Below are positions 1 to 64,000 of a stretch of 64,000 nucleotides of DNA, piece by piece. The translations under genes were made by a program, and so were the position numbers. The stretch lies in contig JAFUKD010000007.1 in the NCBI GenBank assembly GCA_017467905.1, forward strand, positions 1-64,000, written 5' to 3'. Each line of letters begins with the position of its first letter. Positions within the stretch are counted from its first letter, which is position 1. This DNA is from Phascolarctobacterium sp. (lineage in GTDB: Bacteria > Bacillota > Negativicutes > Acidaminococcales > Acidaminococcaceae). Under the pieces are notes generated by a model. That model did not search any database, was not told the DNA's origin, and worked only from the letters and a program-made list of their open reading frames with translations.

Positions 1-164
1 AACCCATTGAAGAAGACTTCGGTGGCGGCTGGTGGGAAGTTGGCGTAGGCGCTAACATTAACCTGTCCAAAGCAACCTATATTTACGCTGATGTTGAAAA
101 GACCTTTGGCGGCGAAGTAGACACCAACTGGCAATGGAACTTGGGTGTAAGATACAGCTTCTAA
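1..164 (+). CDS. C-terminal fragment of an outer-membrane beta-barrel protein
   Basis: Only the last 53 codons are inside the window (frame starts at base 3). The peptide alternates polar and hydrophobic residues, is rich in Gly, Trp and Tyr, and ends NLGVRYSF-stop, the usual C-terminal strand of autotransporter or porin barrels with a terminal aromatic residue read by the BAM machinery. This is the clearest sign that the cell has an outer membrane. Which barrel family it belongs to cannot be decided from the fragment; an autotransporter-type barrel or a porin are both possible. Confidence 0.7.
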   Translation, partial: PIEEDFGGGWWEVGVGANINLSKATYIYADVEKTFGGEVDTNWQWNLGVRYSF

Positions 165-327
165 GTGAGCGCCGATTAGTTACGAGCTGAAAGCGATGTA
201 AATAATCGTGACAGCGAACTTACACATTACTGAGTGCCGATTAGTCACAAACGAAGTGTAGTGAATAATCGTGCAACGAAGGCTATACACAGTGGAGCAA
301 GCGATTGAATAATGAGCTTGCGCGTGT
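165..327. repeat. Imperfect tandem hairpin repeats, about 66-bp unit
   Basis: Two units begin with TGAGYGCCGATTAGT at 165 and 231, and a third decayed one begins near 296. Each of the first two contains CGATTA followed about 25 bases later by TAATCG, so each can fold into a hairpin. They directly follow the stop codon of the barrel gene. No coding potential is seen. Confidence 0.55.
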
Positions 328-349
328 TTACCAATAATATAAAAATTTT

Positions 350-380
350 AAGAGCAAGGTACAATGTCCCTTGCTCTTTC
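350..380 (+). terminator. Intrinsic terminator
   Basis: Ten-base stem AAGAGCAAGG / CCTTGCTCTT at 350-359 and 369-378 with a T-rich tail. It would end transcription coming from the barrel-protein gene. Confidence 0.65.
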
Positions 381-399
381 TTATGTAATATTATATAAT
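371..399 (+). promoter_or_regulatory. Probable promoter of the EamA-like gene
   Basis: TTGCTC at 371-376, a 17-base spacer and TATAAT at 394-399. The -35 hexamer lies within the 3' arm of the preceding terminator. A start near 406 gives a leader of about 90 bases. Confidence 0.5.
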
Positions 400-404
400 C
401 TACA

Positions 405-460
405 CGAACGGGTGAGCACCTACCGACAGTCAGGCTAATTTGGTCTGACTGTTTTTGTTT
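405..460 (+). promoter_or_regulatory. Short structured leader with terminator (attenuator-like)
   Basis: Downstream of the promoter is a compact segment containing GGGTGAGCACCTACC (410-424), then a terminator with stem CAGTCAG / CTGACTG (427-451) and a TTTTTGTTTT tail, all before the ribosome site of the transporter gene. Promoter, small structured segment, terminator and gene is the arrangement of a riboswitch or other attenuator. I compared it by eye with known riboswitch consensus patterns and could not assign a class. Confidence 0.45.
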
Positions 461-495
461 TAGGTGGTGTAATCTATTTTTGGAGGTAACTAGTT

Positions 496-921
496 ATGTG
501 GAATATGATTTGGCCTGTGCTGGTAGTAGTAGGGGCAAATACAATTTATAATATCTCAACCAAGTCTACGCCTACGGATATAAATGCCTTTGCTTCTTTG
601 GCGGTGTCCTATCTTATTGCGGCGGTTAGCTCTGTGGTTTTGTTCTTTCTTACTTCTGATGGCAAGAGCCTTGTGACAGAGCTTGCCAAGACCAATTGGA
701 GTACTTATGCCTTGGGCATTGCCATTATTGGTTTGGAGTTTGGTTACATCTGCATCTATCGTGCAGGGTGGAAGATTAGCGTTGCTTCTTTGGTTTCCAA
801 TATCAGCCTTGCCTGCGTTCTTCTGTTGGTAGGCTTGTTCGTGTATAAGGAGGTTATTACGTTAAAGCAGTTTATTGGTATGGGGATTTGTGCTCTTGGG
901 CTAATGCTTATTGCAAAATAA
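496..921 (+). CDS. Half-size EamA/DMT-family membrane transporter
   Basis: This 141-residue protein is almost wholly hydrophobic, with about five membrane segments (roughly residues 4-20, 30-52, 70-88, 95-115, 120-139). It ends in the pattern KEVITLKQFIGMGICALGLMLI, which resembles the last helices of an EamA repeat (long runs split here only by its own length); it is one EamA unit, about half the length of classical ten-helix DMT proteins, so it would have to dimerise. GGAGG at 482-486 supports the ATG. The leader has an attenuator-like structure, so expression may respond to a small molecule, perhaps the exported compound. The substrate is unknown. Confidence 0.7.
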   Translation: MWNMIWPVLVVVGANTIYNISTKSTPTDINAFASLAVSYLIAAVSSVVLFFLTSDGKSLVTELAKTNWSTYALGIAIIGLEFGYICIYRAGWKISVASLVSNISLACVLLLVGLFVYKEVITLKQFIGMGICALGLMLIAK

Positions 922-941
922 AAGTGAATACAAATAACTAA

Positions 942-970
942 AGCGCACTCCTGGGAGTGCGCTCGTTTAG
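942..970. terminator. Bidirectional intrinsic terminator
   Basis: Perfect stem AGCGCACTC / GAGTGCGCT (942-950, 955-963) lies between two converging genes. T-rich sequence follows on both strands. Confidence 0.7.
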
Positions 971-988
971 TTTTAGGATGAAGTTTTC

Positions 989-2356
989 TTATTTGAAGAA
1001 GATTGCCTTGTAGCCCATTGCGAAGATGTAGATAACAATCAACGGCAGAACATAGGTTACATAACCACGAATCCATTTGGGGAATTTAACACCGTTGCCG
1101 GTATCTGCTTCCTTAATGAAGTTATCCCAACCCCAACCGTAACGGCTGGTGCAGAAGGCAAGGTAAACCAAGCTGCCCAAGGGGAGCAGGTTGTTGCTTA
1201 CGAAGAAGTCTTCCAAGTCAAGAACGCAGGTTCCCGGACCCAAGGGTTGGAAGCCGCTCCAAAGGTTGAAGCCCAAAACGCAAGGCATGGAAAGAAGCGT
1301 GATTGCTACTGCGCAAACATGAATGGTCTTTTTGCGATCCCATTCGGTAAGCTCGCTAATCATGCAGATGATATTTTCAAATACTGCGATAACAGTGGAA
1401 AGCGCTGCAAAAAGCATGAACAGGAAGAAGAGACTTCCCCAGAACTGACCGCCGGACATAGAGTTGAATACATTGGGCAGGGTAATGAAGAGCAAACCGG
1501 GACCGCCGCCGGGATTTACACCAAAGCTCATGCAGGCAGGGAAGATGATTAAGCCGGAAGTGATGGCAACAAAGGTATCCAGCGCCATGATGTACATGGA
1601 TTCGCCGGTCAGGCTTTGTTCTTTTTTGATGTAGCTGCCAAAGATTGCCATGGCACCAATGCCAAGGCTAAGGGTGAAGAAGGCTTGACCCATTGCAGCA
1701 AAGACTGCTTCCTGAGTTATTTTGCTGAAATCCGGTAACAGGTAGTATCTTAAACCTGCTTCGCTATTGGGAAGCATTACAGAATTGGCTGCCAAAACGA
1801 TGATTAAAACTAAAAGGCATGCCATCATATTTTTGGTGATACGTTCAACGCCCTTTTGCACGCCCATGTAGCAAACGCTAAAGCCTGTAATAACAACAAG
1901 GAGCATGTTGCCGGTCATGGTAACCGGGTCTGCAAGCAGATTACCGAAGATGGCGCCTACGCCGTTAGCATCCAAGCCTACGAAGCCGCCCACAGCCATT
2001 TTGTACAGATAATAGAACATCCAGCCGGAAACGGTGGTGTAGAACATCATCAGGAGTACGTTGCCGGCAATGGCACCATATTTGTAAAGATGCCATTTAG
2101 TTCCTTTGGGTTCCAGTACGTCGAAGGATTTTGCCGCACTGCGTTGGCTGGCACGTCCAACAGAAAACTCTGCTACCATAATTGGCAGACCCAAAAGTAA
2201 CAGGAAGCACAGGTACATGAGTACGAAGGAAGCACCGCCGTACAAGCCTGTTATATAGGGGAAGCGCCACACATTACCTAAACCGATTGCGCAACCCGCA
2301 GAAATGAGGATGAACCCCAATCTAGACGAAAAAGTCTCTCTTTCCAAAACAAACAT
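989..2356 (-). CDS. Sodium-dependent transporter, NSS/SNF family
   Basis: Inner-membrane sodium:neurotransmitter-symporter family protein of 455 residues, the usual bacterial length. Near the N-terminus the segment SSRLGFILISAGCAIGLGNV followed by WRFPY is the family signature around membrane helix 1, which binds Na+ and substrate. About eleven to twelve hydrophobic helices follow. Bacterial members usually import amino acids such as tryptophan, tyrosine or leucine with Na+; the exact substrate cannot be read here. The start at 2356 was chosen because AAAGGAAAGG precedes it; a longer reading frame to 2464 lacks a ribosome site and would add unconserved residues. It ends at a terminator shared with the transporter gene at 496-921. 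Confidence 0.88.
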   Translation of the reverse strand: MFVLERETFSSRLGFILISAGCAIGLGNVWRFPYITGLYGGASFVLMYLCFLLLLGLPIMVAEFSVGRASQRSAAKSFDVLEPKGTKWHLYKYGAIAGNVLLMMFYTTVSGWMFYYLYKMAVGGFVGLDANGVGAIFGNLLADPVTMTGNMLLVVITGFSVCYMGVQKGVERITKNMMACLLVLIIVLAANSVMLPNSEAGLRYYLLPDFSKITQEAVFAAMGQAFFTLSLGIGAMAIFGSYIKKEQSLTGESMYIMALDTFVAITSGLIIFPACMSFGVNPGGGPGLLFITLPNVFNSMSGGQFWGSLFFLFMLFAALSTVIAVFENIICMISELTEWDRKKTIHVCAVAITLLSMPCVLGFNLWSGFQPLGPGTCVLDLEDFFVSNNLLPLGSLVYLAFCTSRYGWGWDNFIKEADTGNGVKFPKWIRGYVTYVLPLIVIYIFAMGYKAIFFK

Positions 2357-2479
2357 CCTTTCCTTTAAGAAGAGTGCTAAGCTATACGAAATAACTCTTC
2401 CATTATATAGTATTTGCCTGCTGTTTGCAACAAGCCAATAAATTAGGACAGTATTGTTTTTCAAGAGAGACTTTTGTTG

Positions 2480-3955
2480 TTAAATTTTGTTAATTAATGC
2501 CGCTGCCAGCTCTCGCAGTTCTGTTTTTAGAATTTTGCCGGTGCCGTTTTTGGGCATTTTTTCTATGAAGTAGTAGTGGCGGGGAACTTTGTAGAGGGCA
2601 AGGCGATCCATCAGGTAGCGGCGCATTTCTTTCTTATCGCCTGTTGCGCCTTCTTTGAGTACGACAAAGGCGCACACTGCCTGGCCACGCAGGCTATCTG
2701 CCACGCCAACAACTGCTGCTTCCAATACCTCCGGCAGAGTGTAGAGCACCTCTTCGACTTCGCGGGGGTAAACGTTTTCGCCACCTAAGATAATCATATC
2801 CTTGGAACGGTCAACAATGAAAACGTAGCCTTCGTCGTCCATATAGGCTAAGTCGCCGGTGTGCAGCCAGCCGTTACGCATTGTTTCTGCTGTTGCTTCC
2901 GGTTGGTTCAGGTAACCGAGCATCACGTTATCGCCCTGTACACACAATTCGCCAACGGTGCCGTTAGGAACTTTAAAGTCCTGTTCGTCGTGGATTTCTA
3001 ATTTTACAAAGGGCAGGGCAGTGCCAATGGAACCAATCTTAATTTTATCGCCGGGGTTCAATGCGCACACAGGAGAGGCTTCGGAAAGACCGTAGCCTTC
3101 TTGGGGAACTCTGCCAAATTTTTGCTTAAAGGCTTTGGAAACGTTTTGGGGCAAGGGCGCACCACCGCTTACGAACCAGCGCAGGGAAGCCAGATGTTCA
3201 GGCTCTGCTCCGCGCAGGAACATTTGGGCGAAGGTGGGGATGCCGCAGAACTGATTAACCTTGTAGGTGGTAATGAGGCGGATGGTTTCGCTCAGGGTGT
3301 AGTTATCTTGGATGACAACTGCGCCGCCCATCATCATAGGCCCTGCTACGCATACGGTCCAGCCAAAGCAATGGTGCATGGGCAGTACGCAGAAGGCTTT
3401 GTCGCCGGGCAGCATAGGAATGGCTTTGGTAAAGCTCAAAATATTAGAGATGATATTTTTGTGAGAGAGCATTGCTCCCTTGGGGTTACCCGTCGTGCCG
3501 CTGGTATAGATGATGGTGCAGCATTCGTTCTCGTCCAATTCTACGGGAACAGGCTGTGCTTCGGGCACGCTTGCTATTTGTTCTAAGGTTACCTGCTCCA
3601 CATTGGGGTGATTATATTTTTCGAGAGCAGCCGCCAAATCCAAAGGCTCCTTGGTCAACAGCAGCTTGATGTTAGCGTCTTTGATGATGTAAGATGTTTC
3701 GTAAGGGGAAAGCATAAAATTGATAGGGACTACTACGCCGCCAGCTTTGACGATGGCGTGATAGGCAATTACAAATTCACTACAGTTCTTACTGAACAGA
3801 CCAACCTTATCGCCTTTTTGGATTCCTTTTTCCTGCAGGTGGGCAGCCCAGGAATCTATGGACTTACGCAGCTCTGCAAAGGTTGTGTGGCAATCCTTAA
3901 AGATAAGTGCCAAACTATCAGCAGGATGGCTTGCTATGGTTTCATAAAACAGCAT
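2480..3955 (-). CDS. AMP-forming acyl-CoA synthetase (fatty-acid CoA ligase type)
   Basis: ANL-superfamily enzyme of 491 residues that would activate a carboxylic acid as acyl-AMP and pass it to CoA. Visible motifs: the P-loop-like [16 protein letters not shown] (A3), YGLSEASPV (A5), [26 protein letters not shown] split as [11 protein letters not shown] (A7) and [21 protein letters not shown] (A8), and near the end [10 protein letters not shown] with the catalytic lysine (A10). GGGAGG precedes the ATG at 3955; upstream codons lack such a site. The sequence pattern fits long- or medium-chain fatty-acid CoA ligases, but chain length cannot be inferred. It lies 123 bases upstream of the sodium symporter on the same strand, so co-transcription is possible. 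Confidence 0.85.
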
Positions 3956-4093
3956 CAGTTTACCTCCCGATTTTACAAGAGTCATAAGCTCGTACAAAAA
4001 CTCTTGCGTATTTTCCTTGGCTTAATTATACTAAAATTATGGGTATATCTACAACTGAAAAATAACTATTTAAATAGAATGGAGAGATTTTTT

Positions 4094-4846
4094 ATGAAAT
4101 TAATTTCTTGGAATGTAAATGGCTTGCGTGCCTGCATGAATAAGGGCTTTGAAGATTTTTTGCGCGCTGCGGATGCAGATGCTTTTTGCGTGCAGGAAAC
4201 CAAAATGCAAAGGGAGCAGGCTGCTTTTGTCTTTGATGGCTACGAGGAGTATTGGAACAGCGCGGAAAAGAAGGGCTATTCCGGCACTGCCATCTTTAGT
4301 AAAACCAAACCCCTTAATGTTACCTACGGTATTGGCATTGAGGAGCACGACAAGGAAGGCCGCGTTATTACTGCGGAATATGAAGGCTTCTATCTGGTAA
4401 CGGTGTACACTCCTAATTCTCAAAGGGAGCTGGCGCGTTTGGACTATCGCATGGTGTGGGAGGATGCCTTCCTGGCTTACATCTTAGAGCTGGATAAAAA
4501 GAAACCTGTCATTTTCTGCGGCGACTTGAACGTGGCGGCAGAAGAGATTGATTTGAAGAACCCTAAGACCAACCGCAGGAACGCAGGCTTCACTGATGAA
4601 GAGCGTGGCAAATTTAGAGAGCTGAAGGCGGCAGGCTTTGTTGATACCTTTAGACACCTGCATCCCGAAGAGGTTAAGTACAGCTGGTGGAGCTACATGT
4701 TCAAGGCGCGTGAGAAGAATGTTGGTTGGCGTATTGACTACTTTGTAGTCTCTGAAAGAATTAAGGACAAGGTGCAGGCCGCAGAAATTCACAACGAAAT
4801 TTTAGGCAGCGACCATTGCCCCGTAAGTATTGTGATTGATTTGTAA
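4094..4846 (+). CDS. xth: Exodeoxyribonuclease III (AP endonuclease)
   Basis: Base-excision repair nuclease of 250 residues that cuts DNA at abasic sites and removes 3' blocking groups. The N-terminus [13 protein letters not shown] is the family signature, followed by the metal-binding QETK (Glu35), YTPNSQ, GDLNVA and the C-terminal catalytic SDHCP. ExoA-type enzymes have this length. ATG 4094 follows GGAGAG; the frame continues upstream without similarity. The stop is 13 bases before uvrB, so it likely forms one repair operon with it. Confidence 0.93.
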
Positions 4847-4859
4847 TGTGGTGAGCGAA

Positions 4860-6866
4860 ATGGATTTTAAAATTCAAGCACCCTTTGAGCCTGCGGGGGA
4901 CCAGCCCCAGGCGATAGCCAAGCTTGCAGAAGGCATTGAGCAGGGCTTACGCACTCAAGTGCTTTTGGGTGCTACGGGTACGGGCAAAACCTACACCATT
5001 GCCCAGGTTATCAACAAGGTTCGCAAGCCAACGCTGGTTATCGCTCATAACAAAACCTTGGCGGCACAGCTTGCCAGTGAGCTTAAAGTCTTCTTCCCGG
5101 AAAACGCTGTGGAATATTTTGTTTCCTATTATGATTACTATCAGCCTGAAGCCTATATTCCCCAGTCCGATACCTACATTGAAAAGGACGCGTCCATCAA
5201 TGATGAGATTGATAAGCTGCGCCACTCTGCCACCAGTGCTTTGTTTGAGCGGCGGGACGTGATTATTGTTGCCAGCGTGTCCTGCATTTACGGCTTGGGT
5301 GCGCCCCAGGATTACTACGATATGGTGCTGTCCCTGCGTTTGGGGCAAATCGTAGATAGACAGAAGATATTACATAAATTGGTAGAGATTCAGTACGACC
5401 GCAATGACATTGACTTTAAACGTGGCACCTTTAGGGTACGGGGCGATGTTATTGAGGTTATTCCTGCTGCCTACGGAGAGAAGGCAGTGCGCATAGAGCT
5501 GTTTGACGACGAAGTTGACCGTATCATGGAGTTTGACGTTTTGACAGGAGAGATTCTTGCCCAACGTAATCACGTTGCCATCTTCCCTGCGTCCCACTAT
5601 GTTACCAGCCGTGAAAATTTGGAGCGTGCCATGGAGGACATCAAGGTTGAACTGGCAGAGCGTTTGGAATATTTGAACGACCACGGCAAGCTTTTGGAAG
5701 CACAGCGCTTGGAGCAACGTACCAATTACGATTTAGAGATGATGAACGAAATGGGCTACTGCTCCGGCATTGAAAACTATTCCCGCCATTTGGCAGGGCG
5801 CAAGGCTGGGGAAGCTCCCTTTACCTTGGTTAACTACTTCCCCAAGGATTTCCTGCTGGTAATTGACGAATCCCACGTTACTTTGCCTCAGATTCGCGCC
5901 ATGTACGCAGGGGACAGAAGCCGTAAGGAAATGTTAGTAGAGCATGGCTTCCGTTTGCCCTCCGCCTTCGACAACAGACCGCTGACCTTTGACGAGTTCC
6001 AGGAGCAGGTGAACCAGGTTATTTATGTTTCTGCAACGCCTGCTAAATATGAAATGGAAGAAACTCAGAACACTGTGGAGCAAATCATTCGTCCTACAGG
6101 CCTTTTGGACCCGCAAATTGAGATTCGTCCCATTAAAGGACAGATTGACGATTTGTTAGGAGAGATTAACAAAACTGCTGCCCAGGGCGAGCGTGTACTT
6201 GTTACCACGCTGACCAAGCGTATGGCAGAAGACCTGACCGAATACTTGAAGCAGGCAGGCGTGCGTGTGCGCTACCTACATTCTGAAATTGCTACCATTG
6301 AGCGTGCAGAAATCATTGACGCTTTGCGGGGAGGAAAGTTTGACGTGCTGGTAGGCATCAACCTTTTGCGTGAAGGCTTGGATTTGCCGGAGGTTTCCTT
6401 AATCGCCATCTTGGATGCGGATAAGGAAGGCTTCCTGCGTAGTGATACAGCAATGATTCAGACAATAGGTCGTGCGGCACGTAACGAGCACGGCAGGGTA
6501 ATTATGTATGCTGACCGCATTACGGACAGTATGCAGCGTGCTATTGATGAAACCAATCGCCGCCGCGAAAAACAGCAGGCGTATAATAAGGAGCATGGCA
6601 TTACGCCCAAGACCATTTACAAGGAGCAACGTCAGTTAATTAAGCTGACTAAGGTTGCAGAAGGAAGTGAGGCTTCTGATTACGCAGATAAGGCGCTCAA
6701 GAAGAAGTCCACTAAAGAGCTGCAGCGTATGGCTAAAGAGTTGGAGCGTCGTATGCAGGAGGCTGCCAAGGCACTTGACTTCGAGCTGGCGGCAGAGCTT
6801 CGCGACAGGCTTATTCTTGTTAAGGGTCAGATGGGACAGAAGCTTGTGCCTAAGAAAAAGAAGTAG
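4860..6866 (+). CDS. uvrB: Excinuclease ABC subunit B
   Basis: Damage-verifying helicase-like subunit of nucleotide excision repair, 668 residues. Visible: Walker A GATGTGKT (37-44), the damage-clamping beta-hairpin region [12 protein letters not shown] (about 90-101), helicase motif [10 protein letters not shown], motif VSATPA, the C-terminal helicase motifs with QTIGRAARN, and a terminal UVR domain ([13 protein letters not shown]) that contacts UvrC. The ATG at 4860 sits after GGTGAG; GTG codons at 4848 and 4851 are alternatives. It follows xth closely and is separated from uvrA by a long inverted repeat. Confidence 0.96.
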
Positions 6867-6874
6867 TTTAGCAT

Positions 6875-6923
6875 AACAGATTTATAATTTTCAAATCGTT
6901 GCTTGAAAATTGATAAATCTGTT
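6875..6923. terminator. Long inverted repeat between uvrB and uvrA
   Basis: About twenty paired bases, AACAGATTTATAATTTTCAA at 6875-6894 against its near-complement at 6903-6923, with an eight-base loop. There is no good T run on the plus strand, so it may be a weak terminator or an mRNA-stabilising hairpin. Confidence 0.5.
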
Positions 6924-6970
6924 TACGAAGTTACTTTGTTTTATAATGATAAGCTAGTTATACAACTTGA

Positions 6971-7011
6971 AGCTCCTGAAAGAGGAGCTGTCGCCGTAGG
7001 CGACTGAGGGG
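6971..7011 (+). repeat. Double-hairpin interspersed repeat, copy 1
   Basis: Hairpin AGCTCCT / AGGAGCT is followed at once by hairpin GTCGCC-GTA-GGCGAC and the tail TGAGGGG. Related copies lie at 24455-24495 and 60165-60207. The GAGGGG tail ends six bases before the uvrA ATG and is its only ribosome-site candidate. Confidence 0.7.
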
Positions 7012-7016
7012 TTATT

Positions 7017-9866
7017 ATGCAAGAAAAACTGATTGTGAAAGGTGCGCGACAGCACAACTTAAAGAATATAACGGTGGAGATTCCCCGTGATAAGCTGGTA
7101 GTCATTACCGGTTTGAGCGGCAGCGGTAAATCTTCCCTTGCTTTTGATACGATTTATGCGGAAGGGCAGCGTCGTTATGTGGAGTCCCTTTCTGCTTACG
7201 CTCGTCAATTTTTGGGACAGATGGATAAGCCGGAGGTTGATTACATTGAGGGATTAAGTCCTGCGATTTCCATAGACCAAAAGACTACCAGCCGTAATCC
7301 CCGCTCTACAGTGGGTACGGTTACAGAAATTTACGATTACCTGCGCCTGCTCTTTGCTCGCGTGGGTGAACCGCACTGCCCCTGCTGTGGTGAGCTTATC
7401 GAGCAGCAGACTGTTCAGCAGATTGTAGACCAGGTTCTGGAAATGGAACAAGGCACTAAGTTTATGATTATGGCTCCCTTAGTGCGTGGTCGCAAGGGTG
7501 AGCATGTAAAAATCTTGGACGATATGCGTCGTGCCGGTTATGTGCGTATGTATGTGGACGGCGAGGTGCGTACTTTAGATGAAGAAATTAAGTTAGAAAA
7601 AAATAAAAAGCACAGCCTTTCCGTTGTTATTGACAGGCTGGCAGTGCGCGAGGGTATTCAGCAGCGCTTGTCTGATTCTGTAGAGACTGCCTTGAAATTG
7701 GCAGATGGCTTTGTGGAAGTGGCAACCTTGGGAAGCCAAGCAGAGGTGCAGCTTTTCAGCGAGCATTTTGCCTGCAATGAGTGCGGTATTAGCCTGCCTG
7801 CCATTGAGCCCCGCTTGTTCTCCTTCAATAATCCCTATGGTGCTTGCCCTGTCTGCACAGGCTTGGGTATGAACATGGAGTTTGACAAGGCACTTATCAT
7901 TCCTGATGGCAGCAAAACCTTTGCGGAAGGAGTCATTGCTTCTTTAAGCAATAATATGAATTCCTATCGGATGAAGCAGCTGGGTGCGGTGCTTAGCGCT
8001 TACGGCTATGATTTTGATAGCACTTGGGACAGCCTACCTGCGGAAGTGCAAAAGCTGCTTTGGGAAGGCACTGGTGAGCAGCGTTACAGCTTCTGGTACG
8101 AAAATTTGCAGGGAGAAACCCGCCTGCACGAAACTACCTTTGATGGAATCCTTCCTATTATGAAGAAGCGTTACAGGGAAGCCTTCAGTGACAGTATGCG
8201 TCAGGATATGGAAGAGTTTATGACCAGTACTCCCTGCCCTGAATGCCATGGTACTCGTTTGAAACCGGAAGTGCTTTCCATTTTAGTTGGCGGCAAGAAT
8301 ATTTGTCAGGTTACTGCCCTGACCGTTCGTGACTGCATGCAATTCTTTGTAGGGCTACAGCTTACCAATCGTCAACAGGTTATTGCCCGCCAGGTTTTGA
8401 AGGAGATTATGGCGCGCTTGAAATTCCTGAATGATGTGGGCCTGGATTATTTAACCTTGGATAGAAGTGCCGGTACACTTTCTGGTGGCGAAGCCCAACG
8501 TATTCGCCTTGCTACTCAGATTGGTAGCGGTTTGACTGGTGTGCTGTATATTTTGGACGAGCCTTCCATTGGCTTGCACCAAAGGGATAACAGCAAGCTG
8601 TTAGAAACCTTGAAGCATTTGCGTGACTTGGGGAACACCTTAATCGTTGTTGAACACGACGAGGAAACCATGTACGCAGCTGATGAGATTATATATATTG
8701 GTCCCGGTGCAGGTGAGCACGGCGGCGAGATTGTTGCCCAAGGTACGGCAGAAGAGATTAAATTGGTAGAAAACTCCGTAACGGGGCAGTACCTTAGCGG
8801 TCGCAAGTTCATTCCTGTTCCGAAAAACCGTCGCTCCACAGATGGACGCTTTATTTCCATTAAGGGTGCGCGTGCCAATAATTTAAAGAATATTAATGTA
8901 GACATTCCCTTGGGTGTGTTTACCGTAGTTACCGGTGTCAGCGGTAGCGGTAAATCTACCTTGATTAACGATATTTTATATAACGCTTTGGCGGCGAAGC
9001 TCCACGGTGCGCGCCTGCGTCCTTCGGAGCACGATACCATTGAAGGCATTGAGCATACGGACAAGGTAATCAATATAGACCAGTCGCCCATTGGGCGTAC
9101 TCCCCGCAGTAACCCTGCCACCTATACGGGAGTTTTCGATTTCATCCGCGAGCTGTTCAGCCAGACTAACGAAGCCAAAATGCGTGGCTACAAGCCGGGA
9201 CGTTTTAGCTTTAACGTGAAGGGCGGTCGCTGCGAAGCTTGTCGTGGTGACGGTGTGAACAAAATTGAAATGAACTTCTTGCCGGACGTGTACGTTCCCT
9301 GCGAGGTTTGCCACGGTGCGCGCTATAACCGCGATACTTTGGAAGTACATTACAAGGGCAAGACCATTGCAGAGGTTTTGGACATGACTGTTTCCGAAGC
9401 CTTGGAGTTCTTTAAGAACCTGCCTCGCATTGCCCGCAAGCTGGAAGTTTTGGAAGACGTTGGCTTGGGCTATATTCACCTTGGTCAAGCGGCAACAACT
9501 CTTTCCGGCGGCGAAGCTCAACGTGTGAAGCTGGCAACGGAGCTTTCCCGCAGGAGCACTGGCCGCACCATCTACATTCTGGACGAGCCGACTACTGGTC
9601 TTCACATTGCTGACGTGCATAAGCTTTTGGAAGTGCTGCAGCGTTTGGTAGAAGCAGGGGACAGCGTGGTGGTTATTGAGCACAACTTGGACGTTATCAA
9701 AACTGCGGACTACATTATCGACCTTGGCCCCGAAGGTGGGGATAAGGGCGGTACTTTGGTGGCTTGCGGCACTCCCGAGGAGGTTGCCAAGGTGAAGGCA
9801 TCCTACACAGGTCAGTATGTGAAGCAGGCTTTAGCACAGGCTAAGAAAAACAGGTGGTATCAATGA
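7017..9866 (+). CDS. uvrA: Excinuclease ABC subunit A
   Basis: Damage-recognition ATPase of nucleotide excision repair, 949 residues, with two ABC ATPase modules. Module one: Walker [10 protein letters not shown] (about 33-41), interrupted by the UvrB-binding and insertion domains with CxxC pairs (CPCCGE; CNECG and CPVC), then [12 protein letters not shown]. Module two: GVSGSGKST, a zinc module CEACRGDG...CEVCHG, and [12 protein letters not shown] with [17 protein letters not shown] at 6942-6947 may be its -10 box. The ribosome site lies in the tail of an interspersed repeat. The stop overlaps uvrC by four bases (ATGA). Confidence 0.97.
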
Positions 9867-11704
9867 GTGGCGCAGAATTTAGCGAGAAAATTCAACAGGC
9901 GTTAGCAGTTCTGCCGGATAAACCAGGCGTGTACCTAATGCACGATGCTCACGGAAAAGTTATTTACGTTGGCAAGGCAGTGGTGCTTAAAAATAGAGTG
10001 CGCAGTTATTTTCGTAACCTTGCTTCCCATACGCCCAAGGTTAAGGCTATGGTGGAGAAGATTGCAGAAATTGAAACCATCGTTACCAGTAGCGAAGTAG
10101 AAGCCTTAATTTTAGAATGTAACCTTATAAAAAAATATCGTCCCCGCTACAACATTATGCTCAAGGACGATAAGACCTATCCTTTTTTGAAGGTAACTAC
10201 CAATGAGGACTTCCCTCGGATTTATGTAACCCGCAGGCAAATGCGGGACGGTGCCAAATATTACGGACCTTATGCTGACGTGGGGGCGATGCACGATACG
10301 GTGAAGCTGCTCCGTACAATGTTCCCCCTGCGTACCTGTCGCAAGATGAATCCTGACATACCCTGCCTGAACTATCATATCAAGCGTTGCCTTGCGCCTT
10401 GCGCCGGCTTCGTCAGTCGTGAAGAATATGGTAATATGATTAAGTCCGTCTGTATGGTGTTGGACGGACGCACTACGGAATTGGAGCGTGACCTTAAACA
10501 CCGCATGCAGGATGCCGCAGATAATTACGCCTTTGAAGAGGCGGCGCGCCTGCGTGACCAGCTGCAGGCAGTAACCCGCCTTAACGAACAGCAGAAGGCG
10601 GTTACGGGAAGTGGCGGCGATATGGATATCATTGGCTTTGCCAAGGATATGACAGGCATTTGCCTACAGATTTTCTTCGTGCGCAAGGGCAAGCTCATCG
10701 GTAGGGACAACTTCTTTCTTGCAGATGGCGGCGAGTCGGAAGAGGAGGTTATGTCCGCTTTCGTGAAGCAGTATTATAATGAAGCAACCTTTATTCCCAA
10801 GGAAATAGTTGTTCCCTATTTGCCAGACGAGGAAGAAAAACAGCTTATCGAAATTTGGCTGGCAGATAAGGCGGAGCGGAAGGCAGAACTTATTTTGCCC
10901 CAACGTGGTGTGAAGAAGGAGCTGCTTACCCTTGCCAACGACAACGCTAAAAAATTATTGGAAGAACGCCTGCGCAAGGGCAGCTTGTCCTTGAAGGATG
11001 ACCTTGCTGCGGCAGAGGAGCTGCAGCTGGCGCTTGCTCTGCCCAATCCCCTGGAGCGGATGGATTGCTTCGATATCTCTCACACTCAGGGGAGTGAAAC
11101 CGTTGCCTCCATGGTTGTGTTCCGCAATGGCAGTATTAGCAAGAAGGATTACCGCAAATATAAGATTGTTTCTGCAGAAGGCAAGCCTGACGATTTCAAA
11201 TCTATGCAGGAGGTTGTGTACCGTCGTTACAAGGACTACGAGGATTTGCCAAGCTTGGTAGTAATTGACGGTGGCAAGGGACAGCTGAGTTCAGCACTTG
11301 AGGTTATCCGCGGCTTGGGCTTGCACGATTTACCCGTTGTAGGCTTGGCGAAGCGTGAGGAAGAAATTTTTATTCCCGGTCAGAGTGAGAGCATTTTGCT
11401 GGACAGGGACGGGGCAGCGCTTCATTTAATCCAACGCATCCGCGACGAGGCGCACCGCTTCGCAATTACCTTTCACCGTAAACTGCGGGGCAAACGCAAT
11501 CTTGTTTCCGTACTTGACCACGTGGAAGGCATTGGCCCCAAGCGGAGGCAGGAGCTTTGGAAAAAGTTTAAGACCTTGGAAGCTATGAAGCAGGCAAGCG
11601 TAGAAGAGCTGGCTGCCGTCGAGGGCATGAACTATCCTGCGGCACAGACCTTGTATGATTTTTTCCGCATGGAGCTTTTGGATAAGAAGGAAGTTCTAAA
11701 ATAG
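9863..11704 (+). CDS. uvrC: Excinuclease ABC subunit C
   Basis: Dual-incision nuclease of nucleotide excision repair, 613 residues. The N-terminal GIY-YIG domain ([18 protein letters not shown], about 21-38) makes the 3' cut; a central UVR motif ([10 protein letters not shown]) binds UvrB; the RNase H-like domain with CFDISHTQG and VIDGGKGQL makes the 5' cut; tandem helix-hairpin-helix motifs ([17 protein letters not shown]) close the protein. The ATG at 9863 overlaps the uvrA stop as ATGA, with AGGTGG upstream; a GTG at 9854 is possible but less likely. Translational coupling to uvrA is expected. Confidence 0.96.
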
Positions 11705-11728
11705 TTTGCATAATTCACAGTTTGTTTA

Positions 11729-11757
11729 CTGACAGACTGGTAGTGGTATGCTATAAT
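11729..11757 (+). promoter_or_regulatory. Rubredoxin promoter
   Basis: CTGACA at 11729-11734, 17-base spacer, TATAAT at 11752-11757, with an extended -10 TG at 11749-11750. This is nearly a consensus sigma-70 type promoter. Confidence 0.75.
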
Positions 11758-11790
11758 GAAGCTGTAAAAAGAAATCAAGAGGTGAGTCCA

Positions 11791-11952
11791 ATGAAAAAGT
11801 ATATTTGTAACGTATGTGGTTATGTTTACGACCCTGAAGTAGGTGACCCCGACAATGGAGTTGCTTCTGGCACTGCTTGGGAAGATGTTCCGGCAGAGTG
11901 GGTGTGCCCTCTGTGCGGTGTTGGCAAAGAAGATTTCAGCGAAGAAGCATAA
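11791..11952 (+). CDS. Rubredoxin
   Basis: Small cytoplasmic iron protein of 53 residues that carries one electron on an Fe(Cys)4 centre. The four ligands are visible as CNVCG (Cys6, Cys9) and CPLCG (Cys39, Cys42), with the conserved YDPxxGD, GT and PxxWVCP patterns. In anaerobes it commonly feeds electrons to rubrerythrin or superoxide reductase; a rubrerythrin gene lies at 22353. ATG 11791 follows GAGGTGAG. It has its own strong promoter and terminator and is a single-gene unit. Confidence 0.95.
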
Positions 11953-11969
11953 ATGAATTCATAAATAGT

Positions 11970-12004
11970 AAGGCTCTGCAGAGTGTGCAGAGCCTTAATT
12001 TTTT
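11970..12004. terminator. Bidirectional terminator of rubredoxin and the AlkD-like gene
   Basis: Eleven-base stem AAGGCTCTGCA / TGCAGAGCCTT (11970-11980, 11986-11996), followed by AATTTTTTATT on the plus strand. The convergent gene ends at 12003. Confidence 0.85.
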
Positions 12005-12707
12005 ATTTCCTTTTTAATTTGTTCAGCATTTCTTTATCCGCGTCACTCACCCTAAAGCTTTCGCGAATTTTTTGGATGGACTTGTTGTGAGTGAAGTTGT
12101 CCAAGTGATTTTCTTGGAGCAGTGGCAAAGTTAACTGCGGTTGTTTGACATAGAAGATGGAGATTGCCCAAGCCACTGCCATTTTAACATAATAGTCTTC
12201 GTGTTTGACGTTGTGTAGCAAATTCAAGGCTTCTTTAGCATAAGTATCGCTTGTGAAATGGTTAAGAAGCATCACTGCACCAAAACGTAAAGCGTATGCG
12301 TTGGTTGAGGAAAAGTAGGGAAGCAACAACTGCCAATACTCTTGCGGATATTTTTGTGCTTCCTTCAACGTACTGCAAAACAGGTCGCACACTGCCCAGT
12401 TGTTAATCTTAGGAACGAAGGCGTGAATGTACGCATGGCGCTCCTGCCAGGAAATTTTGCCGGTACCAATGAGAAGGGCTTGGATAATATCTTCCTCGTA
12501 ATAGGTGCTTGCTTCCGGTAAAGAAGTTTCCAAATAATTTTGCCAGTCGGTACGCAGAACTTCCTTCGCCAAATTGCGGAGAGCAGGCATACGCACGCCG
12601 ATAATATTTTCCACACCGGGAAGCAGGCTGCTGTGAAACTTTTGGTATTTTAAATCTTGCAAGGATAGAAGTTGTGCCTGCAAGCTTTCAGAAGTGTATT
12701 GCTGCAT
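12003..12707 (-). CDS. AlkD-like DNA alkylation repair protein (HEAT repeats)
   Basis: Predicted 234-residue all-helical HEAT-repeat DNA glycosylase that removes bulky or cationic alkylated bases without base flipping. The protein shows the family pattern: early YYEEDIIQALLIG, then INNWAVCDLFC, where AlkD has its Trp and catalytic Asp, then YYVKMAVAWAISI with the later Trp. The length matches AlkD-type proteins. The ATG at 12707 follows GGTGAT; a TTG twelve bases upstream is weaker. The repair role is inferred from family; substrate range is not visible. Confidence 0.82.
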   Translation of the reverse strand: MQQYTSESLQAQLLSLQDLKYQKFHSSLLPGVENIIGVRMPALRNLAKEVLRTDWQNYLETSLPEASTYYEEDIIQALLIGTGKISWQERHAYIHAFVPKINNWAVCDLFCSTLKEAQKYPQEYWQLLLPYFSSTNAYALRFGAVMLLNHFTSDTYAKEALNLLHNVKHEDYYVKMAVAWAISIFYVKQPQLTLPLLQENHLDNFTHNKSIQKIRESFRVSDADKEMLNKLKRK

Positions 12708-12834
12708 GTTTATCACCAAGACTATTATAGCATACCTTTGCTTTTGAAATGTTATGATTGTTTCACGTGAAACATTTTGCGCAGGGGGACATGGTTTTAG
12801 AAAAAAATTTGTGATGTCTAAAAACGGGGAAGTT

Positions 12835-12851
12835 TTTACATAGATTTTACA
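12835..12851 (+). promoter_or_regulatory. Putative PhoP box upstream of phoP
   Basis: Direct repeat TTTACA-TAGAT-TTTACA: two six-base sites with five bases between, the spacing known for PhoP boxes in Bacillus (TTAACA-like, 11-base period). A possible -10 TAAGAT lies at 12873-12878. Suggests autoregulation of phoPR. Confidence 0.55.
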
Positions 12852-12919
12852 TAATTTGCCAATTGTTTGGGTTAAGATAAGAGATAGGTTAATAAATTTT
12901 GTAGCAAGAAGGTACAGCT

Positions 12920-13597
12920 ATGATTATCTGTGTTGAAGACGAACAGAATATTTGTGAGCTTGAGGTTTATACTTTACAATCATTTGGATTTGAGGCGAAA
13001 GGTTGCGGTAGCGGCAAAGAGCTTTTTACAGAACTGGCGAGGGAACTTCCCCAGTTAATTCTTTTGGATATTATGCTGCCTGATGAGGATGGCCTTAGTA
13101 TTTTACGTAGGCTGCGTGCTGATGTAAGATATACTCATATTCCGGTGATTATGGCAACTGCTAAGGGAACGGAGTTTGACAAAGTGAAAGGCTTGGATGG
13201 TGGCGCTGATGATTACATTGCCAAACCTTTTGGAATGTTGGAGATGGTGTCCCGTATTCGGGCGGTGCTTCGTCGTTGCAGCAGTAATACCACGAATGAA
13301 AGTATTATCACTTACGGATGTTTGAGCGTGAACACTGCTGCCCATACGGTAAAGGTGTGTGGGGAAAACATTATTCTTACTTTGAAGGAGTATGAGGTTT
13401 TGAAAAAGCTTCTGCAAAATCCGGGGATAGTCTTTACCCGCGACAAGCTGCTTAATGAAATTTGGGGTTATGAGTTTTGTGGGGAAACACGCACTGTGGA
13501 TGTACACATCCGCACTCTGCGCCAAAAGCTGGGAGCGGCGGGTGAGCTGATAGAAACTATTCGCGGAGTTGGTTATCGTTTGGCAGGTACAAAATGA
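12920..13597 (+). CDS. phoP: Phosphate-regulon response regulator (OmpR/PhoB family)
   Basis: Transcription factor of 225 residues. Receiver domain 1-115 with acidic pocket EDE (6-8), phospho-acceptor Asp50 in LILLDIMLPDEDG, MATAKG and the lysine in YIAKPFG. The C-terminal winged helix (about 125-222) ends with the recognition region TRTVDVHIRTLRQKLG and RGVGYRL. The stop overlaps the kinase ATG (ATGA). Its position just before a pst operon and a TTTACA direct repeat in front argue for phosphate control, although the receiver sequence alone does not prove the signal. Confidence 0.88.
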   Translation: MIICVEDEQNICELEVYTLQSFGFEAKGCGSGKELFTELARELPQLILLDIMLPDEDGLSILRRLRADVRYTHIPVIMATAKGTEFDKVKGLDGGADDYIAKPFGMLEMVSRIRAVLRRCSSNTTNESIITYGCLSVNTAAHTVKVCGENIILTLKEYEVLKKLLQNPGIVFTRDKLLNEIWGYEFCGETRTVDVHIRTLRQKLGAAGELIETIRGVGYRLAGTK

Positions 13598-14892
13598 GAA
13601 AGAAGATTTTTTATAGTCTTTTTGCTTTAGCCTTTAGCGTTTTAGTTTTAGCAACAGTATTATTTTTGTGGATAAGCTATCGTCAGACTACTGCAGAAAA
13701 TATACAAAGCCTAAAAAATCAGGCACAGCTGTTGTTGGCATTGGAAGGTCAGGGTAATTTTGACTATGCAAATTTGACCAAAGCAAAGGTCAATGACAGA
13801 ATTACTATTTTAGCTCCTGATGGTAAGGTGCTGTTTGACAATTACGTTAATGTTTCAAATATGGAGAATCATTTACATAGGCAAGAGGTACAGCAGGCTT
13901 TAAAAGGTAACGAGGGCTTCGCAACAAGAATTTCTGAAACCTTGGATAAAGAAGTAATTTATTATGCTGTGCAATTGGCGGATAAGAATATTATCCGTTT
14001 CGCTCGTACTAACGATACTATCTTTTCTCAGTTTGCCAAGGTGTTGCAGTATAGTTTGGTAACGCTGTTGTTGCTTTTGGTGGGAGCTTTTGTTGTAGCT
14101 CGCAGAATAACGGCAAAGGTGATAGAGCCTTTGGAAGCGTTGGATTTGGAGCATCCACAAAAAGCAAAGGCGTATCCGGAGTTGCGTCCTATTTTGCGAC
14201 GTTTGGCAAGCCAACAGCAAATGCGCAGGGAGTTTTCTGCCAATGTTTCTCATGAATTAAAGACACCTTTGCAGTCTGTGCTTGGTTATTCTGAAATTAT
14301 GCTCAATGGTTTGGTGAAAGAGGATGACCGCCAAAGGTTCTTGCAAAAAATTTATGATGAAGCTAAAAATTTATTAGGTTTGATTGACGATATCATCAGA
14401 CTTTCCAAATTGGATGAACAGCAGAAAAATTTTACGGAGCATTTTGATTTGTTAGGTGTGTTGCGCTCGGCGATGGAACGTGTGCAGGCGAAAGCGGATA
14501 AGTATGGGGTAAGACTGTATTTAGAAAAGGAAGTAGAAGCCTTGCCTGTGGTGGGAAGCCAGTTAATGCTGGAAGAAGTATTTATGAATTTGCTTGATAA
14601 TGCTATTAAGTATAATCATCGTGGTGGAAACGTTACTGTTAAGGTGAGAGAGCTTCCTAAAAAATGGATTATCAGCATTTGTGATACGGGTGTCGGCATT
14701 GCGGAGGAAGAACAGGAGAGAATTTTTGAACGCTTCTATCGTGTGGACAAGAGCAGACATCGTGAGGGTAGTGGCTTAGGGCTTTCCATAGTGAAGCACG
14801 CATTAATGATTCATAAGGGAACTATAAAAGTACATAGCTATTTAGGTAGTGGCACAGAGGTTGAAGTGTGCCTGCCGAAAAACTCTAACTAA
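13594..14892 (+). CDS. phoR: Phosphate-regulon sensor histidine kinase
   Basis: Inner-membrane sensor kinase of 432 residues. Membrane segments at about 8-28 and 150-172 bracket an extracytoplasmic domain of about 120 residues. The cytoplasmic part has the HisKA site FSANVSHELKTPLQS with His220, the N box NLLDNAIKYN (about 333), G1 DTGVGI, F box ERFYRVDKSR and G2 GSGLGLSIVKH. It overlaps phoP by four bases and a strong terminator follows, so phoP-phoR is a two-gene unit separate from pst. The linker after TM2 is short and shows no clear PAS domain. Confidence 0.88.
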   Translation: MRKKIFYSLFALAFSVLVLATVLFLWISYRQTTAENIQSLKNQAQLLLALEGQGNFDYANLTKAKVNDRITILAPDGKVLFDNYVNVSNMENHLHRQEVQQALKGNEGFATRISETLDKEVIYYAVQLADKNIIRFARTNDTIFSQFAKVLQYSLVTLLLLLVGAFVVARRITAKVIEPLEALDLEHPQKAKAYPELRPILRRLASQQQMRREFSANVSHELKTPLQSVLGYSEIMLNGLVKEDDRQRFLQKIYDEAKNLLGLIDDIIRLSKLDEQQKNFTEHFDLLGVLRSAMERVQAKADKYGVRLYLEKEVEALPVVGSQLMLEEVFMNLLDNAIKYNHRGGNVTVKVRELPKKWIISICDTGVGIAEEEQERIFERFYRVDKSRHREGSGLGLSIVKHALMIHKGTIKVHSYLGSGTEVEVCLPKNSN

Positions 14893-14897
14893 AATTT

Positions 14898-14937
14898 AAG
14901 CGATAGGCTTGTTATTGGACAAGCTTATCGCTTTTTA
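14898..14937 (+). terminator. Terminator of phoP-phoR
   Basis: Stem AAGCGATAGGCTTGT / ACAAGCTTATCGCTT with one internal mismatch, a six-base loop and a TTTTT tail. Confidence 0.85.
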
Positions 14938-14953
14938 CATTTGCTTAATGTTT

Positions 14954-14970
14954 TTTAACGACATCTTTAC
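14954..14970 (+). promoter_or_regulatory. Putative PhoP box upstream of pstS
   Basis: TTTAAC-GACAT-CTTTAC repeats a TTTAAC-like hexamer at an 11-base period, the same geometry as the box before phoP. Further TAAC/TTAC elements recur downstream at near-11-base steps to about 15005. Weaker match than at 12835. Confidence 0.4.
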
Positions 14971-15049
14971 TTGGCAATAATATCTTTCTAACATTGGTAG
15001 GTTACACTGTGAACGTAGGCTAAAAAGACTTATAAGGAGGATGTTATTT

Positions 15050-15928
15050 ATGAGTGTGAACAAATTTCTCGGTTTAGGTTTGGCAGTAGTAATGGCTTTG
15101 GGTATTGTTGGTTGTGGTAATAGCGGAAAGGAAGTGAAGGCTTCTGATAGCGGCAAGATAGTTGTAATTTCTAGGGAGGAAGGCAGTGGTACACGTGGTG
15201 CCTTTATAGAACTTTTTGGAATTGAAAAGAAGGATGCTAACGGCAAGAAGGTTGACCACACTACGGAAAATGCAGGCATCACCAATAGCACTGCGGTTAT
15301 GATGACCACTGTTGCAGGTAACAAGGATGCTATCGGATACATTTCCTTAGGTTCTTTAAACGATAATGTCAAGGCTGTGAAGATTGATGGCGTGGAAGCA
15401 AGCATTACAAATATTAAGAGTGGAGTATATAAAATAGCTCGACCTTTTAATATTGTAACAGCTGGTTCGATTAAGCCTGAGGCACAAGATTTTATCAATT
15501 ATATTTTATCTAAGGAAGGTCAAACCATAGTTTTCAAAAGCGGTTACATTGGCAATGAAAAGGCAGAAGCATTCCGTAGTAGGAATGTAGCAGGTAAGGT
15601 GGTTGTAGCAGGCTCATCTTCTGTGTCACCTGTAATGGAAAAATTGGCAGAAGCTTATAAGAATATTAATAGTAGAGTTAAGGTGGAGGTTCAACAAAAC
15701 GATTCTTCTACTGGTGTGAAAGCTGCGTTAGATGGATTGTGTGATATTGGTATGGCTTCCCGCGACTTAAAGAAAAGCGAACTGGATAAAGGGGCGCGCA
15801 ACATAGTTATTGCAACTGATGGTATTGCTGTAATTGTCAATAAGAATAATAAAGTGAATACTATGTCAAAAGTACAGGTTGCAGATGTGTTTATGGGTAA
15901 TACTACCCAATGGGAAAAGCTTAGATAA
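15050..15928 (+). CDS. pstS: Phosphate-binding lipoprotein, circularly permuted PstS
   Basis: Periplasmic phosphate-binding component of the Pst ABC importer, 292 residues. The N-terminal signal ends in a lipobox (GIVGCGNSG), so it is a lipoprotein. Every PstS block is present but in swapped order: the half that is normally C-terminal comes first (SREEGSGTRGAF near residue 42, then AIGYISLGSL, then RPFNIVT), and the half that is normally N-terminal follows (VVVAGSSSVSPVMEKLAEAY, DSSTGVKAA, DIGMASRDLK, ATDGIAVIVN, VFMGNTTQWEKL) and ends the protein. The start was set by AAGGAGG at 15034-15040. pstC starts one base after the stop. Confidence 0.88.
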   Translation: MSVNKFLGLGLAVVMALGIVGCGNSGKEVKASDSGKIVVISREEGSGTRGAFIELFGIEKKDANGKKVDHTTENAGITNSTAVMMTTVAGNKDAIGYISLGSLNDNVKAVKIDGVEASITNIKSGVYKIARPFNIVTAGSIKPEAQDFINYILSKEGQTIVFKSGYIGNEKAEAFRSRNVAGKVVVAGSSSVSPVMEKLAEAYKNINSRVKVEVQQNDSSTGVKAALDGLCDIGMASRDLKKSELDKGARNIVIATDGIAVIVNKNNKVNTMSKVQVADVFMGNTTQWEKLR

Positions 15929-15929
15929 G

Positions 15930-16781
15930 ATGGGAAAAGAAAAAATTATGCAGGCAGTGTTCTTAGGCGCTGCTTGCGCTTCTATAATTTTAGTTGCCTT
16001 GATTTGTTACTGTATCCTTGCTCAAGGCTTGCCTGCGGTTTACCAAATAGGTATTAGTGATTTTTTTACAGGTGTTAAGTGGCGGCCAAGTAATGACGTT
16101 TACGGAATACTACCTATGATTTTGGGGAGTGTTTACGTTACGGCTGGCGCCCTATGTATAGGAGTGCCTATTGGAATTTTGACAGCGGTGTTCTTGGCAC
16201 GCTTTTGCCCTGCAAAGTTGTATTCAATTTTAAAACCTAGCGTAGAGCTTTTGGCAGGGATACCTTCTGTGGTTTATGGCTTTTTTGGTTTGATGGTACT
16301 TGTTCCATTTGTGCGTGATAGCATCGGCGGTACGGGTAACAGTTTACTAACGGCGGCGTTGTTATTGGGTATAATGATTTTGCCCACGACTATTACAGTG
16401 ACGGAAGCTGCCTTGCGTGCAGTGCCTCAAAGTTATTACGAAGGAGCATTAGCTTTAGGGGCAGATCATGTGCGTAGTGTTTTTTACATCGTGGTTCCGG
16501 CAGCAAGGAACGGAATCTTAGCTGCAATAATTTTGGGGATTGGTCGTGCAGTGGGTGAAACTATGGCAGTTATGATGGTAGCAGGTAATCAGGCTCGTAT
16601 GCCACAAGGTTTGTTAGAAGGAGGACGCACTTTAACAACTAATATTGTTATCGAAATGGGCTATGCTGTGGACATGCATCGTGATGCCCTGCTAGCGACG
16701 GCAGCAGTGCTCTTTATATTTATTTTACTAATCAATTTGAGCTTCACATATTTTAAGGAGAAGGCGGTAAATAATGGTTAG
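15930..16781 (+). CDS. pstC: Phosphate ABC transporter permease PstC
   Basis: Inner-membrane subunit, 283 residues, about six helices. The ABC-permease coupling loop is seen as EAALRAVPQSYYEGALALGADHVRS broken at EGALALGA, and the phosphate-specific LAGIPSVVYGFFGL precedes it; ATGIGRAVGETMAV-like residues (GIGRAVGETMAVMMVAGN) follow. ATG 15930 starts one base after pstS; an ATG at 15948 has a slightly better placed GGGAAAAG and is an alternative. It overlaps pstA by eight bases. Confidence 0.92.
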   Translation: MGKEKIMQAVFLGAACASIILVALICYCILAQGLPAVYQIGISDFFTGVKWRPSNDVYGILPMILGSVYVTAGALCIGVPIGILTAVFLARFCPAKLYSILKPSVELLAGIPSVVYGFFGLMVLVPFVRDSIGGTGNSLLTAALLLGIMILPTTITVTEAALRAVPQSYYEGALALGADHVRSVFYIVVPAARNGILAAIILGIGRAVGETMAVMMVAGNQARMPQGLLEGGRTLTTNIVIEMGYAVDMHRDALLATAAVLFIFILLINLSFTYFKEKAVNNG

Positions 16782-17628
16782 TTTTTACAAAAAATATGGG
16801 TGTAAGCCTTGTTCTATACTACTGATGGTAGCAGTGTGGCTGGCGTCATGCTTAACTATTTTGTCGCTTTCCTTTTTGTTAGTGTATGTCTTGGCACAAG
16901 GTTTACCATATATTGATACAAATATTTTAGACATAAAATATACTACGCAAAATCTTTCTTTGATACCTGCTTTGGTAAACACTATTTTAATGGTAGTGCT
17001 TGCCCTTGGCTTAGCAACTCCTTTGGGGATTTTTGCTGCCATTTACTTGGTGGAATATGCCAAAAATAGAAATATGATAGTGAATGTAGTTGGTGTTACA
17101 GCAGATACTTTGGCAGGGATTCCTTCTATTATATATGGCTTGTTTGGAATGCTTTTCTTCGTTAGTTTTTTAAAGATGGGTTTTTCACTTTTGGCAGGGT
17201 CTTGTACCGTAGGGATTATGATTTTGCCATTGATTATCCGTACTACGGAAGAAGCTTTGCGCTCTGTACCCATTAGTTATCGTGAGGGAAGTTATGGCTT
17301 GGGAGCAGGCAAGTTGCGAACTATTTTTGTGGTTGTTCTGCCTGCAGCAGTACCGGGAATTCTGGCAGGAATAATTTTAAGTATTGGTCGTATTGTGGGA
17401 GAGTCTGCTGCCCTGCTTTATACCGCGGGAACAGTTGCAGCTTTGCCAGAAAATATATTTTCTTCTGTTCGCACTTTGGCAGTGCATATGTATGTTTTGG
17501 CAAGCGAAGGATTGCATATGGAGCAGGCAGCGGCAACGGCAGTGGTGTTGCTGGTAATTGTTCTATTTATAAATCAAGCTGCAATACGTTTGGCAGGTAA
17601 ATTGATGAAGGGGAACCAAAATGGATAA
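16774..17628 (+). CDS. pstA: Phosphate ABC transporter permease PstA
   Basis: Second permease subunit of the phosphate importer, 284 residues with about six membrane helices. It shows [17 protein letters not shown], the coupling-loop pattern [20 protein letters not shown] and [20 protein letters not shown], all typical of PstA. The start overlaps the end of pstC by eight bases and the end overlaps pstB by eight bases, so the three genes are translationally coupled. Confidence 0.92.
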
Positions 17629-18370
17629 GTTAATTATTAAAGATTTGAATTTGTTCTATGGTGACTTTCAGGCACTTAAAAATATTAATATGAACATTTG
17701 TGAGCGAGAGATAACTGCGCTCATTGGACCAAGTGGTTGTGGTAAGTCTACCTTGCTAAAGACGTTGAACAGGATGAATGATTTGATAGAAGACTGTCGC
17801 CTTGAGGGTAAGGTGTTTTTAGCTGGGGAGGACATTTATAATTGTGCAAATGTGAGCTTGTTACGTAAGCGAGTGGGGATGGTTTTTCAAAAGCCTAATC
17901 CTTTTTCAATGAGTGTTTATGATAATATTGCCTTTGGTCCTCGCACTCATGGTGTTACCAAGAAGTCACAGCTTGACGAGATTGTGGAGGAATCTTTGCG
18001 AAAGGCAGCTATTTGGGAAGAAACAAAGGATAGACTGAAAAAGAATGCCTTGCAATTTTCCGGAGGACAACAGCAAAGATTGTGCATTGCTCGTGCTTTA
18101 GCAGTACAACCAGAGGTAATCTTAATGGACGAACCTACCAGTGCTCTTGACCCCATAAGTACTATGAAGATAGAAGCATTGGCGATGGAATTGAAAAAGG
18201 ATTACACCATTGTGATTGTAACCCATAATATGCAACAGGCAGCACGTATCTCTGATAAAACTGCTTTCTTCCTTTTGGGAGATTTGATTGAATTTGGAGA
18301 TACTAAGGAAATTTTTTCAAAGCCACACCAGAAAAAGACAGAAGATTATATTTTAGGACGCTTTGGCTAA
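17621..18370 (+). CDS. pstB: Phosphate ABC transporter ATP-binding protein PstB
   Basis: Cytoplasmic ATPase of the phosphate importer, 249 residues. Walker [10 protein letters not shown] (36-44), Q-loop [19 protein letters not shown] (a PstB hallmark), signature [15 protein letters not shown], Walker [14 protein letters not shown] and the switch His in [13 protein letters not shown]. It is the last gene of the operon; no phoU follows before the terminator, so the usual negative regulator is either elsewhere or absent. Confidence 0.95.
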
Positions 18371-18393
18371 CGGATAAAGGCATTACAACTAAC

Positions 18394-18428
18394 AACACCC
18401 GCCACTCAAAAAAATGACGGGTGTTTTT
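18394..18428 (+). terminator. Terminator of the pst operon
   Basis: Stem AACACCCG / CGGGTGTT with an A-rich loop and a TTTTT tail. Confidence 0.85.
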
Positions 18429-18452
18429 CAATGCTCTTAGTTTTAAATTGCT

Positions 18453-18758
18453 CTATTTCTCTACAATAGTATACTCTTCCAAGGCTTGGAGCAGCTCCTT
18501 GCTGTTGGCAGGGTGTTTAGCGCACAGGTCTTGCAGGGCGGAAAAGTTCTTCAGCTCTTTGCCCCAGAGGAAGCAGTCGTCGTCGTTGTAGGCAGCTACT
18601 ACAATAGATTTCTTGCTATCGCAGGGAGTCTTGCCCAAATCATCAGTCAACATAATATAAGCATCTTCAAAGTCCATGCCGTAAACAGTTATCTTTTCTT
18701 CGGGGGTATCGTCCTCCCAGAAACCAAGCTTTTCAAAATCAGCAGCAGTAATTTGCAT
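18453..18758 (-). CDS. Conserved hypothetical acidic protein
   Basis: I do not recognise this 101-residue soluble, acidic protein. It begins MQITAADFEKLGFWED, has no signal peptide, membrane segment or cysteine pair pattern, and ends in a helical segment rich in Leu and Glu. GAGGT precedes the ATG at 18758; a longer frame reaches 18779 but without a ribosome site. It stands alone, convergent with the pst operon. Confidence 0.55.
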   Translation of the reverse strand: MQITAADFEKLGFWEDDTPEEKITVYGMDFEDAYIMLTDDLGKTPCDSKKSIVVAAYNDDDCFLWGKELKNFSALQDLCAKHPANSKELLQALEEYTIVEK

Positions 18759-18890
18759 ACTATGTACCTCGCTTTGCATTTAGTACCTTTATCATAAAAC
18801 ATTTTCTAATCTTTGTCGAATATTGCGAAGGAAAAAGTGGGGGTATTGTAGTATAATAAAGGCAGTGATAATTTTGAAAGAGGCGGTGCC

Positions 18891-19091
18891 ATGAGAAAGA
18901 AACAACATAGCAGCACTTTAATGCAGGTGGAATTCGTTTGCCCTAAGTGCGGCAAGAAGCTGGCATGGGCGTTGCCTACTGCTGAAATAAATTGTCCTAA
19001 GTGTGGTACTTGGGTTACGAGCCGCAACCGCAAAATAGAAAACAATCTGTTTTTGCCTTTGGATAGTGACCAGATGGTACTGTTTTGTTAA
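18891..19091 (+). CDS. Small zinc-ribbon protein
   Basis: A 66-residue basic protein with two CPKCG knuckles (CPKCGKKLAW and CPKCGTWV) sixteen residues apart, the pattern of a zinc ribbon. Function unknown; such proteins may bind nucleic acid or a protein partner. AGGCGG lies before the ATG. It is 17 bases upstream of the amidohydrolase gene and may be co-transcribed with it. A TATAAT at 18852-18857 may be the -10 box, but no good -35 is visible. Confidence 0.65.
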   Translation: MRKKQHSSTLMQVEFVCPKCGKKLAWALPTAEINCPKCGTWVTSRNRKIENNLFLPLDSDQMVLFC

Positions 19092-19108
19092 ATAGAGGGG
19101 GTTAAGCA

Positions 19109-20410
19109 ATGGAAAAAATTTGGCAAGCTGCCCAAGCCTTGCAGGAAGAAATGGTTGCAAGGCGTAGGGATTTACACAAGCATCCGGAAACAGGCTGGAC
19201 AGAATTTAGAACTGCCAGCATGGTTGTAAAGGAATTGGAAAAATTAGGTTACACTGTTACTTACGGTGCAGAGGTTGTGGATGAGGCTTCTATGATGGGC
19301 GTACCGAGTGCGGCAGATTTGGAGAAATATATGGAGCGCGCCATTAGTGAGGGAGCAGATCCGGAAGTTGTCGCAAAAATGTTAGGTGGCAAAACCGGTG
19401 TGGTTGCTGTTTTGGACAGTGGCAAGCCGGGTAAAACTGTTGGCTTCCGTTTTGATATGGACTGCAACGATGTGGAAGAGGATTCCGGCGCAAGCCATCG
19501 TCCTGCGCAAGAAGGCTTTGGCTCCTGCCATGCTAATGCAATGCACGCTTGCGGTCATGATGGTCACGTTACTATTGGCTTGGCTGTGGCGAAGCTGTTG
19601 GCTGCGCACAAGGATGAGCTGGTTGGCAAGGTTAAGCTTATCTTCCAGCCTGCGGAAGAAGGGGTGCGCGGCGCCTACGCCATGATTAACGCAGGCGTAG
19701 CAGATGACATTGATTACTTCTTTGGCGGACACATTGCTTTCAAGGCAACTAACGACGACAGCCTGGTATGTCTTACTGACGGGTTCCTTGCTACTACGAA
19801 GCTTGATGCAGTTTATAAGGGAGTTTCTTCCCACGCAGGCTTGGCTCCGGAGCAAGGTAAGAACGCACTGCTGGCTGCGGCGCAGGCAAGCATTTCCCTG
19901 CACAGCATTTCCCGTCATGGCAAAGGCGCTTCCCGCATCAACGTTGGTGTGCTGAATGCAGGCACTGGTCGTAACGTACTGCCTGATATTGCAGTTCTGA
20001 AAATGGAAACCCGTGGTGCTACTACGGAAATTAACGAGTTTATGGTGGGCGAAGCAAAGCGCATGCTGCAAGCGGCGGCAGACTTGTACGACGTAAGCGT
20101 AACGGTTACTAAAGCCGGAAGCGCCCCTGCGTGCGTAGCAGATTTTGAGCTGGCGAAAGAGGTTGCGCAAATTGCTAAGGCTTCTGCTCAATATAAAGAA
20201 ATCATAGATTACATGGATATGGGTGGCAGTGAGGACTGTGCTTACTTTATGGAACGGGTACAGCAAAAGGGTGGACGTGCTATTTATATGATGTATGGCG
20301 CGAGCATTGCTGCAGGTCATCATAATAATCATTTTGATTTCAACGAAGCTTGCTTGTGGAAATCTGCAGGCTTGCTTACGATCTTAGCGCTTACCTACAC
20401 TAAAAAATGA
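19109..20410 (+). CDS. M20 family amidohydrolase, AbgA-like
   Basis: Metallopeptidase of 433 residues, di-metal M20D family. Visible are the N-terminal RRDLHKHPETGWTEFRT, the metal-site HACGHDGHV, the catalytic PAEEG, the dimerisation-domain SSHAGLAPEQGKNALLAAA, GTGRNVLPDIA and the final GHHNNHFDFNE. The segment DVEEDSGASHRPAQEGF before the metal site and the length match the A subunit of p-aminobenzoyl-glutamate hydrolase more than simple hippurate hydrolases. AbgA normally works with AbgB; no AbgB or AbgT gene is adjacent, so the substrate here is uncertain. Confidence 0.8.
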   Translation: MEKIWQAAQALQEEMVARRRDLHKHPETGWTEFRTASMVVKELEKLGYTVTYGAEVVDEASMMGVPSAADLEKYMERAISEGADPEVVAKMLGGKTGVVAVLDSGKPGKTVGFRFDMDCNDVEEDSGASHRPAQEGFGSCHANAMHACGHDGHVTIGLAVAKLLAAHKDELVGKVKLIFQPAEEGVRGAYAMINAGVADDIDYFFGGHIAFKATNDDSLVCLTDGFLATTKLDAVYKGVSSHAGLAPEQGKNALLAAAQASISLHSISRHGKGASRINVGVLNAGTGRNVLPDIAVLKMETRGATTEINEFMVGEAKRMLQAAADLYDVSVTVTKAGSAPACVADFELAKEVAQIAKASAQYKEIIDYMDMGGSEDCAYFMERVQQKGGRAIYMMYGASIAAGHHNNHFDFNEACLWKSAGLLTILALTYTKK

Positions 20411-20497
20411 TTCACCACAATTTATCTGGCTTGACAAGCTTTAGACATAAATTTTTGTTATGCTTGTGCCTGAGATATCAATGTGGAGGAACAGTAT

Positions 20498-21118
20498 ATG
20501 TATTTAATGAAGAAAATTTTATTACTTGCTTCCTGCAGTGCCTTGCTTGTAGTAGGTGGTGCGGTGGCAAATGCTAACAGTTTTGAAAATAATAGCTTGC
20601 CCCTAAGCAAAATTGGGCAAGCCAGGGTGGTACAAGAGGTGCAGTTCACTACCGGAAAGATTTTAGAAGTTAAAGACAATATGGTGGTGGTAAAGGGCGA
20701 GCGCGGTATTGTTGCAGCCTTGCTGAACGATGAAACCTATTTGCTGAACGGAAAGAACGGTAAGGCAAAAAAGCTGAGCAGTTTTAAAGTAGGCAAGGAG
20801 GTTACAGTGTACCATTCTCCTAAAATGACAAGAAGCATTCCTGCTCAAACCCAGGCCTATGCAATTATCTTAGGTGATAACGATGTAAAGCAGGGTAAGT
20901 TTTTTGTGGTTGATCAGGTTACTCCTTCTGAAAATGGAGAGTATGTAAGCGTGATGGATAGCAGCCACAGCCTTATCGCTACTGTTGACAAGAAGGCTTA
21001 CAGGCATTATTCGCAAATCAAAGCGGGGGATAAGCTGTTAGTGTGGTACGATATGATGACAATGAGTTTGCCGGCAAGGACTAACGCACAAAAAGTTGTT
21101 GTTCTGCCGCAAAATTAA
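20498..21118 (+). CDS. Secreted protein with an internal duplication
   Basis: Unrecognised 206-residue protein. A signal peptide (KKILLLASCSALLVVGGAVANA) is clear; whether the SCS serves as a lipobox is doubtful. The mature part consists of two similar units of about 75 residues: GKILEV...VGKEVTVYHSPKMTRSIPAQ and GKFFVV...AGDKLLVWYDMMTMSLPAR, each ending in a hydrophobic strand (AYAIIL, KVVVL). This looks like two small beta-barrel domains. GGAGG at 20484-20488 supports the ATG. It probably acts in the periplasm; the function is unknown. Confidence 0.65.
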   Translation: MYLMKKILLLASCSALLVVGGAVANANSFENNSLPLSKIGQARVVQEVQFTTGKILEVKDNMVVVKGERGIVAALLNDETYLLNGKNGKAKKLSSFKVGKEVTVYHSPKMTRSIPAQTQAYAIILGDNDVKQGKFFVVDQVTPSENGEYVSVMDSSHSLIATVDKKAYRHYSQIKAGDKLLVWYDMMTMSLPARTNAQKVVVLPQN

Positions 21119-21139
21119 ATGTAGAAGGGATTGTTTGTG

Positions 21140-21784
21140 ATGAAAATTTTTATGGATACCGCCAATGTGGAAGAGATTGCCAAGTTTGTAGATTGGGGTG
21201 TTGTGTACGGTGTTACTACTAACCCCAGCTTGATTGCGAAAACAGGACGTACCCAAGCAGAGGTTATTCCTGAAATTGCGAGCTTGGTGGAAGGACCTGT
21301 TAGTGCGGAGGTTATCAGCACTGAATGTGAAGGCATGGTAGAAGAGGCACGTAAGCTGGTACAAATTGCTAAAAACATTGTAATTAAAATTCCCTGCATT
21401 CCCGAAGGCTTGAAGGCTGTTAAGATTTTGAGCGCAGAAGGTATTAAGACCAACGTAACTTTAATCTTTAGCATGTCACAAGCTCTGCTGGCTGCGCGTG
21501 CAGGCGCAACCTATGTTAGTCCCTTTATTGGGCGCTTGGATGATATCGGGGAAGATGGCGTGCTCTTGGTAAAAAATATTGTGCAAGCTTTTAATAACTA
21601 TGGCATTACCACCGAGGTAATTGCCGCAAGTATCCGCAATTTGGAACATGTTGATGCGGTGATGCTTGCCGGTTGCCAAATTGCAACCATTCCTACTAAG
21701 GTGCTTGAGCAAATGGTGAAGCATCAGCTTACTGACAAGGGCTTGGCTCAATTTCTGGCAGATTACCAAAATAGCTTGAAGTAA
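21140..21784 (+). CDS. Transaldolase-like / fructose-6-phosphate aldolase (MipB/TalC family)
   Basis: Cytoplasmic class I aldolase of 214 residues, the short single-domain type. Visible: [38 protein letters not shown] with the Schiff-base lysine in this region, [19 protein letters not shown] and [11 protein letters not shown]. Short members act as transaldolase or as fructose-6-phosphate aldolase; motifs alone do not separate them. ATG 21140 follows GAAGGGA. It may supply erythrose-4-phosphate for the aromatic operon nearby, an inference from pathway only. Confidence 0.85.
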
Positions 21785-21836
21785 TTTTTTCCTGCCAAAA
21801 TGCTTTTATAAGATGTCTTTTTGTAGGGTGTTTCTC

Positions 21837-21864
21837 TTGACTTTTCAATGATAATAAGTATAAT
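21837..21864 (+). promoter_or_regulatory. Promoter of perR-rbr
   Basis: TTGACT at 21837-21842, 16-base spacer, TATAAT at 21859-21864. Confidence 0.75.
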
Positions 21865-21880
21865 TCTAATTAAGAATTAT
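21860..21880 (+). promoter_or_regulatory. PerR/Fur-type operator
   Basis: Palindrome ATAATTCT-AATTA-AGAATTAT overlaps the -10 box and start region. The ATAATTNTAATTA pattern is close to the known Per box TTATAATTATTATAA. Autorepression by the gene product is the simplest reading. Confidence 0.65.
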
Positions 21881-21900
21881 TTTTATAAAGGATGGTGCAA

Positions 21901-22305
21901 ATGGCAAAGAGAAATACTATTCAAAGACAGCTTGTTATCGCAGCTGTGCGTTTTTTGGCAGATCATCCCACTGCTGAAGAAGTGTATGATCGTATTACCA
22001 TGGAATATCCTGATATCAGCAAAGGGACTGTGTATCGAAACCTGAACTCTTTGGTTGAAAGCGGCTTGTTGGGTAAGGTTTCTGTTCCTAGCGGTGCGGA
22101 TCGTTTTGACCATATTTTGGCAAGACACTACCATATTAAATGCATTCATTGCGGCAAATTTATGAATGTAGAAAACTTTGATTACTTCCATGACCTTGAC
22201 CAAAAGGTTGCAGCTGTAACTGATTATAAAATGGAACACCATGATATCGTGTTTAGCGGCTTGTGTCCTGAATGTCAAAAGATGGAGGAGGCAAAGGCTA
22301 AATAA
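21901..22305 (+). CDS. perR: Fur-family peroxide regulator PerR
   Basis: Metal-dependent repressor of 134 residues. N-terminal winged helix with [11 protein letters not shown] and [17 protein letters not shown]-terminal metal/dimer domain with [13 protein letters not shown] and the second pair CPEC near the end, giving the CxxC...CxxC zinc site. The histidines [10 protein letters not shown] fit the regulatory metal site that senses peroxide in PerR. It lies directly upstream of rubrerythrin and has a Per-box-like palindrome over its promoter, which favours PerR over Fur or Zur. Confidence 0.88.
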
Positions 22306-22352
22306 ATCACAATGGCTGTTGTGCCATGAATAATTATCTGGAGGAGAATATT

Positions 22353-22892
22353 ATGGAATTGAAAGGTAGCAAAACTGAACAAAACTTGTGGACTGCATTT
22401 GCAGGCGAATCTCAAGCAAGAGTAAAATATGGCTATTATGCAAGTGCAGCAAAAAAAGAAGGCTACAACCAAATCGCAGCTTTCTTTGAAGAAACTTCCG
22501 GTAACGAAAAAGAACATGCTAAACTGTGGTTCAAAGCTTTGCATGACGGCAAGATTCCCAGCACTATCGAAAATCTGAAAGATGCTGCTGCTGGCGAAAA
22601 CTATGAATGGACCGAAATGTATGCAGAATTTGCTAAGACTGCTAAAGAAGAAGGCTTTACCAAATTGGCAATGCTCTTTGAAGAAGTTGGCAAGATTGAA
22701 AAAGAACACGAAGAAAGATATCGTGCATTGCTTGCTAATATTGAAAATGACCGTGTATTCCAACGTGAAGAAAAACAAGTTTGGATTTGCACTAACTGCG
22801 GCAAAATTATTGTGAGCGAAAAGGCTCCGGAAAAATGCCCGGTTTGCGACCATCCGAAAGGATACTTCCAAATTCGCGTTGTAAATTACTAA
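22353..22892 (+). CDS. rbr: Rubrerythrin
   Basis: Cytoplasmic peroxidase of anaerobes, 179 residues: N-terminal four-helix diiron domain with ExxH-type ligands ([39 protein letters not shown]) and a C-terminal rubredoxin domain (CTNCG and [11 protein letters not shown]). It reduces hydrogen peroxide with electrons from rubredoxin, encoded at 11791 in this window. GGAGGAG precedes the ATG at 22353. Downstream of perR in the same transcript, so it is probably induced by peroxide. Confidence 0.95.
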
Positions 22893-22900
22893 GACGCAGC

Positions 22901-22936
22901 AAGAGACTGGGGTGGTTTTACTCCGGTCTCTTTTTT
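22901..22936 (+). terminator. Terminator of perR-rbr
   Basis: AAGAGAC-TGG arm pairs with CCG-GTCTCTT, followed by TTTTTT. Confidence 0.85.
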
Positions 22937-22957
22937 ACAGGTGTGATGTAGATTTAT

Positions 22958-22975
22958 GTGTAAAGAAGTTTACAC
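22958..22975. promoter_or_regulatory. Palindromic operator candidate upstream of the aromatic operon
   Basis: Perfect palindrome GTGTAAA-GAAG-TTTACAC, 45 bases before the -35 box. The core GTAAA-GAAG-TTTAC recurs upstream of the aminotransferase gene (41110-41123). It resembles a TyrR box (TGTAAA-N6-TTTACA) but has a four-base centre. Confidence 0.5.
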
Positions 22976-23020
22976 TTATACGCGGTGTAGAAGATTACAA
23001 AAGAAAATATTGCATTTTAC

Positions 23021-23049
23021 TTGACTGTTGTACACTAAAAGTATAGAAT
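23021..23049 (+). promoter_or_regulatory. Promoter of the aromatic amino acid operon
   Basis: TTGACT at 23021-23026, 17-base spacer, TAGAAT at 23044-23049. Transcription from about 23056 gives a leader of some 370 bases before the first structural gene. Confidence 0.75.
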
Positions 23050-23103
23050 TACTTTAATAGCTTTTGAACACAAAGGCGTAATCTTTTTTGCAGGTGAAAG
23101 AAA

Positions 23104-23214
23104 ATGGACATTGTTTTAAGAAACACTGCAGTTGAATACGGCTACTTTGCACCGGACTTTAGCTTTTACTTTAGCACCGGCTTTTTTGCTTGCCAAAATT
23201 CATACGCAGATTAA
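23104..23214 (+). CDS. Phe/Tyr leader peptide of the aromatic operon attenuator
   Basis: A 36-codon frame starting ATG with AGGTGA six bases upstream. The peptide has six Phe and four Tyr, clustered as YGYFAPDFSFYFSTGFF. It is followed by a small hairpin (GTGATG-GAA-CATCAC, 23234-23248) and an intrinsic terminator at 23271. This matches the known plan of translational attenuation leaders such as pheL: shortage of charged tRNA-Phe or tRNA-Tyr stalls the ribosome and favours read-through. GCCTTT at 23226-23231 can pair with AAGGGC at 23269-23274 as an antiterminator; a ribosome at the stop codon would cover it. The pairing is my inference. Confidence 0.75.
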   Translation: MDIVLRNTAVEYGYFAPDFSFYFSTGFFACQNSYAD

Positions 23215-23270
23215 TCGTAAACAGTGCCTTTTGGTGATGGAACATCACAGTGAAGAATATGTTTTTGCAA

Positions 23271-23300
23271 GGGCTCTCTTACGAGAGCCCTTTTTATTTT
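23271..23300 (+). terminator. Attenuator terminator of the aromatic operon
   Basis: Perfect eight-base stem GGGCTCTC / GAGAGCCC, loop TTAC, tail TTTTTATTTT. It lies between the leader peptide and the first DAHP synthase gene, so it acts inside the operon leader. Confidence 0.85.
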
Positions 23301-23429
23301 AAGCGAGCGGCGATACATTACCTAGGGAGGTAAACAATCGTGGTGGTAAGCTTATAAGAATGATACTTAAAGCATCATCTGCATGTTAAAAAATTAAGCT
23401 TACATGAATGACAAAGGAGAGATAATTTT

Positions 23430-24443
23430 ATGGTAATCGTATTCAAACCTAATGCACCCCAAGAAACTAAAGTTAATATTAAACAAAACCTTGAAAGCCA
23501 AGGCTATATGATTAATGAAATCAATGGTATCAATACCACTATTTACGGCATCATCGGTGATACCAGCGCATTAGATATTAATATGCTGCGTATTCATGAC
23601 TGCGTAGAAAAGGTTTTGCGCGTATCCGAACCTTTCAAACGTGCTAACCGTGCTTTCCATCCGGATGACAGCGTTGTTAATGTTTCCGGTGTACCTGTTG
23701 GCGGCCGCAAAATTCAAGTTATCGCAGGTCCCTGCTCTGTTGAAAGCCAAGATCAAGTTGTAACCGTCGCTAAATCTGTAAAGCTTGGCGGTGCAACCTT
23801 GATGCGCGGTGGCGCTTTCAAACCCAGAACTTCCCCGTATTCCTTCCAAGGCTTGAAGGAATTGGGTCTTGATTACTTGAAGGCAGCAAGAGAAGAAACC
23901 GGCTTGCCCATCGTAACTGAAATTATGAGCGCTGATAAAATTGAACGCTTCGTAGAAGACGTTGACCTGATTCAAGTTGGCGCACGCAATATGCAAAACT
24001 TTGAACTGCTTAAAGAGCTGGGCAAAACCCGTACTCCGATTTTGTTGAAACGTGGTCTTTCTGCAACCATCGAAGAATGGATTATGTCCGCAGAATACAT
24101 AATGGCTGGCGGTAACGAGAACGTTATCCTGTGTGAACGCGGTATCCGTACCTTTGAACATTATACCCGCAACACTTTAGACCTGAGTGCGATTCCGGCA
24201 GTTAAAAAATTGAGCCACTTACCGGTAATCGTAGACCCGTCCCATGCAGCTGGCATGTGGTGGATGGTAGAGCCTTTGGCAAAGGCAGCAGTTGCTGTTG
24301 GCGCTGACGGCTTGTTGATTGAAGTACATAATGATCCTGAACATGCTTTGTGTGACGGTGCGCAATCCTTAAAACCGGAACGCTTCGCACGCTTGATGGG
24401 CGAACTGAAAGGTATTGCTCAAATCGTAGGTCGCGACCTCTAA
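23430..24443 (+). CDS. aroF: DAHP synthase, type I-beta, copy 1
   Basis: First enzyme of the shikimate pathway, joining phosphoenolpyruvate and erythrose-4-phosphate; 337 residues. Residues 1-75 form the ferredoxin-like N-terminal domain (MVIVFKPNAPQETK), which in type I-beta enzymes such as that of Thermotoga binds Tyr/Phe. The TIM-barrel follows: AGPCSVES, RGGAFKPRTSPYSFQG, KIERFVEDVD, VGARNMQNFELL, LLKRGLSATIEEW, DPSHAAG. GGAGAG precedes the ATG. It is the first structural gene after the attenuator. A second copy with a nearly identical barrel but more divergent N-domain follows. Confidence 0.94.
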   Translation: MVIVFKPNAPQETKVNIKQNLESQGYMINEINGINTTIYGIIGDTSALDINMLRIHDCVEKVLRVSEPFKRANRAFHPDDSVVNVSGVPVGGRKIQVIAGPCSVESQDQVVTVAKSVKLGGATLMRGGAFKPRTSPYSFQGLKELGLDYLKAAREETGLPIVTEIMSADKIERFVEDVDLIQVGARNMQNFELLKELGKTRTPILLKRGLSATIEEWIMSAEYIMAGGNENVILCERGIRTFEHYTRNTLDLSAIPAVKKLSHLPVIVDPSHAAGMWWMVEPLAKAAVAVGADGLLIEVHNDPEHALCDGAQSLKPERFARLMGELKGIAQIVGRDL

Positions 24444-24454
24444 TTAAAAAACAT

Positions 24455-24495
24455 GCTTCCCTAATAGGAGAGCTGTCACGAAAGTGACTGAGGAG
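24455..24495 (+). repeat. Double-hairpin interspersed repeat, copy 2
   Basis: GCTTCCC-TAAT-AGGAGAGC, then GTCAC-GAAA-GTGAC and TGAGGAG, related to the copies at 6971 and 60165. The rest of the 143-base gap between the two DAHP synthase genes holds another hairpin (CTATATTAAGC / GCTTAAGCTATAG, near 24513-24541) flanked by direct repeats TAGAATTGTAG. Confidence 0.65.
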
Positions 24496-24586
24496 TTCGT
24501 AGAATTGTAGTTGTCTATATTAAGCTTTCGCTTAAGCTATAGAGTAGTATTGTAGAATTGTAGGATAGTAAAGGAGCGAACTGATT

Positions 24587-25600
24587 ATGATTATTGTATT
24601 TAAACCCAATGTACCCGAAGAAGCAAAATTAAAGGTAAGAGCAAAATTGGAAGGTAATGGCTTCCAAATTCATGAAAGTAATGGCTTGAACGTTACTTTA
24701 TACGGCATTGTAGGTGATACCAGTGCTTTTGATATGCGTACCTTGATTTCTGATGAATGTATTGAAAAGATTATGCGCGTGCAAGAACCCTTTAAACGTG
24801 CTAATCGCATGTTCCATCCAGAAGATAGCATTGTGGATGTTGCAGGCGTACCCATTGGCGGACGTAAGATTCAGGTTATTGCAGGTCCTTGTTCTGTTGA
24901 AAGTGTTGAGCAGGTAACTTCTGTGGCACAATCCGTTAAGGAAGCAGGCGCAACCCTGATGCGTGGCGGTGCTTTCAAACCGCGTACTTCCCCGTACTCT
25001 TTCCAGGGCTTGAAGGAATTGGGTTTAGATTACTTGAAAGAGGCAAGAGCTAAAACCGGCTTGCCTATTGTAACTGAAATTATGAGTGCCGATAAAATTG
25101 AACGCTTTGTAGAAGACGTGGATTTAATTCAGGTTGGTGCTCGCAATATGCAAAACTTTGAGCTGCTTAAAGAGCTGGGCAAGACCCGCACACCTATTTT
25201 GCTGAAACGTGGTCTTTCTGCAACTATCGAAGAATGGATTATGTCTGCCGAATACATTATGGCGGGCGGTAATGAAAACGTTATTCTGTGTGAACGTGGT
25301 GTGCGTACCTTTGAAACCTACACCCGCAACACGCTGGATTTAAGTGCGATTCCGGCGGCGAAAAAGCTAAGCCATTTACCTGTAATCGTAGACCCGTCCC
25401 ATGCTGCAGGCTTGTGGTGGATGGTAGACCCCTTGGCTAAAGCAGCAGTTGCTGTTGGCGCCGATGGTTTGTTGATTGAAGTACACAACGATCCGGAGCA
25501 TGCCCTGTGTGATGGCGCACAATCCTTGAAGCCTTCCCGCTTTGCTAACTTGATGACAGAGCTGAAGGGGATTGCGCAAATTGTTGGCAGAGAACTGTAA
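24587..25600 (+). CDS. aroF: DAHP synthase, type I-beta, copy 2
   Basis: Tandem paralogue of the preceding gene with the same length, 337 residues, and the same reaction. From about residue 85 on the two proteins differ at few positions, while the N-terminal domains (residues 1-80) differ much more (MIIVFKPNVPEEAKLKVRAK against MVIVFKPNAPQETKVNIKQN). Unequal constraint or gene conversion on the barrel would explain this. The natural inference is two isozymes with different feedback specificity (for example Tyr and Phe), since the N-domain is the allosteric site. AAAGGAG precedes the ATG. Confidence 0.93.
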   Translation: MIIVFKPNVPEEAKLKVRAKLEGNGFQIHESNGLNVTLYGIVGDTSAFDMRTLISDECIEKIMRVQEPFKRANRMFHPEDSIVDVAGVPIGGRKIQVIAGPCSVESVEQVTSVAQSVKEAGATLMRGGAFKPRTSPYSFQGLKELGLDYLKEARAKTGLPIVTEIMSADKIERFVEDVDLIQVGARNMQNFELLKELGKTRTPILLKRGLSATIEEWIMSAEYIMAGGNENVILCERGVRTFETYTRNTLDLSAIPAAKKLSHLPVIVDPSHAAGLWWMVDPLAKAAVAVGADGLLIEVHNDPEHALCDGAQSLKPSRFANLMTELKGIAQIVGREL

Positions 25601-25618
25601 GACAGCGAGGGAAATAAC

Positions 25619-26683
25619 GTGATAATTGTATTTAAACCCAATACTCCTGATGAAGATAAGCTAAGGGTAAAGGGAAAGTTAGAGGAACGTGGATTTTTAG
25701 TTCACGAAAGTAACGGTGTCAATATTACTCTCTTTGGTGTTGTTGGCGATACCAGCAATTTTGATGAACATACTTTAAATGAAGATGATGTCATTGAAAA
25801 GGTTGTGCATATTCAAAAGCGTTCCCGCAGTACTAATTGGCAGCAGTTGAAATTTGCCATTATCGGTATGGGGCTTATTGGCGGTTCTTACGCCAAAGCC
25901 CTACGCCGTTTGGGTGTCAAGAACATTGTGGCAGTGGAAATCAACGAAGCAGTAGCATTGCAGGCGCAAAGATTGGAACTTGCCAATCCGGTGCTGACTG
26001 CTCCCAATGAAAAGCTAAAGGATGCTGATGTCATTATCTGTGCTATTTATCCGGAAGGTGTTGTACCCTTTTTGCGTGACAACGTACAGTTTTTCAAGGA
26101 TGATGTGCTGATTACAGATGTTTCCGGAATCAAGAGGAACTTAGCGAAGGAAGCGCAAGCAGAGCTGAAGGCAGGAATGGAGTTTATCTCCGGTCATCCT
26201 ATGGCGGGGCGTCAAAGCAGTGGCTTAGAAATGTCCGAAGCAGAAATTTTCCAGGGTGCCAACTATATTATTGTGCCTGAAAAGCATAACCGCGAGGAAT
26301 CTATTGAGTGGCTGGAAAAATTTGCTTTAGCTTTGGGGTGCAGGCATACGGTGCGCGTAACCCCGGAAGAGCATGACCGGACTATTGCCTTTACCAGCAA
26401 CCTGACTCACATTACAGCTGTGGCGTTGATGAACAGTGCTTCCTATAATGAAAAGACCAAGTACTTTGTTGCCGGAAGCTTCCGTGATGGAACCCGTGTA
26501 GCAGATATCAACCCGGAATTGTGGTGCAGCTTGTTCATGGCGAACAAGGAAAAGGTTGCCGACGAAATAGATAAGTATATTGAACAGCTTGACCTGTGGA
26601 GCAAGGCTTTGCGCGCAGGTGATGGCGAGCAGATGAAGGACATGATGCGTGTTGCTGCCGCCAGAAGAAAGGAACTCTACTAA
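25619..26683 (+). CDS. tyrA: Prephenate dehydrogenase with N-terminal DAHP-synthase regulatory domain
   Basis: 354-residue fusion. Residues 1-75 (MIIVFKPNTPDEDKLRVKGK, VHESNGVNITLFGVVGDTS) are homologous to the N-domain of the two DAHP synthases just upstream. From residue 79 the protein is a TyrA enzyme that oxidatively decarboxylates prephenate with NAD(P)+: Rossmann motif IIGMGLIGGSYAKAL, ISGHPMAGRQSSGLE, and HDRTIAFTSNLTHITA with the catalytic His. The usual C-terminal ACT domain of Firmicute TyrA is absent. GTG start with CGAGGGA upstream. The fused domain probably lets Tyr or Phe control the enzyme; this is an inference. Confidence 0.9.
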   Translation: MIIVFKPNTPDEDKLRVKGKLEERGFLVHESNGVNITLFGVVGDTSNFDEHTLNEDDVIEKVVHIQKRSRSTNWQQLKFAIIGMGLIGGSYAKALRRLGVKNIVAVEINEAVALQAQRLELANPVLTAPNEKLKDADVIICAIYPEGVVPFLRDNVQFFKDDVLITDVSGIKRNLAKEAQAELKAGMEFISGHPMAGRQSSGLEMSEAEIFQGANYIIVPEKHNREESIEWLEKFALALGCRHTVRVTPEEHDRTIAFTSNLTHITAVALMNSASYNEKTKYFVAGSFRDGTRVADINPELWCSLFMANKEKVADEIDKYIEQLDLWSKALRAGDGEQMKDMMRVAAARRKELY

Positions 26684-27747
26684 TGGAGAAGATACATGTT
26701 GATTTAGGAAAACATGCATATGATATAGAGATTGATGCAGGGCTTTTGCCGCAAGTTGGACCGAAGGTAGCTGCTTTGGTACCTAAGGCAAGTAGGGCTG
26801 TCATTGTTAGCGATAGCAATGTTGCACCTCTTTATGGCGCAGTTTTGCAGCAGTCTTTGACGGAAGCAGGGCTTCCTGCAACTATTGTTACTATAGAAGC
26901 GGGAGAACAGAGCAAGAATATGCAGGTGCTCAGCAATGTGTTGGAGCAGATTGCAGAAAGTGGTTTAACCCGTAGTGATGTGCTGGTAACTTTAGGTGGC
27001 GGCGTTGTAGGAGATTTGGGTGGCTTTGCTGCGGCAAGCTTTATGCGCGGCATTGCTTTTGTACAAGTACCCACATCCTTGCTGGCACAAATAGATAGCA
27101 GTGTTGGCGGCAAAGTGGCCGTAGATTTGAAGGCTGGCAAAAATTTGGCAGGTGCCTTCTACCAGCCGAAAGCAGTGTTCATTGATACAGATTTGTTGGC
27201 TACCTTGCCAGTACGCTTCCTGCATGATGGCTTGGCAGAAGCAATTAAGTATGGCTGCATTCAAGACGCTGCTCTATTTGACAAGATTGCTGCGTACAAA
27301 AATGATGCTGAGCTTTTGGCAGATATTGGCAGTGTAGTTGCAAACTGCTGCGCAATTAAGGCGCGAATTGTAGAAGAGGACGAGTTTGACACAGGCTTGC
27401 GTGGTATTTTGAATTTTGGTCATACCTTAGGTCACGCGGTAGAACAGCACTACAGCTATGGGGAATACACTCATGGCGAAGGCGTTGCCATTGGTATGTA
27501 TCAAATTACCAAACGCACGGAAGAACTTGGAATGACTCCCGTAGGTACTGCGGAAAAAATTGCTGTAGTACTGAAAAAATATAACCTTCCCATCGAAGCA
27601 GGGGTGGAAAAGGCTGCCCTCTTAGGTACGATGGCAAAGGATAAAAAGAAATCCGGTAATAGTATTACGTTGATTGTTTTAGATGAGATTGGCAATGGTA
27701 GATTGCATAAAATAAATTGGCAGGAAGTGCCAAACTATTTGGGGTAA
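26683..27747 (+). CDS. aroB: 3-dehydroquinate synthase
   Basis: Second step of the shikimate pathway, DAHP to 3-dehydroquinate, NAD+- and metal-dependent; 354 residues. Motifs: GGGVVGDLGGFAA, FVQVPTSLLAQIDSSVGGK, KNLAGAFYQP, DGLAEAIKYG, LNFGHTLGHAVE with metal-binding His, and HGEGVAIGM. Its ATG shares one base with the tyrA stop (TAATG), so translation is coupled. Confidence 0.96.
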   Translation: MEKIHVDLGKHAYDIEIDAGLLPQVGPKVAALVPKASRAVIVSDSNVAPLYGAVLQQSLTEAGLPATIVTIEAGEQSKNMQVLSNVLEQIAESGLTRSDVLVTLGGGVVGDLGGFAAASFMRGIAFVQVPTSLLAQIDSSVGGKVAVDLKAGKNLAGAFYQPKAVFIDTDLLATLPVRFLHDGLAEAIKYGCIQDAALFDKIAAYKNDAELLADIGSVVANCCAIKARIVEEDEFDTGLRGILNFGHTLGHAVEQHYSYGEYTHGEGVAIGMYQITKRTEELGMTPVGTAEKIAVVLKKYNLPIEAGVEKAALLGTMAKDKKKSGNSITLIVLDEIGNGRLHKINWQEVPNYLG

Positions 27748-27750
27748 ATT

Positions 27751-29055
27751 ATGGAAAAAATCCGTATCATTCCGACGAAGTTAAAAGGAACGGTGCTTGC
27801 ACCCTCGTCTAAGAGTATGGGGCACAGGGAAATTATCTGTGCAGGTTTGGCAGCGGGCACCAGTATTGTAGATAATATCAGTATGTCCAAGGATATTGAA
27901 GCAACCTGTCGTTGCTTACGTGCTTTGGGCGTAGTCATCGAGGAAGTGCCAAGTAAATTTGCAGGGCGTAGTGCGCTGAAGGTAATTGGTACAGGAAACT
28001 TAAAAGCAGCAGAAGCAGGCGCGGATTGTGGTGAATCCGGGTCTACTTTGCGTTTCTTTATTCCTTTGGGTGCGCTCCTGGACGCGCCCTTTACTTTTAC
28101 CGGACATGGTAAATTAGTAAGTCGTCCTTTGAATGCTTATTACGATATTTTTGCCAAGCAAGGCTTAAAATACGAAACTGCGGAAGCAGGGAATTTGCCT
28201 TTAACGGTTAATGGTCGTTTGCAGGCAGGATTGTATCAGCTTCCCGGTAATGTAAGCAGCCAATATGTAAGTGGTTTGCTTTTCGCTTTACCCTTGTTGG
28301 ACGGCGACTCTGTTATTGAAATTACTTCGGAGCTGGAATCTGCAGCTTACGTTGATATGACTTTAAGCTGTTTGGCAAAATACGGTATTGAAATTATGAA
28401 TGAGAATGATGCACACCGCCGTTATCTGGTGAAGGGTGGGCAAAAATATCAGGCTATGGATAGCAATGTTGAAGGTGACTGGTCCCAAGCTGCCTTCTGG
28501 ACTGTGGGTGGAAGCTTGGGCGAGGCAGTAACCTGTAGTGGCGTTGACTTCACTTCCCTGCAAGGTGATAAGGCAGTAGTTCCTATTATGGAAGGAATGG
28601 CTGCGGATATCTCCGTTCAAGGTACTGATGTAGTAACCATTAGCAAAACTACTAAGGCAACCGTTATTGACGGAGCTAATTGTCCGGACATTATCCCTGT
28701 GCTGACAGTGCTGGCTGCGGTAAGCGAAGGCACAACAGAAATTATCAACGCCGGTCGCCTGCGCATTAAAGAATGTGATAGGCTGGCGGCTATTACTCAA
28801 GAGTTAAACAAATTGGGAGCAGATATTACCGAGCTTCCGGAAGGTTTAATTGTAAAGGGCAAGCCCGAAGGCCTACGCGGCGGCGCAGAAGTTGATGCGT
28901 GGAATGACCATCGCATTGCCATGAGCCTGGCGATTGCAGCACAAAAATGTGCTGAGCCCTTTGTCTTGACAGGGGCAAACAGTGTGCAAAAGTCCTATCC
29001 TGAATTCTGGCAGGACTACAAACTGGTTGGCGGTAAGATTGAGGTGCTGGCATGA
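27751..29055 (+). CDS. aroA: 3-phosphoshikimate 1-carboxyvinyltransferase (EPSP synthase)
   Basis: Sixth step of the shikimate pathway, 434 residues. The N-terminal segment has SSKSMGHREIICAGLAAG, then DCGESGSTLRFFIPLGAL (the family signature LxxGxSGTxxRF region), SSQYVSGLLFALP, VEGDWSQAAFW, and later RIKECDRLAA and DAWNDHRIAMSLAIAA. The phosphoenolpyruvate-site pattern reads GESGSTLR rather than GNAGTAMR, closer to class II-like enzymes. It is three bases after aroB and overlaps aroC by four. Confidence 0.94.
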   Translation: MEKIRIIPTKLKGTVLAPSSKSMGHREIICAGLAAGTSIVDNISMSKDIEATCRCLRALGVVIEEVPSKFAGRSALKVIGTGNLKAAEAGADCGESGSTLRFFIPLGALLDAPFTFTGHGKLVSRPLNAYYDIFAKQGLKYETAEAGNLPLTVNGRLQAGLYQLPGNVSSQYVSGLLFALPLLDGDSVIEITSELESAAYVDMTLSCLAKYGIEIMNENDAHRRYLVKGGQKYQAMDSNVEGDWSQAAFWTVGGSLGEAVTCSGVDFTSLQGDKAVVPIMEGMAADISVQGTDVVTISKTTKATVIDGANCPDIIPVLTVLAAVSEGTTEIINAGRLRIKECDRLAAITQELNKLGADITELPEGLIVKGKPEGLRGGAEVDAWNDHRIAMSLAIAAQKCAEPFVLTGANSVQKSYPEFWQDYKLVGGKIEVLA

Positions 29056-30143
29056 GTGGAATTTACGGAATGAATATTAAAATGGCAATCTATGGCGAAT
29101 CCCACGGCGCTTCCATCGGTCTTGTTATTGACGGCGTGCCGCCTGGATTGCAATTAGATTTAGAAGCAATCGAAAAAGAAATGGCACGTCGCGCTCCGGG
29201 TAAGAACCAGCTTTCTACTCAACGCAAGGAGAGTGACAGCTTCGCTATTCAAAGCGGCTTCTTTGAAGGCTATACCACAGGTACCCCCCTGTGCGTGGTA
29301 ATTAAAAACAGCGACCAACATTCTAAGGACTACAGCATCTTGAAAGATAAGATGCGTCCCGGTCATGCGGATTATGCTGGCTTCGTCCGTTATCAGGGGT
29401 TTAATGATTATCGTGGCGGCGGACATTTTAGCGGTCGTCTGACTGCGCCTTTAGTTTTTATTGGTGCGGTGGCGAAGCAAGCCTTAGCGCAGCATGGCAT
29501 TTTAGTTGGTGCGCATATTCTGCAGATAGCAGATATAAAGGAAGAAAACTTTAATCCCATGGGGATTGACGATACAAAAATCGCAGAGCTGAATGCAAAA
29601 AGCTTCTGTGTAATGGATGATGCCATTGGTGAAAAAATGCAAGCTAAGATTTTAGAAGCCAAGGCAAATTTGAATAGTGTGGGCGGTATTATCGAAACAA
29701 TGGTTACTCACCTGCCTGCTGGTTTAGGTGCTCCCTATTTCGATTCTGTAGAGAGTCGTTTAAGCCACGCCCTCTTTAGTGTGCCCGCAGTAAAGGGTGT
29801 GGAATTTGGTGATGGCTTTGGCATTAGCGCACTGACCGGCGCAGAAGCCAATGACCAGCTTCATTACGAAGACGGTAAGGTTGTGGCAGAAACTAATCAC
29901 AATGGCGGCATTACTGGTGGCATTACTAATGGTATGCCTGTAATCTTCCGAGTGGCGATTAAACCCACGCCTTCCATCTCCCGCGAGCAAAGAACTATCA
30001 GCCTGCAGGAGCAGAAGGATACAACTTTAACCATCGTTGGCAGGCATGACCCCTGCATTGTGCAAAGGGCAGTACCTGTTATTGAGGCAGTAACTGCTTG
30101 GACTATATGGGATTTACTTTTAGAAGCTAAGAAATGGAATTGA
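29052..30143 (+). CDS. aroC: Chorismate synthase
   Basis: Last common step to chorismate, FMNH2-dependent anti-elimination of phosphate from EPSP; 363 residues. Motifs: YGESHGASIGLVIDGVPPG, ARRAPGKNQLSTQRKESD, RPGHADYAG, YRGGGHFSGRLTAP, GVEFGDGF and TNHNGGITGGITNGMP, RHDPCIVQRAVPV. The ATGA overlap with aroA couples translation. Confidence 0.96.
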   Translation: MSGIYGMNIKMAIYGESHGASIGLVIDGVPPGLQLDLEAIEKEMARRAPGKNQLSTQRKESDSFAIQSGFFEGYTTGTPLCVVIKNSDQHSKDYSILKDKMRPGHADYAGFVRYQGFNDYRGGGHFSGRLTAPLVFIGAVAKQALAQHGILVGAHILQIADIKEENFNPMGIDDTKIAELNAKSFCVMDDAIGEKMQAKILEAKANLNSVGGIIETMVTHLPAGLGAPYFDSVESRLSHALFSVPAVKGVEFGDGFGISALTGAEANDQLHYEDGKVVAETNHNGGITGGITNGMPVIFRVAIKPTPSISREQRTISLQEQKDTTLTIVGRHDPCIVQRAVPVIEAVTAWTIWDLLLEAKKWN

Positions 30144-30147
30144 TAGT

Positions 30148-31266
30148 ATGGCAGAATTGGATTTGAATGTTATCCGCGAAGAAATAGACAAGGTTGACAG
30201 ACAGCTTGCTGCAATTTTAGAAGCGCGTTTAGGTTTGGTAATGCAGGTTGCCGAATACAAAAAAGCAAAGGGCATGCCAGTAAAAGATAAGGCGCGAGAG
30301 GCAAAGGTTGTAGAAAAAGTAACAGGCTTCTTGGAAAATAAGGATTATGTGCCTGCTGTTGAAAGCATTATGCATAGCATTATGGACGCTGCTTGCGTAC
30401 TGGAGGAAGCAGAGCTGGCGAAAGCAAACGATAGAACCTTACAAATTGCTTGCTTTGGCGTGCCGGGGTCCTTCACCCATCAAGCTTTGGAGGATTATTT
30501 CACTGGCAAGGATTATGAGCGTCAGCACTTTAATTTGTTTGAAGAGGTTATTACTGCTGTAAGTAATGGCGCTGTGGATTACGGCGTTATTCCTATCGAG
30601 AATTCTTCCACTGGCGGCATTACCGAAGTTTACGACTTGCTGCGTAAATATGATTGCAGTATTGTTGGAGAGCGTTGCATCAAGATTGAACAGAACCTTT
30701 TGGGTTATGGCGAGGCAACCTTGAGCACTATTACTAAGGTGTACAGCCACCCCCAAGGCTTGGCGCAAAGCAAGGAGTTTTTTAGAGACCATCCCCAGAT
30801 GGAGCAAATTCCTTATTTTAGCACTTCCAAGAGTGCGGAAACTGTTGCAGAACAAAAAGATATTACTCTTGCCGCAGTTGCCGGCAAGAAGGCAGCAGAG
30901 CTGTACGGCTTGAAGATTTTGGCAGAAAACATTAACTACAATTCTAATAACTCTACCCGTTTTGCTATTATTGCTAAAAATCCGGAGAAGGTTCCCGGAG
31001 CAAATAAGATTACCATTGTGTTGGCAGTAAAGCACGAATCGGGTTCTTTGTACAAAATGTTAGGCCACCTGTATCATCGTGGCTTGAATATGGTAAATAT
31101 TGAATCTCGTCCTATGGAGGGGAAATCTTGGGAATATTTCTTCCACGTTGATTTGACAGGTAACCTTGATGACCCGGAAGTTAAGGACGGTATTGAAGAA
31201 GTAGATAAGAATTGTACCTACTTCAAGGTTTTAGGTAACTACAGGGCAGATACCCGAAAGGAATGA
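30148..31266 (+). CDS. pheA: Bifunctional chorismate mutase / prephenate dehydratase
   Basis: P-protein of 372 residues that converts chorismate to prephenate and then to phenylpyruvate. Residues 1-88 are an AroQ-type chorismate mutase (REEIDKVDRQLAAILEARLGL); 98-280 are prephenate dehydratase (PGSFTHQALEDYF, VIPIENSSTGGITEVYDLL, NNSTRFAII with the catalytic Thr); about 290-372 is an ACT domain (SGSLYKMLGHLYHRGLNMVN and ESRP) that binds Phe. Feedback by Phe is expected at the protein level in addition to the attenuator. It provides the mutase activity needed by TyrA as well. Confidence 0.95.
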   Translation: MAELDLNVIREEIDKVDRQLAAILEARLGLVMQVAEYKKAKGMPVKDKAREAKVVEKVTGFLENKDYVPAVESIMHSIMDAACVLEEAELAKANDRTLQIACFGVPGSFTHQALEDYFTGKDYERQHFNLFEEVITAVSNGAVDYGVIPIENSSTGGITEVYDLLRKYDCSIVGERCIKIEQNLLGYGEATLSTITKVYSHPQGLAQSKEFFRDHPQMEQIPYFSTSKSAETVAEQKDITLAAVAGKKAAELYGLKILAENINYNSNNSTRFAIIAKNPEKVPGANKITIVLAVKHESGSLYKMLGHLYHRGLNMVNIESRPMEGKSWEYFFHVDLTGNLDDPEVKDGIEEVDKNCTYFKVLGNYRADTRKE

Positions 31267-32084
31267 GGCTTATGCAGTATGGTTTGTTAGGCGGCAAGCT
31301 TGGTCACAGCTTGTCTCCCAAAATTCATGAACTGTTTTTTAAGTACACTGGTGTTAGCGGCACTTATAGCCTGCTGGAAACAGAACTGGAAGCTTTGCCT
31401 GAACGTGTGCAAGGAATGCGTACTACTTACGCAGGCAGTAACGTAACCATTCCACATAAAATTGACGTAATGCCTTTGTTAGATAGTATTGCTCCAGAAG
31501 CACAAGCCATTGGCGCAGTGAATACCATTAAGTTTACTCCGGAGGGTGCCTTTGGTTTTAACACTGACTACTTCGGTTTTGGTAGAATGTTGGAATACAA
31601 TGACATTGCCATCACCGGTAAAGCTGCTGTGGTTTTAGGTAGCGGCGGTGCGGCACGCGCAGTAATGAAGTATTTGGCAGATAAGGAAGCTGCGGAGATT
31701 TACCTTGTAACCCGCGAGCCTCAAAGCGTTGATAAACACTTTTTGGAAATCGCACCTAACTGTAAAGTAATTGACTACGCTACTTTGGAAGATTTGCAGG
31801 GGGATGTAATCATTAACTGCACTCCCGTAGGAATGTACCCTAAAGTAGAAGCTGCTCCCGTAAGCGCGAAGGTGTGTGCAAACTTCGAGGCAGCAGTAGA
31901 TTTGATCTATAATCCTGCAGAAACCTTGTTCTTGAAACAGGCGAAGAACGCAGGCAAGAAATACGTGAATGGTTTGTTTATGCTTGTGGCGCAGGCAGTG
32001 GCGGCGCAGGAAATTTGGCAGGGAAAAACTTACGATAGCCAGCTAATAGTAAGGATTATGACTGAATTGGAGCGTAGCATATGA
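31263..32084 (+). CDS. aroE: Shikimate dehydrogenase
   Basis: NADPH-dependent reduction of 3-dehydroshikimate, fourth step of the pathway; about 270 residues. Visible: GLLGGKLGHSLSPKIHE (shikimate-binding Ser pair), NVTIPHKIDVM with catalytic Lys, GAVNTI, NTDYFGF, VLGSGGAARAVMKYL for the cofactor, NCTPVGMYP, and GLFMLVAQAVAAQEIW. The ATG at 31263 overlaps the pheA stop; an ATG at 31272 is equally possible. It overlaps aroK by four bases. Confidence 0.93.
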   Translation: MRLMQYGLLGGKLGHSLSPKIHELFFKYTGVSGTYSLLETELEALPERVQGMRTTYAGSNVTIPHKIDVMPLLDSIAPEAQAIGAVNTIKFTPEGAFGFNTDYFGFGRMLEYNDIAITGKAAVVLGSGGAARAVMKYLADKEAAEIYLVTREPQSVDKHFLEIAPNCKVIDYATLEDLQGDVIINCTPVGMYPKVEAAPVSAKVCANFEAAVDLIYNPAETLFLKQAKNAGKKYVNGLFMLVAQAVAAQEIWQGKTYDSQLIVRIMTELERSI

Positions 32085-32581
32085 AAAATATAATTTTGAT
32101 TGGTATGCCTGGCTGTGGTAAATCAACCTTCGGTAGAAAACTGGCAGAAGAAATGCAGCGAGACTTCTTTGATGCAGATGAAGTGCTGGTAATGCGGGAG
32201 CACCGTACCATTGAAGACTTCTTTGCGGAAAGTGAAGCTGCCTTTCGGACAGCAGAGACCCGTACCCTAAAGTACCTTGCGGAGAAGGATGGCGTAATCA
32301 TTGCAACTGGCGGCGGGGCGGTGACCCGTCCTGAAAATATGGAACTGCTTTCCGAAAATGGCGTTATCGTTTTCATAGACCGCAAGCCTGAAAAAATTTA
32401 CGAAAGCATCAATGATATTGTGCGTCCGCTATTAACAGAGGATAAGCTGCGTTTGTTCAAGCTATACGAAGAACGCATTGCTCTTTATCAAAAATATGCA
32501 ACCTACATCATTGGCAACAATGGTTCTTCCGAAGAAACTGTTGAAAAATTAGTCAATTACGTTAGGGGGATAAAAGAATGA
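32081..32581 (+). CDS. aroK: Shikimate kinase
   Basis: Phosphorylates shikimate with ATP; 166 residues. P-loop GMPGCGKSTFGRKLA near the start, DADEVL with the shikimate-binding Asp, FFAESEAAFRTAETRTLKYL, ATGGGAVT (GGG motif) and VFIDRKPE. The lid arginine lies in the IVRPLL segment. ATGA overlap with aroE and with aroQ. Confidence 0.93.
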   Translation: MKNIILIGMPGCGKSTFGRKLAEEMQRDFFDADEVLVMREHRTIEDFFAESEAAFRTAETRTLKYLAEKDGVIIATGGGAVTRPENMELLSENGVIVFIDRKPEKIYESINDIVRPLLTEDKLRLFKLYEERIALYQKYATYIIGNNGSSEETVEKLVNYVRGIKE

Positions 32582-33018
32582 AAAAAATTTTAGTACTGAA
32601 TGGCCCTAACATCAATATGTTGGGCGTGCGTGAAAAGGCAATTTATGGTCGCCAAGATTTTAAAAGCCTTTGTGCTTATATCGAATCTGCTGCCGACAAG
32701 TTAGGCGTGCATGTGGATTTGGTACAGAGTAATTATGAAGGCGATATTGTTACTGCTATCCAAAATGCTTACGGCGTTTACGATGGAATCGTTATCAATC
32801 CGGCGGCGCTTACCCATTACAGTGTGGCAGTGCTTGATGCCTTGAAGGCAGTGAACATCCCTGCTATTGAAGTACACATCAGCAATATTCACGCTCGTGA
32901 GGAATTCCGCCATAAATCCGTAACTGCGGCAGGATGTATCGGACAAATCTGTGGCCTGGGCTTTGCAGGTTACGCACTGGCACTTGAAGCGTTGGCAGTT
33001 TATCAACCTGAAATTTAA
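32578..33018 (+). CDS. aroQ: Type II 3-dehydroquinate dehydratase
   Basis: Third step of the pathway (dehydroquinate to dehydroshikimate), small type II enzyme of 146 residues that forms dodecamers. Signature: LNGPNINMLGVREKAIYG, QSNYEGDIVTAI, INPAALTHYSVAVLDAL, EVHISNIHAREEFRHKS and GLGFAGYALAL. The catalytic Tyr in the lid loop (IYG) and His in EVHISN are present. It is the last gene of the operon, followed by a strong terminator, and completes a full set of seven shikimate steps. Confidence 0.95.
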   Translation: MKKILVLNGPNINMLGVREKAIYGRQDFKSLCAYIESAADKLGVHVDLVQSNYEGDIVTAIQNAYGVYDGIVINPAALTHYSVAVLDALKAVNIPAIEVHISNIHAREEFRHKSVTAAGCIGQICGLGFAGYALALEALAVYQPEI

Positions 33019-33050
33019 AAGGGTTGTGTGACGTAAAATTTAAGACTAAA

Positions 33051-33098
33051 AAGAAAACAGGATTTAACTTCGCACGAGGTTAAATCCTGTTTTCTTTT
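33051..33098. terminator. Terminator of the aromatic operon (left member of a duplicated pair)
   Basis: Long perfect stem AAGAAAACAGGATTTAAC / GTTAAATCCTGTTTTCTT with loop around CGCACG and a TTTTT tail. Nearly the same sequence recurs at 34572-34614. Confidence 0.9.
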
Positions 33099-33136
33099 TA
33101 TGATTATAAAGTTTTGTGGAAAGTTTTGTTTAATAG

Positions 33137-33173
33137 TTCGCAATTTACGCTATCGTTTCGCGATTTACGCTAT
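33137..33173 (+). promoter_or_regulatory. Direct-repeat operator candidate
   Basis: Two 17-base repeats, TTCGCAATTTACGCTAT at 33137 and TTCGCGATTTACGCTAT at 33157, start 20 bases apart, about two helical turns. They lie 55 bases upstream of the AlbA_2-type gene and could bind its own product, which has a DNA-binding C-terminus. Confidence 0.45.
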
Positions 33174-33227
33174 TGATTTCGATAGAGCAATAGTGATAAA
33201 ATTAAAATAACAGAAAGGGGGATTAAA

Positions 33228-34541
33228 ATGAAATTCCTTGAAAGCAATACTGTGGAGCTGAAAGAAATTGTAAATAATGATTTTAAGAAAGAAATAGTTG
33301 CCTTTGCAAATACTAGCGGAGGAGAAATTTTCGTTGGTGTAGATAATAAAGGTAATGTTATTGGAATAGATAATGCTGAAAAAGAAATGGAACGTATTAG
33401 CAGTATGATTAGGGATGGCATCAAACCTGACCTCATACATTTTACTACTGTGGAAACTATAGAAGTTGAAAATAAAAATATTATTCGTGTTAACGTTTCT
33501 CGTGGTGGAAAGATACCTTATCATCTGACAGACAAAGGTATGAAACCAAGCGGTGTTTACGTTAGACATGGAGTTGCTTCTGTTCCGGCAAGCGAAGAAA
33601 TGATAAGAGAGATGATTAAGCAAAATGATGGCACTACCTACGATAAGGCGCGTTCCTTGAATCAAGAGTTGACTTTTGATTTTGCAGAAAGCTTCTTTAA
33701 AAAATATGGAGTGCCTTTTGCGTATGAGAATAAACGTACCTTGGGTCTGATTGATTCGGATGGATTTTATACAAATGCAGCATTGCTCTTGTCAGACCAA
33801 TGTGAACATAGTATAAAATGCGCTATATTTAAGGGGACAGGTAAAAGTACTTTTAGGGCACGTAAAGAATTTTATGGTTCTATTTTACAGCAATTGGAAG
33901 ATGCTTATAGATATATTGATTTATCAAATAATAATCCAGCTATAATTGAAGGGCTACAAAGAATAGAACATCTTGATTATCCAAAGTCAGCTGTGCGTGA
34001 AGCTTTGCTTAATGCCATTGTTCATCGTGATTATAATTATTCTGGAAGTATCATAGTAAATATTTTTGATGATAGAATTGAATTCGTTTCACTTGGCGGT
34101 TTGGTAAAAGGTATTAGCATTGATGATATTATGCATGGGGTTTCGCAGTCGAGGAATATGATGATTGCAAATATCTTTTATCGCTTAGAACTTATAGAAA
34201 GTTATGGTACAGGTATTCAAAGAATTATTGAAAGCTATAAAGGTAAAAAGCAACCTGAATTTAAGATAGGGCAAGCTTCATTTGTAACTGTACTTCCTAA
34301 TCATAACTATTCTGCTAAGGTTGTAAGCGATAATCATTCTGTTATGTTAAGTCCTAATGAGAGCAAAGTGTTAGGTCTGTTAAATGAAAAACAAATTATT
34401 TCTCGTAAAGATGTAGAAGAATTATTAGGAACATCAAGTTTTCCTGCTAATAAAATTTTACGCTCATTAGTTAACAAAGATAAAATCCAAATGTTGGGTG
34501 TAGGCAAGTCTACAAGATATGTTTTGAAAGACAGGAGTTAG
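33228..34541 (+). CDS. AlbA_2 (AAA_4) domain ATP-binding protein with C-terminal winged helix
   Basis: Cytoplasmic 437-residue protein. Residues 1-130 are an AlbA_2 domain (ESNTVELKEI, IVAFANTSGGEIFVGVDNKGNVIG, and YVRHGVASVPAS); the middle has ALLNAIVHRDYNYSGSIIVNIFDDRIEFVSLGGL, the ATP-binding-like block typical of this family, and MANIFYRLELIESYGTGIQRI-like residues; the last 65 residues (LSPNESKVLGLLNEKQIISRKDVEELLG) look like a winged helix. Such proteins are often annotated as putative transcriptional regulators; targets are unknown. GAAAGGGGG precedes the ATG. The gene is more AT-rich than its neighbours and sits between duplicated terminators, hinting at insertion. Confidence 0.8.
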   Translation: MKFLESNTVELKEIVNNDFKKEIVAFANTSGGEIFVGVDNKGNVIGIDNAEKEMERISSMIRDGIKPDLIHFTTVETIEVENKNIIRVNVSRGGKIPYHLTDKGMKPSGVYVRHGVASVPASEEMIREMIKQNDGTTYDKARSLNQELTFDFAESFFKKYGVPFAYENKRTLGLIDSDGFYTNAALLLSDQCEHSIKCAIFKGTGKSTFRARKEFYGSILQQLEDAYRYIDLSNNNPAIIEGLQRIEHLDYPKSAVREALLNAIVHRDYNYSGSIIVNIFDDRIEFVSLGGLVKGISIDDIMHGVSQSRNMMIANIFYRLELIESYGTGIQRIIESYKGKKQPEFKIGQASFVTVLPNHNYSAKVVSDNHSVMLSPNESKVLGLLNEKQIISRKDVEELLGTSSFPANKILRSLVNKDKIQMLGVGKSTRYVLKDRS

Positions 34542-34571
34542 AATAAGTATCTAAAGATAGGGACGTAAAAC

Positions 34572-34614
34572 AAAAACAGGATTTAACTTCGTGCGAGGTT
34601 AAATCCTGTTTTCT
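34572..34614. terminator. Terminator, right member of a duplicated pair
   Basis: Same stem as 33051-33098 (AAAACAGGATTTAAC / GTTAAATCCTGTTTT), with loop CGTGCG in place of CGCACG; a GACGTAAAA motif precedes both copies. It ends the AlbA_2-type gene. Confidence 0.85.
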
Positions 34615-34643
34615 TCCATTATATATGCTTTTTGATTCGGCTC

Positions 34644-35747
34644 TTAGCCCAATTTTTTTAAGGTCATATTTACCAGAACGTCAACACCATTTTGCAAGCC
34701 TTCAATATTAAAGTGCATGTTGGGGTCGTGCAAGCCCGGTTCAGCAGCAACTCCTACGCCAAAGTAAGCAGCTTTCAGGTTGGGATATTTATTTGCGAAG
34801 TAGTGGAAGTCTTCGCCGCCGGTATTGTTCAGTACGGGCATAAGGTTTTCTGCGCCAACAACTTCTTTTATGCTTTCGGCAACCTCTGCTGTGAGCTCGT
34901 CATCTAAAACTGCGGCAGGGATTACACCGCCAGGGAAGATGATTTCTGCTTCTGCTTCGAAGGCTTCGGCAACGCAGTGTACTACTTTTTGGAAGCGTTC
35001 CAGCAGCTCGCTCATGATTTCGTTGGTTTGAGAGCGAATATCAAACATCATAGAGGTGTAGTCGGGGATGATATTGGTTGCAGTACCACCGCCATTGATG
35101 ATGGTGGGCTTGCAGCTCCAAGAGAAGTTAGGGTTCATTTTGATTGCGCCAACACTGTGGATGATGGCAGCTGCAGCTTCGATGGTGTTCACGCCAAGGT
35201 GGGGACGGGAAGCGTGAGCGCTGCGTCCGCGAAGTACAACTTTAACGAATGTGCTGGAGGAGTGTTTCACGCCAGGGGAAAGGGTGCCGAAGGGAATGTC
35301 CTGTACCGGACGGATGTGTAAGCCTAAAGCCAGGTCAACATCTTCCAAAACACCTGCGTCAATTATTCCCAAAGCGCCTTTCAAGGTTTCTTCCGCAGGT
35401 TGGAACAAGATTTTCAAAGTGCCGCGTTTGATTTTTCCTTTGAGGATGGAAGCTGCGGCAAGCAGCATAGCGCTGTGAGCATCGTGTCCGCAAGCGTGGA
35501 TGTTAACGTGTTCTCCGTTGATGATGAAAGGCAGTGCGTCCATATCTGCACGGAGCAACATAACGGGGCCTTCTTCTTCGCCCTTTTCAATGCCTACAAC
35601 GCCAGTTACGCCAACGTTACGGGTAACGTCGTAGCCTAATTTTTCTAAAGCATCTGCCAAGTAAGCAGAGGTTTTATATTCTTCCAAACCAAGTTCGGGG
35701 ATTTGGTGTAAGTCGTGATAAATTTCTTTAACATTTAAAGCGGTCAT
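34644..35747 (-). CDS. M20 family amidohydrolase / peptidase
   Basis: Di-metal hydrolase of 367 residues, M20D type. Motifs: YHDLHQIPELGLEEYKTSAYL, LLRADMDALPF, HACGHDAHSAMLLAAA with metal ligands, QPAEETLKGA with catalytic Glu, SAHASRPHLGVNTIEAAAAI, GGTATNIIPDY, and the late GGEDFHYFA. Family members cleave N-acyl amino acids, hippurate or indole-acetyl conjugates, or small peptides. AAGGAGG precedes the ATG at 35747. It is divergent from yjiH-yjiG, whose homologues in E. coli sit next to the isoaspartyl dipeptidase iadA, so a peptide-related substrate is plausible. Confidence 0.85.
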   Translation of the reverse strand: MTALNVKEIYHDLHQIPELGLEEYKTSAYLADALEKLGYDVTRNVGVTGVVGIEKGEEEGPVMLLRADMDALPFIINGEHVNIHACGHDAHSAMLLAAASILKGKIKRGTLKILFQPAEETLKGALGIIDAGVLEDVDLALGLHIRPVQDIPFGTLSPGVKHSSSTFVKVVLRGRSAHASRPHLGVNTIEAAAAIIHSVGAIKMNPNFSWSCKPTIINGGGTATNIIPDYTSMMFDIRSQTNEIMSELLERFQKVVHCVAEAFEAEAEIIFPGGVIPAAVLDDELTAEVAESIKEVVGAENLMPVLNNTGGEDFHYFANKYPNLKAAYFGVGVAAEPGLHDPNMHFNIEGLQNGVDVLVNMTLKKLG

Positions 35748-35775
35748 AGTAACCTCCTTGTAAGTATGTGCTTAA

Positions 35776-35804
35776 ATTACACAGGCATTTTAACATACAG
35801 TCAA
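35776..35804 (-). promoter_or_regulatory. Promoter of the M20 amidohydrolase gene
   Basis: On the minus strand, TTGACT (35804-35799), 17-base spacer, TGTAAT (35781-35776). Confidence 0.65.
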
Positions 35805-35843
35805 TAAAAATACAAGCAACTCGTTGGTTTGACACATATTTTA

Positions 35844-35873
35844 TTGACAACTGACCACTAATATTAGTATAAT
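35844..35873 (+). promoter_or_regulatory. Promoter of yjiH-yjiG
   Basis: TTGACA at 35844-35849, 18-base spacer, TATAAT at 35868-35873. The spacer contains the palindrome CTAATATTAG (35858-35867), a possible operator. Confidence 0.7.
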
Positions 35874-35932
35874 TTACCCGTTGTATTACATAGTTAGTGT
35901 ATGCATAAATATTTTTCGTTTGGAGGATTATT

Positions 35933-36625
35933 ATGAAAGAGGAAAACAAAGAGTTGAAAACAACTCCTGTTCAGGATGATCCCAATCAATGGCACGCAGG
36001 GCCTATGGCTTTTGTTGCGTTGGTTGTAGCCATTTTATTCTTTTCCGGCATCATGGTTAAGTTTCCAGATATGAAATGGCTGAGTGCTTTTGACTTTACT
36101 ACTTTGGTTGGTAAGTTTGGTGCTATTCAAGCTAGCGGTAAGGCTACTACCTTTGTTGGTAGTGGAGGTATCGGTGCTCGTGGCGGCTTCCTGTTTGCGC
36201 TGTCTCTTATTCCCAGTGTAATGTTCGCTCTTGGTATGATTGAAGTGCTTGACCATTACGGAGCAATTAAGGCTGCTCAAAGATGCTTGACTCCGTTTTT
36301 GAAACCTTTGCTTGGTATTCCCGGCTTGACCGGCTTGGCACTTATCACCGACTTGCAAAGCACTGATGCCGGTGCGGTTTTGACTAAGGGTTTGTACGAC
36401 GATAACCTTATTACCAAGAAGGACTTGGTAATTATGGGCGCTTGGCAATATTCCGGCGCAGGTATGATTGGTAACTATTTTATGATTGGTTCTGCACTGT
36501 TCCCGCAATTGACCTGTACCTTGATTATTCCTTTCGCGTTGATTTTTATTTTTAAATTTGTTGGTGCCATCTATGTGCGCTTTATGTTAAAGATATTCTA
36601 TAAGGGGGATTTCCAAAATGAGTAA
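35933..36625 (+). CDS. yjiH: YjiH-like nucleoside-recognition (Gate) membrane protein
   Basis: Inner-membrane protein of 230 residues with about five hydrophobic segments after a polar N-terminus of some 25 residues. GSGGIGARGGFLFALSLIPSVMFALGMIEVL and PFLKPLLGIPGLTGLALITDLQSTDAGAVL (each quoted here only to mark the region; key residues GxGGIGxRGG and PLLGIPG) fit the Gate/nucleoside-recognition domain found in YjiH and spore-maturation SpmA-type proteins. Transported substrate unknown. It overlaps the next gene by eight bases, as in the yjiH-yjiG pair of E. coli. Confidence 0.75.
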   Translation: MKEENKELKTTPVQDDPNQWHAGPMAFVALVVAILFFSGIMVKFPDMKWLSAFDFTTLVGKFGAIQASGKATTFVGSGGIGARGGFLFALSLIPSVMFALGMIEVLDHYGAIKAAQRCLTPFLKPLLGIPGLTGLALITDLQSTDAGAVLTKGLYDDNLITKKDLVIMGAWQYSGAGMIGNYFMIGSALFPQLTCTLIIPFALIFIFKFVGAIYVRFMLKIFYKGDFQNE

Positions 36626-37097
36626 TAATGCTCCGGCAAAGCATCCTACTAATAATCCTTTTGATATTTTCATTATTGGCGCACGCAAGGGCTTTACTAT
36701 TGCTACCAATAACTTAGTACCCAATATTTTAATGGCTTATGCGGTGGCAGAAGTTTTGAAAATTTTGGGCATTATGAAATTCTTAGGCGATTTATTCGGA
36801 CCTTTGATGTTCATTTTCGGCTTGCCCGGCGAAGCAGTAACTGTTCTGCTCACTACTTGGCTTTCCAGCTCTGCAGCAGTTGGCCTTGCTGCAAGCATGT
36901 TTGCTAACGGTATTCTTGAACCGCGCCACATTACCATTCTTATGCCTGCTTTCTTCCTTTTAGGCGCACAGCTCCAATATATGGGTCGCCTTCTTGGTGT
37001 AGCAGACGTTCCCAAAAGATATTGGCCGCTTCTGATGAGCGCAAGCTTGCTTAACGCGTTATGCGCTATGCTTATTATGAACTGGTTCTTCGCGTAA
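36618..37097 (+). CDS. yjiG: YjiG-like nucleoside-recognition (Gate) membrane protein
   Basis: Membrane protein of 159 residues, related to YjiG and SpmB. Motifs: IIGARKGFTIATNNLVPNIL, GLPGEAVTVLLTTWLSSSAA and ILMPAFFLLGAQLQYMGR. It forms a coupled pair with the preceding gene (eight-base overlap), and the two probably assemble into one membrane complex. The divergent peptidase gene suggests a role in peptide or amino acid handling; this is inference from neighbourhood only. Confidence 0.75.
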   Translation: MSNNAPAKHPTNNPFDIFIIGARKGFTIATNNLVPNILMAYAVAEVLKILGIMKFLGDLFGPLMFIFGLPGEAVTVLLTTWLSSSAAVGLAASMFANGILEPRHITILMPAFFLLGAQLQYMGRLLGVADVPKRYWPLLMSASLLNALCAMLIMNWFFA

Positions 37098-37142
37098 GGC
37101 AAAATCATTATAAGCACTTCTAACGCGTCTTTTAAAAAATAT

Positions 37143-37170
37143 GCTCCTGCTTTTTGCGGGAGCTTTTTTA
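37143..37170 (+). terminator. Terminator of yjiH-yjiG
   Basis: Stem GCTCCTGC / GCGGGAGC (one G-T pair), loop TTTTT, tail TTTTTT. Confidence 0.8.
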
Positions 37171-37268
37171 TTTCACAAAAAATTTAAAAAACCTTGAAGT
37201 ATTCTTGCTTTTGGACTATTATATCTATATGTAACCCAAACAAAATTTATAAAAAAGGAGTGTGAGAA

Positions 37269-38462
37269 ATGGGTAACATCTTAGGTAGCCTGCCTGTACG
37301 TCTTGTTATTGGCGTGGTGTTAGGTATCGTTGTTGGCCTTGGGGCGAATGAATCTTTAATGCAGGTGATCCTTACCTGTAAAAGCCTCCTTGGTAATATC
37401 ATTATGTTCTGCGTTCCGCTGATTATCATTGGCTTTATCGCACCGTCCATTACCCGCTTGGGTAAAAATGCTAGCGTTATGCTGCGTCTGGCAATCATTT
37501 TAGCTTATGTTTCTTCGATCGGCGCTGCGTTCTTCTCTATGTTCGCAGGCTACAGCATTATTCCTTCTTTGAACATCACCCCTGCGGTAGATGGCTTAAA
37601 AGAATTGCCGAAGCTGCTCTTTGATTTGAAAATTGCTCCCATTATGAGCGTTATGAGTGCTTTGGTGCTTTCTGTTTTGGTTGGCTTGGCTGCGGCTTGG
37701 ACTAATTCCACTACTATTACCAAATGCTTGGAAGAATTCCAACAAATCGTTCTTTCCATCGTAACTAAGGTTGTAATTCCCTTGTTGCCGGTATTTATCG
37801 CTTGCACCTTCTGCGCATTGTCCTATGAAGGCAGTATCACTGAACAATTGCCGGTATTCCTGATGGTAGTTGCTATCGTAATGGTAGGTCACTATATTTG
37901 GATGGCAGTTCTTTATCTTGTGGCTGGTGCTTACTCTGGCAAGAATCCTATGGAAGTTGTTAGACACTATGGCCCGGCATACATCACCGCAGTTGGTACT
38001 ATGAGCTCTGCTGCAACCTTGGCAATCGCTTTGCGTTGTGCGCTTAAATCCAAAGTGCTGCGTAAGGACTTGGTAAACTTCGGTATTCCTCTGTTTGCTA
38101 ACATCCACCTGTGCGGTTCCGTACTCACAGAAGTTTTCTTCGTAATGGTAGTTTCCCAGGTATTGTACGGTGTTTTGCCCGGTTTTGGCGATATGATTCT
38201 GTTCTGCCTGTTGTTAGGCGTATTTGCGATTGGTGCTCCCGGTGTTCCCGGTGGTACTGTAATGGCTTCCCTTGGTCTTATCATCAGTGTACTTGGCTTT
38301 GACGCTACTGGTACTGCTTTGATGCTTACTATTTTTGCGTTGCAAGATAGCTTTGGTACTGCTTGTAACGTAACCGGTGATGGTGCTTTGACTATGATTC
38401 TTACCGGTTATGCTGAGAAGAATAATATTGAAGAAGTTTCTGCAGACGAAAATGTGCTGTGA
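37269..38462 (+). CDS. Dicarboxylate/amino acid:cation symporter (DAACS family)
   Basis: Inner-membrane secondary transporter of 397 residues with about eight helices and re-entrant loops. The N-terminus shows the family pattern LPVRLVIGVVLGIVVG; the serine-rich re-entrant loop reads GTMSSAATLAIALRCAL, and the second half has GAPGVPGGTVMASLGLI and the last-helix DSFGTACNVTGDGALTMI. These correspond to the SSSAATLP, PGG and DxxRTxxNVxGD regions of GltP/SstT/DctA. Substrate may be glutamate, serine/threonine or a C4-dicarboxylate; the usual Arg of DxxRT is not seen (DSFGT), which argues against an acidic substrate and for neutral amino acids as in SstT. Confidence 0.82.
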   Translation: MGNILGSLPVRLVIGVVLGIVVGLGANESLMQVILTCKSLLGNIIMFCVPLIIIGFIAPSITRLGKNASVMLRLAIILAYVSSIGAAFFSMFAGYSIIPSLNITPAVDGLKELPKLLFDLKIAPIMSVMSALVLSVLVGLAAAWTNSTTITKCLEEFQQIVLSIVTKVVIPLLPVFIACTFCALSYEGSITEQLPVFLMVVAIVMVGHYIWMAVLYLVAGAYSGKNPMEVVRHYGPAYITAVGTMSSAATLAIALRCALKSKVLRKDLVNFGIPLFANIHLCGSVLTEVFFVMVVSQVLYGVLPGFGDMILFCLLLGVFAIGAPGVPGGTVMASLGLIISVLGFDATGTALMLTIFALQDSFGTACNVTGDGALTMILTGYAEKNNIEEVSADENVL

Positions 38463-38477
38463 TTTAATTTAGGCTTG

Positions 38478-38522
38478 AAGGCTGTTTATGACCGTATGGT
38501 TGTAGGCGGCCTTTAGTTTTTA
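38478..38522 (+). terminator. Probable terminator of the symporter gene
   Basis: Imperfect stem AAGGCTG / CGGCCTT with partly paired interior, followed by TAGTTTTTATT. Confidence 0.5.
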
Positions 38523-38608
38523 TTAATGGTAAATCCTAAAAAATAAAGGGAAATCACCCTATTATGTAGAATTTAACCATAATAAATCCGTGTGAGGAGC
38601 GTGAATCT

Positions 38609-40309
38609 ATGGCAAAACGAGTTGTGATTATCGGTGGCGTGGCAACTGGCATGAAAACTGCTTCCCGTTTACGCCGTCGTGATAAAGATGTAGAGATTGT
38701 AGTTTTGGAGCGTGGACCGCAGCTTAGCTATGGCGCTTGTGGCTTTCCGTATTTTATTAGTGGAGATGTGAAAAGCTTTGATCAGTTTGACCATACTCCC
38801 CAAGGAATTCCCCGTGACGCAGCCTTTTTCAAAAGTGTTAAGGGTATCGACGCACGCACAGGCTGTAATGTAACAGCTATTGACCGTGGAGCTAAGACTG
38901 TTACCTATGTTGAAGCTGGAGAAGAAAAGGTTTTGAGTTATGACGTGCTGGTGCTTGGCACCGGTGCAACTCCTGTAAAGCTGCCTTTACCCAATGCAGA
39001 TGCCAAAGGTATTCACGGCTTCTGGTTCCCTTGGGATGTGCATGCTGTGGAAGCTGCTATTAGCGAGGGTGGAGTAACTGATGTAGTAATCATTGGTGCT
39101 GGCTTTATTGGTATGGAGCTTGCCGAAGCCTTCCATAAACGTGGGCTAACTACCAGCATTGTAGAAATGCAGGATAGAATTTTACCACAAATGTTAGACA
39201 AAGAGCTGGCAGATTTAGTGAAGAAGCCTTTGCAAAAAGCAGGCATCAATTTATATTTAGAAGAAAAGACCATAGGCTTTGTGGTTAAAGACGGTGCGGT
39301 AAGCGCAGTGCAAACAGATAAACGTGAGATTCCGGCACAGCTGGTAATCGTAGCTGTAGGTGTTCGTCCTAATGTAGAGCTTGCTAAAGAGGCAGGCCTT
39401 GAAATTGGACCTACAGGTTGCATTGCAGTTAACGAATACCTGCAAACAAGTGACCCGGCAATTTATGCAGGTGGTGACTGCGCAGAAAATACTCATCGTG
39501 TAAGTGGAGCAAAGGTGTTTACTCCCATGGGTTCTACTGCTAACAAACATGGCAGGGTAATTGCAGATAATATTTGCGGTGATGGTATTAAATATCCTGG
39601 CGTGCTGGGTACGGGCGTATGCCAAATTCTGGATTGGCAAGCAGGTGCCACTGGCTTGAACGAGCGTACTGCTGCTGCGGCAGGCTTGAAGTTTAAAGCA
39701 GTAGTTGTTCCCGGAAGTGACCGCTTGGGTTACATGCCCGGCGTGAAGAATATTGTACTGAAGCTTTTGGCTGAAGAAGGTACGGAGCGTGTACTGGGTG
39801 TGCAGGCTGTTGGTCGTGGCGGCGTTGATAAACGTATCGACACTTTGGTAGCAGCAATCTCCTTGGGCGCTAAGCTGGAAGACCTTTCCAATTTTGACAT
39901 TGCTTACGCACCGCCCTTCAACGGACCTATTGACAATATCGCGACTGCTGCCAATGTTCTGCACAATAAGATGGAAGGACAAATGAATGGCATTAACCCT
40001 AAAGATTTTGAAGCCATGAAAAAAGAAGGCGGCTATCTTTTTGTGGATGTACGTACTCCTGGAGAATTTGCTGCTAACCGTATTGCAGGCATTGAAAATA
40101 AAGTTAATCTTCCTTTGGGAGAACTGCGTGAAAAAGGTGGCGAGCTACAGGTTAAACCCGGTGAGAAAATTATTACCTCTTGCCAAATTGACTTGCGTGG
40201 TTATGAAGCAGAATGTATTTTGCGTGGATTGGGTTACGAAAACGTACACAGCCTTGAAGGCGGTATGAGCGGTTGGCCTTACGCAACTGAATCGGATAGG
40301 AAAAAATAG
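38609..40309 (+). CDS. FAD-dependent CoA-disulfide-reductase-like enzyme with rhodanese domain
   Basis: 566-residue cytoplasmic flavoprotein. Residues 1-450 form a pyridine-nucleotide disulfide oxidoreductase of the CoADR/Nox group: FAD motif VIIGGVATGMKTASRLRR, redox cysteine in SYGACGFPYFISG, NAD motif VIIGAGFIGMELAEAF, and YAGGDCAE. The C-terminal 100 residues are a rhodanese domain (FVDVRTPGEFAANRIAG) with active-site Cys in TSCQIDLRGYEAE. Fusions of this type reduce CoA disulfide, CoA persulfide or polysulfide with NAD(P)H and are linked to sulfur metabolism and redox balance in anaerobes. The real substrate is not decided by sequence. GAGGAG precedes the ATG. Confidence 0.87.
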   Translation: MAKRVVIIGGVATGMKTASRLRRRDKDVEIVVLERGPQLSYGACGFPYFISGDVKSFDQFDHTPQGIPRDAAFFKSVKGIDARTGCNVTAIDRGAKTVTYVEAGEEKVLSYDVLVLGTGATPVKLPLPNADAKGIHGFWFPWDVHAVEAAISEGGVTDVVIIGAGFIGMELAEAFHKRGLTTSIVEMQDRILPQMLDKELADLVKKPLQKAGINLYLEEKTIGFVVKDGAVSAVQTDKREIPAQLVIVAVGVRPNVELAKEAGLEIGPTGCIAVNEYLQTSDPAIYAGGDCAENTHRVSGAKVFTPMGSTANKHGRVIADNICGDGIKYPGVLGTGVCQILDWQAGATGLNERTAAAAGLKFKAVVVPGSDRLGYMPGVKNIVLKLLAEEGTERVLGVQAVGRGGVDKRIDTLVAAISLGAKLEDLSNFDIAYAPPFNGPIDNIATAANVLHNKMEGQMNGINPKDFEAMKKEGGYLFVDVRTPGEFAANRIAGIENKVNLPLGELREKGGELQVKPGEKIITSCQIDLRGYEAECILRGLGYENVHSLEGGMSGWPYATESDRKK

Positions 40310-40325
40310 GAGAGAGTTACACTAT

Positions 40326-40655
40326 ATGGACAAGTTTGATGACCAGTATGTCTTGCTGCAGAATATGTATGAGGATACTTACTATCCCCAGTTTTTGGTG
40401 GACAAGATTAAATGGCAGTTTATCCATCTTATTGAGTATTTGGAAGGGGCGGATTTGAAGGATACTTCCTTAATACAGGATAAGCTGGACGAATTTACTA
40501 TGTGTATCAATAGCCTGCAACAAGAATTTTGGGATCAGGATAGTGAAATTGAAACCGTGGCCAGCGAAAGCATTGCGGCAGCTTTGGAATACATCTTGCA
40601 ATGGTTCGAGATTGATATTCCAATAGAAGATGCTTTACGCGAGCGCGAATGGTAA
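40326..40655 (+). CDS. Small acidic protein, possible DUF5713 family
   Basis: 109-residue soluble helical protein with many Asp and Glu. The pattern LLQNMYEDTYYPQFLVDKIK resembles what I recall of DUF5713 proteins; the assignment is tentative. No catalytic motif is visible. It lies 16 bases after the CoADR-like gene and 14 bases before the next, so the three likely form one operon. GGAGAGAG precedes the ATG. Confidence 0.6.
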   Translation: MDKFDDQYVLLQNMYEDTYYPQFLVDKIKWQFIHLIEYLEGADLKDTSLIQDKLDEFTMCINSLQQEFWDQDSEIETVASESIAAALEYILQWFEIDIPIEDALREREW

Positions 40656-40669
40656 AAGGAGGAAGAAAA

Positions 40670-41113
40670 ATGAGTGAATTTAGCGAAAGAATGGGAATGG
40701 AAGTAGGCAATAATTTTAAACAGGGCTTTAACTGCTGTGAAGCTATTGTGGAAACCTTCCGTAAGGAAGCAGGCGTTGACATTGATGATAACGCACTGCG
40801 TCTATGCTCCGGTTTTGGTGGCGGCATTGGTCATGCTCGTCATATCTGCGGCGCGCTGGTAGGCTGCACCATGGTAATCAGCACTCTGGTTGGACGTAAC
40901 CATCCTACTGAAAAACCTCTTAGCGAAATTTATCCTGTAAGCAAGGAGTTCCATGACCGCTTTGAAGCAGAGTTTGGTTCTACCATGTGTAAAGACCTGA
41001 TGCCCTTTGAATTTAATACTAAGGATCATTTGAAAAACTGCTTGAAGCTTACTAATAAAATTGGTAAGTTCTTGGCAGAGTTCTTAGAAGAAAAAGGCTT
41101 GGTTAAAGCGTAA
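40670..41113 (+). CDS. C_GCAxxG_C_C family protein
   Basis: 147-residue protein with conserved cysteines: FNCCEAIVETF near the start, then LCSGFGGGIGHARHICGALVGCTMVI and a later MCKDLM and NCLKL. This fits the C_GCAxxG_C_C family (related to split-Soret cytochrome proteins), whose members probably bind a metal or redox cofactor; the role is unknown. AAAGGAGG precedes the ATG at 40670. It is the last gene of a probable three-gene operon starting with the CoADR-like enzyme, which suggests a redox function. Confidence 0.75.
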   Translation: MSEFSERMGMEVGNNFKQGFNCCEAIVETFRKEAGVDIDDNALRLCSGFGGGIGHARHICGALVGCTMVISTLVGRNHPTEKPLSEIYPVSKEFHDRFEAEFGSTMCKDLMPFEFNTKDHLKNCLKLTNKIGKFLAEFLEEKGLVKA

Positions 41114-41123
41114 AGAAGTTTAC
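41110..41123. promoter_or_regulatory. Palindromic operator candidate upstream of the aminotransferase
   Basis: GTAAA-GAAG-TTTAC begins at the preceding stop codon; a degenerate second site TTTAAGAAGTTTAG follows at 41139. The same core is found before the aromatic operon (22958-22975). Confidence 0.45.
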
Positions 41124-41159
41124 AGCTTTAGACTGTAATTTAAGAAGTTTAGTAGTTCA

Positions 41160-41196
41160 TAGCACTTTCTCTTGTCCGTAGCAGGGGAAAGTGCTA
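41160..41196. terminator. Inverted repeat upstream of the aminotransferase gene
   Basis: Perfect ten-base arms TAGCACTTTC / GAAAGTGCTA with a 17-base loop. No T run follows, so it could be a weak terminator or a regulatory hairpin. Confidence 0.4.
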
Positions 41197-41255
41197 CAAT
41201 TATTAATCATACAAAAAATATTTTTGCGAATTTAGAATGAGGGAGAGATTATATT

Positions 41256-42434
41256 ATGAACTTTTCAAAACGTATGGAACGCATGCAAGCGTCCGAAATC
41301 CGTGAGCTTTTGAAATTAACTGCGCAACCGGATATTATTTCCTTTGCTGGTGGTTTACCTGCGCCGGAGCTGTTCCCCGTTGAAGAAATTGCTAAGGTTT
41401 CCCACGATTTGGTTCTGAAGGAAGGTCGTCAGCTTTTGCAATACGCTACCACCGAAGGTCGTCCTTCTCTGCGCGCTAAGATTGCTAAGCGTATGGCTGA
41501 TAAATATCATACTGTTGTTGACCCTGATGATATTTTGATTACTACCGGTTCTCAACAATGCTTGGACTTTGCCGGCAAGCTGTTCTTGAACCCCGGTGAT
41601 GTTGTTTTGTGCGAAAGCCCCTCCTATTTGGGCGCACTTAATGCCTTCAACGCCTATGAACCTAAATTTGTAGAAGTTCCCACTGATGACGGCGGCTTGC
41701 TTCCGGAAGAGCTGGATAAAATTTTGGAGACCACTCCCAACTGCAAGTTCATCTATGTAATCCCTGACTTCCAAAATCCTACTGGCCGTACCTGGTCCAT
41801 GGAACGTCGTCAAAAATTTATGGAAGTTGTTAATAAACATAACTTGCCCGTATTGGAAGATAACCCCTATGGCGAGTTGCGCTTTGAAGGCGAAATTCTG
41901 CCTTCCTTGAAATCCTTGGACACCAAAGGCTTGGTAATGTTCCTTGGTACTTTCTCTAAAGTGTTCTGCCCTGGCTTGCGTCTTGGTTGGGTAGCAGCAG
42001 AAAAGAGTGTATTGAGCGAATTTATCAAAATCAAACAAAGCGCTGACCTGCACACCTCCAACTTCGACCAAGGTGTAGCAGATGCTTATATGGATGCTTA
42101 TGATCTTGATGCTCACGTTGCAAAGATTGTAGAGCTGTATCGTCATCGTCGCGATTTGATTCTTGCTACTATGGAAGCAGAGCTTCCTGCAGGTTGCACT
42201 TGGACTCATCCGGAAGGTGGTTTGTTCCTGTGGCTTTCCATGCCCGAAGGTGTAAGCGCTCGTAAAGTTTTCGACAAGTGTATTGAAATGAAGGTTGCTG
42301 CTGTAATTGGTGATGCTTTCTATCCCAATGGCAAAACCGACCGTAGCATGCGTGTAAACTATTCCAACATGCCGGACGACAGAATCGTTGAAGGTATTAA
42401 GAGAATGGCACGCGCAATTAAAGAATGTATGTAA
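41256..42434 (+). CDS. PLP-dependent aminotransferase, class I (LysN/ARO8-like)
   Basis: 392-residue fold-type I aminotransferase. It starts MNFSKRMERMQASEIRELLK, and has ISFAGGLPAPELFPVEE, TTGSQQCLDFAGKLFLNPGD, VIPDFQNPTGRTWS, LEDNPYGELRFEG, GTFSKVFCPGLRLGW (PLP lysine) and RVNYSNM with the carboxylate-binding Arg. This subfamily covers 2-aminoadipate, aromatic and branched-chain aminotransferases. The aromatic operon lacks an aminotransferase, and this gene shares its upstream palindrome, so transamination of phenylpyruvate and hydroxyphenylpyruvate is a plausible role. GGGAGAG precedes the ATG. Confidence 0.85.
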   Translation: MNFSKRMERMQASEIRELLKLTAQPDIISFAGGLPAPELFPVEEIAKVSHDLVLKEGRQLLQYATTEGRPSLRAKIAKRMADKYHTVVDPDDILITTGSQQCLDFAGKLFLNPGDVVLCESPSYLGALNAFNAYEPKFVEVPTDDGGLLPEELDKILETTPNCKFIYVIPDFQNPTGRTWSMERRQKFMEVVNKHNLPVLEDNPYGELRFEGEILPSLKSLDTKGLVMFLGTFSKVFCPGLRLGWVAAEKSVLSEFIKIKQSADLHTSNFDQGVADAYMDAYDLDAHVAKIVELYRHRRDLILATMEAELPAGCTWTHPEGGLFLWLSMPEGVSARKVFDKCIEMKVAAVIGDAFYPNGKTDRSMRVNYSNMPDDRIVEGIKRMARAIKECM

Positions 42435-42458
42435 TAGGCTAAGACCTTGCAAAAATTA

Positions 42459-42486
42459 AAGGCACGTCCGTGTGGGCGTGCCTTCT
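42459..42486. terminator. Bidirectional terminator
   Basis: Eleven-pair stem AAGGCACGTCC / GGGCGTGCCTT (one G-T). The T-rich tail is best on the minus strand, serving the radical SAM gene; it also ends the aminotransferase gene. Confidence 0.75.
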
Positions 42487-42507
42487 TGCGTAAGATAATA
42501 TTATTTA

Positions 42508-43410
42508 TTAAACTCCCGTACCGTCAAAGCAGGGGATGAACTCCTTGCAGGCAGCCTCACCTTCCTGAACGAAGCCGTCTTCTATGGTACTATCCATAAG
42601 GTATTGTTCAATCTCTGCATATTCTTCTTCGGTTATGGTGCGGTTGATTTCAGGAAACTCTGCCGCACGACCACAGGGAACGTACTGATGCATTAAGCTG
42701 AACATTACTTGACCGGGTTTGAAATTTTGCGCTACCCAGTCAATGACGCGTTTGCTATTTTCTAAATGTCCGGGCATAATAAGGTGACGGATAATTACAC
42801 CGCTTTCCATGATACCATCATCGTTAATTTTGTAGTCGCCCACCTGACGGTACATCTCTTTGATGGCATCCGTTGCAATTCGGAAGTAGTAGGGGGCGTT
42901 GCTGTATTTAATGGCAAGCTTGTCATCAGAGTATTTTAAATCTGGCAGGTAAATTTGCACCTTGCCTTTCAGACGGCGTAACGTATCTTGCGATTCAAAA
43001 CCGCTGGTATTGTAAACGACGGGAACGCTTAGCTTTTGGGGCAGGCTTTTAATAACAGCTTCTGTGAAATGGGTGGGAGTAACTAAATTTATATTGTGTG
43101 CTCCTTGAGCGATAAGCTCTTGGTAAATTTCCTGTAAACGTTCAATGGAAATTTCCTTGCCAAAGCCTTTGCAGCTAATATCATAGTTCTGGCAGAAAAC
43201 GCAATGCAGGTTGCAACCGCTAAAGAAGACCGTGCCGCTACCTTGCGTTCCGCTAATGCAGGGCTCTTCCCACATATGCAAACCGGCTCTTGCCACAATG
43301 GGAAGCATTCCGCAGCCACAACTGCCAAAGTATTTTTCCGGGGAAGTGTCGTTTATGTTCTCCGGTCTATCTACACCACAACGATGGGGACAAACGTAGC
43401 AGTAAGTCAA
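42508..43410 (-). CDS. Radical SAM protein, pyruvate-formate-lyase-activase-like
   Basis: About 300 residues. It has an N-terminal extra cysteine set (CYVCPHRCG, then GSCGCG) and the radical SAM cluster motif CNLHCVFCQNYDIS (CxxxCxxC), followed by the barrel with NLVTPTHF and YLPDLKYSD. This fits the PflX/PflA-related group of uncertain target. The TTG at 43410 stands nine bases after AAGGAG; an ATG at 43419 touches the ribosome site and is less likely. It is transcribed divergently from the ZTP riboswitch region. No obvious glycyl-radical partner is adjacent. Confidence 0.82.
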   Translation of the reverse strand: MTYCYVCPHRCGVDRPENINDTSPEKYFGSCGCGMLPIVARAGLHMWEEPCISGTQGSGTVFFSGCNLHCVFCQNYDISCKGFGKEISIERLQEIYQELIAQGAHNINLVTPTHFTEAVIKSLPQKLSVPVVYNTSGFESQDTLRRLKGKVQIYLPDLKYSDDKLAIKYSNAPYYFRIATDAIKEMYRQVGDYKINDDGIMESGVIIRHLIMPGHLENSKRVIDWVAQNFKPGQVMFSLMHQYVPCGRAAEFPEINRTITEEEYAEIEQYLMDSTIEDGFVQEGEAACKEFIPCFDGTGV

Positions 43411-43465
43411 AATAATCATCTCCTTGAAATTTAGCCTTAATTCATTGTAGCACAATGTAAAGTTG

Positions 43466-43494
43466 TTGACAAAAATATCAGCAGATTTTATAAT
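43466..43494 (+). promoter_or_regulatory. Promoter of the ZTP riboswitch/AICAR transformylase gene
   Basis: TTGACA at 43466-43471, 17-base spacer, TATAAT at 43489-43494: full consensus. Confidence 0.9.
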
Positions 43495-43500
43495 TTGAGT

Positions 43501-43608
43501 AGATGCAGGTCATATAACTGACGGAAAGTGGATTACCACATGGGAGTATGACCGGTGACGCCGACCGTCTGGGCAAGAGTCCGGATAAGTGTCGGTCTTT
43601 TTATTTTA
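43501..43608 (+). ncRNA. ZTP (pfl) riboswitch with terminator platform
   Basis: P1 stem GGTCATA / TATGACC (43508-43514, 43546-43552) encloses AACTGACGGAA, the GTGG-ATTA-CCAC hairpin and TGGGAG. The downstream conserved half GCCGACCGTCTGGGC (43560-43574) forms the pseudoknot half typical of pfl RNAs (CCGNCYGGGC). The 3' part pairs CCGAC with GTCGG and runs into TTTTTATTTT, an overlapping terminator. ZTP/ZMP binding would stabilise the aptamer and permit read-through when 10-formyl-THF is short. The class is known in Negativicutes (Thermosinus). Confidence 0.88.
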
Positions 43609-43623
43609 AGGGAGGTTTATGAC

Positions 43624-44799
43624 GTGAAAGAATTAGCATTGAAGTATGGTTGCAATCCCAACCAAGCTAAAGCTCGTATTTATATGAAGAATGATAAAGA
43701 ACTGCCCATCGAGGTTTTGAACGGACGCCCCGGCTTCATCAACTTCTTGGATGCTTTCAACAGCTGGCAATTAGTTAAGGAATTGAAGGAAGCTACCGGC
43801 TTACCAGCAGCTGCTTCTTTCAAACACGTTAGCCCTGCCGGTGCAGCTGTTGCTATGCCCATGAGCGATACTCTGAAAAAAATTTATTATGTTGACGATT
43901 TAGAGCTTTCTCCTTTGGCAACTGCCTACGCTCGCGCGCGTGGTGCAGACCGCATGAGCTCTTACGGTGACTTCGTAGCTTTGTCCGACGTTTGCGACAA
44001 GGAAACTGCAACCATGCTTGCCCGTGAGGTTTCCGATGGTGTTATCGCTCCCGGTTACACTGATGAAGCATTGGCAATTCTCAAAACTAAACGCAATGGT
44101 TCCTACAATGTAATTAAGATTGACCCGGACTATGTTCCTGAACTGGTAGAGACCAAAGATGTATTTGGCATTACCTTTGAACAAGACCGTAACGAAGCAA
44201 AAATCACTGCAGACCTTTTGGTTAATCGTCCCACTGTTAATAAAGAAATTCCCGAAGCGGCAGCACGCGATTTGCTGATTGCTTTGATTACCTTAAAATA
44301 TACTCAATCCAATTCCGTTTGCTACGTTAAAGACGGTCAAGCAATTGGTATCGGTGCGGGTCAACAGTCCCGCGTACATTGTACTCGTTTGGCTGGCAAT
44401 AAGGCTGACATCTGGTGGTTGCGCCAAAATCCGAAAGTTTTGGCACTGCCCTTTAAAGAAACCATCCGCCGTCCGGACCGTGACAACACTATCGACGTGT
44501 ACATCTCTGATGATTACGAAGACGTATTGGCAGAAGGGGTTTGGGAAAACTTCTTCACTGAAAAACCGGAACCCTTGACCCGTGAAGAGAAAAAGGCTTG
44601 GCTGAAGGAACTGAACGGTGTTGCTCTGGGCAGTGACGCTTTCTTCCCCTTTGGTGATAATATTGAACGTGCTCATCGTAGTGGCGTAGAGTTCATTGCA
44701 CAAGCAGGCGGCTCTATTCGTGACGATAATGTTATTGAAACCTGCGATAAATACAATATCGCAATGGCGTTCACCGGATTGCGTTTATTCCATCATTAA
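43624..44799 (+). CDS. AICAR transformylase, single-domain PurH-like
   Basis: 391-residue phosphoribosylaminoimidazolecarboxamide formyltransferase, which adds a formyl group from 10-formyl-THF to AICAR (ZMP) in purine synthesis. It starts directly with the transformylase domain (LALKYGCNPNQAKARIYM), with AASFKHVSPAGAAVA holding the catalytic Lys-His pair and GIGAGQQSRVHCTRLAG. The N-terminal IMP cyclohydrolase domain of normal ~510-residue PurH is absent, so that step must be encoded elsewhere. The GTG at 43624 follows GGGAGG. Control by a ZTP riboswitch matches the substrate exactly. Confidence 0.9.
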   Translation: MKELALKYGCNPNQAKARIYMKNDKELPIEVLNGRPGFINFLDAFNSWQLVKELKEATGLPAAASFKHVSPAGAAVAMPMSDTLKKIYYVDDLELSPLATAYARARGADRMSSYGDFVALSDVCDKETATMLAREVSDGVIAPGYTDEALAILKTKRNGSYNVIKIDPDYVPELVETKDVFGITFEQDRNEAKITADLLVNRPTVNKEIPEAAARDLLIALITLKYTQSNSVCYVKDGQAIGIGAGQQSRVHCTRLAGNKADIWWLRQNPKVLALPFKETIRRPDRDNTIDVYISDDYEDVLAEGVWENFFTEKPEPLTREEKKAWLKELNGVALGSDAFFPFGDNIERAHRSGVEFIAQAGGSIRDDNVIETCDKYNIAMAFTGLRLFHH

Positions 44800-44817
44800 T
44801 TTAAATATCTTATGCAG

Positions 44818-44852
44818 AAGGCTTCTCTCGAAAAAACGAGGGAAGCCTTTTC
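44818..44852 (+). terminator. Terminator of the AICAR transformylase gene
   Basis: Stem AAGGCTTCTCTCG / CGAGGGAAGCCTT with loop AAAAAA and a TTTTCTC tail. Confidence 0.85.
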
Positions 44853-44873
44853 TCAACAACGCTGCTAATACTT

Positions 44874-44901
44874 TTGTGAAGCAAGAAGATTATGGTATAA
44901 T
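44874..44901 (+). promoter_or_regulatory. Probable promoter of the rlmD-like gene
   Basis: TTGTGA at 44874-44879, 16-base spacer, TATAAT at 44896-44901, with a TGG before the -10. Confidence 0.5.
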
Positions 44902-44934
44902 CTAATTATCATTAATCTGGAGAGGTGTGCCAAA

Positions 44935-46305
44935 ATGAAAGCGAATGTTCCCGTACAAAAGGGCGATATTATAGAGATAAATATTACAGGTTTAGGCAGT
45001 AGCGGTGAAGGTGTTGGCAAATTCCAAGGCTTTACTGTGTTTGTAAACGGTGCGTTACCTACTGAAACCATCAAAGCCAAGGTAGGATTGGTTAAGAAAA
45101 GCTATGCTACCGCAGGAATTGTAGAAATCCTGCAAGCTTCTGCGGAACGTGTAGAGCCTGCTTGCCCTGTTTACAAAGAATGTGGTGGCTGCCAACTGCA
45201 GCATTTGTCTTACGCAGGTCAACTGCAAATGAAGGAACAGCAGGTGCGTGACACTATCACTCGCATTGGTCATCTTGATACAGAGGTTATGCCAGTCATT
45301 GGCTGCGCTAATCCTTGGAACTACCGTAATAAAATGCAGTTCCCTGCGGCAATGGGAGCAGAAGGAAAAATAGAAATTGGCTGCTACGCAACGGCAACTC
45401 ACAGCGTTGTTGATACGGAAGGCTGCTTAATTCAAAAAGAAGCTAATAACCAAGTGCTGCTTGCTGTTCGTAAATGGATGCAACAGTTTAACATTACTGC
45501 TTACGATGAAAAAACTGGCAAGGGCTTGGTGCGCCACGTTATGAGCCGCGTGGGCGTACACAGCGGTGAAGTTATGGCGGTGCTTATTACTTCTGCTTAC
45601 GATATTCTCTGCAAAAAAGAACTGGTAGATATTTTGAAAAAAGAAGTACCTGGTTTGGTAAGCGTGGTACAAAATATCAATAAAAAGCCTACTAATATTA
45701 TTATGGGTAATAAAACTCATGTGATTTATGGCAAGCCTAATATAAAGGATAGCTTAGGCGCACTTAGCTTTAATGTTTCTGCTCAATCCTTCTTCCAAGT
45801 GAATAGTGAGCAGGCAGAAAAACTCTATAACAAAGCATTGGAATATGCTGCGTTGACAGGTAGCGAAACTGTTGTCGACGTGTACTGCGGAACAGGGACA
45901 ATCTCTTTGTATATGGCAAAACATGCGAAAAAGGTTTACGGTATAGAAATTGTTGCCCCTGCCATCGAAGACGCAAAGAAAAATGCCGTAGCCAACGGGT
46001 GTGCTAATGCAGAATTCATCTTGGGCGATGCTGCCGTAGAACTGCCTGCGCTTTTGGAAAGCGGTGTTAGTCCTGACGTTGTGCTCCTTGACCCGCCTCG
46101 TGCAGGCTGTGAAGAAAGGGTGCTTGCCGCGATTTGCAAGGTTAAGCCTGAACGTATTGTATATGTTTCCTGTAACCCTGCTTCTTTAGCTCGCGACTTG
46201 GCGTATTTGGAAGAGCATGGTTACAAGGCAACAGTGGTTCAACCCATTGATATGTTCCCTGCGACGACACACATTGAGAACGTTGCGTTAATAGTGAGGG
46301 AGTAA
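44935..46305 (+). CDS. rlmD: 23S rRNA (uracil-5)-methyltransferase, RlmD/RumA family
   Basis: SAM-dependent RNA methyltransferase of 456 residues. N-terminal TRAM domain (IEINITGLGSSGEGVGKFQG), then the iron-sulfur cysteines CPVYKECGGCQLQHL, the SAM site VVDVYCGTGTISLYMA, the DPPRAGCEE motif and VYVSCNPASLARDL with the nucleophilic Cys near the end. Firmicutes often carry one or two members for U747/U1939, so the exact site is uncertain. It is three bases upstream of the deformylase-like gene. Confidence 0.88.
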   Translation: MKANVPVQKGDIIEINITGLGSSGEGVGKFQGFTVFVNGALPTETIKAKVGLVKKSYATAGIVEILQASAERVEPACPVYKECGGCQLQHLSYAGQLQMKEQQVRDTITRIGHLDTEVMPVIGCANPWNYRNKMQFPAAMGAEGKIEIGCYATATHSVVDTEGCLIQKEANNQVLLAVRKWMQQFNITAYDEKTGKGLVRHVMSRVGVHSGEVMAVLITSAYDILCKKELVDILKKEVPGLVSVVQNINKKPTNIIMGNKTHVIYGKPNIKDSLGALSFNVSAQSFFQVNSEQAEKLYNKALEYAALTGSETVVDVYCGTGTISLYMAKHAKKVYGIEIVAPAIEDAKKNAVANGCANAEFILGDAAVELPALLESGVSPDVVLLDPPRAGCEERVLAAICKVKPERIVYVSCNPASLARDLAYLEEHGYKATVVQPIDMFPATTHIENVALIVRE

Positions 46306-46308
46306 CTT

Positions 46309-46719
46309 ATGATTAGACCAATAATGAAGGACGTACTGTTCTTGGGGCAAAAGTCCGAGCCTGCAACAGCAAAAGATAAAAAGATTGCCATTGACCTGCT
46401 CGACACCTTGCAGGCTAATGCAGACCGTTGCGTTGGAATGGCGGCGAATATGATTGGCGAACGTAAACGCATCATAGTATTTAATGTAGGAAAAACTAAT
46501 GTGGTGATGTTCAATCCTGTCATCGTCAAAAAGGAAAAGCCTTACGAAACAGAGGAAGGCTGCCTCTCCTTAGTTGGAGAGCGTGCTTGCACACGCTACG
46601 AAACTATAGAAGTGGAATACCAAGATATAAAGATGCGTAAGCAACGTAGTAAGTTCAGCGGTTTTACTGCGCAGATTATCCAACACGAACGCGACCATTT
46701 GGAAGGGATAATTATTTGA
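46309..46719 (+). CDS. def: Peptide-deformylase-like protein with altered motif 1
   Basis: 136-residue protein of the PDF fold. Motif 2 EEGCLSL and motif 3 QHERDHLEG, which supply the Cys and His metal ligands and the catalytic Glu, are intact. Motif 1, normally GxGxAAxQ, reads VGMAANMIG, with Met where the oxyanion-stabilising Gln is expected. Short PDF-like proteins of this kind occur in clostridia; I cannot say whether it deformylates nascent peptides. Three bases separate it from rlmD; a radical SAM gene follows. Confidence 0.75.
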   Translation: MIRPIMKDVLFLGQKSEPATAKDKKIAIDLLDTLQANADRCVGMAANMIGERKRIIVFNVGKTNVVMFNPVIVKKEKPYETEEGCLSLVGERACTRYETIEVEYQDIKMRKQRSKFSGFTAQIIQHERDHLEGIII

Positions 46720-46743
46720 GGAATTACGAAAGGATGATACATT

Positions 46744-47865
46744 TTGAAAATTGCTAAGAAAGATGCCCTGATGTGGTTTAGATTTTTTGCACAGCTTCCT
46801 GATGATGAAGAGCTTATGCCCAAGCAGATGGAGCTTGTTTACGCAACCTTTACCCAAATCGAAGCTGCTATTGATGCGCGTAACGAAAAGCTGATGGCTG
46901 AAATCAAAGGCTTGCAGTCCATTGACGGCAGAACTTATTTTGTAGGCAAAGCTGAAAAATTTGCGCGTGGCTGTCGTTCCTGCCTGACTGGTACTGGCTT
47001 GACTGCTATCCGTAAGACTAATAAGTGTAATATTAGATGTAAGTTCTGCTATAACTATGGTGATTTAGAAAATATTATGCCCATTGGCGAAGGTATGTGG
47101 GAAATTGGCGGCACTCGTTTTTACGAACATGATTTAGATTTATTGCTTTCCATTCAGGAAAAGCCCACTGGCATTTCTTACGTTTATCTTGAACCCTTTA
47201 TGGAAATTGAGAAATACTATAATATTATTCGTAAGTTTAGCGAAGCTGGTATTCACCAGCACATGTACACCAATGGTACCCTCGTTACCGAAGAAAACTT
47301 AAAGGCTTTGGGCGAAGCCGGGTTGGATGAACTGCGTTTTAATTTGGGCGCAACCAACTGCAACGATAAGGTCATTGAAGCTATCGGTATTGCAAAAAAG
47401 TATATTAAACACGTTGGCATAGAAACTCCTATGACTCCGGAATTTTTCGATACCTTCTTCCAAAAGAAAGAACAAATTCTGGCAACCGGTGTGGATTTCA
47501 TCAATTGCGCAGAGCTGCACCTGAATGCTAACAATATAGAAAACTATGCCGGAGAAAATATGTATATCTATCGTCAGGGCTACATCTCTCCTATTTGGAG
47601 CAGGGAGCTTACTTTGAAGTTGATGAAGATTGCGGATGACGAAGGCTGGGATATTGCTATTCATGACTGTGCAAATCGTACTAAGTTCGCTCGCGGATTG
47701 AACTTGGCGGCGAAAGAAGGTAAATGGTTTGGCGCAAGTGATTATTGTGGTGAATTTACTAAGTTACCCTACTGGGCGTTCTTGCCTATTTTAGAAGATG
47801 ACAGCTTTAAATTTTTAGAGGAAGAAGAATTGCCAGTAGGCTATCGCCCCGGAGAATTGTATTAA
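46744..47865 (+). CDS. Radical SAM protein of unknown target
   Basis: 373 residues. The radical SAM cluster is CNIRCKFCYNYGD (about residues 98-110), preceded by an extra pair CRSCLTGTG. The barrel has YVYLEPFMEIEKYY and MYTNGTLVTEENL, DELRFNLGA; a late DYCGEFTKLPYWAF lies near the C-terminus. I do not recognise the exact subfamily. TTG start with AAAGGATG eight bases before. It is close to the deformylase-like gene (24 bases) and to the HD-domain gene (12 bases), so these form an apparent operon with rlmD. Confidence 0.75.
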   Translation: MKIAKKDALMWFRFFAQLPDDEELMPKQMELVYATFTQIEAAIDARNEKLMAEIKGLQSIDGRTYFVGKAEKFARGCRSCLTGTGLTAIRKTNKCNIRCKFCYNYGDLENIMPIGEGMWEIGGTRFYEHDLDLLLSIQEKPTGISYVYLEPFMEIEKYYNIIRKFSEAGIHQHMYTNGTLVTEENLKALGEAGLDELRFNLGATNCNDKVIEAIGIAKKYIKHVGIETPMTPEFFDTFFQKKEQILATGVDFINCAELHLNANNIENYAGENMYIYRQGYISPIWSRELTLKLMKIADDEGWDIAIHDCANRTKFARGLNLAAKEGKWFGASDYCGEFTKLPYWAFLPILEDDSFKFLEEEELPVGYRPGELY

Positions 47866-47877
47866 AGGAAAAATAAA

Positions 47878-48540
47878 ATGCGTATAACTTTTGAAGAGAT
47901 TAAAAATAACGAGACCATTAGAACTTATATTAGAAAAGCAGATGAATCTTTATGCGCTCTTGGCTTTACGGAGCATAGCTTTGCCCATGTTACTAAGGTT
48001 GCCGTAACTGCAAAGGATATTTTACTAAAGCTTGGTTACAGTGAGCGTGAGGCAGAACAGGCTGCTGTTGCAGGCTTTATGCATGATATCGGCAATGTGA
48101 TTAACCGTAAAGACCATGCGCAAAGCGGTGCGGTGATGGCTTTTAGAATTTTGGATAATATGAATTGCGATCCGGAAGATACTGCAACCATCATCACTGC
48201 CATCGGAAATCATGACGAGAGTACGGCTTTTCCTGTGAACCCAGTGGCTGCGGCGTTGATTATAGCAGATAAATGTGATGTACGTTCCAGTAGGGTGCGT
48301 GACAAAGCAACTATTGCTTTGGATATTCATGACAGGGTGAACTATGGTGTAAGTAAATCTGTGCTGGATGTAAACGCTGATGAGAAGATTATTACTTTAA
48401 ATGTAGAAATCGATACTAACATTTGCAGTGTGATGGAATACTTTGAGATTTTTATTGAGCGTATGCTGTTGTGCAAAAAGGCTGCGGAAAAGCTTGGTAC
48501 TAAATTTCAATTGGTTATCAATAATCAGCAAATACTGTGA
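47878..48540 (+). CDS. HD-domain phosphohydrolase
   Basis: 220-residue protein with the HD metal site: AHVTKVA (first His), FMHDIGNVINRKDHA (HD pair) and IGNHDES, then IADKCDVRSSRVRD with the later Asp. The substrate could be a nucleotide or a phosphorylated metabolite; HD proteins vary too much to tell. It ends with VMEYFEIFIERML. AAAGGAAAA precedes the ATG. It is the last gene of the run starting at rlmD. Confidence 0.78.
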   Translation: MRITFEEIKNNETIRTYIRKADESLCALGFTEHSFAHVTKVAVTAKDILLKLGYSEREAEQAAVAGFMHDIGNVINRKDHAQSGAVMAFRILDNMNCDPEDTATIITAIGNHDESTAFPVNPVAAALIIADKCDVRSSRVRDKATIALDIHDRVNYGVSKSVLDVNADEKIITLNVEIDTNICSVMEYFEIFIERMLLCKKAAEKLGTKFQLVINNQQIL

Positions 48541-48548
48541 TAAAATTG

Positions 48549-48580
48549 CGCTCTGTTAAAAATAACAGAGCGTAGTTTAT
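48549..48580 (+). terminator. Probable terminator after the HD-domain gene
   Basis: Perfect ten-base stem CGCTCTGTTA / TAACAGAGCG with loop AAAA; only a weak T-rich tail. Confidence 0.65.
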
Positions 48581-48612
48581 ATACAAAAGGATATGTCACG
48601 CACACAAAAAAG

Positions 48613-48641
48613 TTTACAATTTTAGTATTGAATGATATACT
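48613..48641 (+). promoter_or_regulatory. Promoter of the cyclase-family gene
   Basis: TTTACA at 48613-48618, 17-base spacer, TATACT at 48636-48641. Confidence 0.65.
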
Positions 48642-48684
48642 CATATCAAATTATATTTTAATTTATTTTTAAGGGGGTTGTATC

Positions 48685-49452
48685 ATGACTTACAAATTGT
48701 GGAACATCTTGGGTGAATTGAAGTCTGCGGACTACGAATGGGTGGAGCTTTCTCATTCCTTGAATAATGAAAGTCCGTATTGGGGAGGTATTCCGGAAGG
48801 TTCTGTGGAATTAGGAAAGGTTTGCTACGATTGGGGTAATCCTATGCTGGAATGTATCATTCATACTTTCAAATTCCCCGGTCAATTTGGTACCCATATT
48901 GATTTTCCCAGCCATTTCATTAAAGATGGTAAATCTTCTGAAAGCTATGGTGCTGAACAATTGATGTTCCCCCTGTGTGTCATTGATATTACCGCTAAGG
49001 TTGCTGAGGATGTGCATTACGCTGTTACCGTTGATGACATTAAAGAGTACGAAGCTAAGTATGGTCCTATTCCTGATGGAGCATTTGTTGCTCTTCATAC
49101 TGGTTGGAGCAAGAATTGGCCTAGTATGGATGCAATCAGCGGCTTGGCTGAGGATGGTAGTGAAAACTTCCCCGGATGGTCCATGCCTGCATTGAAATAT
49201 ATTTACGAGGAACGCGACGCTGCTGCAAATGGCCATGAAACCTTGGATACCGATGCTTCTGCCTTGGCATGTGAAGCAGGAGACCTTGCGTGCGAGCGTT
49301 ATGTATTGGCAAAAGGCAAGCTGCAAATTGAAGTGTTGAACAATCTGGATAAGGTTGCTCCTGCTGGTGCGATTTTAGTTGCCGCTTGGCCGCGCATTGA
49401 AGGCGCTAGCGGAATGCCCGTGCGTGTATTCGCCATAACTCCGAAAAAATAA
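48685..49452 (+). CDS. Cyclase / kynurenine-formamidase-like hydrolase
   Basis: 255-residue metal-dependent hydrolase of the cyclase family. WVELSHSLNNESPYW near the start and the metal motif FGTHIDFPSHF (GTHxDxPxH) are diagnostic. Later FVALHTGWSKNW and DTDASALACE fit the family fold. Known members include arylformamidase KynB and isatin hydrolase; there is no neighbouring tryptophan catabolic gene, so the substrate is open. AGGGGG precedes the ATG. It has its own promoter and terminator. Confidence 0.82.
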   Translation: MTYKLWNILGELKSADYEWVELSHSLNNESPYWGGIPEGSVELGKVCYDWGNPMLECIIHTFKFPGQFGTHIDFPSHFIKDGKSSESYGAEQLMFPLCVIDITAKVAEDVHYAVTVDDIKEYEAKYGPIPDGAFVALHTGWSKNWPSMDAISGLAEDGSENFPGWSMPALKYIYEERDAAANGHETLDTDASALACEAGDLACERYVLAKGKLQIEVLNNLDKVAPAGAILVAAWPRIEGASGMPVRVFAITPKK

Positions 49453-49491
49453 GAGGATATCGTTACTTAGGGTTATAAAGTTACAAATGTA

Positions 49492-49542
49492 GGATAACGA
49501 GGTATGAATAAGGTTCGTGCTTCGTTATCTTCTTGTTTTATA
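49492..49542 (+). terminator. Probable terminator of the cyclase gene
   Basis: Stem GATAACGA / TCGTTATC (49493-49500, 49522-49529) followed by TTCTTGTTTTAT. The rest of the gap up to 49585 shows nothing else. Confidence 0.55.
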
Positions 49543-49585
49543 TAATGGTTTTAAAAAATTTGAATAGGAAACACATATGACTTAT

Positions 49586-49614
49586 TTGACAAGGTAAAAT
49601 ATCGTAGATATATT
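49586..49614 (+). promoter_or_regulatory. Promoter of addB-addA
   Basis: TTGACA at 49586-49591, 17-base spacer, TATATT at 49609-49614. Confidence 0.75.
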
Positions 49615-49700
49615 ATGTATATACTGTGATGTTATCTTAGTTCGTATTATGATATGCAAATTTTCTTATGCTAATTTAGAGCGATTTTAGGGAGGTCATC

Positions 49701-51827
49701 ATGACCAAGTTGTATTGCGTTCCGTTGGGGTACAGCCCCCGTAGCTTGTTTTATGAAAAATTACAAAGGGTTGGTTATGATAAGGGCGTGCTGGTTTTGC
49801 CAAGCCGCACTTTGATGCACCAGGCTCAGCGTGAAGCCAATGTTAGAGCTATCGACATAGATTTCTTGGCTACTACTATTTTGAGTGATAATGGTTATCT
49901 TGGGTTGCGCCAAATAAATAGGCGTAGCCAGGAGCTGGTACTTAAAGATTTAGTAAAGTTTTTGGCACAGCGTGATAAGCTGGAATATTTTGGCAGCTTG
50001 GCAGAAAAGCAGGGCTTCATTAAGGCGCTTGCTTCTTTGGTTAGCCAAATTTCCCGTAATGGTGTGACGGAAGTTCAGATTATGGATGCCTTTAAAAATT
50101 GGAACAGGCAGGGTAATCAGGGGAAAAAGGATTTTGAGCTTAGCCAGCTGTACGCCCTGTATCGCAGGTATTTGAAGGATAACAATTGGTTTGACCTGGA
50201 GGGTAAGTTCCGCCTTGCCATTAAGGTTTTGCAGGAAGAAAAGGTTAATTTACGTTGGCAGGAGATTTGCCTAAGCGATTTTTACAGCTATGATGCACTG
50301 CAGTTAGAATTTATTCGTGCCTTGAGTAAGCGCACCAATGTTTCCGTTGGCTTGATGTACGAAGCCAATCGTCAGGAAGTGTTCGATGCGGTGGAGTCTA
50401 CCTACGGCGCGTTGATGAACTTCTGTGAATTAGAAAAGACTAGCCTGCCTGCTACTATGGCTCCTAAAAATGTACGCATCTGTCAATTTCCTGAGCGTGA
50501 GCTGGAGATGGCATGGGTGTTGACCGAAGTTAAGGAGCTGTTGCGTGCAGGCGTCAGCCCCAAGGATATTTTAGTAACCTTCCGCGATTTCGAAAATTAT
50601 AATGGCTTACGCAATTTGGCAGATGAATATGGAATACCTGTTACCATTCCTCAAAGCTCTGCCCTGAATTTACAGCCCCTGTCCGAACTGATACTATTGC
50701 TTTTGGCGGCGAAGCCTGATAATCGCAAGGGAGCAGAGGCGTACTTTAAGCTTTTGGGCTGTGGCATGAGCAAGCAGCTCTTTGATTTTGATGGTGAGGC
50801 TGCTAGTGCTTGGCGACAGGAGAAATATTTTACTTCCCGCTCCCAGGTGCAAGTTAAATGTGCGGAAATATTTGACGTTGAAGCTAGTGGCTTGGCAATA
50901 CTGAACGAAACTTTGGAAAAATTAAATACTACTGCCACTATTGGGGAATATACTGCTCTGGTAACAGAGCTGCTTAACGCCTTAGGCCTGGAGCAAAAAT
51001 TGGGAGCCTTGCATAAAAAGGGTAGTGTAGATTTTATTGGTTTAAAGGCTTGTTTGCAAAGCAAGCAGATGCTTATAAATTGTTTGGAAAGCTTAACAGA
51101 GGATTACAAAAATTGTAATTTAGCTGACGAAAAACTTGGTTTGCAAGAATTTGCCGGTATTCTGCATGAGGCCATGCAGGATTATCAGGTTACATTAGTT
51201 GATGGTAGAGCTGATGGAGTTCTGCTGACAGATGTGATTAAAGCTCAGGGGGTGCGTCACAAATATGTGTTCCTGCTGGGCTTGAGAGAGGGAGAGTTCC
51301 CCACTGGTAATAATGAAAACTGGATTTATAACGACACAGAGCGGGGAGAGCTGGCATCCCTTGGTATTGATATGCCAAATACAGCTTTGGCTTACGAGGA
51401 GGATGGGTACTTTTTTGCCAGCACCATTGCTCAAACAGAGGAAACTTTAGTGCTTACCTATCATGTGGATGATAAAGCAGGAGCTTCTTCCTATGTGGGA
51501 GAGGTTCAAAAGCAATTTTCTGATGTTAAGATAGAAGTAATCTTATCCAAGGAGCCTGCTTCTCTGGGCGAAAGCTTTGTGCAGGGGCAAATGCTTAATT
51601 ATTGGTGGTTAATGAAAAATTTACCCCTACCAACAATTACAGCCTCTAGTATTGATTTAATTCGCAAGCATTTTGTAGTTTATAATGGGGTTATTAATGA
51701 TGTGGACTTACGTACAGAAGTGGAGCAGTGTGTAGGCAATGTATTCAGTGCTTCTTCCTGGAGCTTTATGCTCAATGTCCCTTTAGATTTCTGGGAGAAC
51801 GAGTATGGAAGCAAAGCGGTTTCGTAG
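49701..51827 (+). CDS. addB: AddB, N-terminal part of a frameshifted gene
   Basis: First 685 or so codons of the AddB subunit of the AddAB helicase-nuclease, which resects double-strand breaks for RecA. The protein keeps AddB features (VLPSRTLMHQAQ near the start instead of a full Walker A, later VFLLGLREGEFP and DIMPNTALAYEEDGYFF-like segments). The true reading breaks at about 51757: after FSASS the frame runs into unrelated residues (WSFMLNVPLDF) and stops at 51827, while the expected LELYAQCPF continues in another frame. One missing base near TTCTTCCTGG explains it. GGGAGG precedes the ATG. Confidence 0.8.
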   Translation: MTKLYCVPLGYSPRSLFYEKLQRVGYDKGVLVLPSRTLMHQAQREANVRAIDIDFLATTILSDNGYLGLRQINRRSQELVLKDLVKFLAQRDKLEYFGSLAEKQGFIKALASLVSQISRNGVTEVQIMDAFKNWNRQGNQGKKDFELSQLYALYRRYLKDNNWFDLEGKFRLAIKVLQEEKVNLRWQEICLSDFYSYDALQLEFIRALSKRTNVSVGLMYEANRQEVFDAVESTYGALMNFCELEKTSLPATMAPKNVRICQFPERELEMAWVLTEVKELLRAGVSPKDILVTFRDFENYNGLRNLADEYGIPVTIPQSSALNLQPLSELILLLLAAKPDNRKGAEAYFKLLGCGMSKQLFDFDGEAASAWRQEKYFTSRSQVQVKCAEIFDVEASGLAILNETLEKLNTTATIGEYTALVTELLNALGLEQKLGALHKKGSVDFIGLKACLQSKQMLINCLESLTEDYKNCNLADEKLGLQEFAGILHEAMQDYQVTLVDGRADGVLLTDVIKAQGVRHKYVFLLGLREGEFPTGNNENWIYNDTERGELASLGIDMPNTALAYEEDGYFFASTIAQTEETLVLTYHVDDKAGASSYVGEVQKQFSDVKIEVILSKEPASLGESFVQGQMLNYWWLMKNLPLPTITASSIDLIRKHFVVYNGVINDVDLRTEVEQCVGNVFSASSWSFMLNVPLDFWENEYGSKAVS

Positions 51828-52642
51828 AAAAGGAAGAGCTGGGAGCACCTACGGATGAAGGAAATATTTTACACGCTTGCTTGGCAAAATTCTTAGGCAA
51901 GCATTTACAGGAGAAGCTTCCTAAATATGAATTTGCTACACTGTGGGAAGAATTACAGCAGGATTTTGCAGAAGTATGTGCAGATTTTATCAATAAGGGC
52001 TGCTTGGAGATGAATGAACTGTGGGCAGCGGAGCAAGCACGACTTTTAAATACTTTGCGTAAATGGCTACATTATGAATACCAATTACAGGAGCAGTGGG
52101 ATTATGTTCCCTGCGCTGTAGAATGGGACTTTAGCAGCAAGAATGGTAAGCCCCTGCGTTTGAAGACCAAGACTGGTAAGAATTTTGCTATTATGGGACG
52201 AATTGACCGTATCGATAAAAATGGGGAAAAGGTTTTTGTTACGGATTACAAATTGTCCAATACGCCAGCTGGTAGCGATTTGCCGGCGGGGATTGATTTG
52301 CAGTTACCGGTGTATCTTCTGGCGGCAAATAAATTGTATGGTAAGGAAGTTGCCGGCGGCGGATATCTGTCTTTAAAAAAGGCGGAAAGAAAGGCAACGG
52401 TTAAGCTTGCTGCTGAGGAAGACTTCCCTTTCAATAAAAGAGCAACTGATTATTTTAAGGACGCTACTGATAGATGGCAAAGCTTTGTAGATTTTAGCCA
52501 GGAGGTTTTGGCAGATTATGTACATGGAATTTACGAGGGAGATTTTATGGTGGCGCCTAGGAAGGCGTGCAGGCCCTATTGCCCCTTAAAAGAAATCTGT
52601 CGTTTAGCTATTAGCGGGCAAGGAGGTGAAGATGATGAGTAA
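51728..52642 (+). CDS. addB: AddB, C-terminal nuclease part of a frameshifted gene
   Basis: Continuation of AddB in the -1 frame; meaningful sequence starts near 51757 with LELYAQCPFRFLGERVW, whose Cys is the first ligand of the AddB iron-sulfur cluster. Then come the PD-(D/E)XK nuclease motifs (MGRIDRIDKNGEKVFVTDYK, DLQLPVYL) and the last cluster cysteines CRPYCPLKEICR. Without the shift AddB would be about 980 residues. Whether the shift is a real mutation or a sequencing error cannot be decided; no slippery heptamer is present, so programmed frameshifting is unlikely. Confidence 0.78.
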   Translation: MCRQCIQCFFLELYAQCPFRFLGERVWKQSGFVEKEELGAPTDEGNILHACLAKFLGKHLQEKLPKYEFATLWEELQQDFAEVCADFINKGCLEMNELWAAEQARLLNTLRKWLHYEYQLQEQWDYVPCAVEWDFSSKNGKPLRLKTKTGKNFAIMGRIDRIDKNGEKVFVTDYKLSNTPAGSDLPAGIDLQLPVYLLAANKLYGKEVAGGGYLSLKKAERKATVKLAAEEDFPFNKRATDYFKDATDRWQSFVDFSQEVLADYVHGIYEGDFMVAPRKACRPYCPLKEICRLAISGQGGEDDE

Positions 52643-55600
52643 TTTTACCCCTCAACAATTACAGGCGATTACAACTATTGATAATAATGTTGCTGTTAGT
52701 GCAGGAGCGGGCAGTGGTAAGACTCGTGTGTTAGTTGAACGCTTCCTACATATTTTAGAGCAGGGCAAAAAGGCTGGTAAGCACGTTAGCCCTAAGGAAA
52801 TTTTAGCCATCACCTTCACCCGTAAGGCAGCAGGAGAAATGAAAGAGCGTGTGCGTGCTTCTATGGAGGCAAAGCTGCCCAAAGATGTGGATGACTTTTG
52901 GAAGAAGCAGCTTGCAGAATTGCCAAGAGCGCAGATTACAACCATTCATGGTTTTTGTAATAGAGTATTGAAGGAAAATCCAGTGGAGCTCGGTCTGGAC
53001 CCTGCCTTCCAATTGGCAGAAGAGTTCGAGGGGGAAGAATATCTACAAAATTGTTTACTGGAGTTCGTTCGTCAGGGCTTGAAGCAAAAAAATGGGGAGC
53101 TGCTCCTCTTAACGGATGCTTATGGTATTAATGGTACTATAGGACAATTACAAAGCTTAGTTGGACAGCTGGAGGATATCCTTGCTTTTGGTAATCTGAC
53201 TACTGCTTATCAAGAGAGGCTGGATGGTGAGCCTGGGCGCAAGGCAAGGCTGTGCAGTTTAATTACGGAATTTGCCAAGCGTGATGATTTAGGCAAGACT
53301 AAAACTGCAGAAGCAGTTGCTCTGCTAAAAGAAAATTTACAGTCTGTTCTGGATGGTATCAATGAGGAAATCAGCAGCTTCACTGCTTATGATAGCTATC
53401 TGGGGGGATTGCGTAGCTCCGGCAAAATTAAGGAACAGCTGGAAGAAATCAGAAGCCTCAAGGCAGAGCTGTTGAATATTGCCGTAGATAGAGCTGCCCT
53501 ACCATTAGTTAGCGCTTGGGAAAAGGTACTGCAGGATTTTGCTGTCTATTATAGCGAATGTAAAAAGCGGGATGATTTCCTGACTTATGATGATTTGGAA
53601 GAATTGGCTTTACATTTGTTGCGTGATTATCCGCAGGTACGTCGTCAATATCAGGAAAGATACAGCTATTTAATGGTGGATGAGTTTCAGGATACCAATG
53701 ATAGGCAAAAGCAGCTGATTTACCTTTTATGTGGCGATGATGCCAACGCTTTGCAGGGGCGTAAGCTATTTGTGGTGGGCGATCCCAAGCAATCCATCTA
53801 TCGTTTCCGCGGAGCAGATGTAAGCGTTTTTGCTGAAGTGCGCCAAGGAATTAAAGAAAAAGGCGGAGCGGACATTACTTTGCCTGACAACTTCCGCACT
53901 GTTGATACAATCTTGGACGCCTGCAATGAAGTTTTTGAAAATTTGCTAGGGACGGATAAGAAGCGGGATGTCTATTTTGAAGCGCTCATTCCTCATAACC
54001 AGAGCGAGGTTAAACCTATTTTATTGCAGGTTCCCTATAATAAAGATACTAAGCCCATAGCTAGAGAGCTAGAGGCAATGGCTGTTGCTAAAAATATTCA
54101 ACAGCTGCATGCTGAGGGCAATTCTTATGGTGGCATGGCAATCTTGCTTAGTGCAATGACTGCTTGTGATACTATGACAGCAGCTTTGGAAGAAGCTCAG
54201 GTGCCTTATCAGGTCGTGGATGGTAAAGGGTTCTATGAACGTCAGGAGGTTTTGGATTTCCTGCACTTGCTAACTGTTTTACAAAATAGGCATCGTAGTT
54301 TGGAGCTGGCAGGAATTTTGCGTTCACCCTACTATGGTTTTGAAGATGGGCTTATTACTAAGCTTTTCCTGCGGGCAAATGAGGAAAAGCGTTGTTTGTG
54401 GGATGAACTGATGGCTACGAATGCAGGTATCTTCTTAAAACAACATGAGGAGAATATGAAGTATGCCCAAGAAACCTTGGGATACCTGCGTGAATGTGCT
54501 ACAGTTCTAGCTTTACCGGATCTTTTACAAAAAATAATGCAGACTTTGAATTTGGAGGCAGTGCTCTATTTACAGGAGAATGGTGCTGCCAAGCTTGCCA
54601 ATGTCAAAAAGCTCCTCCGTTTGGCACAGGAATATTGCAGCGTGAAACAGGGAAGCCTTACGAGTTGGTTGGAATATGTGGAGGCACTGCGTAAAGCACA
54701 GGTTCGGGAAACGGCTGCCAATCTCAATGTGGCAGATGCTGTCACCATTATGACGATTCATAAATCTAAGGGCTTGGAGTTTGATACAGTGTACCTGCCT
54801 ATGCTTGACAGACGTGGTGCAGCTGATAGGGATGTTGTGAAATTCCACAAGCAGTTAGGCTTGGGGGTTAAGGCTGTGCTTGACAATGGCGAGACAGAAG
54901 AAAGCAGTGTATTACAACAAATTAAGGCTGAGGATAAGCAGCTGCAAAAGGCAGAAAAGCAACGTCAGCTTTACGTTGCTATGACCAGAGCCAAAAGCAG
55001 ACTGGTTATGTCCGGTGCATTTAATGAAGAGAAAGAAAGTAGCGCAGATAATTGGTTCAATGATTTGCGTGAAATTTTAGCGGATAGCGATAAGGTGGAT
55101 AAGGTCGTTACCGGATATGACGAGGAGCCGGATTTAGAAGAAGAGGTTGAAGACGAGGATATTATGCCAGATGAAGCTATCGTCAAGCCTTTGGGAAATT
55201 ATGGCTTTACCGGAAGACAGCATTTTTCACCTACAGCCTTGCAAACCTACACCTATTGCCAACGACAATATTTTTATTACCAAGAGGGTATGCCTGCTAT
55301 CGAGCCGGAGAGTGAAAACGGAGATGGTGGCTTGCCACCCCATATTGTTGGCAGTATTATCCATAAGGCATTGGAGCTATATAATGGAAGGAATTTGGAA
55401 GCTGCCTTCGAAAAAGCAGTGGAAGAATTTGCAGAAGGAAACCTTGCCGGGGCAAGAAAGGCTAAGGAAATGCTTGCCCGCTATGTGGAAAGCGATTTGT
55501 ACAAAGACCTGCCCAATAATAAATTAAAAGAGCTGCGCTTTAGTTTGCCACTGGATGACCTGTTCATCAACGGTGTTATTGACTGCGTAGTAGAAACTGA

Positions 55601-55913
55601 TAATGGGTTGATTATTGTGGACTACAAAACAGGGCGACCTCCCCAAGCCGGTGAAGTGAAGATAGGTTATGCGTACCAGCTGGCGCTTTATAAATACGCC
55701 GCAGAAAAAATATTGGGGAAAAAGGTTGTGGAAGCTAAACTACACTTCCTGCAGGATTTAAGCCAGTGGAGCTTGCCCATGGATAGAAATCATCTGGCAG
55801 TTGCCCTTGCTCTGTGCAAGGACATTGGCAGTAAAGGAAAAGAGGAAGATTTTGCCTGCAGCCTTGCCAGCTGTAAGCATTGCCCTTATAATTATTTGTG
55901 TCCACAAAAATAA
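52635..55913 (+). CDS. addA: AddA helicase-nuclease subunit
   Basis: 1092-residue UvrD-like helicase with a C-terminal nuclease. Walker A AGAGSGKT (23-30), LAITFTRKAAGEMKERV, TIHGFCNRVL, LMVDEFQDTNDRQ (Walker B), VGDPKQSIYRFRGADV, TIMTIHKSKGLEF and VAMTRAKSRLVM are the helicase motifs in order. The end has FSPTALQTYTYCQRQYFY and the PD-(D/E)XK motif GVIDCVVETDNGLIIVDYKTG. AGGAGG at 52621-52626 lies inside the end of addB; ATG codons at 52632 and 52635 are both possible. It overlaps addB and is intact, so only AddB is affected by the frameshift. Confidence 0.94.
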   Translation: MSNFTPQQLQAITTIDNNVAVSAGAGSGKTRVLVERFLHILEQGKKAGKHVSPKEILAITFTRKAAGEMKERVRASMEAKLPKDVDDFWKKQLAELPRAQITTIHGFCNRVLKENPVELGLDPAFQLAEEFEGEEYLQNCLLEFVRQGLKQKNGELLLLTDAYGINGTIGQLQSLVGQLEDILAFGNLTTAYQERLDGEPGRKARLCSLITEFAKRDDLGKTKTAEAVALLKENLQSVLDGINEEISSFTAYDSYLGGLRSSGKIKEQLEEIRSLKAELLNIAVDRAALPLVSAWEKVLQDFAVYYSECKKRDDFLTYDDLEELALHLLRDYPQVRRQYQERYSYLMVDEFQDTNDRQKQLIYLLCGDDANALQGRKLFVVGDPKQSIYRFRGADVSVFAEVRQGIKEKGGADITLPDNFRTVDTILDACNEVFENLLGTDKKRDVYFEALIPHNQSEVKPILLQVPYNKDTKPIARELEAMAVAKNIQQLHAEGNSYGGMAILLSAMTACDTMTAALEEAQVPYQVVDGKGFYERQEVLDFLHLLTVLQNRHRSLELAGILRSPYYGFEDGLITKLFLRANEEKRCLWDELMATNAGIFLKQHEENMKYAQETLGYLRECATVLALPDLLQKIMQTLNLEAVLYLQENGAAKLANVKKLLRLAQEYCSVKQGSLTSWLEYVEALRKAQVRETAANLNVADAVTIMTIHKSKGLEFDTVYLPMLDRRGAADRDVVKFHKQLGLGVKAVLDNGETEESSVLQQIKAEDKQLQKAEKQRQLYVAMTRAKSRLVMSGAFNEEKESSADNWFNDLREILADSDKVDKVVTGYDEEPDLEEEVEDEDIMPDEAIVKPLGNYGFTGRQHFSPTALQTYTYCQRQYFYYQEGMPAIEPESENGDGGLPPHIVGSIIHKALELYNGRNLEAAFEKAVEEFAEGNLAGARKAKEMLARYVESDLYKDLPNNKLKELRFSLPLDDLFINGVIDCVVETDNGLIIVDYKTGRPPQAGEVKIGYAYQLALYKYAAEKILGKKVVEAKLHFLQDLSQWSLPMDRNHLAVALALCKDIGSKGKEEDFACSLASCKHCPYNYLCPQK

Positions 55914-55928
55914 AGTGAGGGATTTGTC

Positions 55929-56120
55929 ATGGAAAAATTAGAAATGTGGGATTACATTGCCATTGGTACCATCCTGTTCAGCGCTTGGATGGCGGTTTAT
56001 GGTTTAAGGATATGTCGTGCGGCCAACAAGGAAGGCTTTAACGAAAGGAATTTGCGTAACAGAATTTGGGGAGCGGCGGCTGCCTCCTTCCTGTATCTGC
56101 TCATCCGTTTCGTTGCTTGA
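55929..56120 (+). CDS. Small membrane protein
   Basis: 63-residue protein with two hydrophobic segments (about 9-27 and 48-61) separated by a basic loop ANKEGFNERNLRNR. Not recognised. GTGAGGG precedes the ATG, and it starts 15 bases after addA, so it may be co-transcribed with it. Confidence 0.6.
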   Translation: MEKLEMWDYIAIGTILFSAWMAVYGLRICRAANKEGFNERNLRNRIWGAAAASFLYLLIRFVA

Positions 56121-56167
56121 AGAAGGTTTAAACGCCAACCATGTTTGCGGCGTTGGCTAAAGATATA

Positions 56168-56195
56168 TTGAAATCTACATAAAAAATGTTATAAT
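56168..56195 (+). promoter_or_regulatory. Promoter of the riboflavin operon
   Basis: TTGAAA at 56168-56173, 16-base spacer, TATAAT at 56190-56195, just upstream of the FMN aptamer. Confidence 0.75.
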
Positions 56196-56217
56196 AGGAC
56201 GTAGCTAAATACAGTAA

Positions 56218-56324
56218 CCTTTGGGGCGGGGTGAGATTCCCCACCGGCGGTGATAGTCCGCGAGCCTTTGGGCACGAACCGGTGTGATTCCGGTACCGAC
56301 AGTTAAAGTCTGGATGCGAAAAGG
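56218..56324 (+). ncRNA. FMN riboswitch (RFN element)
   Basis: All conserved RFN blocks occur in order: CCTTT-GGGGCGGGGTGAGATTCC, CACCGGCGGTGATAGTCCGCGAGCC (quoted by blocks), CCGGTGTGATTCCGGTACCGACAGT, AAAGTCTGGATG and the closing AAAGG. Binding of FMN would favour the terminator downstream and turn off ribDEBAH. (Blocks are split at GGCGG and GATTCC.). Confidence 0.96.
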
Positions 56325-56341
56325 AAGTGTACGTTTTTTGC

Positions 56342-56380
56342 GCGCGAGTGGGCCCTGAGGCATGCTCGCGCTTTCTTTTA
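56342..56380 (+). terminator. Expression-platform terminator of the FMN riboswitch
   Basis: Stem GCGCGAG / CTCGCGC (56342-56348, 56365-56371) with a partly paired interior and a TTTCTTTT tail. Confidence 0.8.
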
Positions 56381-56382
56381 TA

Positions 56383-56503
56383 AAATTCGTTATAAGCGCT
56401 GTTATGCTTTGTCGCAACTCGTTTGCTTGCTCGACGTACACTTAGTACGCCTTCGCGGCACAAGCCTCATTGCTTCGCGCCTTCCAGCACTTCTAACGAA
56501 TTT
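56383..56503. repeat. About 120-bp interspersed repeat, copy A (upstream of ribD)
   Basis: Terminal inverted repeats AAATTCGTTATAAGCGCTG and CAGCACTTCTAACGAATTT match at 16 of 19 positions when inverted. The centre has CGTAC-ACTTA-GTACG and TTTGTCGCAACTCGTTTGCT. A related copy follows ribH (59997-60115). No coding potential; MITE-like or a structured RNA segment. Together with the riboswitch and its terminator it fills the gap 56121-56523. Confidence 0.65.
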
Positions 56504-56523
56504 GACGGGAGATGCATTACAAT

Positions 56524-57627
56524 ATGGAATTTACTCAACACGAAATATATATGCGCCGTGCCTTGGAGCTTGCTCAAATGGCGGAAGGCAATACTAGTCC
56601 CAACCCCATGGTTGGTTGTGTCATCGTTGATGATGAGGGTGAAATTGTAGGCGAGGGCTACCACCAAAAGGCAGGTGAGCCTCATGCAGAGGTCAACGCT
56701 TTGAAGGATGCAGGTAGTGCGGCGAAGGGCTGTACTGCCTACGTTACCTTGGAGCCTTGTTCTCACTTTGGCAGGACTGGACCCTGCTGCGTAGCTTTGG
56801 CAAAGGCAGGCATCAAAAAAGTTGTAGTTGCCTGCAGTGACCCGAACCCAAAAGTTGCAGGCAGGGGCTTGGAATACCTGCGCCTGCAAAATATTGAAGT
56901 TATCACCGGCGTGTGCGAAGAGGAAGCCTTGCGCCTGAACGAAAAGTTCTTCTGCTGGATTACCAAGCAGCGCCCCTTCATCAGCTTAAAATACGCAATG
57001 ACTTTGGATGGAAAGATTGCTTCCCACACCCGCGACAGCAAGTGGATTACGGGAGAAGAGGCGCGTACCTACGCACATCTTCTGCGTAAACAGCACGATG
57101 CTATTTTAGTTGGCATTGGTACTGTTCTGGAAGATGACCCGGAGCTGACAACTCGCATGGTTAAGGGCAAGAACCCCATCCGTATTGTACTGGACAGTCA
57201 CTTGCGCGTGTCCTTGATGTCCGCAGTGTTGAACGCTGCTGCTGAAACCATTGTGGTTACCGGTTTGGAGTCAGATGCCATTAAGGGAGAGGCTATTGCT
57301 GCTCTGCCAAACGTGGAGCTTATCCGCTTGCCCTTGGAAGATGGCAAGATACCTTTAGAGCTATTGATTATCCAGCTGGCAAACCGTAACATTACCAGCC
57401 TTTTAGTAGAAGGTGGTAGTGAGGTGCATGGTGCCTTTAAGGATGCAGGCTTGGCAGATAGAGTTTATGGCTTTATCGCGCCCAAGGTTGTTGGTGGCAA
57501 AAAGGCTTTAACTCCCATTGGCGGCGAAGGCAGTGCCACCATTGACGAAGGCTGGCAGTTAGAAGAAGTAGAATACCAAGTGCTTGGTCAGGATATTTTG
57601 ATTACAGGTAAAATTAAGGAGGCTTAA
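56524..57627 (+). CDS. ribD: Bifunctional riboflavin deaminase-reductase
   Basis: 367 residues. N-terminal cytidine-deaminase-like domain with zinc site HAEVNAL and PCSHFGRTGPCC; C-terminal reductase domain from about 145 (RPFISLKYAMTLDGKIA, LVGIGTVLEDDPELTTR, LVEGGSEVHGAF). It performs the second and third steps from GTP toward riboflavin. The start is uncertain: ATG 56512 touches GGGAG, while ATG 56524 is 12 bases from it and matches the family start (MEFTQHEIYMRRAL). First gene of the FMN-controlled operon. Confidence 0.94.
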   Translation: MEFTQHEIYMRRALELAQMAEGNTSPNPMVGCVIVDDEGEIVGEGYHQKAGEPHAEVNALKDAGSAAKGCTAYVTLEPCSHFGRTGPCCVALAKAGIKKVVVACSDPNPKVAGRGLEYLRLQNIEVITGVCEEEALRLNEKFFCWITKQRPFISLKYAMTLDGKIASHTRDSKWITGEEARTYAHLLRKQHDAILVGIGTVLEDDPELTTRMVKGKNPIRIVLDSHLRVSLMSAVLNAAAETIVVTGLESDAIKGEAIAALPNVELIRLPLEDGKIPLELLIIQLANRNITSLLVEGGSEVHGAFKDAGLADRVYGFIAPKVVGGKKALTPIGGEGSATIDEGWQLEEVEYQVLGQDILITGKIKEA

Positions 57628-57628
57628 A

Positions 57629-58279
57629 ATGTTTACAGGCCTTGTGGCAGAACTGGGAACAGTGCAGAATTTAGCTCGTCAGGGCGAATCCTATCACTTA
57701 ACAGTTACTGCCAAAAAAGTTATGCAAAATTTAAAGATAGGCGATAGCGTTGCAGTCAATGGTGCGTGCCTTACTGTTGTGGAAATGACAGAGGGCAGCT
57801 TCACTGCGGACGTAATGCCCGAAACGGTGCGCCTGACAAATATTGGCAGCCTGCGTGGGGGCGATAGAGTGAACCTGGAGAGAACTCTGCGCTTGTGTGA
57901 CGGTTTGGATGGGCATATTGTTAGCGGTCACGTGGAAGGCTTGGGTACAATCCTTAGCCAACGCCCGGAAGGCATTGCCGTTGTGGTGACTGTGAGCGCA
58001 GAGCCGAAGCTTTTAAAATATATTTTGCCCAAGGGCAGCATTGCCATTGATGGCATTAGCTTGACTGTTACCCAAGTTACGGACAGCAGCTTTTCCGTTT
58101 CCCTCATTCCCCACACCGCTAAGGAAACTACTTTAGGCTTTAAAACGGTGGGAGACAGGGTGAACTTAGAAACAGATATAATTGGAAAATACGTTGAGCG
58201 TATGCTGGGCTTTCATACGAAGGAAAACCAGGAGCTTACGCTGGATAAGAATATATTGATGGAAAATGGTTTTATCTGA
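57629..58279 (+). CDS. ribE: Riboflavin synthase, alpha subunit
   Basis: 216-residue enzyme that dismutates two lumazine molecules into riboflavin. It consists of two similar barrel halves: MFTGLVAELGTV...DSVAVNGACLTV and the repeat VSGHVEGLGTI...GSIAIDGISLTVTQV. AAGGAGG precedes the ATG. It starts two bases after the ribD stop. Confidence 0.96.
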   Translation: MFTGLVAELGTVQNLARQGESYHLTVTAKKVMQNLKIGDSVAVNGACLTVVEMTEGSFTADVMPETVRLTNIGSLRGGDRVNLERTLRLCDGLDGHIVSGHVEGLGTILSQRPEGIAVVVTVSAEPKLLKYILPKGSIAIDGISLTVTQVTDSSFSVSLIPHTAKETTLGFKTVGDRVNLETDIIGKYVERMLGFHTKENQELTLDKNILMENGFI

Positions 58280-58294
58280 GGAGGACAGTATAAT

Positions 58295-59521
58295 ATGGAA
58301 GAAAATTTTAAGTACAATACCATTGAAGAAGCCATTGCAGCCATTAAGGAAGGCAGAATGGTATTGGTAACTGATGATGAGGACCGCGAAAACGAAGGCG
58401 ATTTGATTATGGCGGCAGAGCTGTGTACCCCGGAAGCTATTAACTTTATGGCGAAGGAAGCGCGCGGTCTTATCTGCATGCCTGCTGCCGGAGAGATTAT
58501 GGATAAGCTGCAGCTTGGTGCTATGGTTAGCAAGAATACTGACAACCACGAAACTGCCTTCTCTGTTTCCATTGACCACGTGGATACTACCACTGGCATT
58601 TCTGCTTACGAGCGTGCCTATACCATGCAAAAATGTGCTGACGAGGGCGCTCAACCCGGAGATTTTCGTCGTCCCGGTCATGTGTTCCCGCTGCGTGCCC
58701 GTGAGGGTGGCGTGCTGGTACGCACCGGTCATACGGAAGCAACTGTTGATTTGTGCAAGCTGGCAGGCTTGAAGCCCGTAGGTATTTGCGTAGAAATTAT
58801 GGGTGATGACGGTCATATGATGCGCACTCCCGATTTGGCGGAGTTTGCTAAAAAGCATAATTTGGTTTTCGTAACCGTTGCAGATTTAGTAGCTTACCGC
58901 AAAAATCACGAGAAGATGGTACACCGTGTGGCAGAAGCTGCCCTGCCCAGCAAGTATGGTCAGTTCAGAATTATCGCCTACGAAAATGATTTGGATGATT
59001 TGTGCCACGTTGCCATTGTCAAGGGTGAAATTGCCGGCAAGGAAAATGTCTTGGTACGCGTGCATTCTGAGTGCTTGACCGGTGATGCACTGGGTAGCTT
59101 GCGCTGTGACTGTGGTGACCAGCTTGGCAATGCTTTGCGTATGATTGAGAAGGAAGGCTGTGGCGCAGTAATCTATATGCGTCAGGAAGGTCGTGGCATT
59201 GGTCTTGCCAACAAGATTAGAGCCTATGCTCTTCAAGACCAAGGCTTGGACACCGTAGAGGCTAACGTACAATTAGGCTTTGCTCCTGACCTGCGCGATT
59301 ATGGCTTGGGTGCGCAAATCCTTGGGGATTTAGGCTTGAGCAGTATTCGCCTGATAACTAATAACCCTGCCAAACGCATTGGCCTTTCCGGTTACGGTAT
59401 TACCATTACGGAACGTGTACCCCTGGTAATTGAAGCTAATAAATATAATGAGTTCTATTTAGACGTTAAGGAAGAAAAAATGGGACACCAATTGCACTGC
59501 GATTGCGGTTGTCACAAATAA
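58295..59521 (+). CDS. ribBA: Bifunctional DHBP synthase / GTP cyclohydrolase II
   Basis: 408 residues. Residues 1-205 are 3,4-dihydroxy-2-butanone-4-phosphate synthase ([27 protein letters not shown]); the rest is GTP cyclohydrolase II ([24 protein letters not shown] with zinc Cys, [10 protein letters not shown]). Both precursors of the lumazine are made by this one protein. The C-terminus ends in HCDCGCHK, an extra Cys/His-rich tail. GGAGGA precedes the ATG. Confidence 0.96.
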
Positions 59522-59533
59522 GGAGGATATATA

Positions 59534-59995
59534 ATGAAGGTTTTAGAAGGTAAATTAACAGCAAAAGGTATGAAAGTAGCTATCGTTGTAGCTCGTTTTA
59601 ATGAATTTATCACCAGCAAGCTGATGAGCGGCGCAGTTGACTGCCTTGTTCGTCATGAAGCAGCAGACGAGGACATTACCATTGTATGGGTTCCCGGTGC
59701 TTTCGAGGTTCCCCTTGCAGCGAAAAAGCTTGCTGCTACCGGCAAGTATGATGCAATCATCTGCTTGGGTGCAGTAATCCGTGGTGCTACTCCGCATTTT
59801 GATTATGTTTGCGCAGAAGCATCCAAGGGTATTGCTCATGTAAGCATGGAATACGGTTTGCCCGTTGCCTTCGGGATCCTGACCACTGAAAACATCCAAC
59901 AAGCTGTGGAGCGTGCAGGTACTAAGGCTGGCAATAAGGGTGTGGATGCGGCGATGACTGTTATCGAGATGCATAATCTGTTCAAAAACATCTAA
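59534..59995 (+). CDS. ribH: 6,7-dimethyl-8-ribityllumazine synthase
   Basis: 153-residue enzyme that joins the two precursors; forms icosahedral or pentameric shells. Motifs: [53 protein letters not shown] with the catalytic His, and [24 protein letters not shown] precedes the ATG. Last gene of the rib operon; an interspersed repeat begins right after the stop. Confidence 0.96.
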
Positions 59996-59996
59996 G

Positions 59997-60115
59997 AATT
60001 TGACATAAGTACCTTTATGATTTGTCGCAGCTTGCTTGTTTGCTTGACGTACTATTAGTACGCCGTCGCCTCACAATCTTGTTGCGCCTAGTTATACAGC
60101 ACTTCTGACAATTTT
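59997..60115. repeat. About 120-bp interspersed repeat, copy B (downstream of ribH)
   Basis: Same organisation as copy A: ends AATTTGACATAAGT and CAGCACTTCTGACAATTT, centre CTTGACGTACTATTAGTACG and TTTGTCGCAGCTTGCTTG. It fills most of the 217-base gap between ribH and hslO and may act as transcript end. Confidence 0.6.
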
Positions 60116-60164
60116 CTAGATATTTTTACATCGTTGAATTTACTTTTATTTTTAATTATAGAGA

Positions 60165-60207
60165 GGCTCTCTCTTGAGGGAGCTGTCACCATAGGTGACT
60201 GAGGGAG
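60165..60207 (+). repeat. Double-hairpin interspersed repeat, copy 3
   Basis: AGGCTCTCTC-TT-GAGGGAGCT, then GTCACC-ATA-GGTGAC and TGAGGGAG. As with copy 1, the GAGGGAG tail lies where the ribosome site of the next gene (hslO, ATG 60213) is needed. Confidence 0.7.
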
Positions 60208-60212
60208 TAAAT

Positions 60213-61073
60213 ATGGAACAAGATATTTTGACGAAGGGTACAGTTCCCGGCGTGCGTATCTACGCTCTGCGTACTACTAATTTGGTACGTGAGGCTGCCA
60301 AGCAGCACAGCTGCTCTCACTTGGCAAGTGCTGCCTTGGGCAGAGCAATGAATGGCGCACTTCTGTTGGCTGCTACCATGAAAGATAATGAACGTGTTAC
60401 CCTGCGCTTTAAGGGTGATGGACCCATTGGCGAGGTTGTTGCCGACGCTGAGGGCAATCATGTGCGTGGTTATGTAGAAAACCCTGACGTTTTCCTTCCA
60501 TTAAAAGATGGTAAGCTGGATGTGGGTGGTGCCATTGGCAGTGGTAATATTATTGTTACCCGTTACCTGCAAAACGCAGAACCCTTTACCGGTTACTGCG
60601 AGCTGGAAGATGGCGAGATTGCCAGCGACCTTACCAAATACCTTTATGTTTCCGAGCAGACTCCTGCTTCCGTAGCCTTAGGCGTTCTTGTTGACAAGGA
60701 AGGCGAGGTTACTGCGGCAGGTGGCTACTTCATTCAGGCAATGCCCGGCTGTGAAGAAGAGGTTTTGGAAAAGCTGGAACACAATGTAAATTTCATGCCC
60801 TATGTTACCCAGCTTCTGGAAATTGGTTTCAGTACAGAAAAAATGATTCAAATCATTGGCAGGGATTTGGAAGTTGATATTAAAGAAAGTGTGCCTGTGG
60901 AATTTAAATGTCGTTGCAGTCGTGAGCGTATCGAAAGCGCACTGCTTTCTTTGGACAAGGCAGCCTTGGAGGAAATTAGCCAGGATGAAATTACCGAAGC
61001 TCATTGCCAGTTCTGTAACACTACTTATAAATTTACTGCTGACGAGATAAAATCTTTGCTAAACCACAAATAA
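60213..61073 (+). CDS. hslO: Redox-regulated chaperone Hsp33
   Basis: 286-residue cytoplasmic holdase activated by oxidation. The N-terminal two thirds match Hsp33 (TNLVREAAKQHSCSHLASAALGRAM, LRFKGDGPIGEVVADAEG), and the zinc switch at the C-terminus has CRCSRERIESALLSL (CxC) and HCQFCNTTY (CxxC), the four redox cysteines. ATG 60213 uses the tail of an interspersed repeat as ribosome site. Confidence 0.95.
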   Translation: MEQDILTKGTVPGVRIYALRTTNLVREAAKQHSCSHLASAALGRAMNGALLLAATMKDNERVTLRFKGDGPIGEVVADAEGNHVRGYVENPDVFLPLKDGKLDVGGAIGSGNIIVTRYLQNAEPFTGYCELEDGEIASDLTKYLYVSEQTPASVALGVLVDKEGEVTAAGGYFIQAMPGCEEEVLEKLEHNVNFMPYVTQLLEIGFSTEKMIQIIGRDLEVDIKESVPVEFKCRCSRERIESALLSLDKAALEEISQDEITEAHCQFCNTTYKFTADEIKSLLNHK

Positions 61074-61077
61074 GCGA

Positions 61078-61106
61078 TTGACGAAACAAACTATCGTTTG
61101 TATAAT
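61078..61106 (+). promoter_or_regulatory. recA promoter with LexA-type operator
   Basis: TTGACG at 61078-61083, 17-base spacer, TATAAT at 61101-61106. The palindrome ACAAAC-TATC-GTTTGT (61086-61101) fills the spacer; its CAAAC-N4-GTTTG core resembles the Firmicute SOS box (CGAAC-N4-GTTCG). This placement would block RNA polymerase when LexA is bound. Confidence 0.7.
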
Positions 61107-61146
61107 AAGGTTAAGCAGTTAAGATTAAAAGTCAGGAGGACTTGTG

Positions 61147-62181
61147 ATGGATACAGATAAAAGTAGAGCATTAGACGCTGCGCTGCGTCAAATTGAAAGA
61201 GATTTTGGTAAGGGTTCCATTATGCGCTTGGGTGAAGCCAGCGCGAAGATGAACATCGAAGTAATCCCTACCGGTGCTTTGTCCTTGGACATTGCCTTGG
61301 GTGTGGGTGGTATTCCTCGCGGACGTGTAATTGAAATTTACGGTCCTGAATCTTCCGGTAAAACTACTGTTGCCCTGCACATGATTGCAGAAGCACAAAA
61401 AATGGGCGGCTATGCAGCCTTCATTGATGCTGAACACGCTCTGGACCCGGAATATGCGCGTAAGCTGGGTGTTGATGTAGATAATCTTTTAATTTCTCAA
61501 CCGGATAATGGCGAGCAGGCATTGGAAATTGCTGATGCCCTTGTGCGTAGTGGCGCCATTGATATTATTGTTATCGACTCCGTTGCGGCACTGGTACCTC
61601 GTGCAGAAATCGAAGGCGAAATGGGCGATTCCCACGTTGGCTTGCAGGCTCGTCTGATGAGTCAGGCTTTGCGTAAGCTGACCGGCTTGATTGCGAAATC
61701 CAAATGCGCGACTGTTTTCATTAACCAAATCCGTGAAAAGGTTGGCGTTATGTTTGGCAATCCGGAAACTACTACCGGTGGTCGTGCGTTGAAGTTCTAT
61801 TCTACCATTCGTATTGATGTACGTCGCGTAGACACCTTGAAGAATGGCAATGATATGATTGGCAGTCGTACCCGTGTGAAAATTGTTAAGAATAAAATTG
61901 CTCCTCCCTTTAAGCAAGCAGAGTTTGATATTATGTATGGCGAAGGTATTTCCCATGAAGGCTGCTTGGTAGATTTAGGCGCTGAGCTGGAAATTATCAA
62001 TAAAAGTGGCGCTTGGTATTCCTATGGTGATGTGCGTCTGGGACAGGGTAAGGAAAAGGTTAAAGACTTCCTGCGTGAAAACGCAGAGCTGGCTAAGGAG
62101 ATTGAAACCAAGATTCGTAATGCAACCATTGCTAAGCTTGGCGCTGATGCAGGCGAGGATGCTGTAAACGATGCAGACTAA
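61147..62181 (+). CDS. recA: Recombinase RecA
   Basis: 344-residue DNA strand-exchange protein and SOS co-protease. Walker [10 protein letters not shown] (66-74), [38 protein letters not shown] (Walker B and loop L1), [20 protein letters not shown] (loop L2) and [12 protein letters not shown] are all present; the C-terminus is acidic. AGGAGGA at 61134 supports ATG 61147; a GTG at 61144 is an alternative. It overlaps recX by eleven bases. Confidence 0.98.
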
Positions 62182-62677
62182 GTCATCTCGCATTAAGCTG
62201 GATAATGAAGAGCAGGTTTACGCCTACGCAATGAACCTGCTCAATTACCGTGACTATAGTGGCAAGGATATGCTGTTAAGATTATTGGGCAAGGGCGCTG
62301 ACGAGAAGGATTCCCAAAGAGTTATCGCCAGATTGAAAGCTAATGGTTTTATCAGCGAAAAGCATTATGCAGAACAGGTGCTTAGGGCTTGGCTTGCCAA
62401 AAAGGTTTATGGCAGGCTACATCTGTCAGCAGAGCTGCATCGTAAAAATGTCAGCGAAGATATGATTCCGGAAATGTTAGAGAAATTTACGGATGAGCTG
62501 GAAATGCAGAACGCTATGTGCGCGGCAAAGCAATTTATCCAGCGCAACGACAAGAAAATTAAAAACAATGATGAGAAGATAACTGCTGCTGCGGTAAGGT
62601 TCATGGCTAATCGGGGCTTTACAGGTAGGCATATACAAGTTCTATTGGAACAAATACGTGCGGAGAACGATATGTAG
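62171..62677 (+). CDS. recX: Regulatory protein RecX
   Basis: 168-residue helical protein that modulates RecA filaments. Pattern [55 protein letters not shown] and the basic third repeat [22 protein letters not shown] correspond to the three-helix repeats of RecX. It starts inside the end of recA, so the two are co-expressed. Confidence 0.9.
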
Positions 62678-62685
62678 TAGTAAAC

Positions 62686-62714
62686 TTGACTTTTTTGTCA
62701 ATTTTATTTAAAAT
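62686..62714 (+). promoter_or_regulatory. Promoter upstream of rny
   Basis: TTGACT at 62686-62691, 17-base spacer, TAAAAT at 62709-62714. A transcript starting near 62721 meets the terminator at 62753 after about 65 bases. Confidence 0.65.
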
Positions 62715-62752
62715 ATAACTATCCAATCGTGTTAAATTCTCAAGTTATTCTG

Positions 62753-62787
62753 AGGCAACACTTTTGAAGTAGTTGCCTTGTTTTTTG
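62753..62787 (+). terminator. Terminator in the recX-rny gap
   Basis: Stem AGGCAAC-ACTT / AAGT-A-GTTGCCT with loop TTG and a GTTTTTT tail. It could end recA-recX, attenuate rny, or end a short RNA from the promoter at 62686. Further on, ACAGGC / GCCTGT (62865-62887) forms a second small hairpin in the rny leader. Confidence 0.7.
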
Positions 62788-62932
62788 CCCTTTTTCGGAA
62801 TTTTATAATACGTATTAACATTCAAATATAGATTAGAGAATTCAATGGAATAAGGACATTTGAGACAGGCGCAGAAATTGAGCCTGTTATTGTTGTGTAA
62901 AAAACTTTTTGGAACCATCATTAAATTAGGAG

Positions 62933-64000
62933 GTGAAGACCATTTTAGCAATTATCAGTACTGCCGTTGTTGTGGGCCTGGCTGGTGGCGCAATTGGCTA
63001 TTTGGTACGTAAGAACGTTGCCGAAAGCAAAATTGCAACTGCTGAAGAGACTGCTATCCGCATTATTCAAGAGGCAGAACAAACAGGCGAAGCAAAACGC
63101 AAAGAAGCCGTTATGGAGGCTAAAGAAGAAATCCATCGTATGCGTTCTGAAATGGAACGTGAAAATAAAGAAAGACGTGCTGACCTGCAACGTCATGAAC
63201 GTCGTTTAGTTCAAAAGGAAGAAAACTTGGATAAAAAGATTGATTCCTTTGAACGTAAAGAAGAAAAACTTGCTTCTAAAGAAGCTCGCTTGAATGCAGC
63301 GCAAGACAAAGTGGATGCTTTGTATCAAAAACAATTGGACGAATTGGAACGTCTTTCCGGTTTGACCAGTGAAGAAGCAAAACAAGAATTGCTGGATTCC
63401 CTTGCTGATGAAGTTAAGCATGAATCTGCTATGCTCATCAAGGATTTGGAGCAGCAAGCTAAAGACGAAGCTGATAAGAAGGCTCGTGAAATTATTTCCC
63501 TTGCTATTCAACGTTGTGCAGCAGACCACGTTGCAGAGACCACTGTTTCTGTAGTTGGCTTGCCTAATGACGAAATGAAGGGTCGCATTATCGGTCGTGA
63601 AGGTAGAAACATTCGTACCTTGGAAACCTTGACCGGTATTGATTTGATTATTGACGATACTCCGGAAGCAGTTATTATTTCCGGTTTTGATCCGGTACGT
63701 CGCGAGGTTGCACGTATCGCATTGGAAAAACTAATCAATGACGGACGTATTCATCCGTCCCGCATTGAAGAAATGGTCGAAAAGGCTCAAAAAGAAGTTG
63801 AGCAGAAAATTAAGGAAGCAGGCGAACAAGCCACCTTTGCAGTTGGCGTTCATGGCTTGCATCCCGAAATGATTAAGCTGTTGGGTCGTTTAAGATACCG
63901 TACCAGCTATGGTCAAAATGTGCTGAACCATTCTGTAGAAGTTGCTAATTTGGCAGGCATTATGGCATCCGAATTGGGTGTTGACGTTATGCTTGCTAAA
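62933..64000 (+). CDS. rny: Ribonuclease Y, N-terminal part (runs off the window)
   Basis: Membrane-anchored endoribonuclease that starts mRNA decay. Seen: an N-terminal membrane helix ([20 protein letters not shown]), a long coiled coil rich in Glu/Lys (about residues 30-200), the KH domain ([30 protein letters not shown]) and the start of the HD domain ([17 protein letters not shown]). The start is odd: the only canonical in-frame start is GTG 62933, which lies within the AGGAGGTGA ribosome site, while an ATT at 62942 has ideal spacing. An in-frame TAG at 62927 excludes earlier starts. Confidence 0.9.

Follow-up and report, generated by a model that had tools for sequence, protein, structure and literature searches.

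A DAHP-synthase regulatory domain fused to the sole prephenate dehydrogenase of a Phascolarctobacterium genome, a candidate tyrosine sensor

Introduction

In the chimeric DAH7PS design 4grs, a regulatory domain was reportedly engineered onto an unregulated DAHP-synthase barrel. In the type I-beta DAHP synthase of T. maritima, the tyrosine sites are made by two N-terminal domains together (PMC5493349), and the binding of phenylalanine or tyrosine limits substrate access to the active site (PMC5526877). DAHP synthases of Bacillus and Listeria carry a chorismate-mutase regulatory domain (PMC5526877). The prephenate dehydrogenase TyrA, for which the roles of the conserved catalytic histidines and substrate-binding arginine have been described, is itself susceptible to inhibition by tyrosine at the catalytic site (PMC2954222). 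TyrA has been found fused N- or C-terminally to AroQ, HisHb, AroF, ACT and REG (Song et al. 2005; PMC1173090), and a DAHP-synthase regulatory domain is not named among the fusions in the accessible part of that survey.

Here, we describe a tyrA gene that begins with the ferredoxin-like regulatory domain (FXD) of DAHP synthases, in a 64,000-nucleotide stretch of a Phascolarctobacterium sp. contig (JAFUKD010000007.1, positions 1 to 64,000; hereafter the window). No earlier description of the FXD-TyrA architecture was found in the open-licence papers searched. The features of the locus are collected in Table 1.

Table 1. Features of the aro operon and its leader region in the window
Feature	Position	Strand	Basis
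Phe/Tyr-rich leader peptide (MDIVLRNTAVEYGYFAPDFSFYFSTGFFACQNSYAD) upstream of aroF1	23104..23214	+	conserved in 4/4 species of the genus, recognisable in L059 and L060 (close relatives with an unfused TyrA)
Intrinsic-terminator-like hairpin and T-run between leader peptide and aroF1	23269..23300	+	sequence
aroF1, FXD-bearing type I-beta DAHP synthase (Asn29/Ile31)	23430..24443	+	Pfam, trees, alignment
aroF2, type I-beta DAHP synthase whose FXD (His29/Ser31) is closest to the fused one	24587..25600	+	Pfam, blast, trees, alignment
Fused tyrA, FXD regulatory domain and prephenate dehydrogenase, 354 aa, GTG start	25619..26683	+	open frame, Pfam, start-site comparison
FXD (DAHP-synthase ferredoxin-like domain, PF18152), residues 1-67	25619..25819	+	Pfam, AF2, Foldseek to 4grs/1rzm/1vr6
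His29-Glu30-Ser31, matching the T. maritima tyrosine-selectivity positions	25703..25711	+	alignment; role reported for T. maritima mutants
Linker and junction, residues 64-77	25808..25849	+	comparison with unfused relatives; linker pLDDT about 78
TyrA core, residues 78-354: NAD(P)-binding and helical dimerisation domains, no ACT	25850..26680	+	Pfam, alignment, AF2, structure matches
Remaining aro operon: aroB, aroA, aroC, pheA (chorismate mutase-prephenate dehydratase-ACT), aroE, aroK, aroQ	26683..33018	+	Pfam

Results

Domain composition of the fused protein

The gene is a genuine, translated fusion in which an FXD of the aroF2 lineage precedes a prephenate dehydrogenase that is ordinary in other respects and has no ACT domain. 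As the first-pass annotation of this DNA had anticipated, Pfam searches matched a DAHP-synthase N-domain and prephenate dehydrogenase domains in one protein. The DAHP_snth_FXD profile (PF18152) was covered from end to end (1-67 of 67; E = 1.5e-17, 63.6 bits with a curated cut-off of 27 bits), followed by PDH_N at residues 92-242 (3.5e-27) and PDH_C at 248-344 (1.3e-21). The FXD score is on par with those of both DAHP synthases encoded upstream (1.6e-17 and 1.2e-16). The annotation had described residues 1-75 as a third copy of the N-domain of these neighbours; the homology stands, and the domain itself is shorter, extending over residues 1-67. By blast, the fused FXD shares 56-60% identity with its aroF2 counterpart and 41-43% with the one in aroF1. 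The DAHP synthase barrel (PF00793), present in aroF1 and aroF2, is absent from the fusion.

The operon reads aroF1-aroF2-tyrA-aroB-aroA-aroC-pheA-aroE-aroK-aroQ, placing the fused tyrA between aroF2 and aroB. Exactly three FXDs were found in the whole genome, every one of them in this operon, and the genome contains a single PDH_C, making the fused protein its sole TyrA or PDH-family dehydrogenase. Residues H193 (in HPMAG), H252, H264 and R293 of the TyrA part occupy invariant columns in 38 aligned sequences. No ACT domain was matched by Pfam in the fused TyrA, and the AF2 model ends after the PDH_C helices. The common C-terminal ACT domain had been listed as missing, which is correct as far as its absence goes, but nothing was lost or swapped: as the unfused relatives (about 290-310 aa) also end without ACT, its absence is ancestral in this TyrA family, and a replacement of ACT by the FXD was rejected on the same grounds.

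An AF2 model of the fused protein built on the 38 sequences had a mean pLDDT of 93.2 and a pTM of 0.79, with the lowest block, residues 61-70, at 78 in the linker. The FXD is predicted to form strands at 2-5, 27-32, 37-42 and 59-63 and helices at 11-23 and 51-54, and residues 73-354 align with solved structures of TyrA (4wji, Z 32.8; 2g5c, Z 32.4). Because matches to the TyrA part took up the results when the complete model was searched, the FXD was modelled (pLDDT 80.9) and searched separately. Foldseek returned eight strong PDB matches for it, with rmsd of 1.1-2.1 A and E values between 6e-6 and 5e-4 (0.06 for the rows that followed). All of them are chains either of T. maritima DAHP synthase (1rzm, 1vr6) or of the DAH7PS chimera 4grs, which was the best.

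Junction and translation start

Compared with unfused relatives, the FXD sequence stops at about residues 66-68, at the point directly ahead of the DAHP-synthase linker PFKRANR. As unfused relatives start ...FRSTNWQELSFAIVG, residues ~69-82 of the fused protein (RSTNWQQLKFAIIG) are the native TyrA N-terminus rather than FXD. The unfused TyrAs of close relatives have M/L-(E)-(S/A)-GFRSTNWQELSFAIVG or similar at their start, and the sequence across the junction of the fused protein reads ...EKVVHIQKRSRSTNWQQLKFAIIG. On this comparison TyrA is present almost in full from residue ~69 on.

Each of the six fused genes identified (see below) has a Shine-Dalgarno-like sequence ahead of its FXD, and the FXD start has the only well-placed ribosome-binding site in the fused tyrA. 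No conserved usable internal start was found across the six genes; the sole conserved in-frame start codon within the Phascolarctobacterium-like genus is Met84, which falls inside the GxGxxG motif. On these observations, translation from inside the TyrA part was rejected, and the internal start near residue 79 that the first-pass annotation had named as one possible refutation of the fusion finds no support.

Distribution and origin of the fusion

Among the matches listed from 380 Negativicutes genomes, the full-length fusion was found in four genomes of the Phascolarctobacterium-like genus and in two species (genomes G053 and G055) of another genus in the family; the remaining members of this second genus have an unfused TyrA. 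Relatives sharing the fusion include Phascolarctobacterium MAGs from deer gut. None was seen among the matches listed from about 385 other Bacillota genomes (a phylum-wide sample) and 83 genomes of one further class, two partly overlapping sets in which a very diverged fusion could escape the search; nor did the ten matches listed from plasmid records include a full-length fusion. The junction is identical in 4/4 species of the first genus. G053 has about 13 extra residues of aroF-like linker (VTESFRGGFRPEKG) at its junction, and G055 has a third linker type, VTPVSKAGNK.

In the FXD tree, the fused FXDs of the Phascolarctobacterium-like genus join their aroF2 counterparts from that genus (95/97), the fused domain deriving from an aroF2-type copy and not from aroF1, and a single clade of all fused FXDs was rejected (p-AU 0.018). 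An operon tree built on aroB, aroA, aroC, pheA and aroE placed G053 and G055 as sisters (99/99) and contained two further clades, one of the Phascolarctobacterium-like genus (95/99) and one of those members of the second genus whose TyrA is unfused (99/100); one clade of all fused genomes was disfavoured (p-AU 0.041). The TyrA-core tree alone did not reject a single clade of fused proteins (p-AU 0.073). Taken together, these trees do not favour a single origin, and at least two independent fusions, each from an aroF2-type FXD, are the most likely history on tree evidence; one fusion followed by loss and by gene conversion from aroF2 could mimic independent origins.

A deletion inside a third tandem aroF copy, as initially proposed, is a possible route, and partial duplication of the 5' end of aroF2 fits the Phascolarctobacterium-like genus equally well. 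No barrel sequence remains at the junction to favour one route over the other. The operon of G055 contains a single intact aroF and its genome two FXDs in all, the same number as in its unfused relatives, counts that fit a second aroF copy having been consumed by the fusion.

The TyrA cores of G053 and G055 (L057, L058) lie on branches (0.47 and 0.43) that are long next to those of unfused species in their genus, which would be consistent with faster evolution once fused.

Conservation and selection

The four species of the Phascolarctobacterium-like genus differ in the fused protein, at 79-81% identity. Ratios of dN/dS, which are rough as synonymous sites are partly saturated, were 0.09-0.22 for the fused FXD, compared with 0.04-0.09 for that of aroF2 and 0.02-0.06 for the TyrA core. 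The fused FXD is therefore under purifying selection, and it evolves faster than the aroF2 FXD, with residues 47-67 drifting most, from which its old function may be partly relaxed. Within this genus, the His29-Glu-Ser31 segment and most of region 25-46 are invariant between fused and aroF2 FXDs.

Residues of the putative tyrosine sensor

Positions 29 and 31 of the FXD align with T. maritima without gaps. The fused FXD and aroF2 carry His29 and Ser31, which we take to be the tyrosine-selectivity pair of the T. maritima DAHP synthase, versus Asn29 and Ile31 in the aroF1 of the same operon and genus. Mutants in Cross & Parker (2013, FEBS Lett; cited in PMC5526877) are reported to show that His29 and Ser31 set the potency of tyrosine and the selectivity between tyrosine and phenylalanine. 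Among the six fused FXDs, Ser31 is present in all and His29 in five, the exception being Asp29 in G055. The His/Ser pair is also seen in aroF FXDs of distant Bacillota and is therefore probably ancestral, with the aroF1 state derived. The Asn29/Ile31 residues of the aroF1 FXD (window 23430-24443) are common to many aroF copies in the family and suggest a changed or lost sensing of tyrosine.

Leader region and neighbouring aroF genes

Ahead of aroF1, the leader peptide and hairpin (window 23104-23300) look like a Phe/Tyr attenuator of the operon. An Rfam match to STnc100 over this region was only sub-threshold and was taken as chance. The gap between aroF1 and aroF2 (24450-24586) is repeat-rich, with an inverted repeat (ttaagctttcgcttaa) near 24521-24540. 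In another genus of the family (G015; L026:906-1560, approximately), the aroF just upstream of tyrA keeps its FXD and has lost much of the barrel (218 aa frame); it is possibly an FXD-bearing remnant or a dimer partner. In G024 (L062:1380-2246), a second aroF of 289 aa, about 50% identical to aroF1 and aroF2, has no FXD, and loss of the sensor therefore also happens in tandem aroF arrays.

Discussion

We favour, with a probability of roughly 0.65, the reading that a transplanted tyrosine sensor gives TyrA a feedback control parallel to that of AroF2. The initial proposal that the branch enzyme shares the allosteric sensor of the entry enzyme is the most likely one because the N-domain is homologous, complete, predicted to fold, and keeps His29 and Ser31; binding, pairing and inhibition are what these features would imply. 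Two FXDs, from two TyrA subunits or from two dimers, would pair around L-tyrosine as in T. maritima, and this pairing would restrain the NAD-binding domain or cap the active-site cleft, so that tyrosine would inhibit TyrA allosterically while inhibiting AroF2. AroF2 and TyrA would then be predicted to respond to tyrosine, and AroF1 to something else or to nothing. As TyrA is inhibitable by tyrosine at its catalytic site, an added sensor is not strictly needed, and its added value might be cooperativity or sensitivity.

The same domain could act in trans, by pairing with the FXD of AroF2 (or AroF1) and docking TyrA on the DAHP synthase, so that tyrosine or phenylalanine would govern the assembly of a complex of the entry and branch enzymes. 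In type I-beta DAHP synthases, ligand sites arise where the FXDs of different subunits pair (PMC5493349), the M. tuberculosis chorismate mutase forms a regulatory complex with DAHP synthase (PMC5526877), and the fused FXD is still close in sequence (56-60%) to its partner encoded immediately upstream; the tetramer of AroF2 would, however, already satisfy the AroF2 FXDs, and we consider docking unlikely. Its extension, in which the FXD would be both a sensor and an assembly tag that can be transferred, and a tyrosine-gated complex of the first enzyme with the tyrosine-branch enzyme was selected independently in two lineages, is equally speculative. We are similarly doubtful of a reading in which the FXD acts as a tag, either structural or for expression, that serves folding, oligomer state or translation coupling, with ligand binding lost or irrelevant. 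Its relaxed constraint relative to aroF2, the divergence of residues 47-67 and the Asp29 of G055 would suit such a role, but the invariance of His29-Glu-Ser31 and most of 25-46 between fused and aroF2 FXDs in the Phascolarctobacterium-like genus, and a second lineage with the same domain order and other junctions, argue against it.

The genomes that carry the six fused genes are all drafts, mostly evident MAGs, in which an aroF 5' end could have been misjoined, and translation starting inside at the TyrA part would likewise make the fusion an artefact. A junction shared unchanged by four species that are 79-81% identical in protein, an open frame under purifying selection, and the Shine-Dalgarno-like sequences before the FXD start in 6/6 genes, with no conserved usable start inside, make an artefact very improbable.

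Returning to the tyrosine-sensor reading, the fused protein is best placed beside the systems it resembles. It shares with the T. maritima DAHP synthase (1rzm, 1vr6, 3pg9) an N-terminal FXD of 67-68 residues with His29 and Ser31; there the domain regulates a DAHP-synthase barrel, whereas here it precedes prephenate dehydrogenase and the barrel linker is gone. The TyrA-ACT protein of Bacillus anthracis (5uyy) likewise joins the same catalytic core to a small added amino-acid-binding domain, although its ACT is C-terminal and of another family, while the fused TyrA has its FXD at the N-terminus and lacks ACT; if the sensor reading is true, the FXD is an alternative to ACT for making TyrA tyrosine-sensitive. 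As in the fusions included in the available part of Song et al. 2005 (PMC1173090), a TyrA core is joined to a pathway or regulatory domain, and FXD-TyrA appears, within the open-licence literature, to add a regulatory domain of a family otherwise met only on DAHP synthases. In chorismate-mutase-DAHP synthases, too, a domain of one aromatic-pathway enzyme serves as the sensor of another (PMC5526877), with a downstream fold regulating the entry enzyme; here the direction is reversed, and the sensor of the entry enzyme sits on a downstream enzyme. The locus offers a test case for a regulatory domain gaining control of a new enzyme, with the unfused sister enzymes as controls. The 4grs chimera moved the same FXD onto another catalytic domain by engineering, onto another DAHP synthase, whereas here the move is natural and onto a different enzyme. 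FXD-TyrA thus appears to be a natural counterpart of that engineered transfer, one that probably took place in two lineages and reached an enzyme of another fold at a later step of the pathway.
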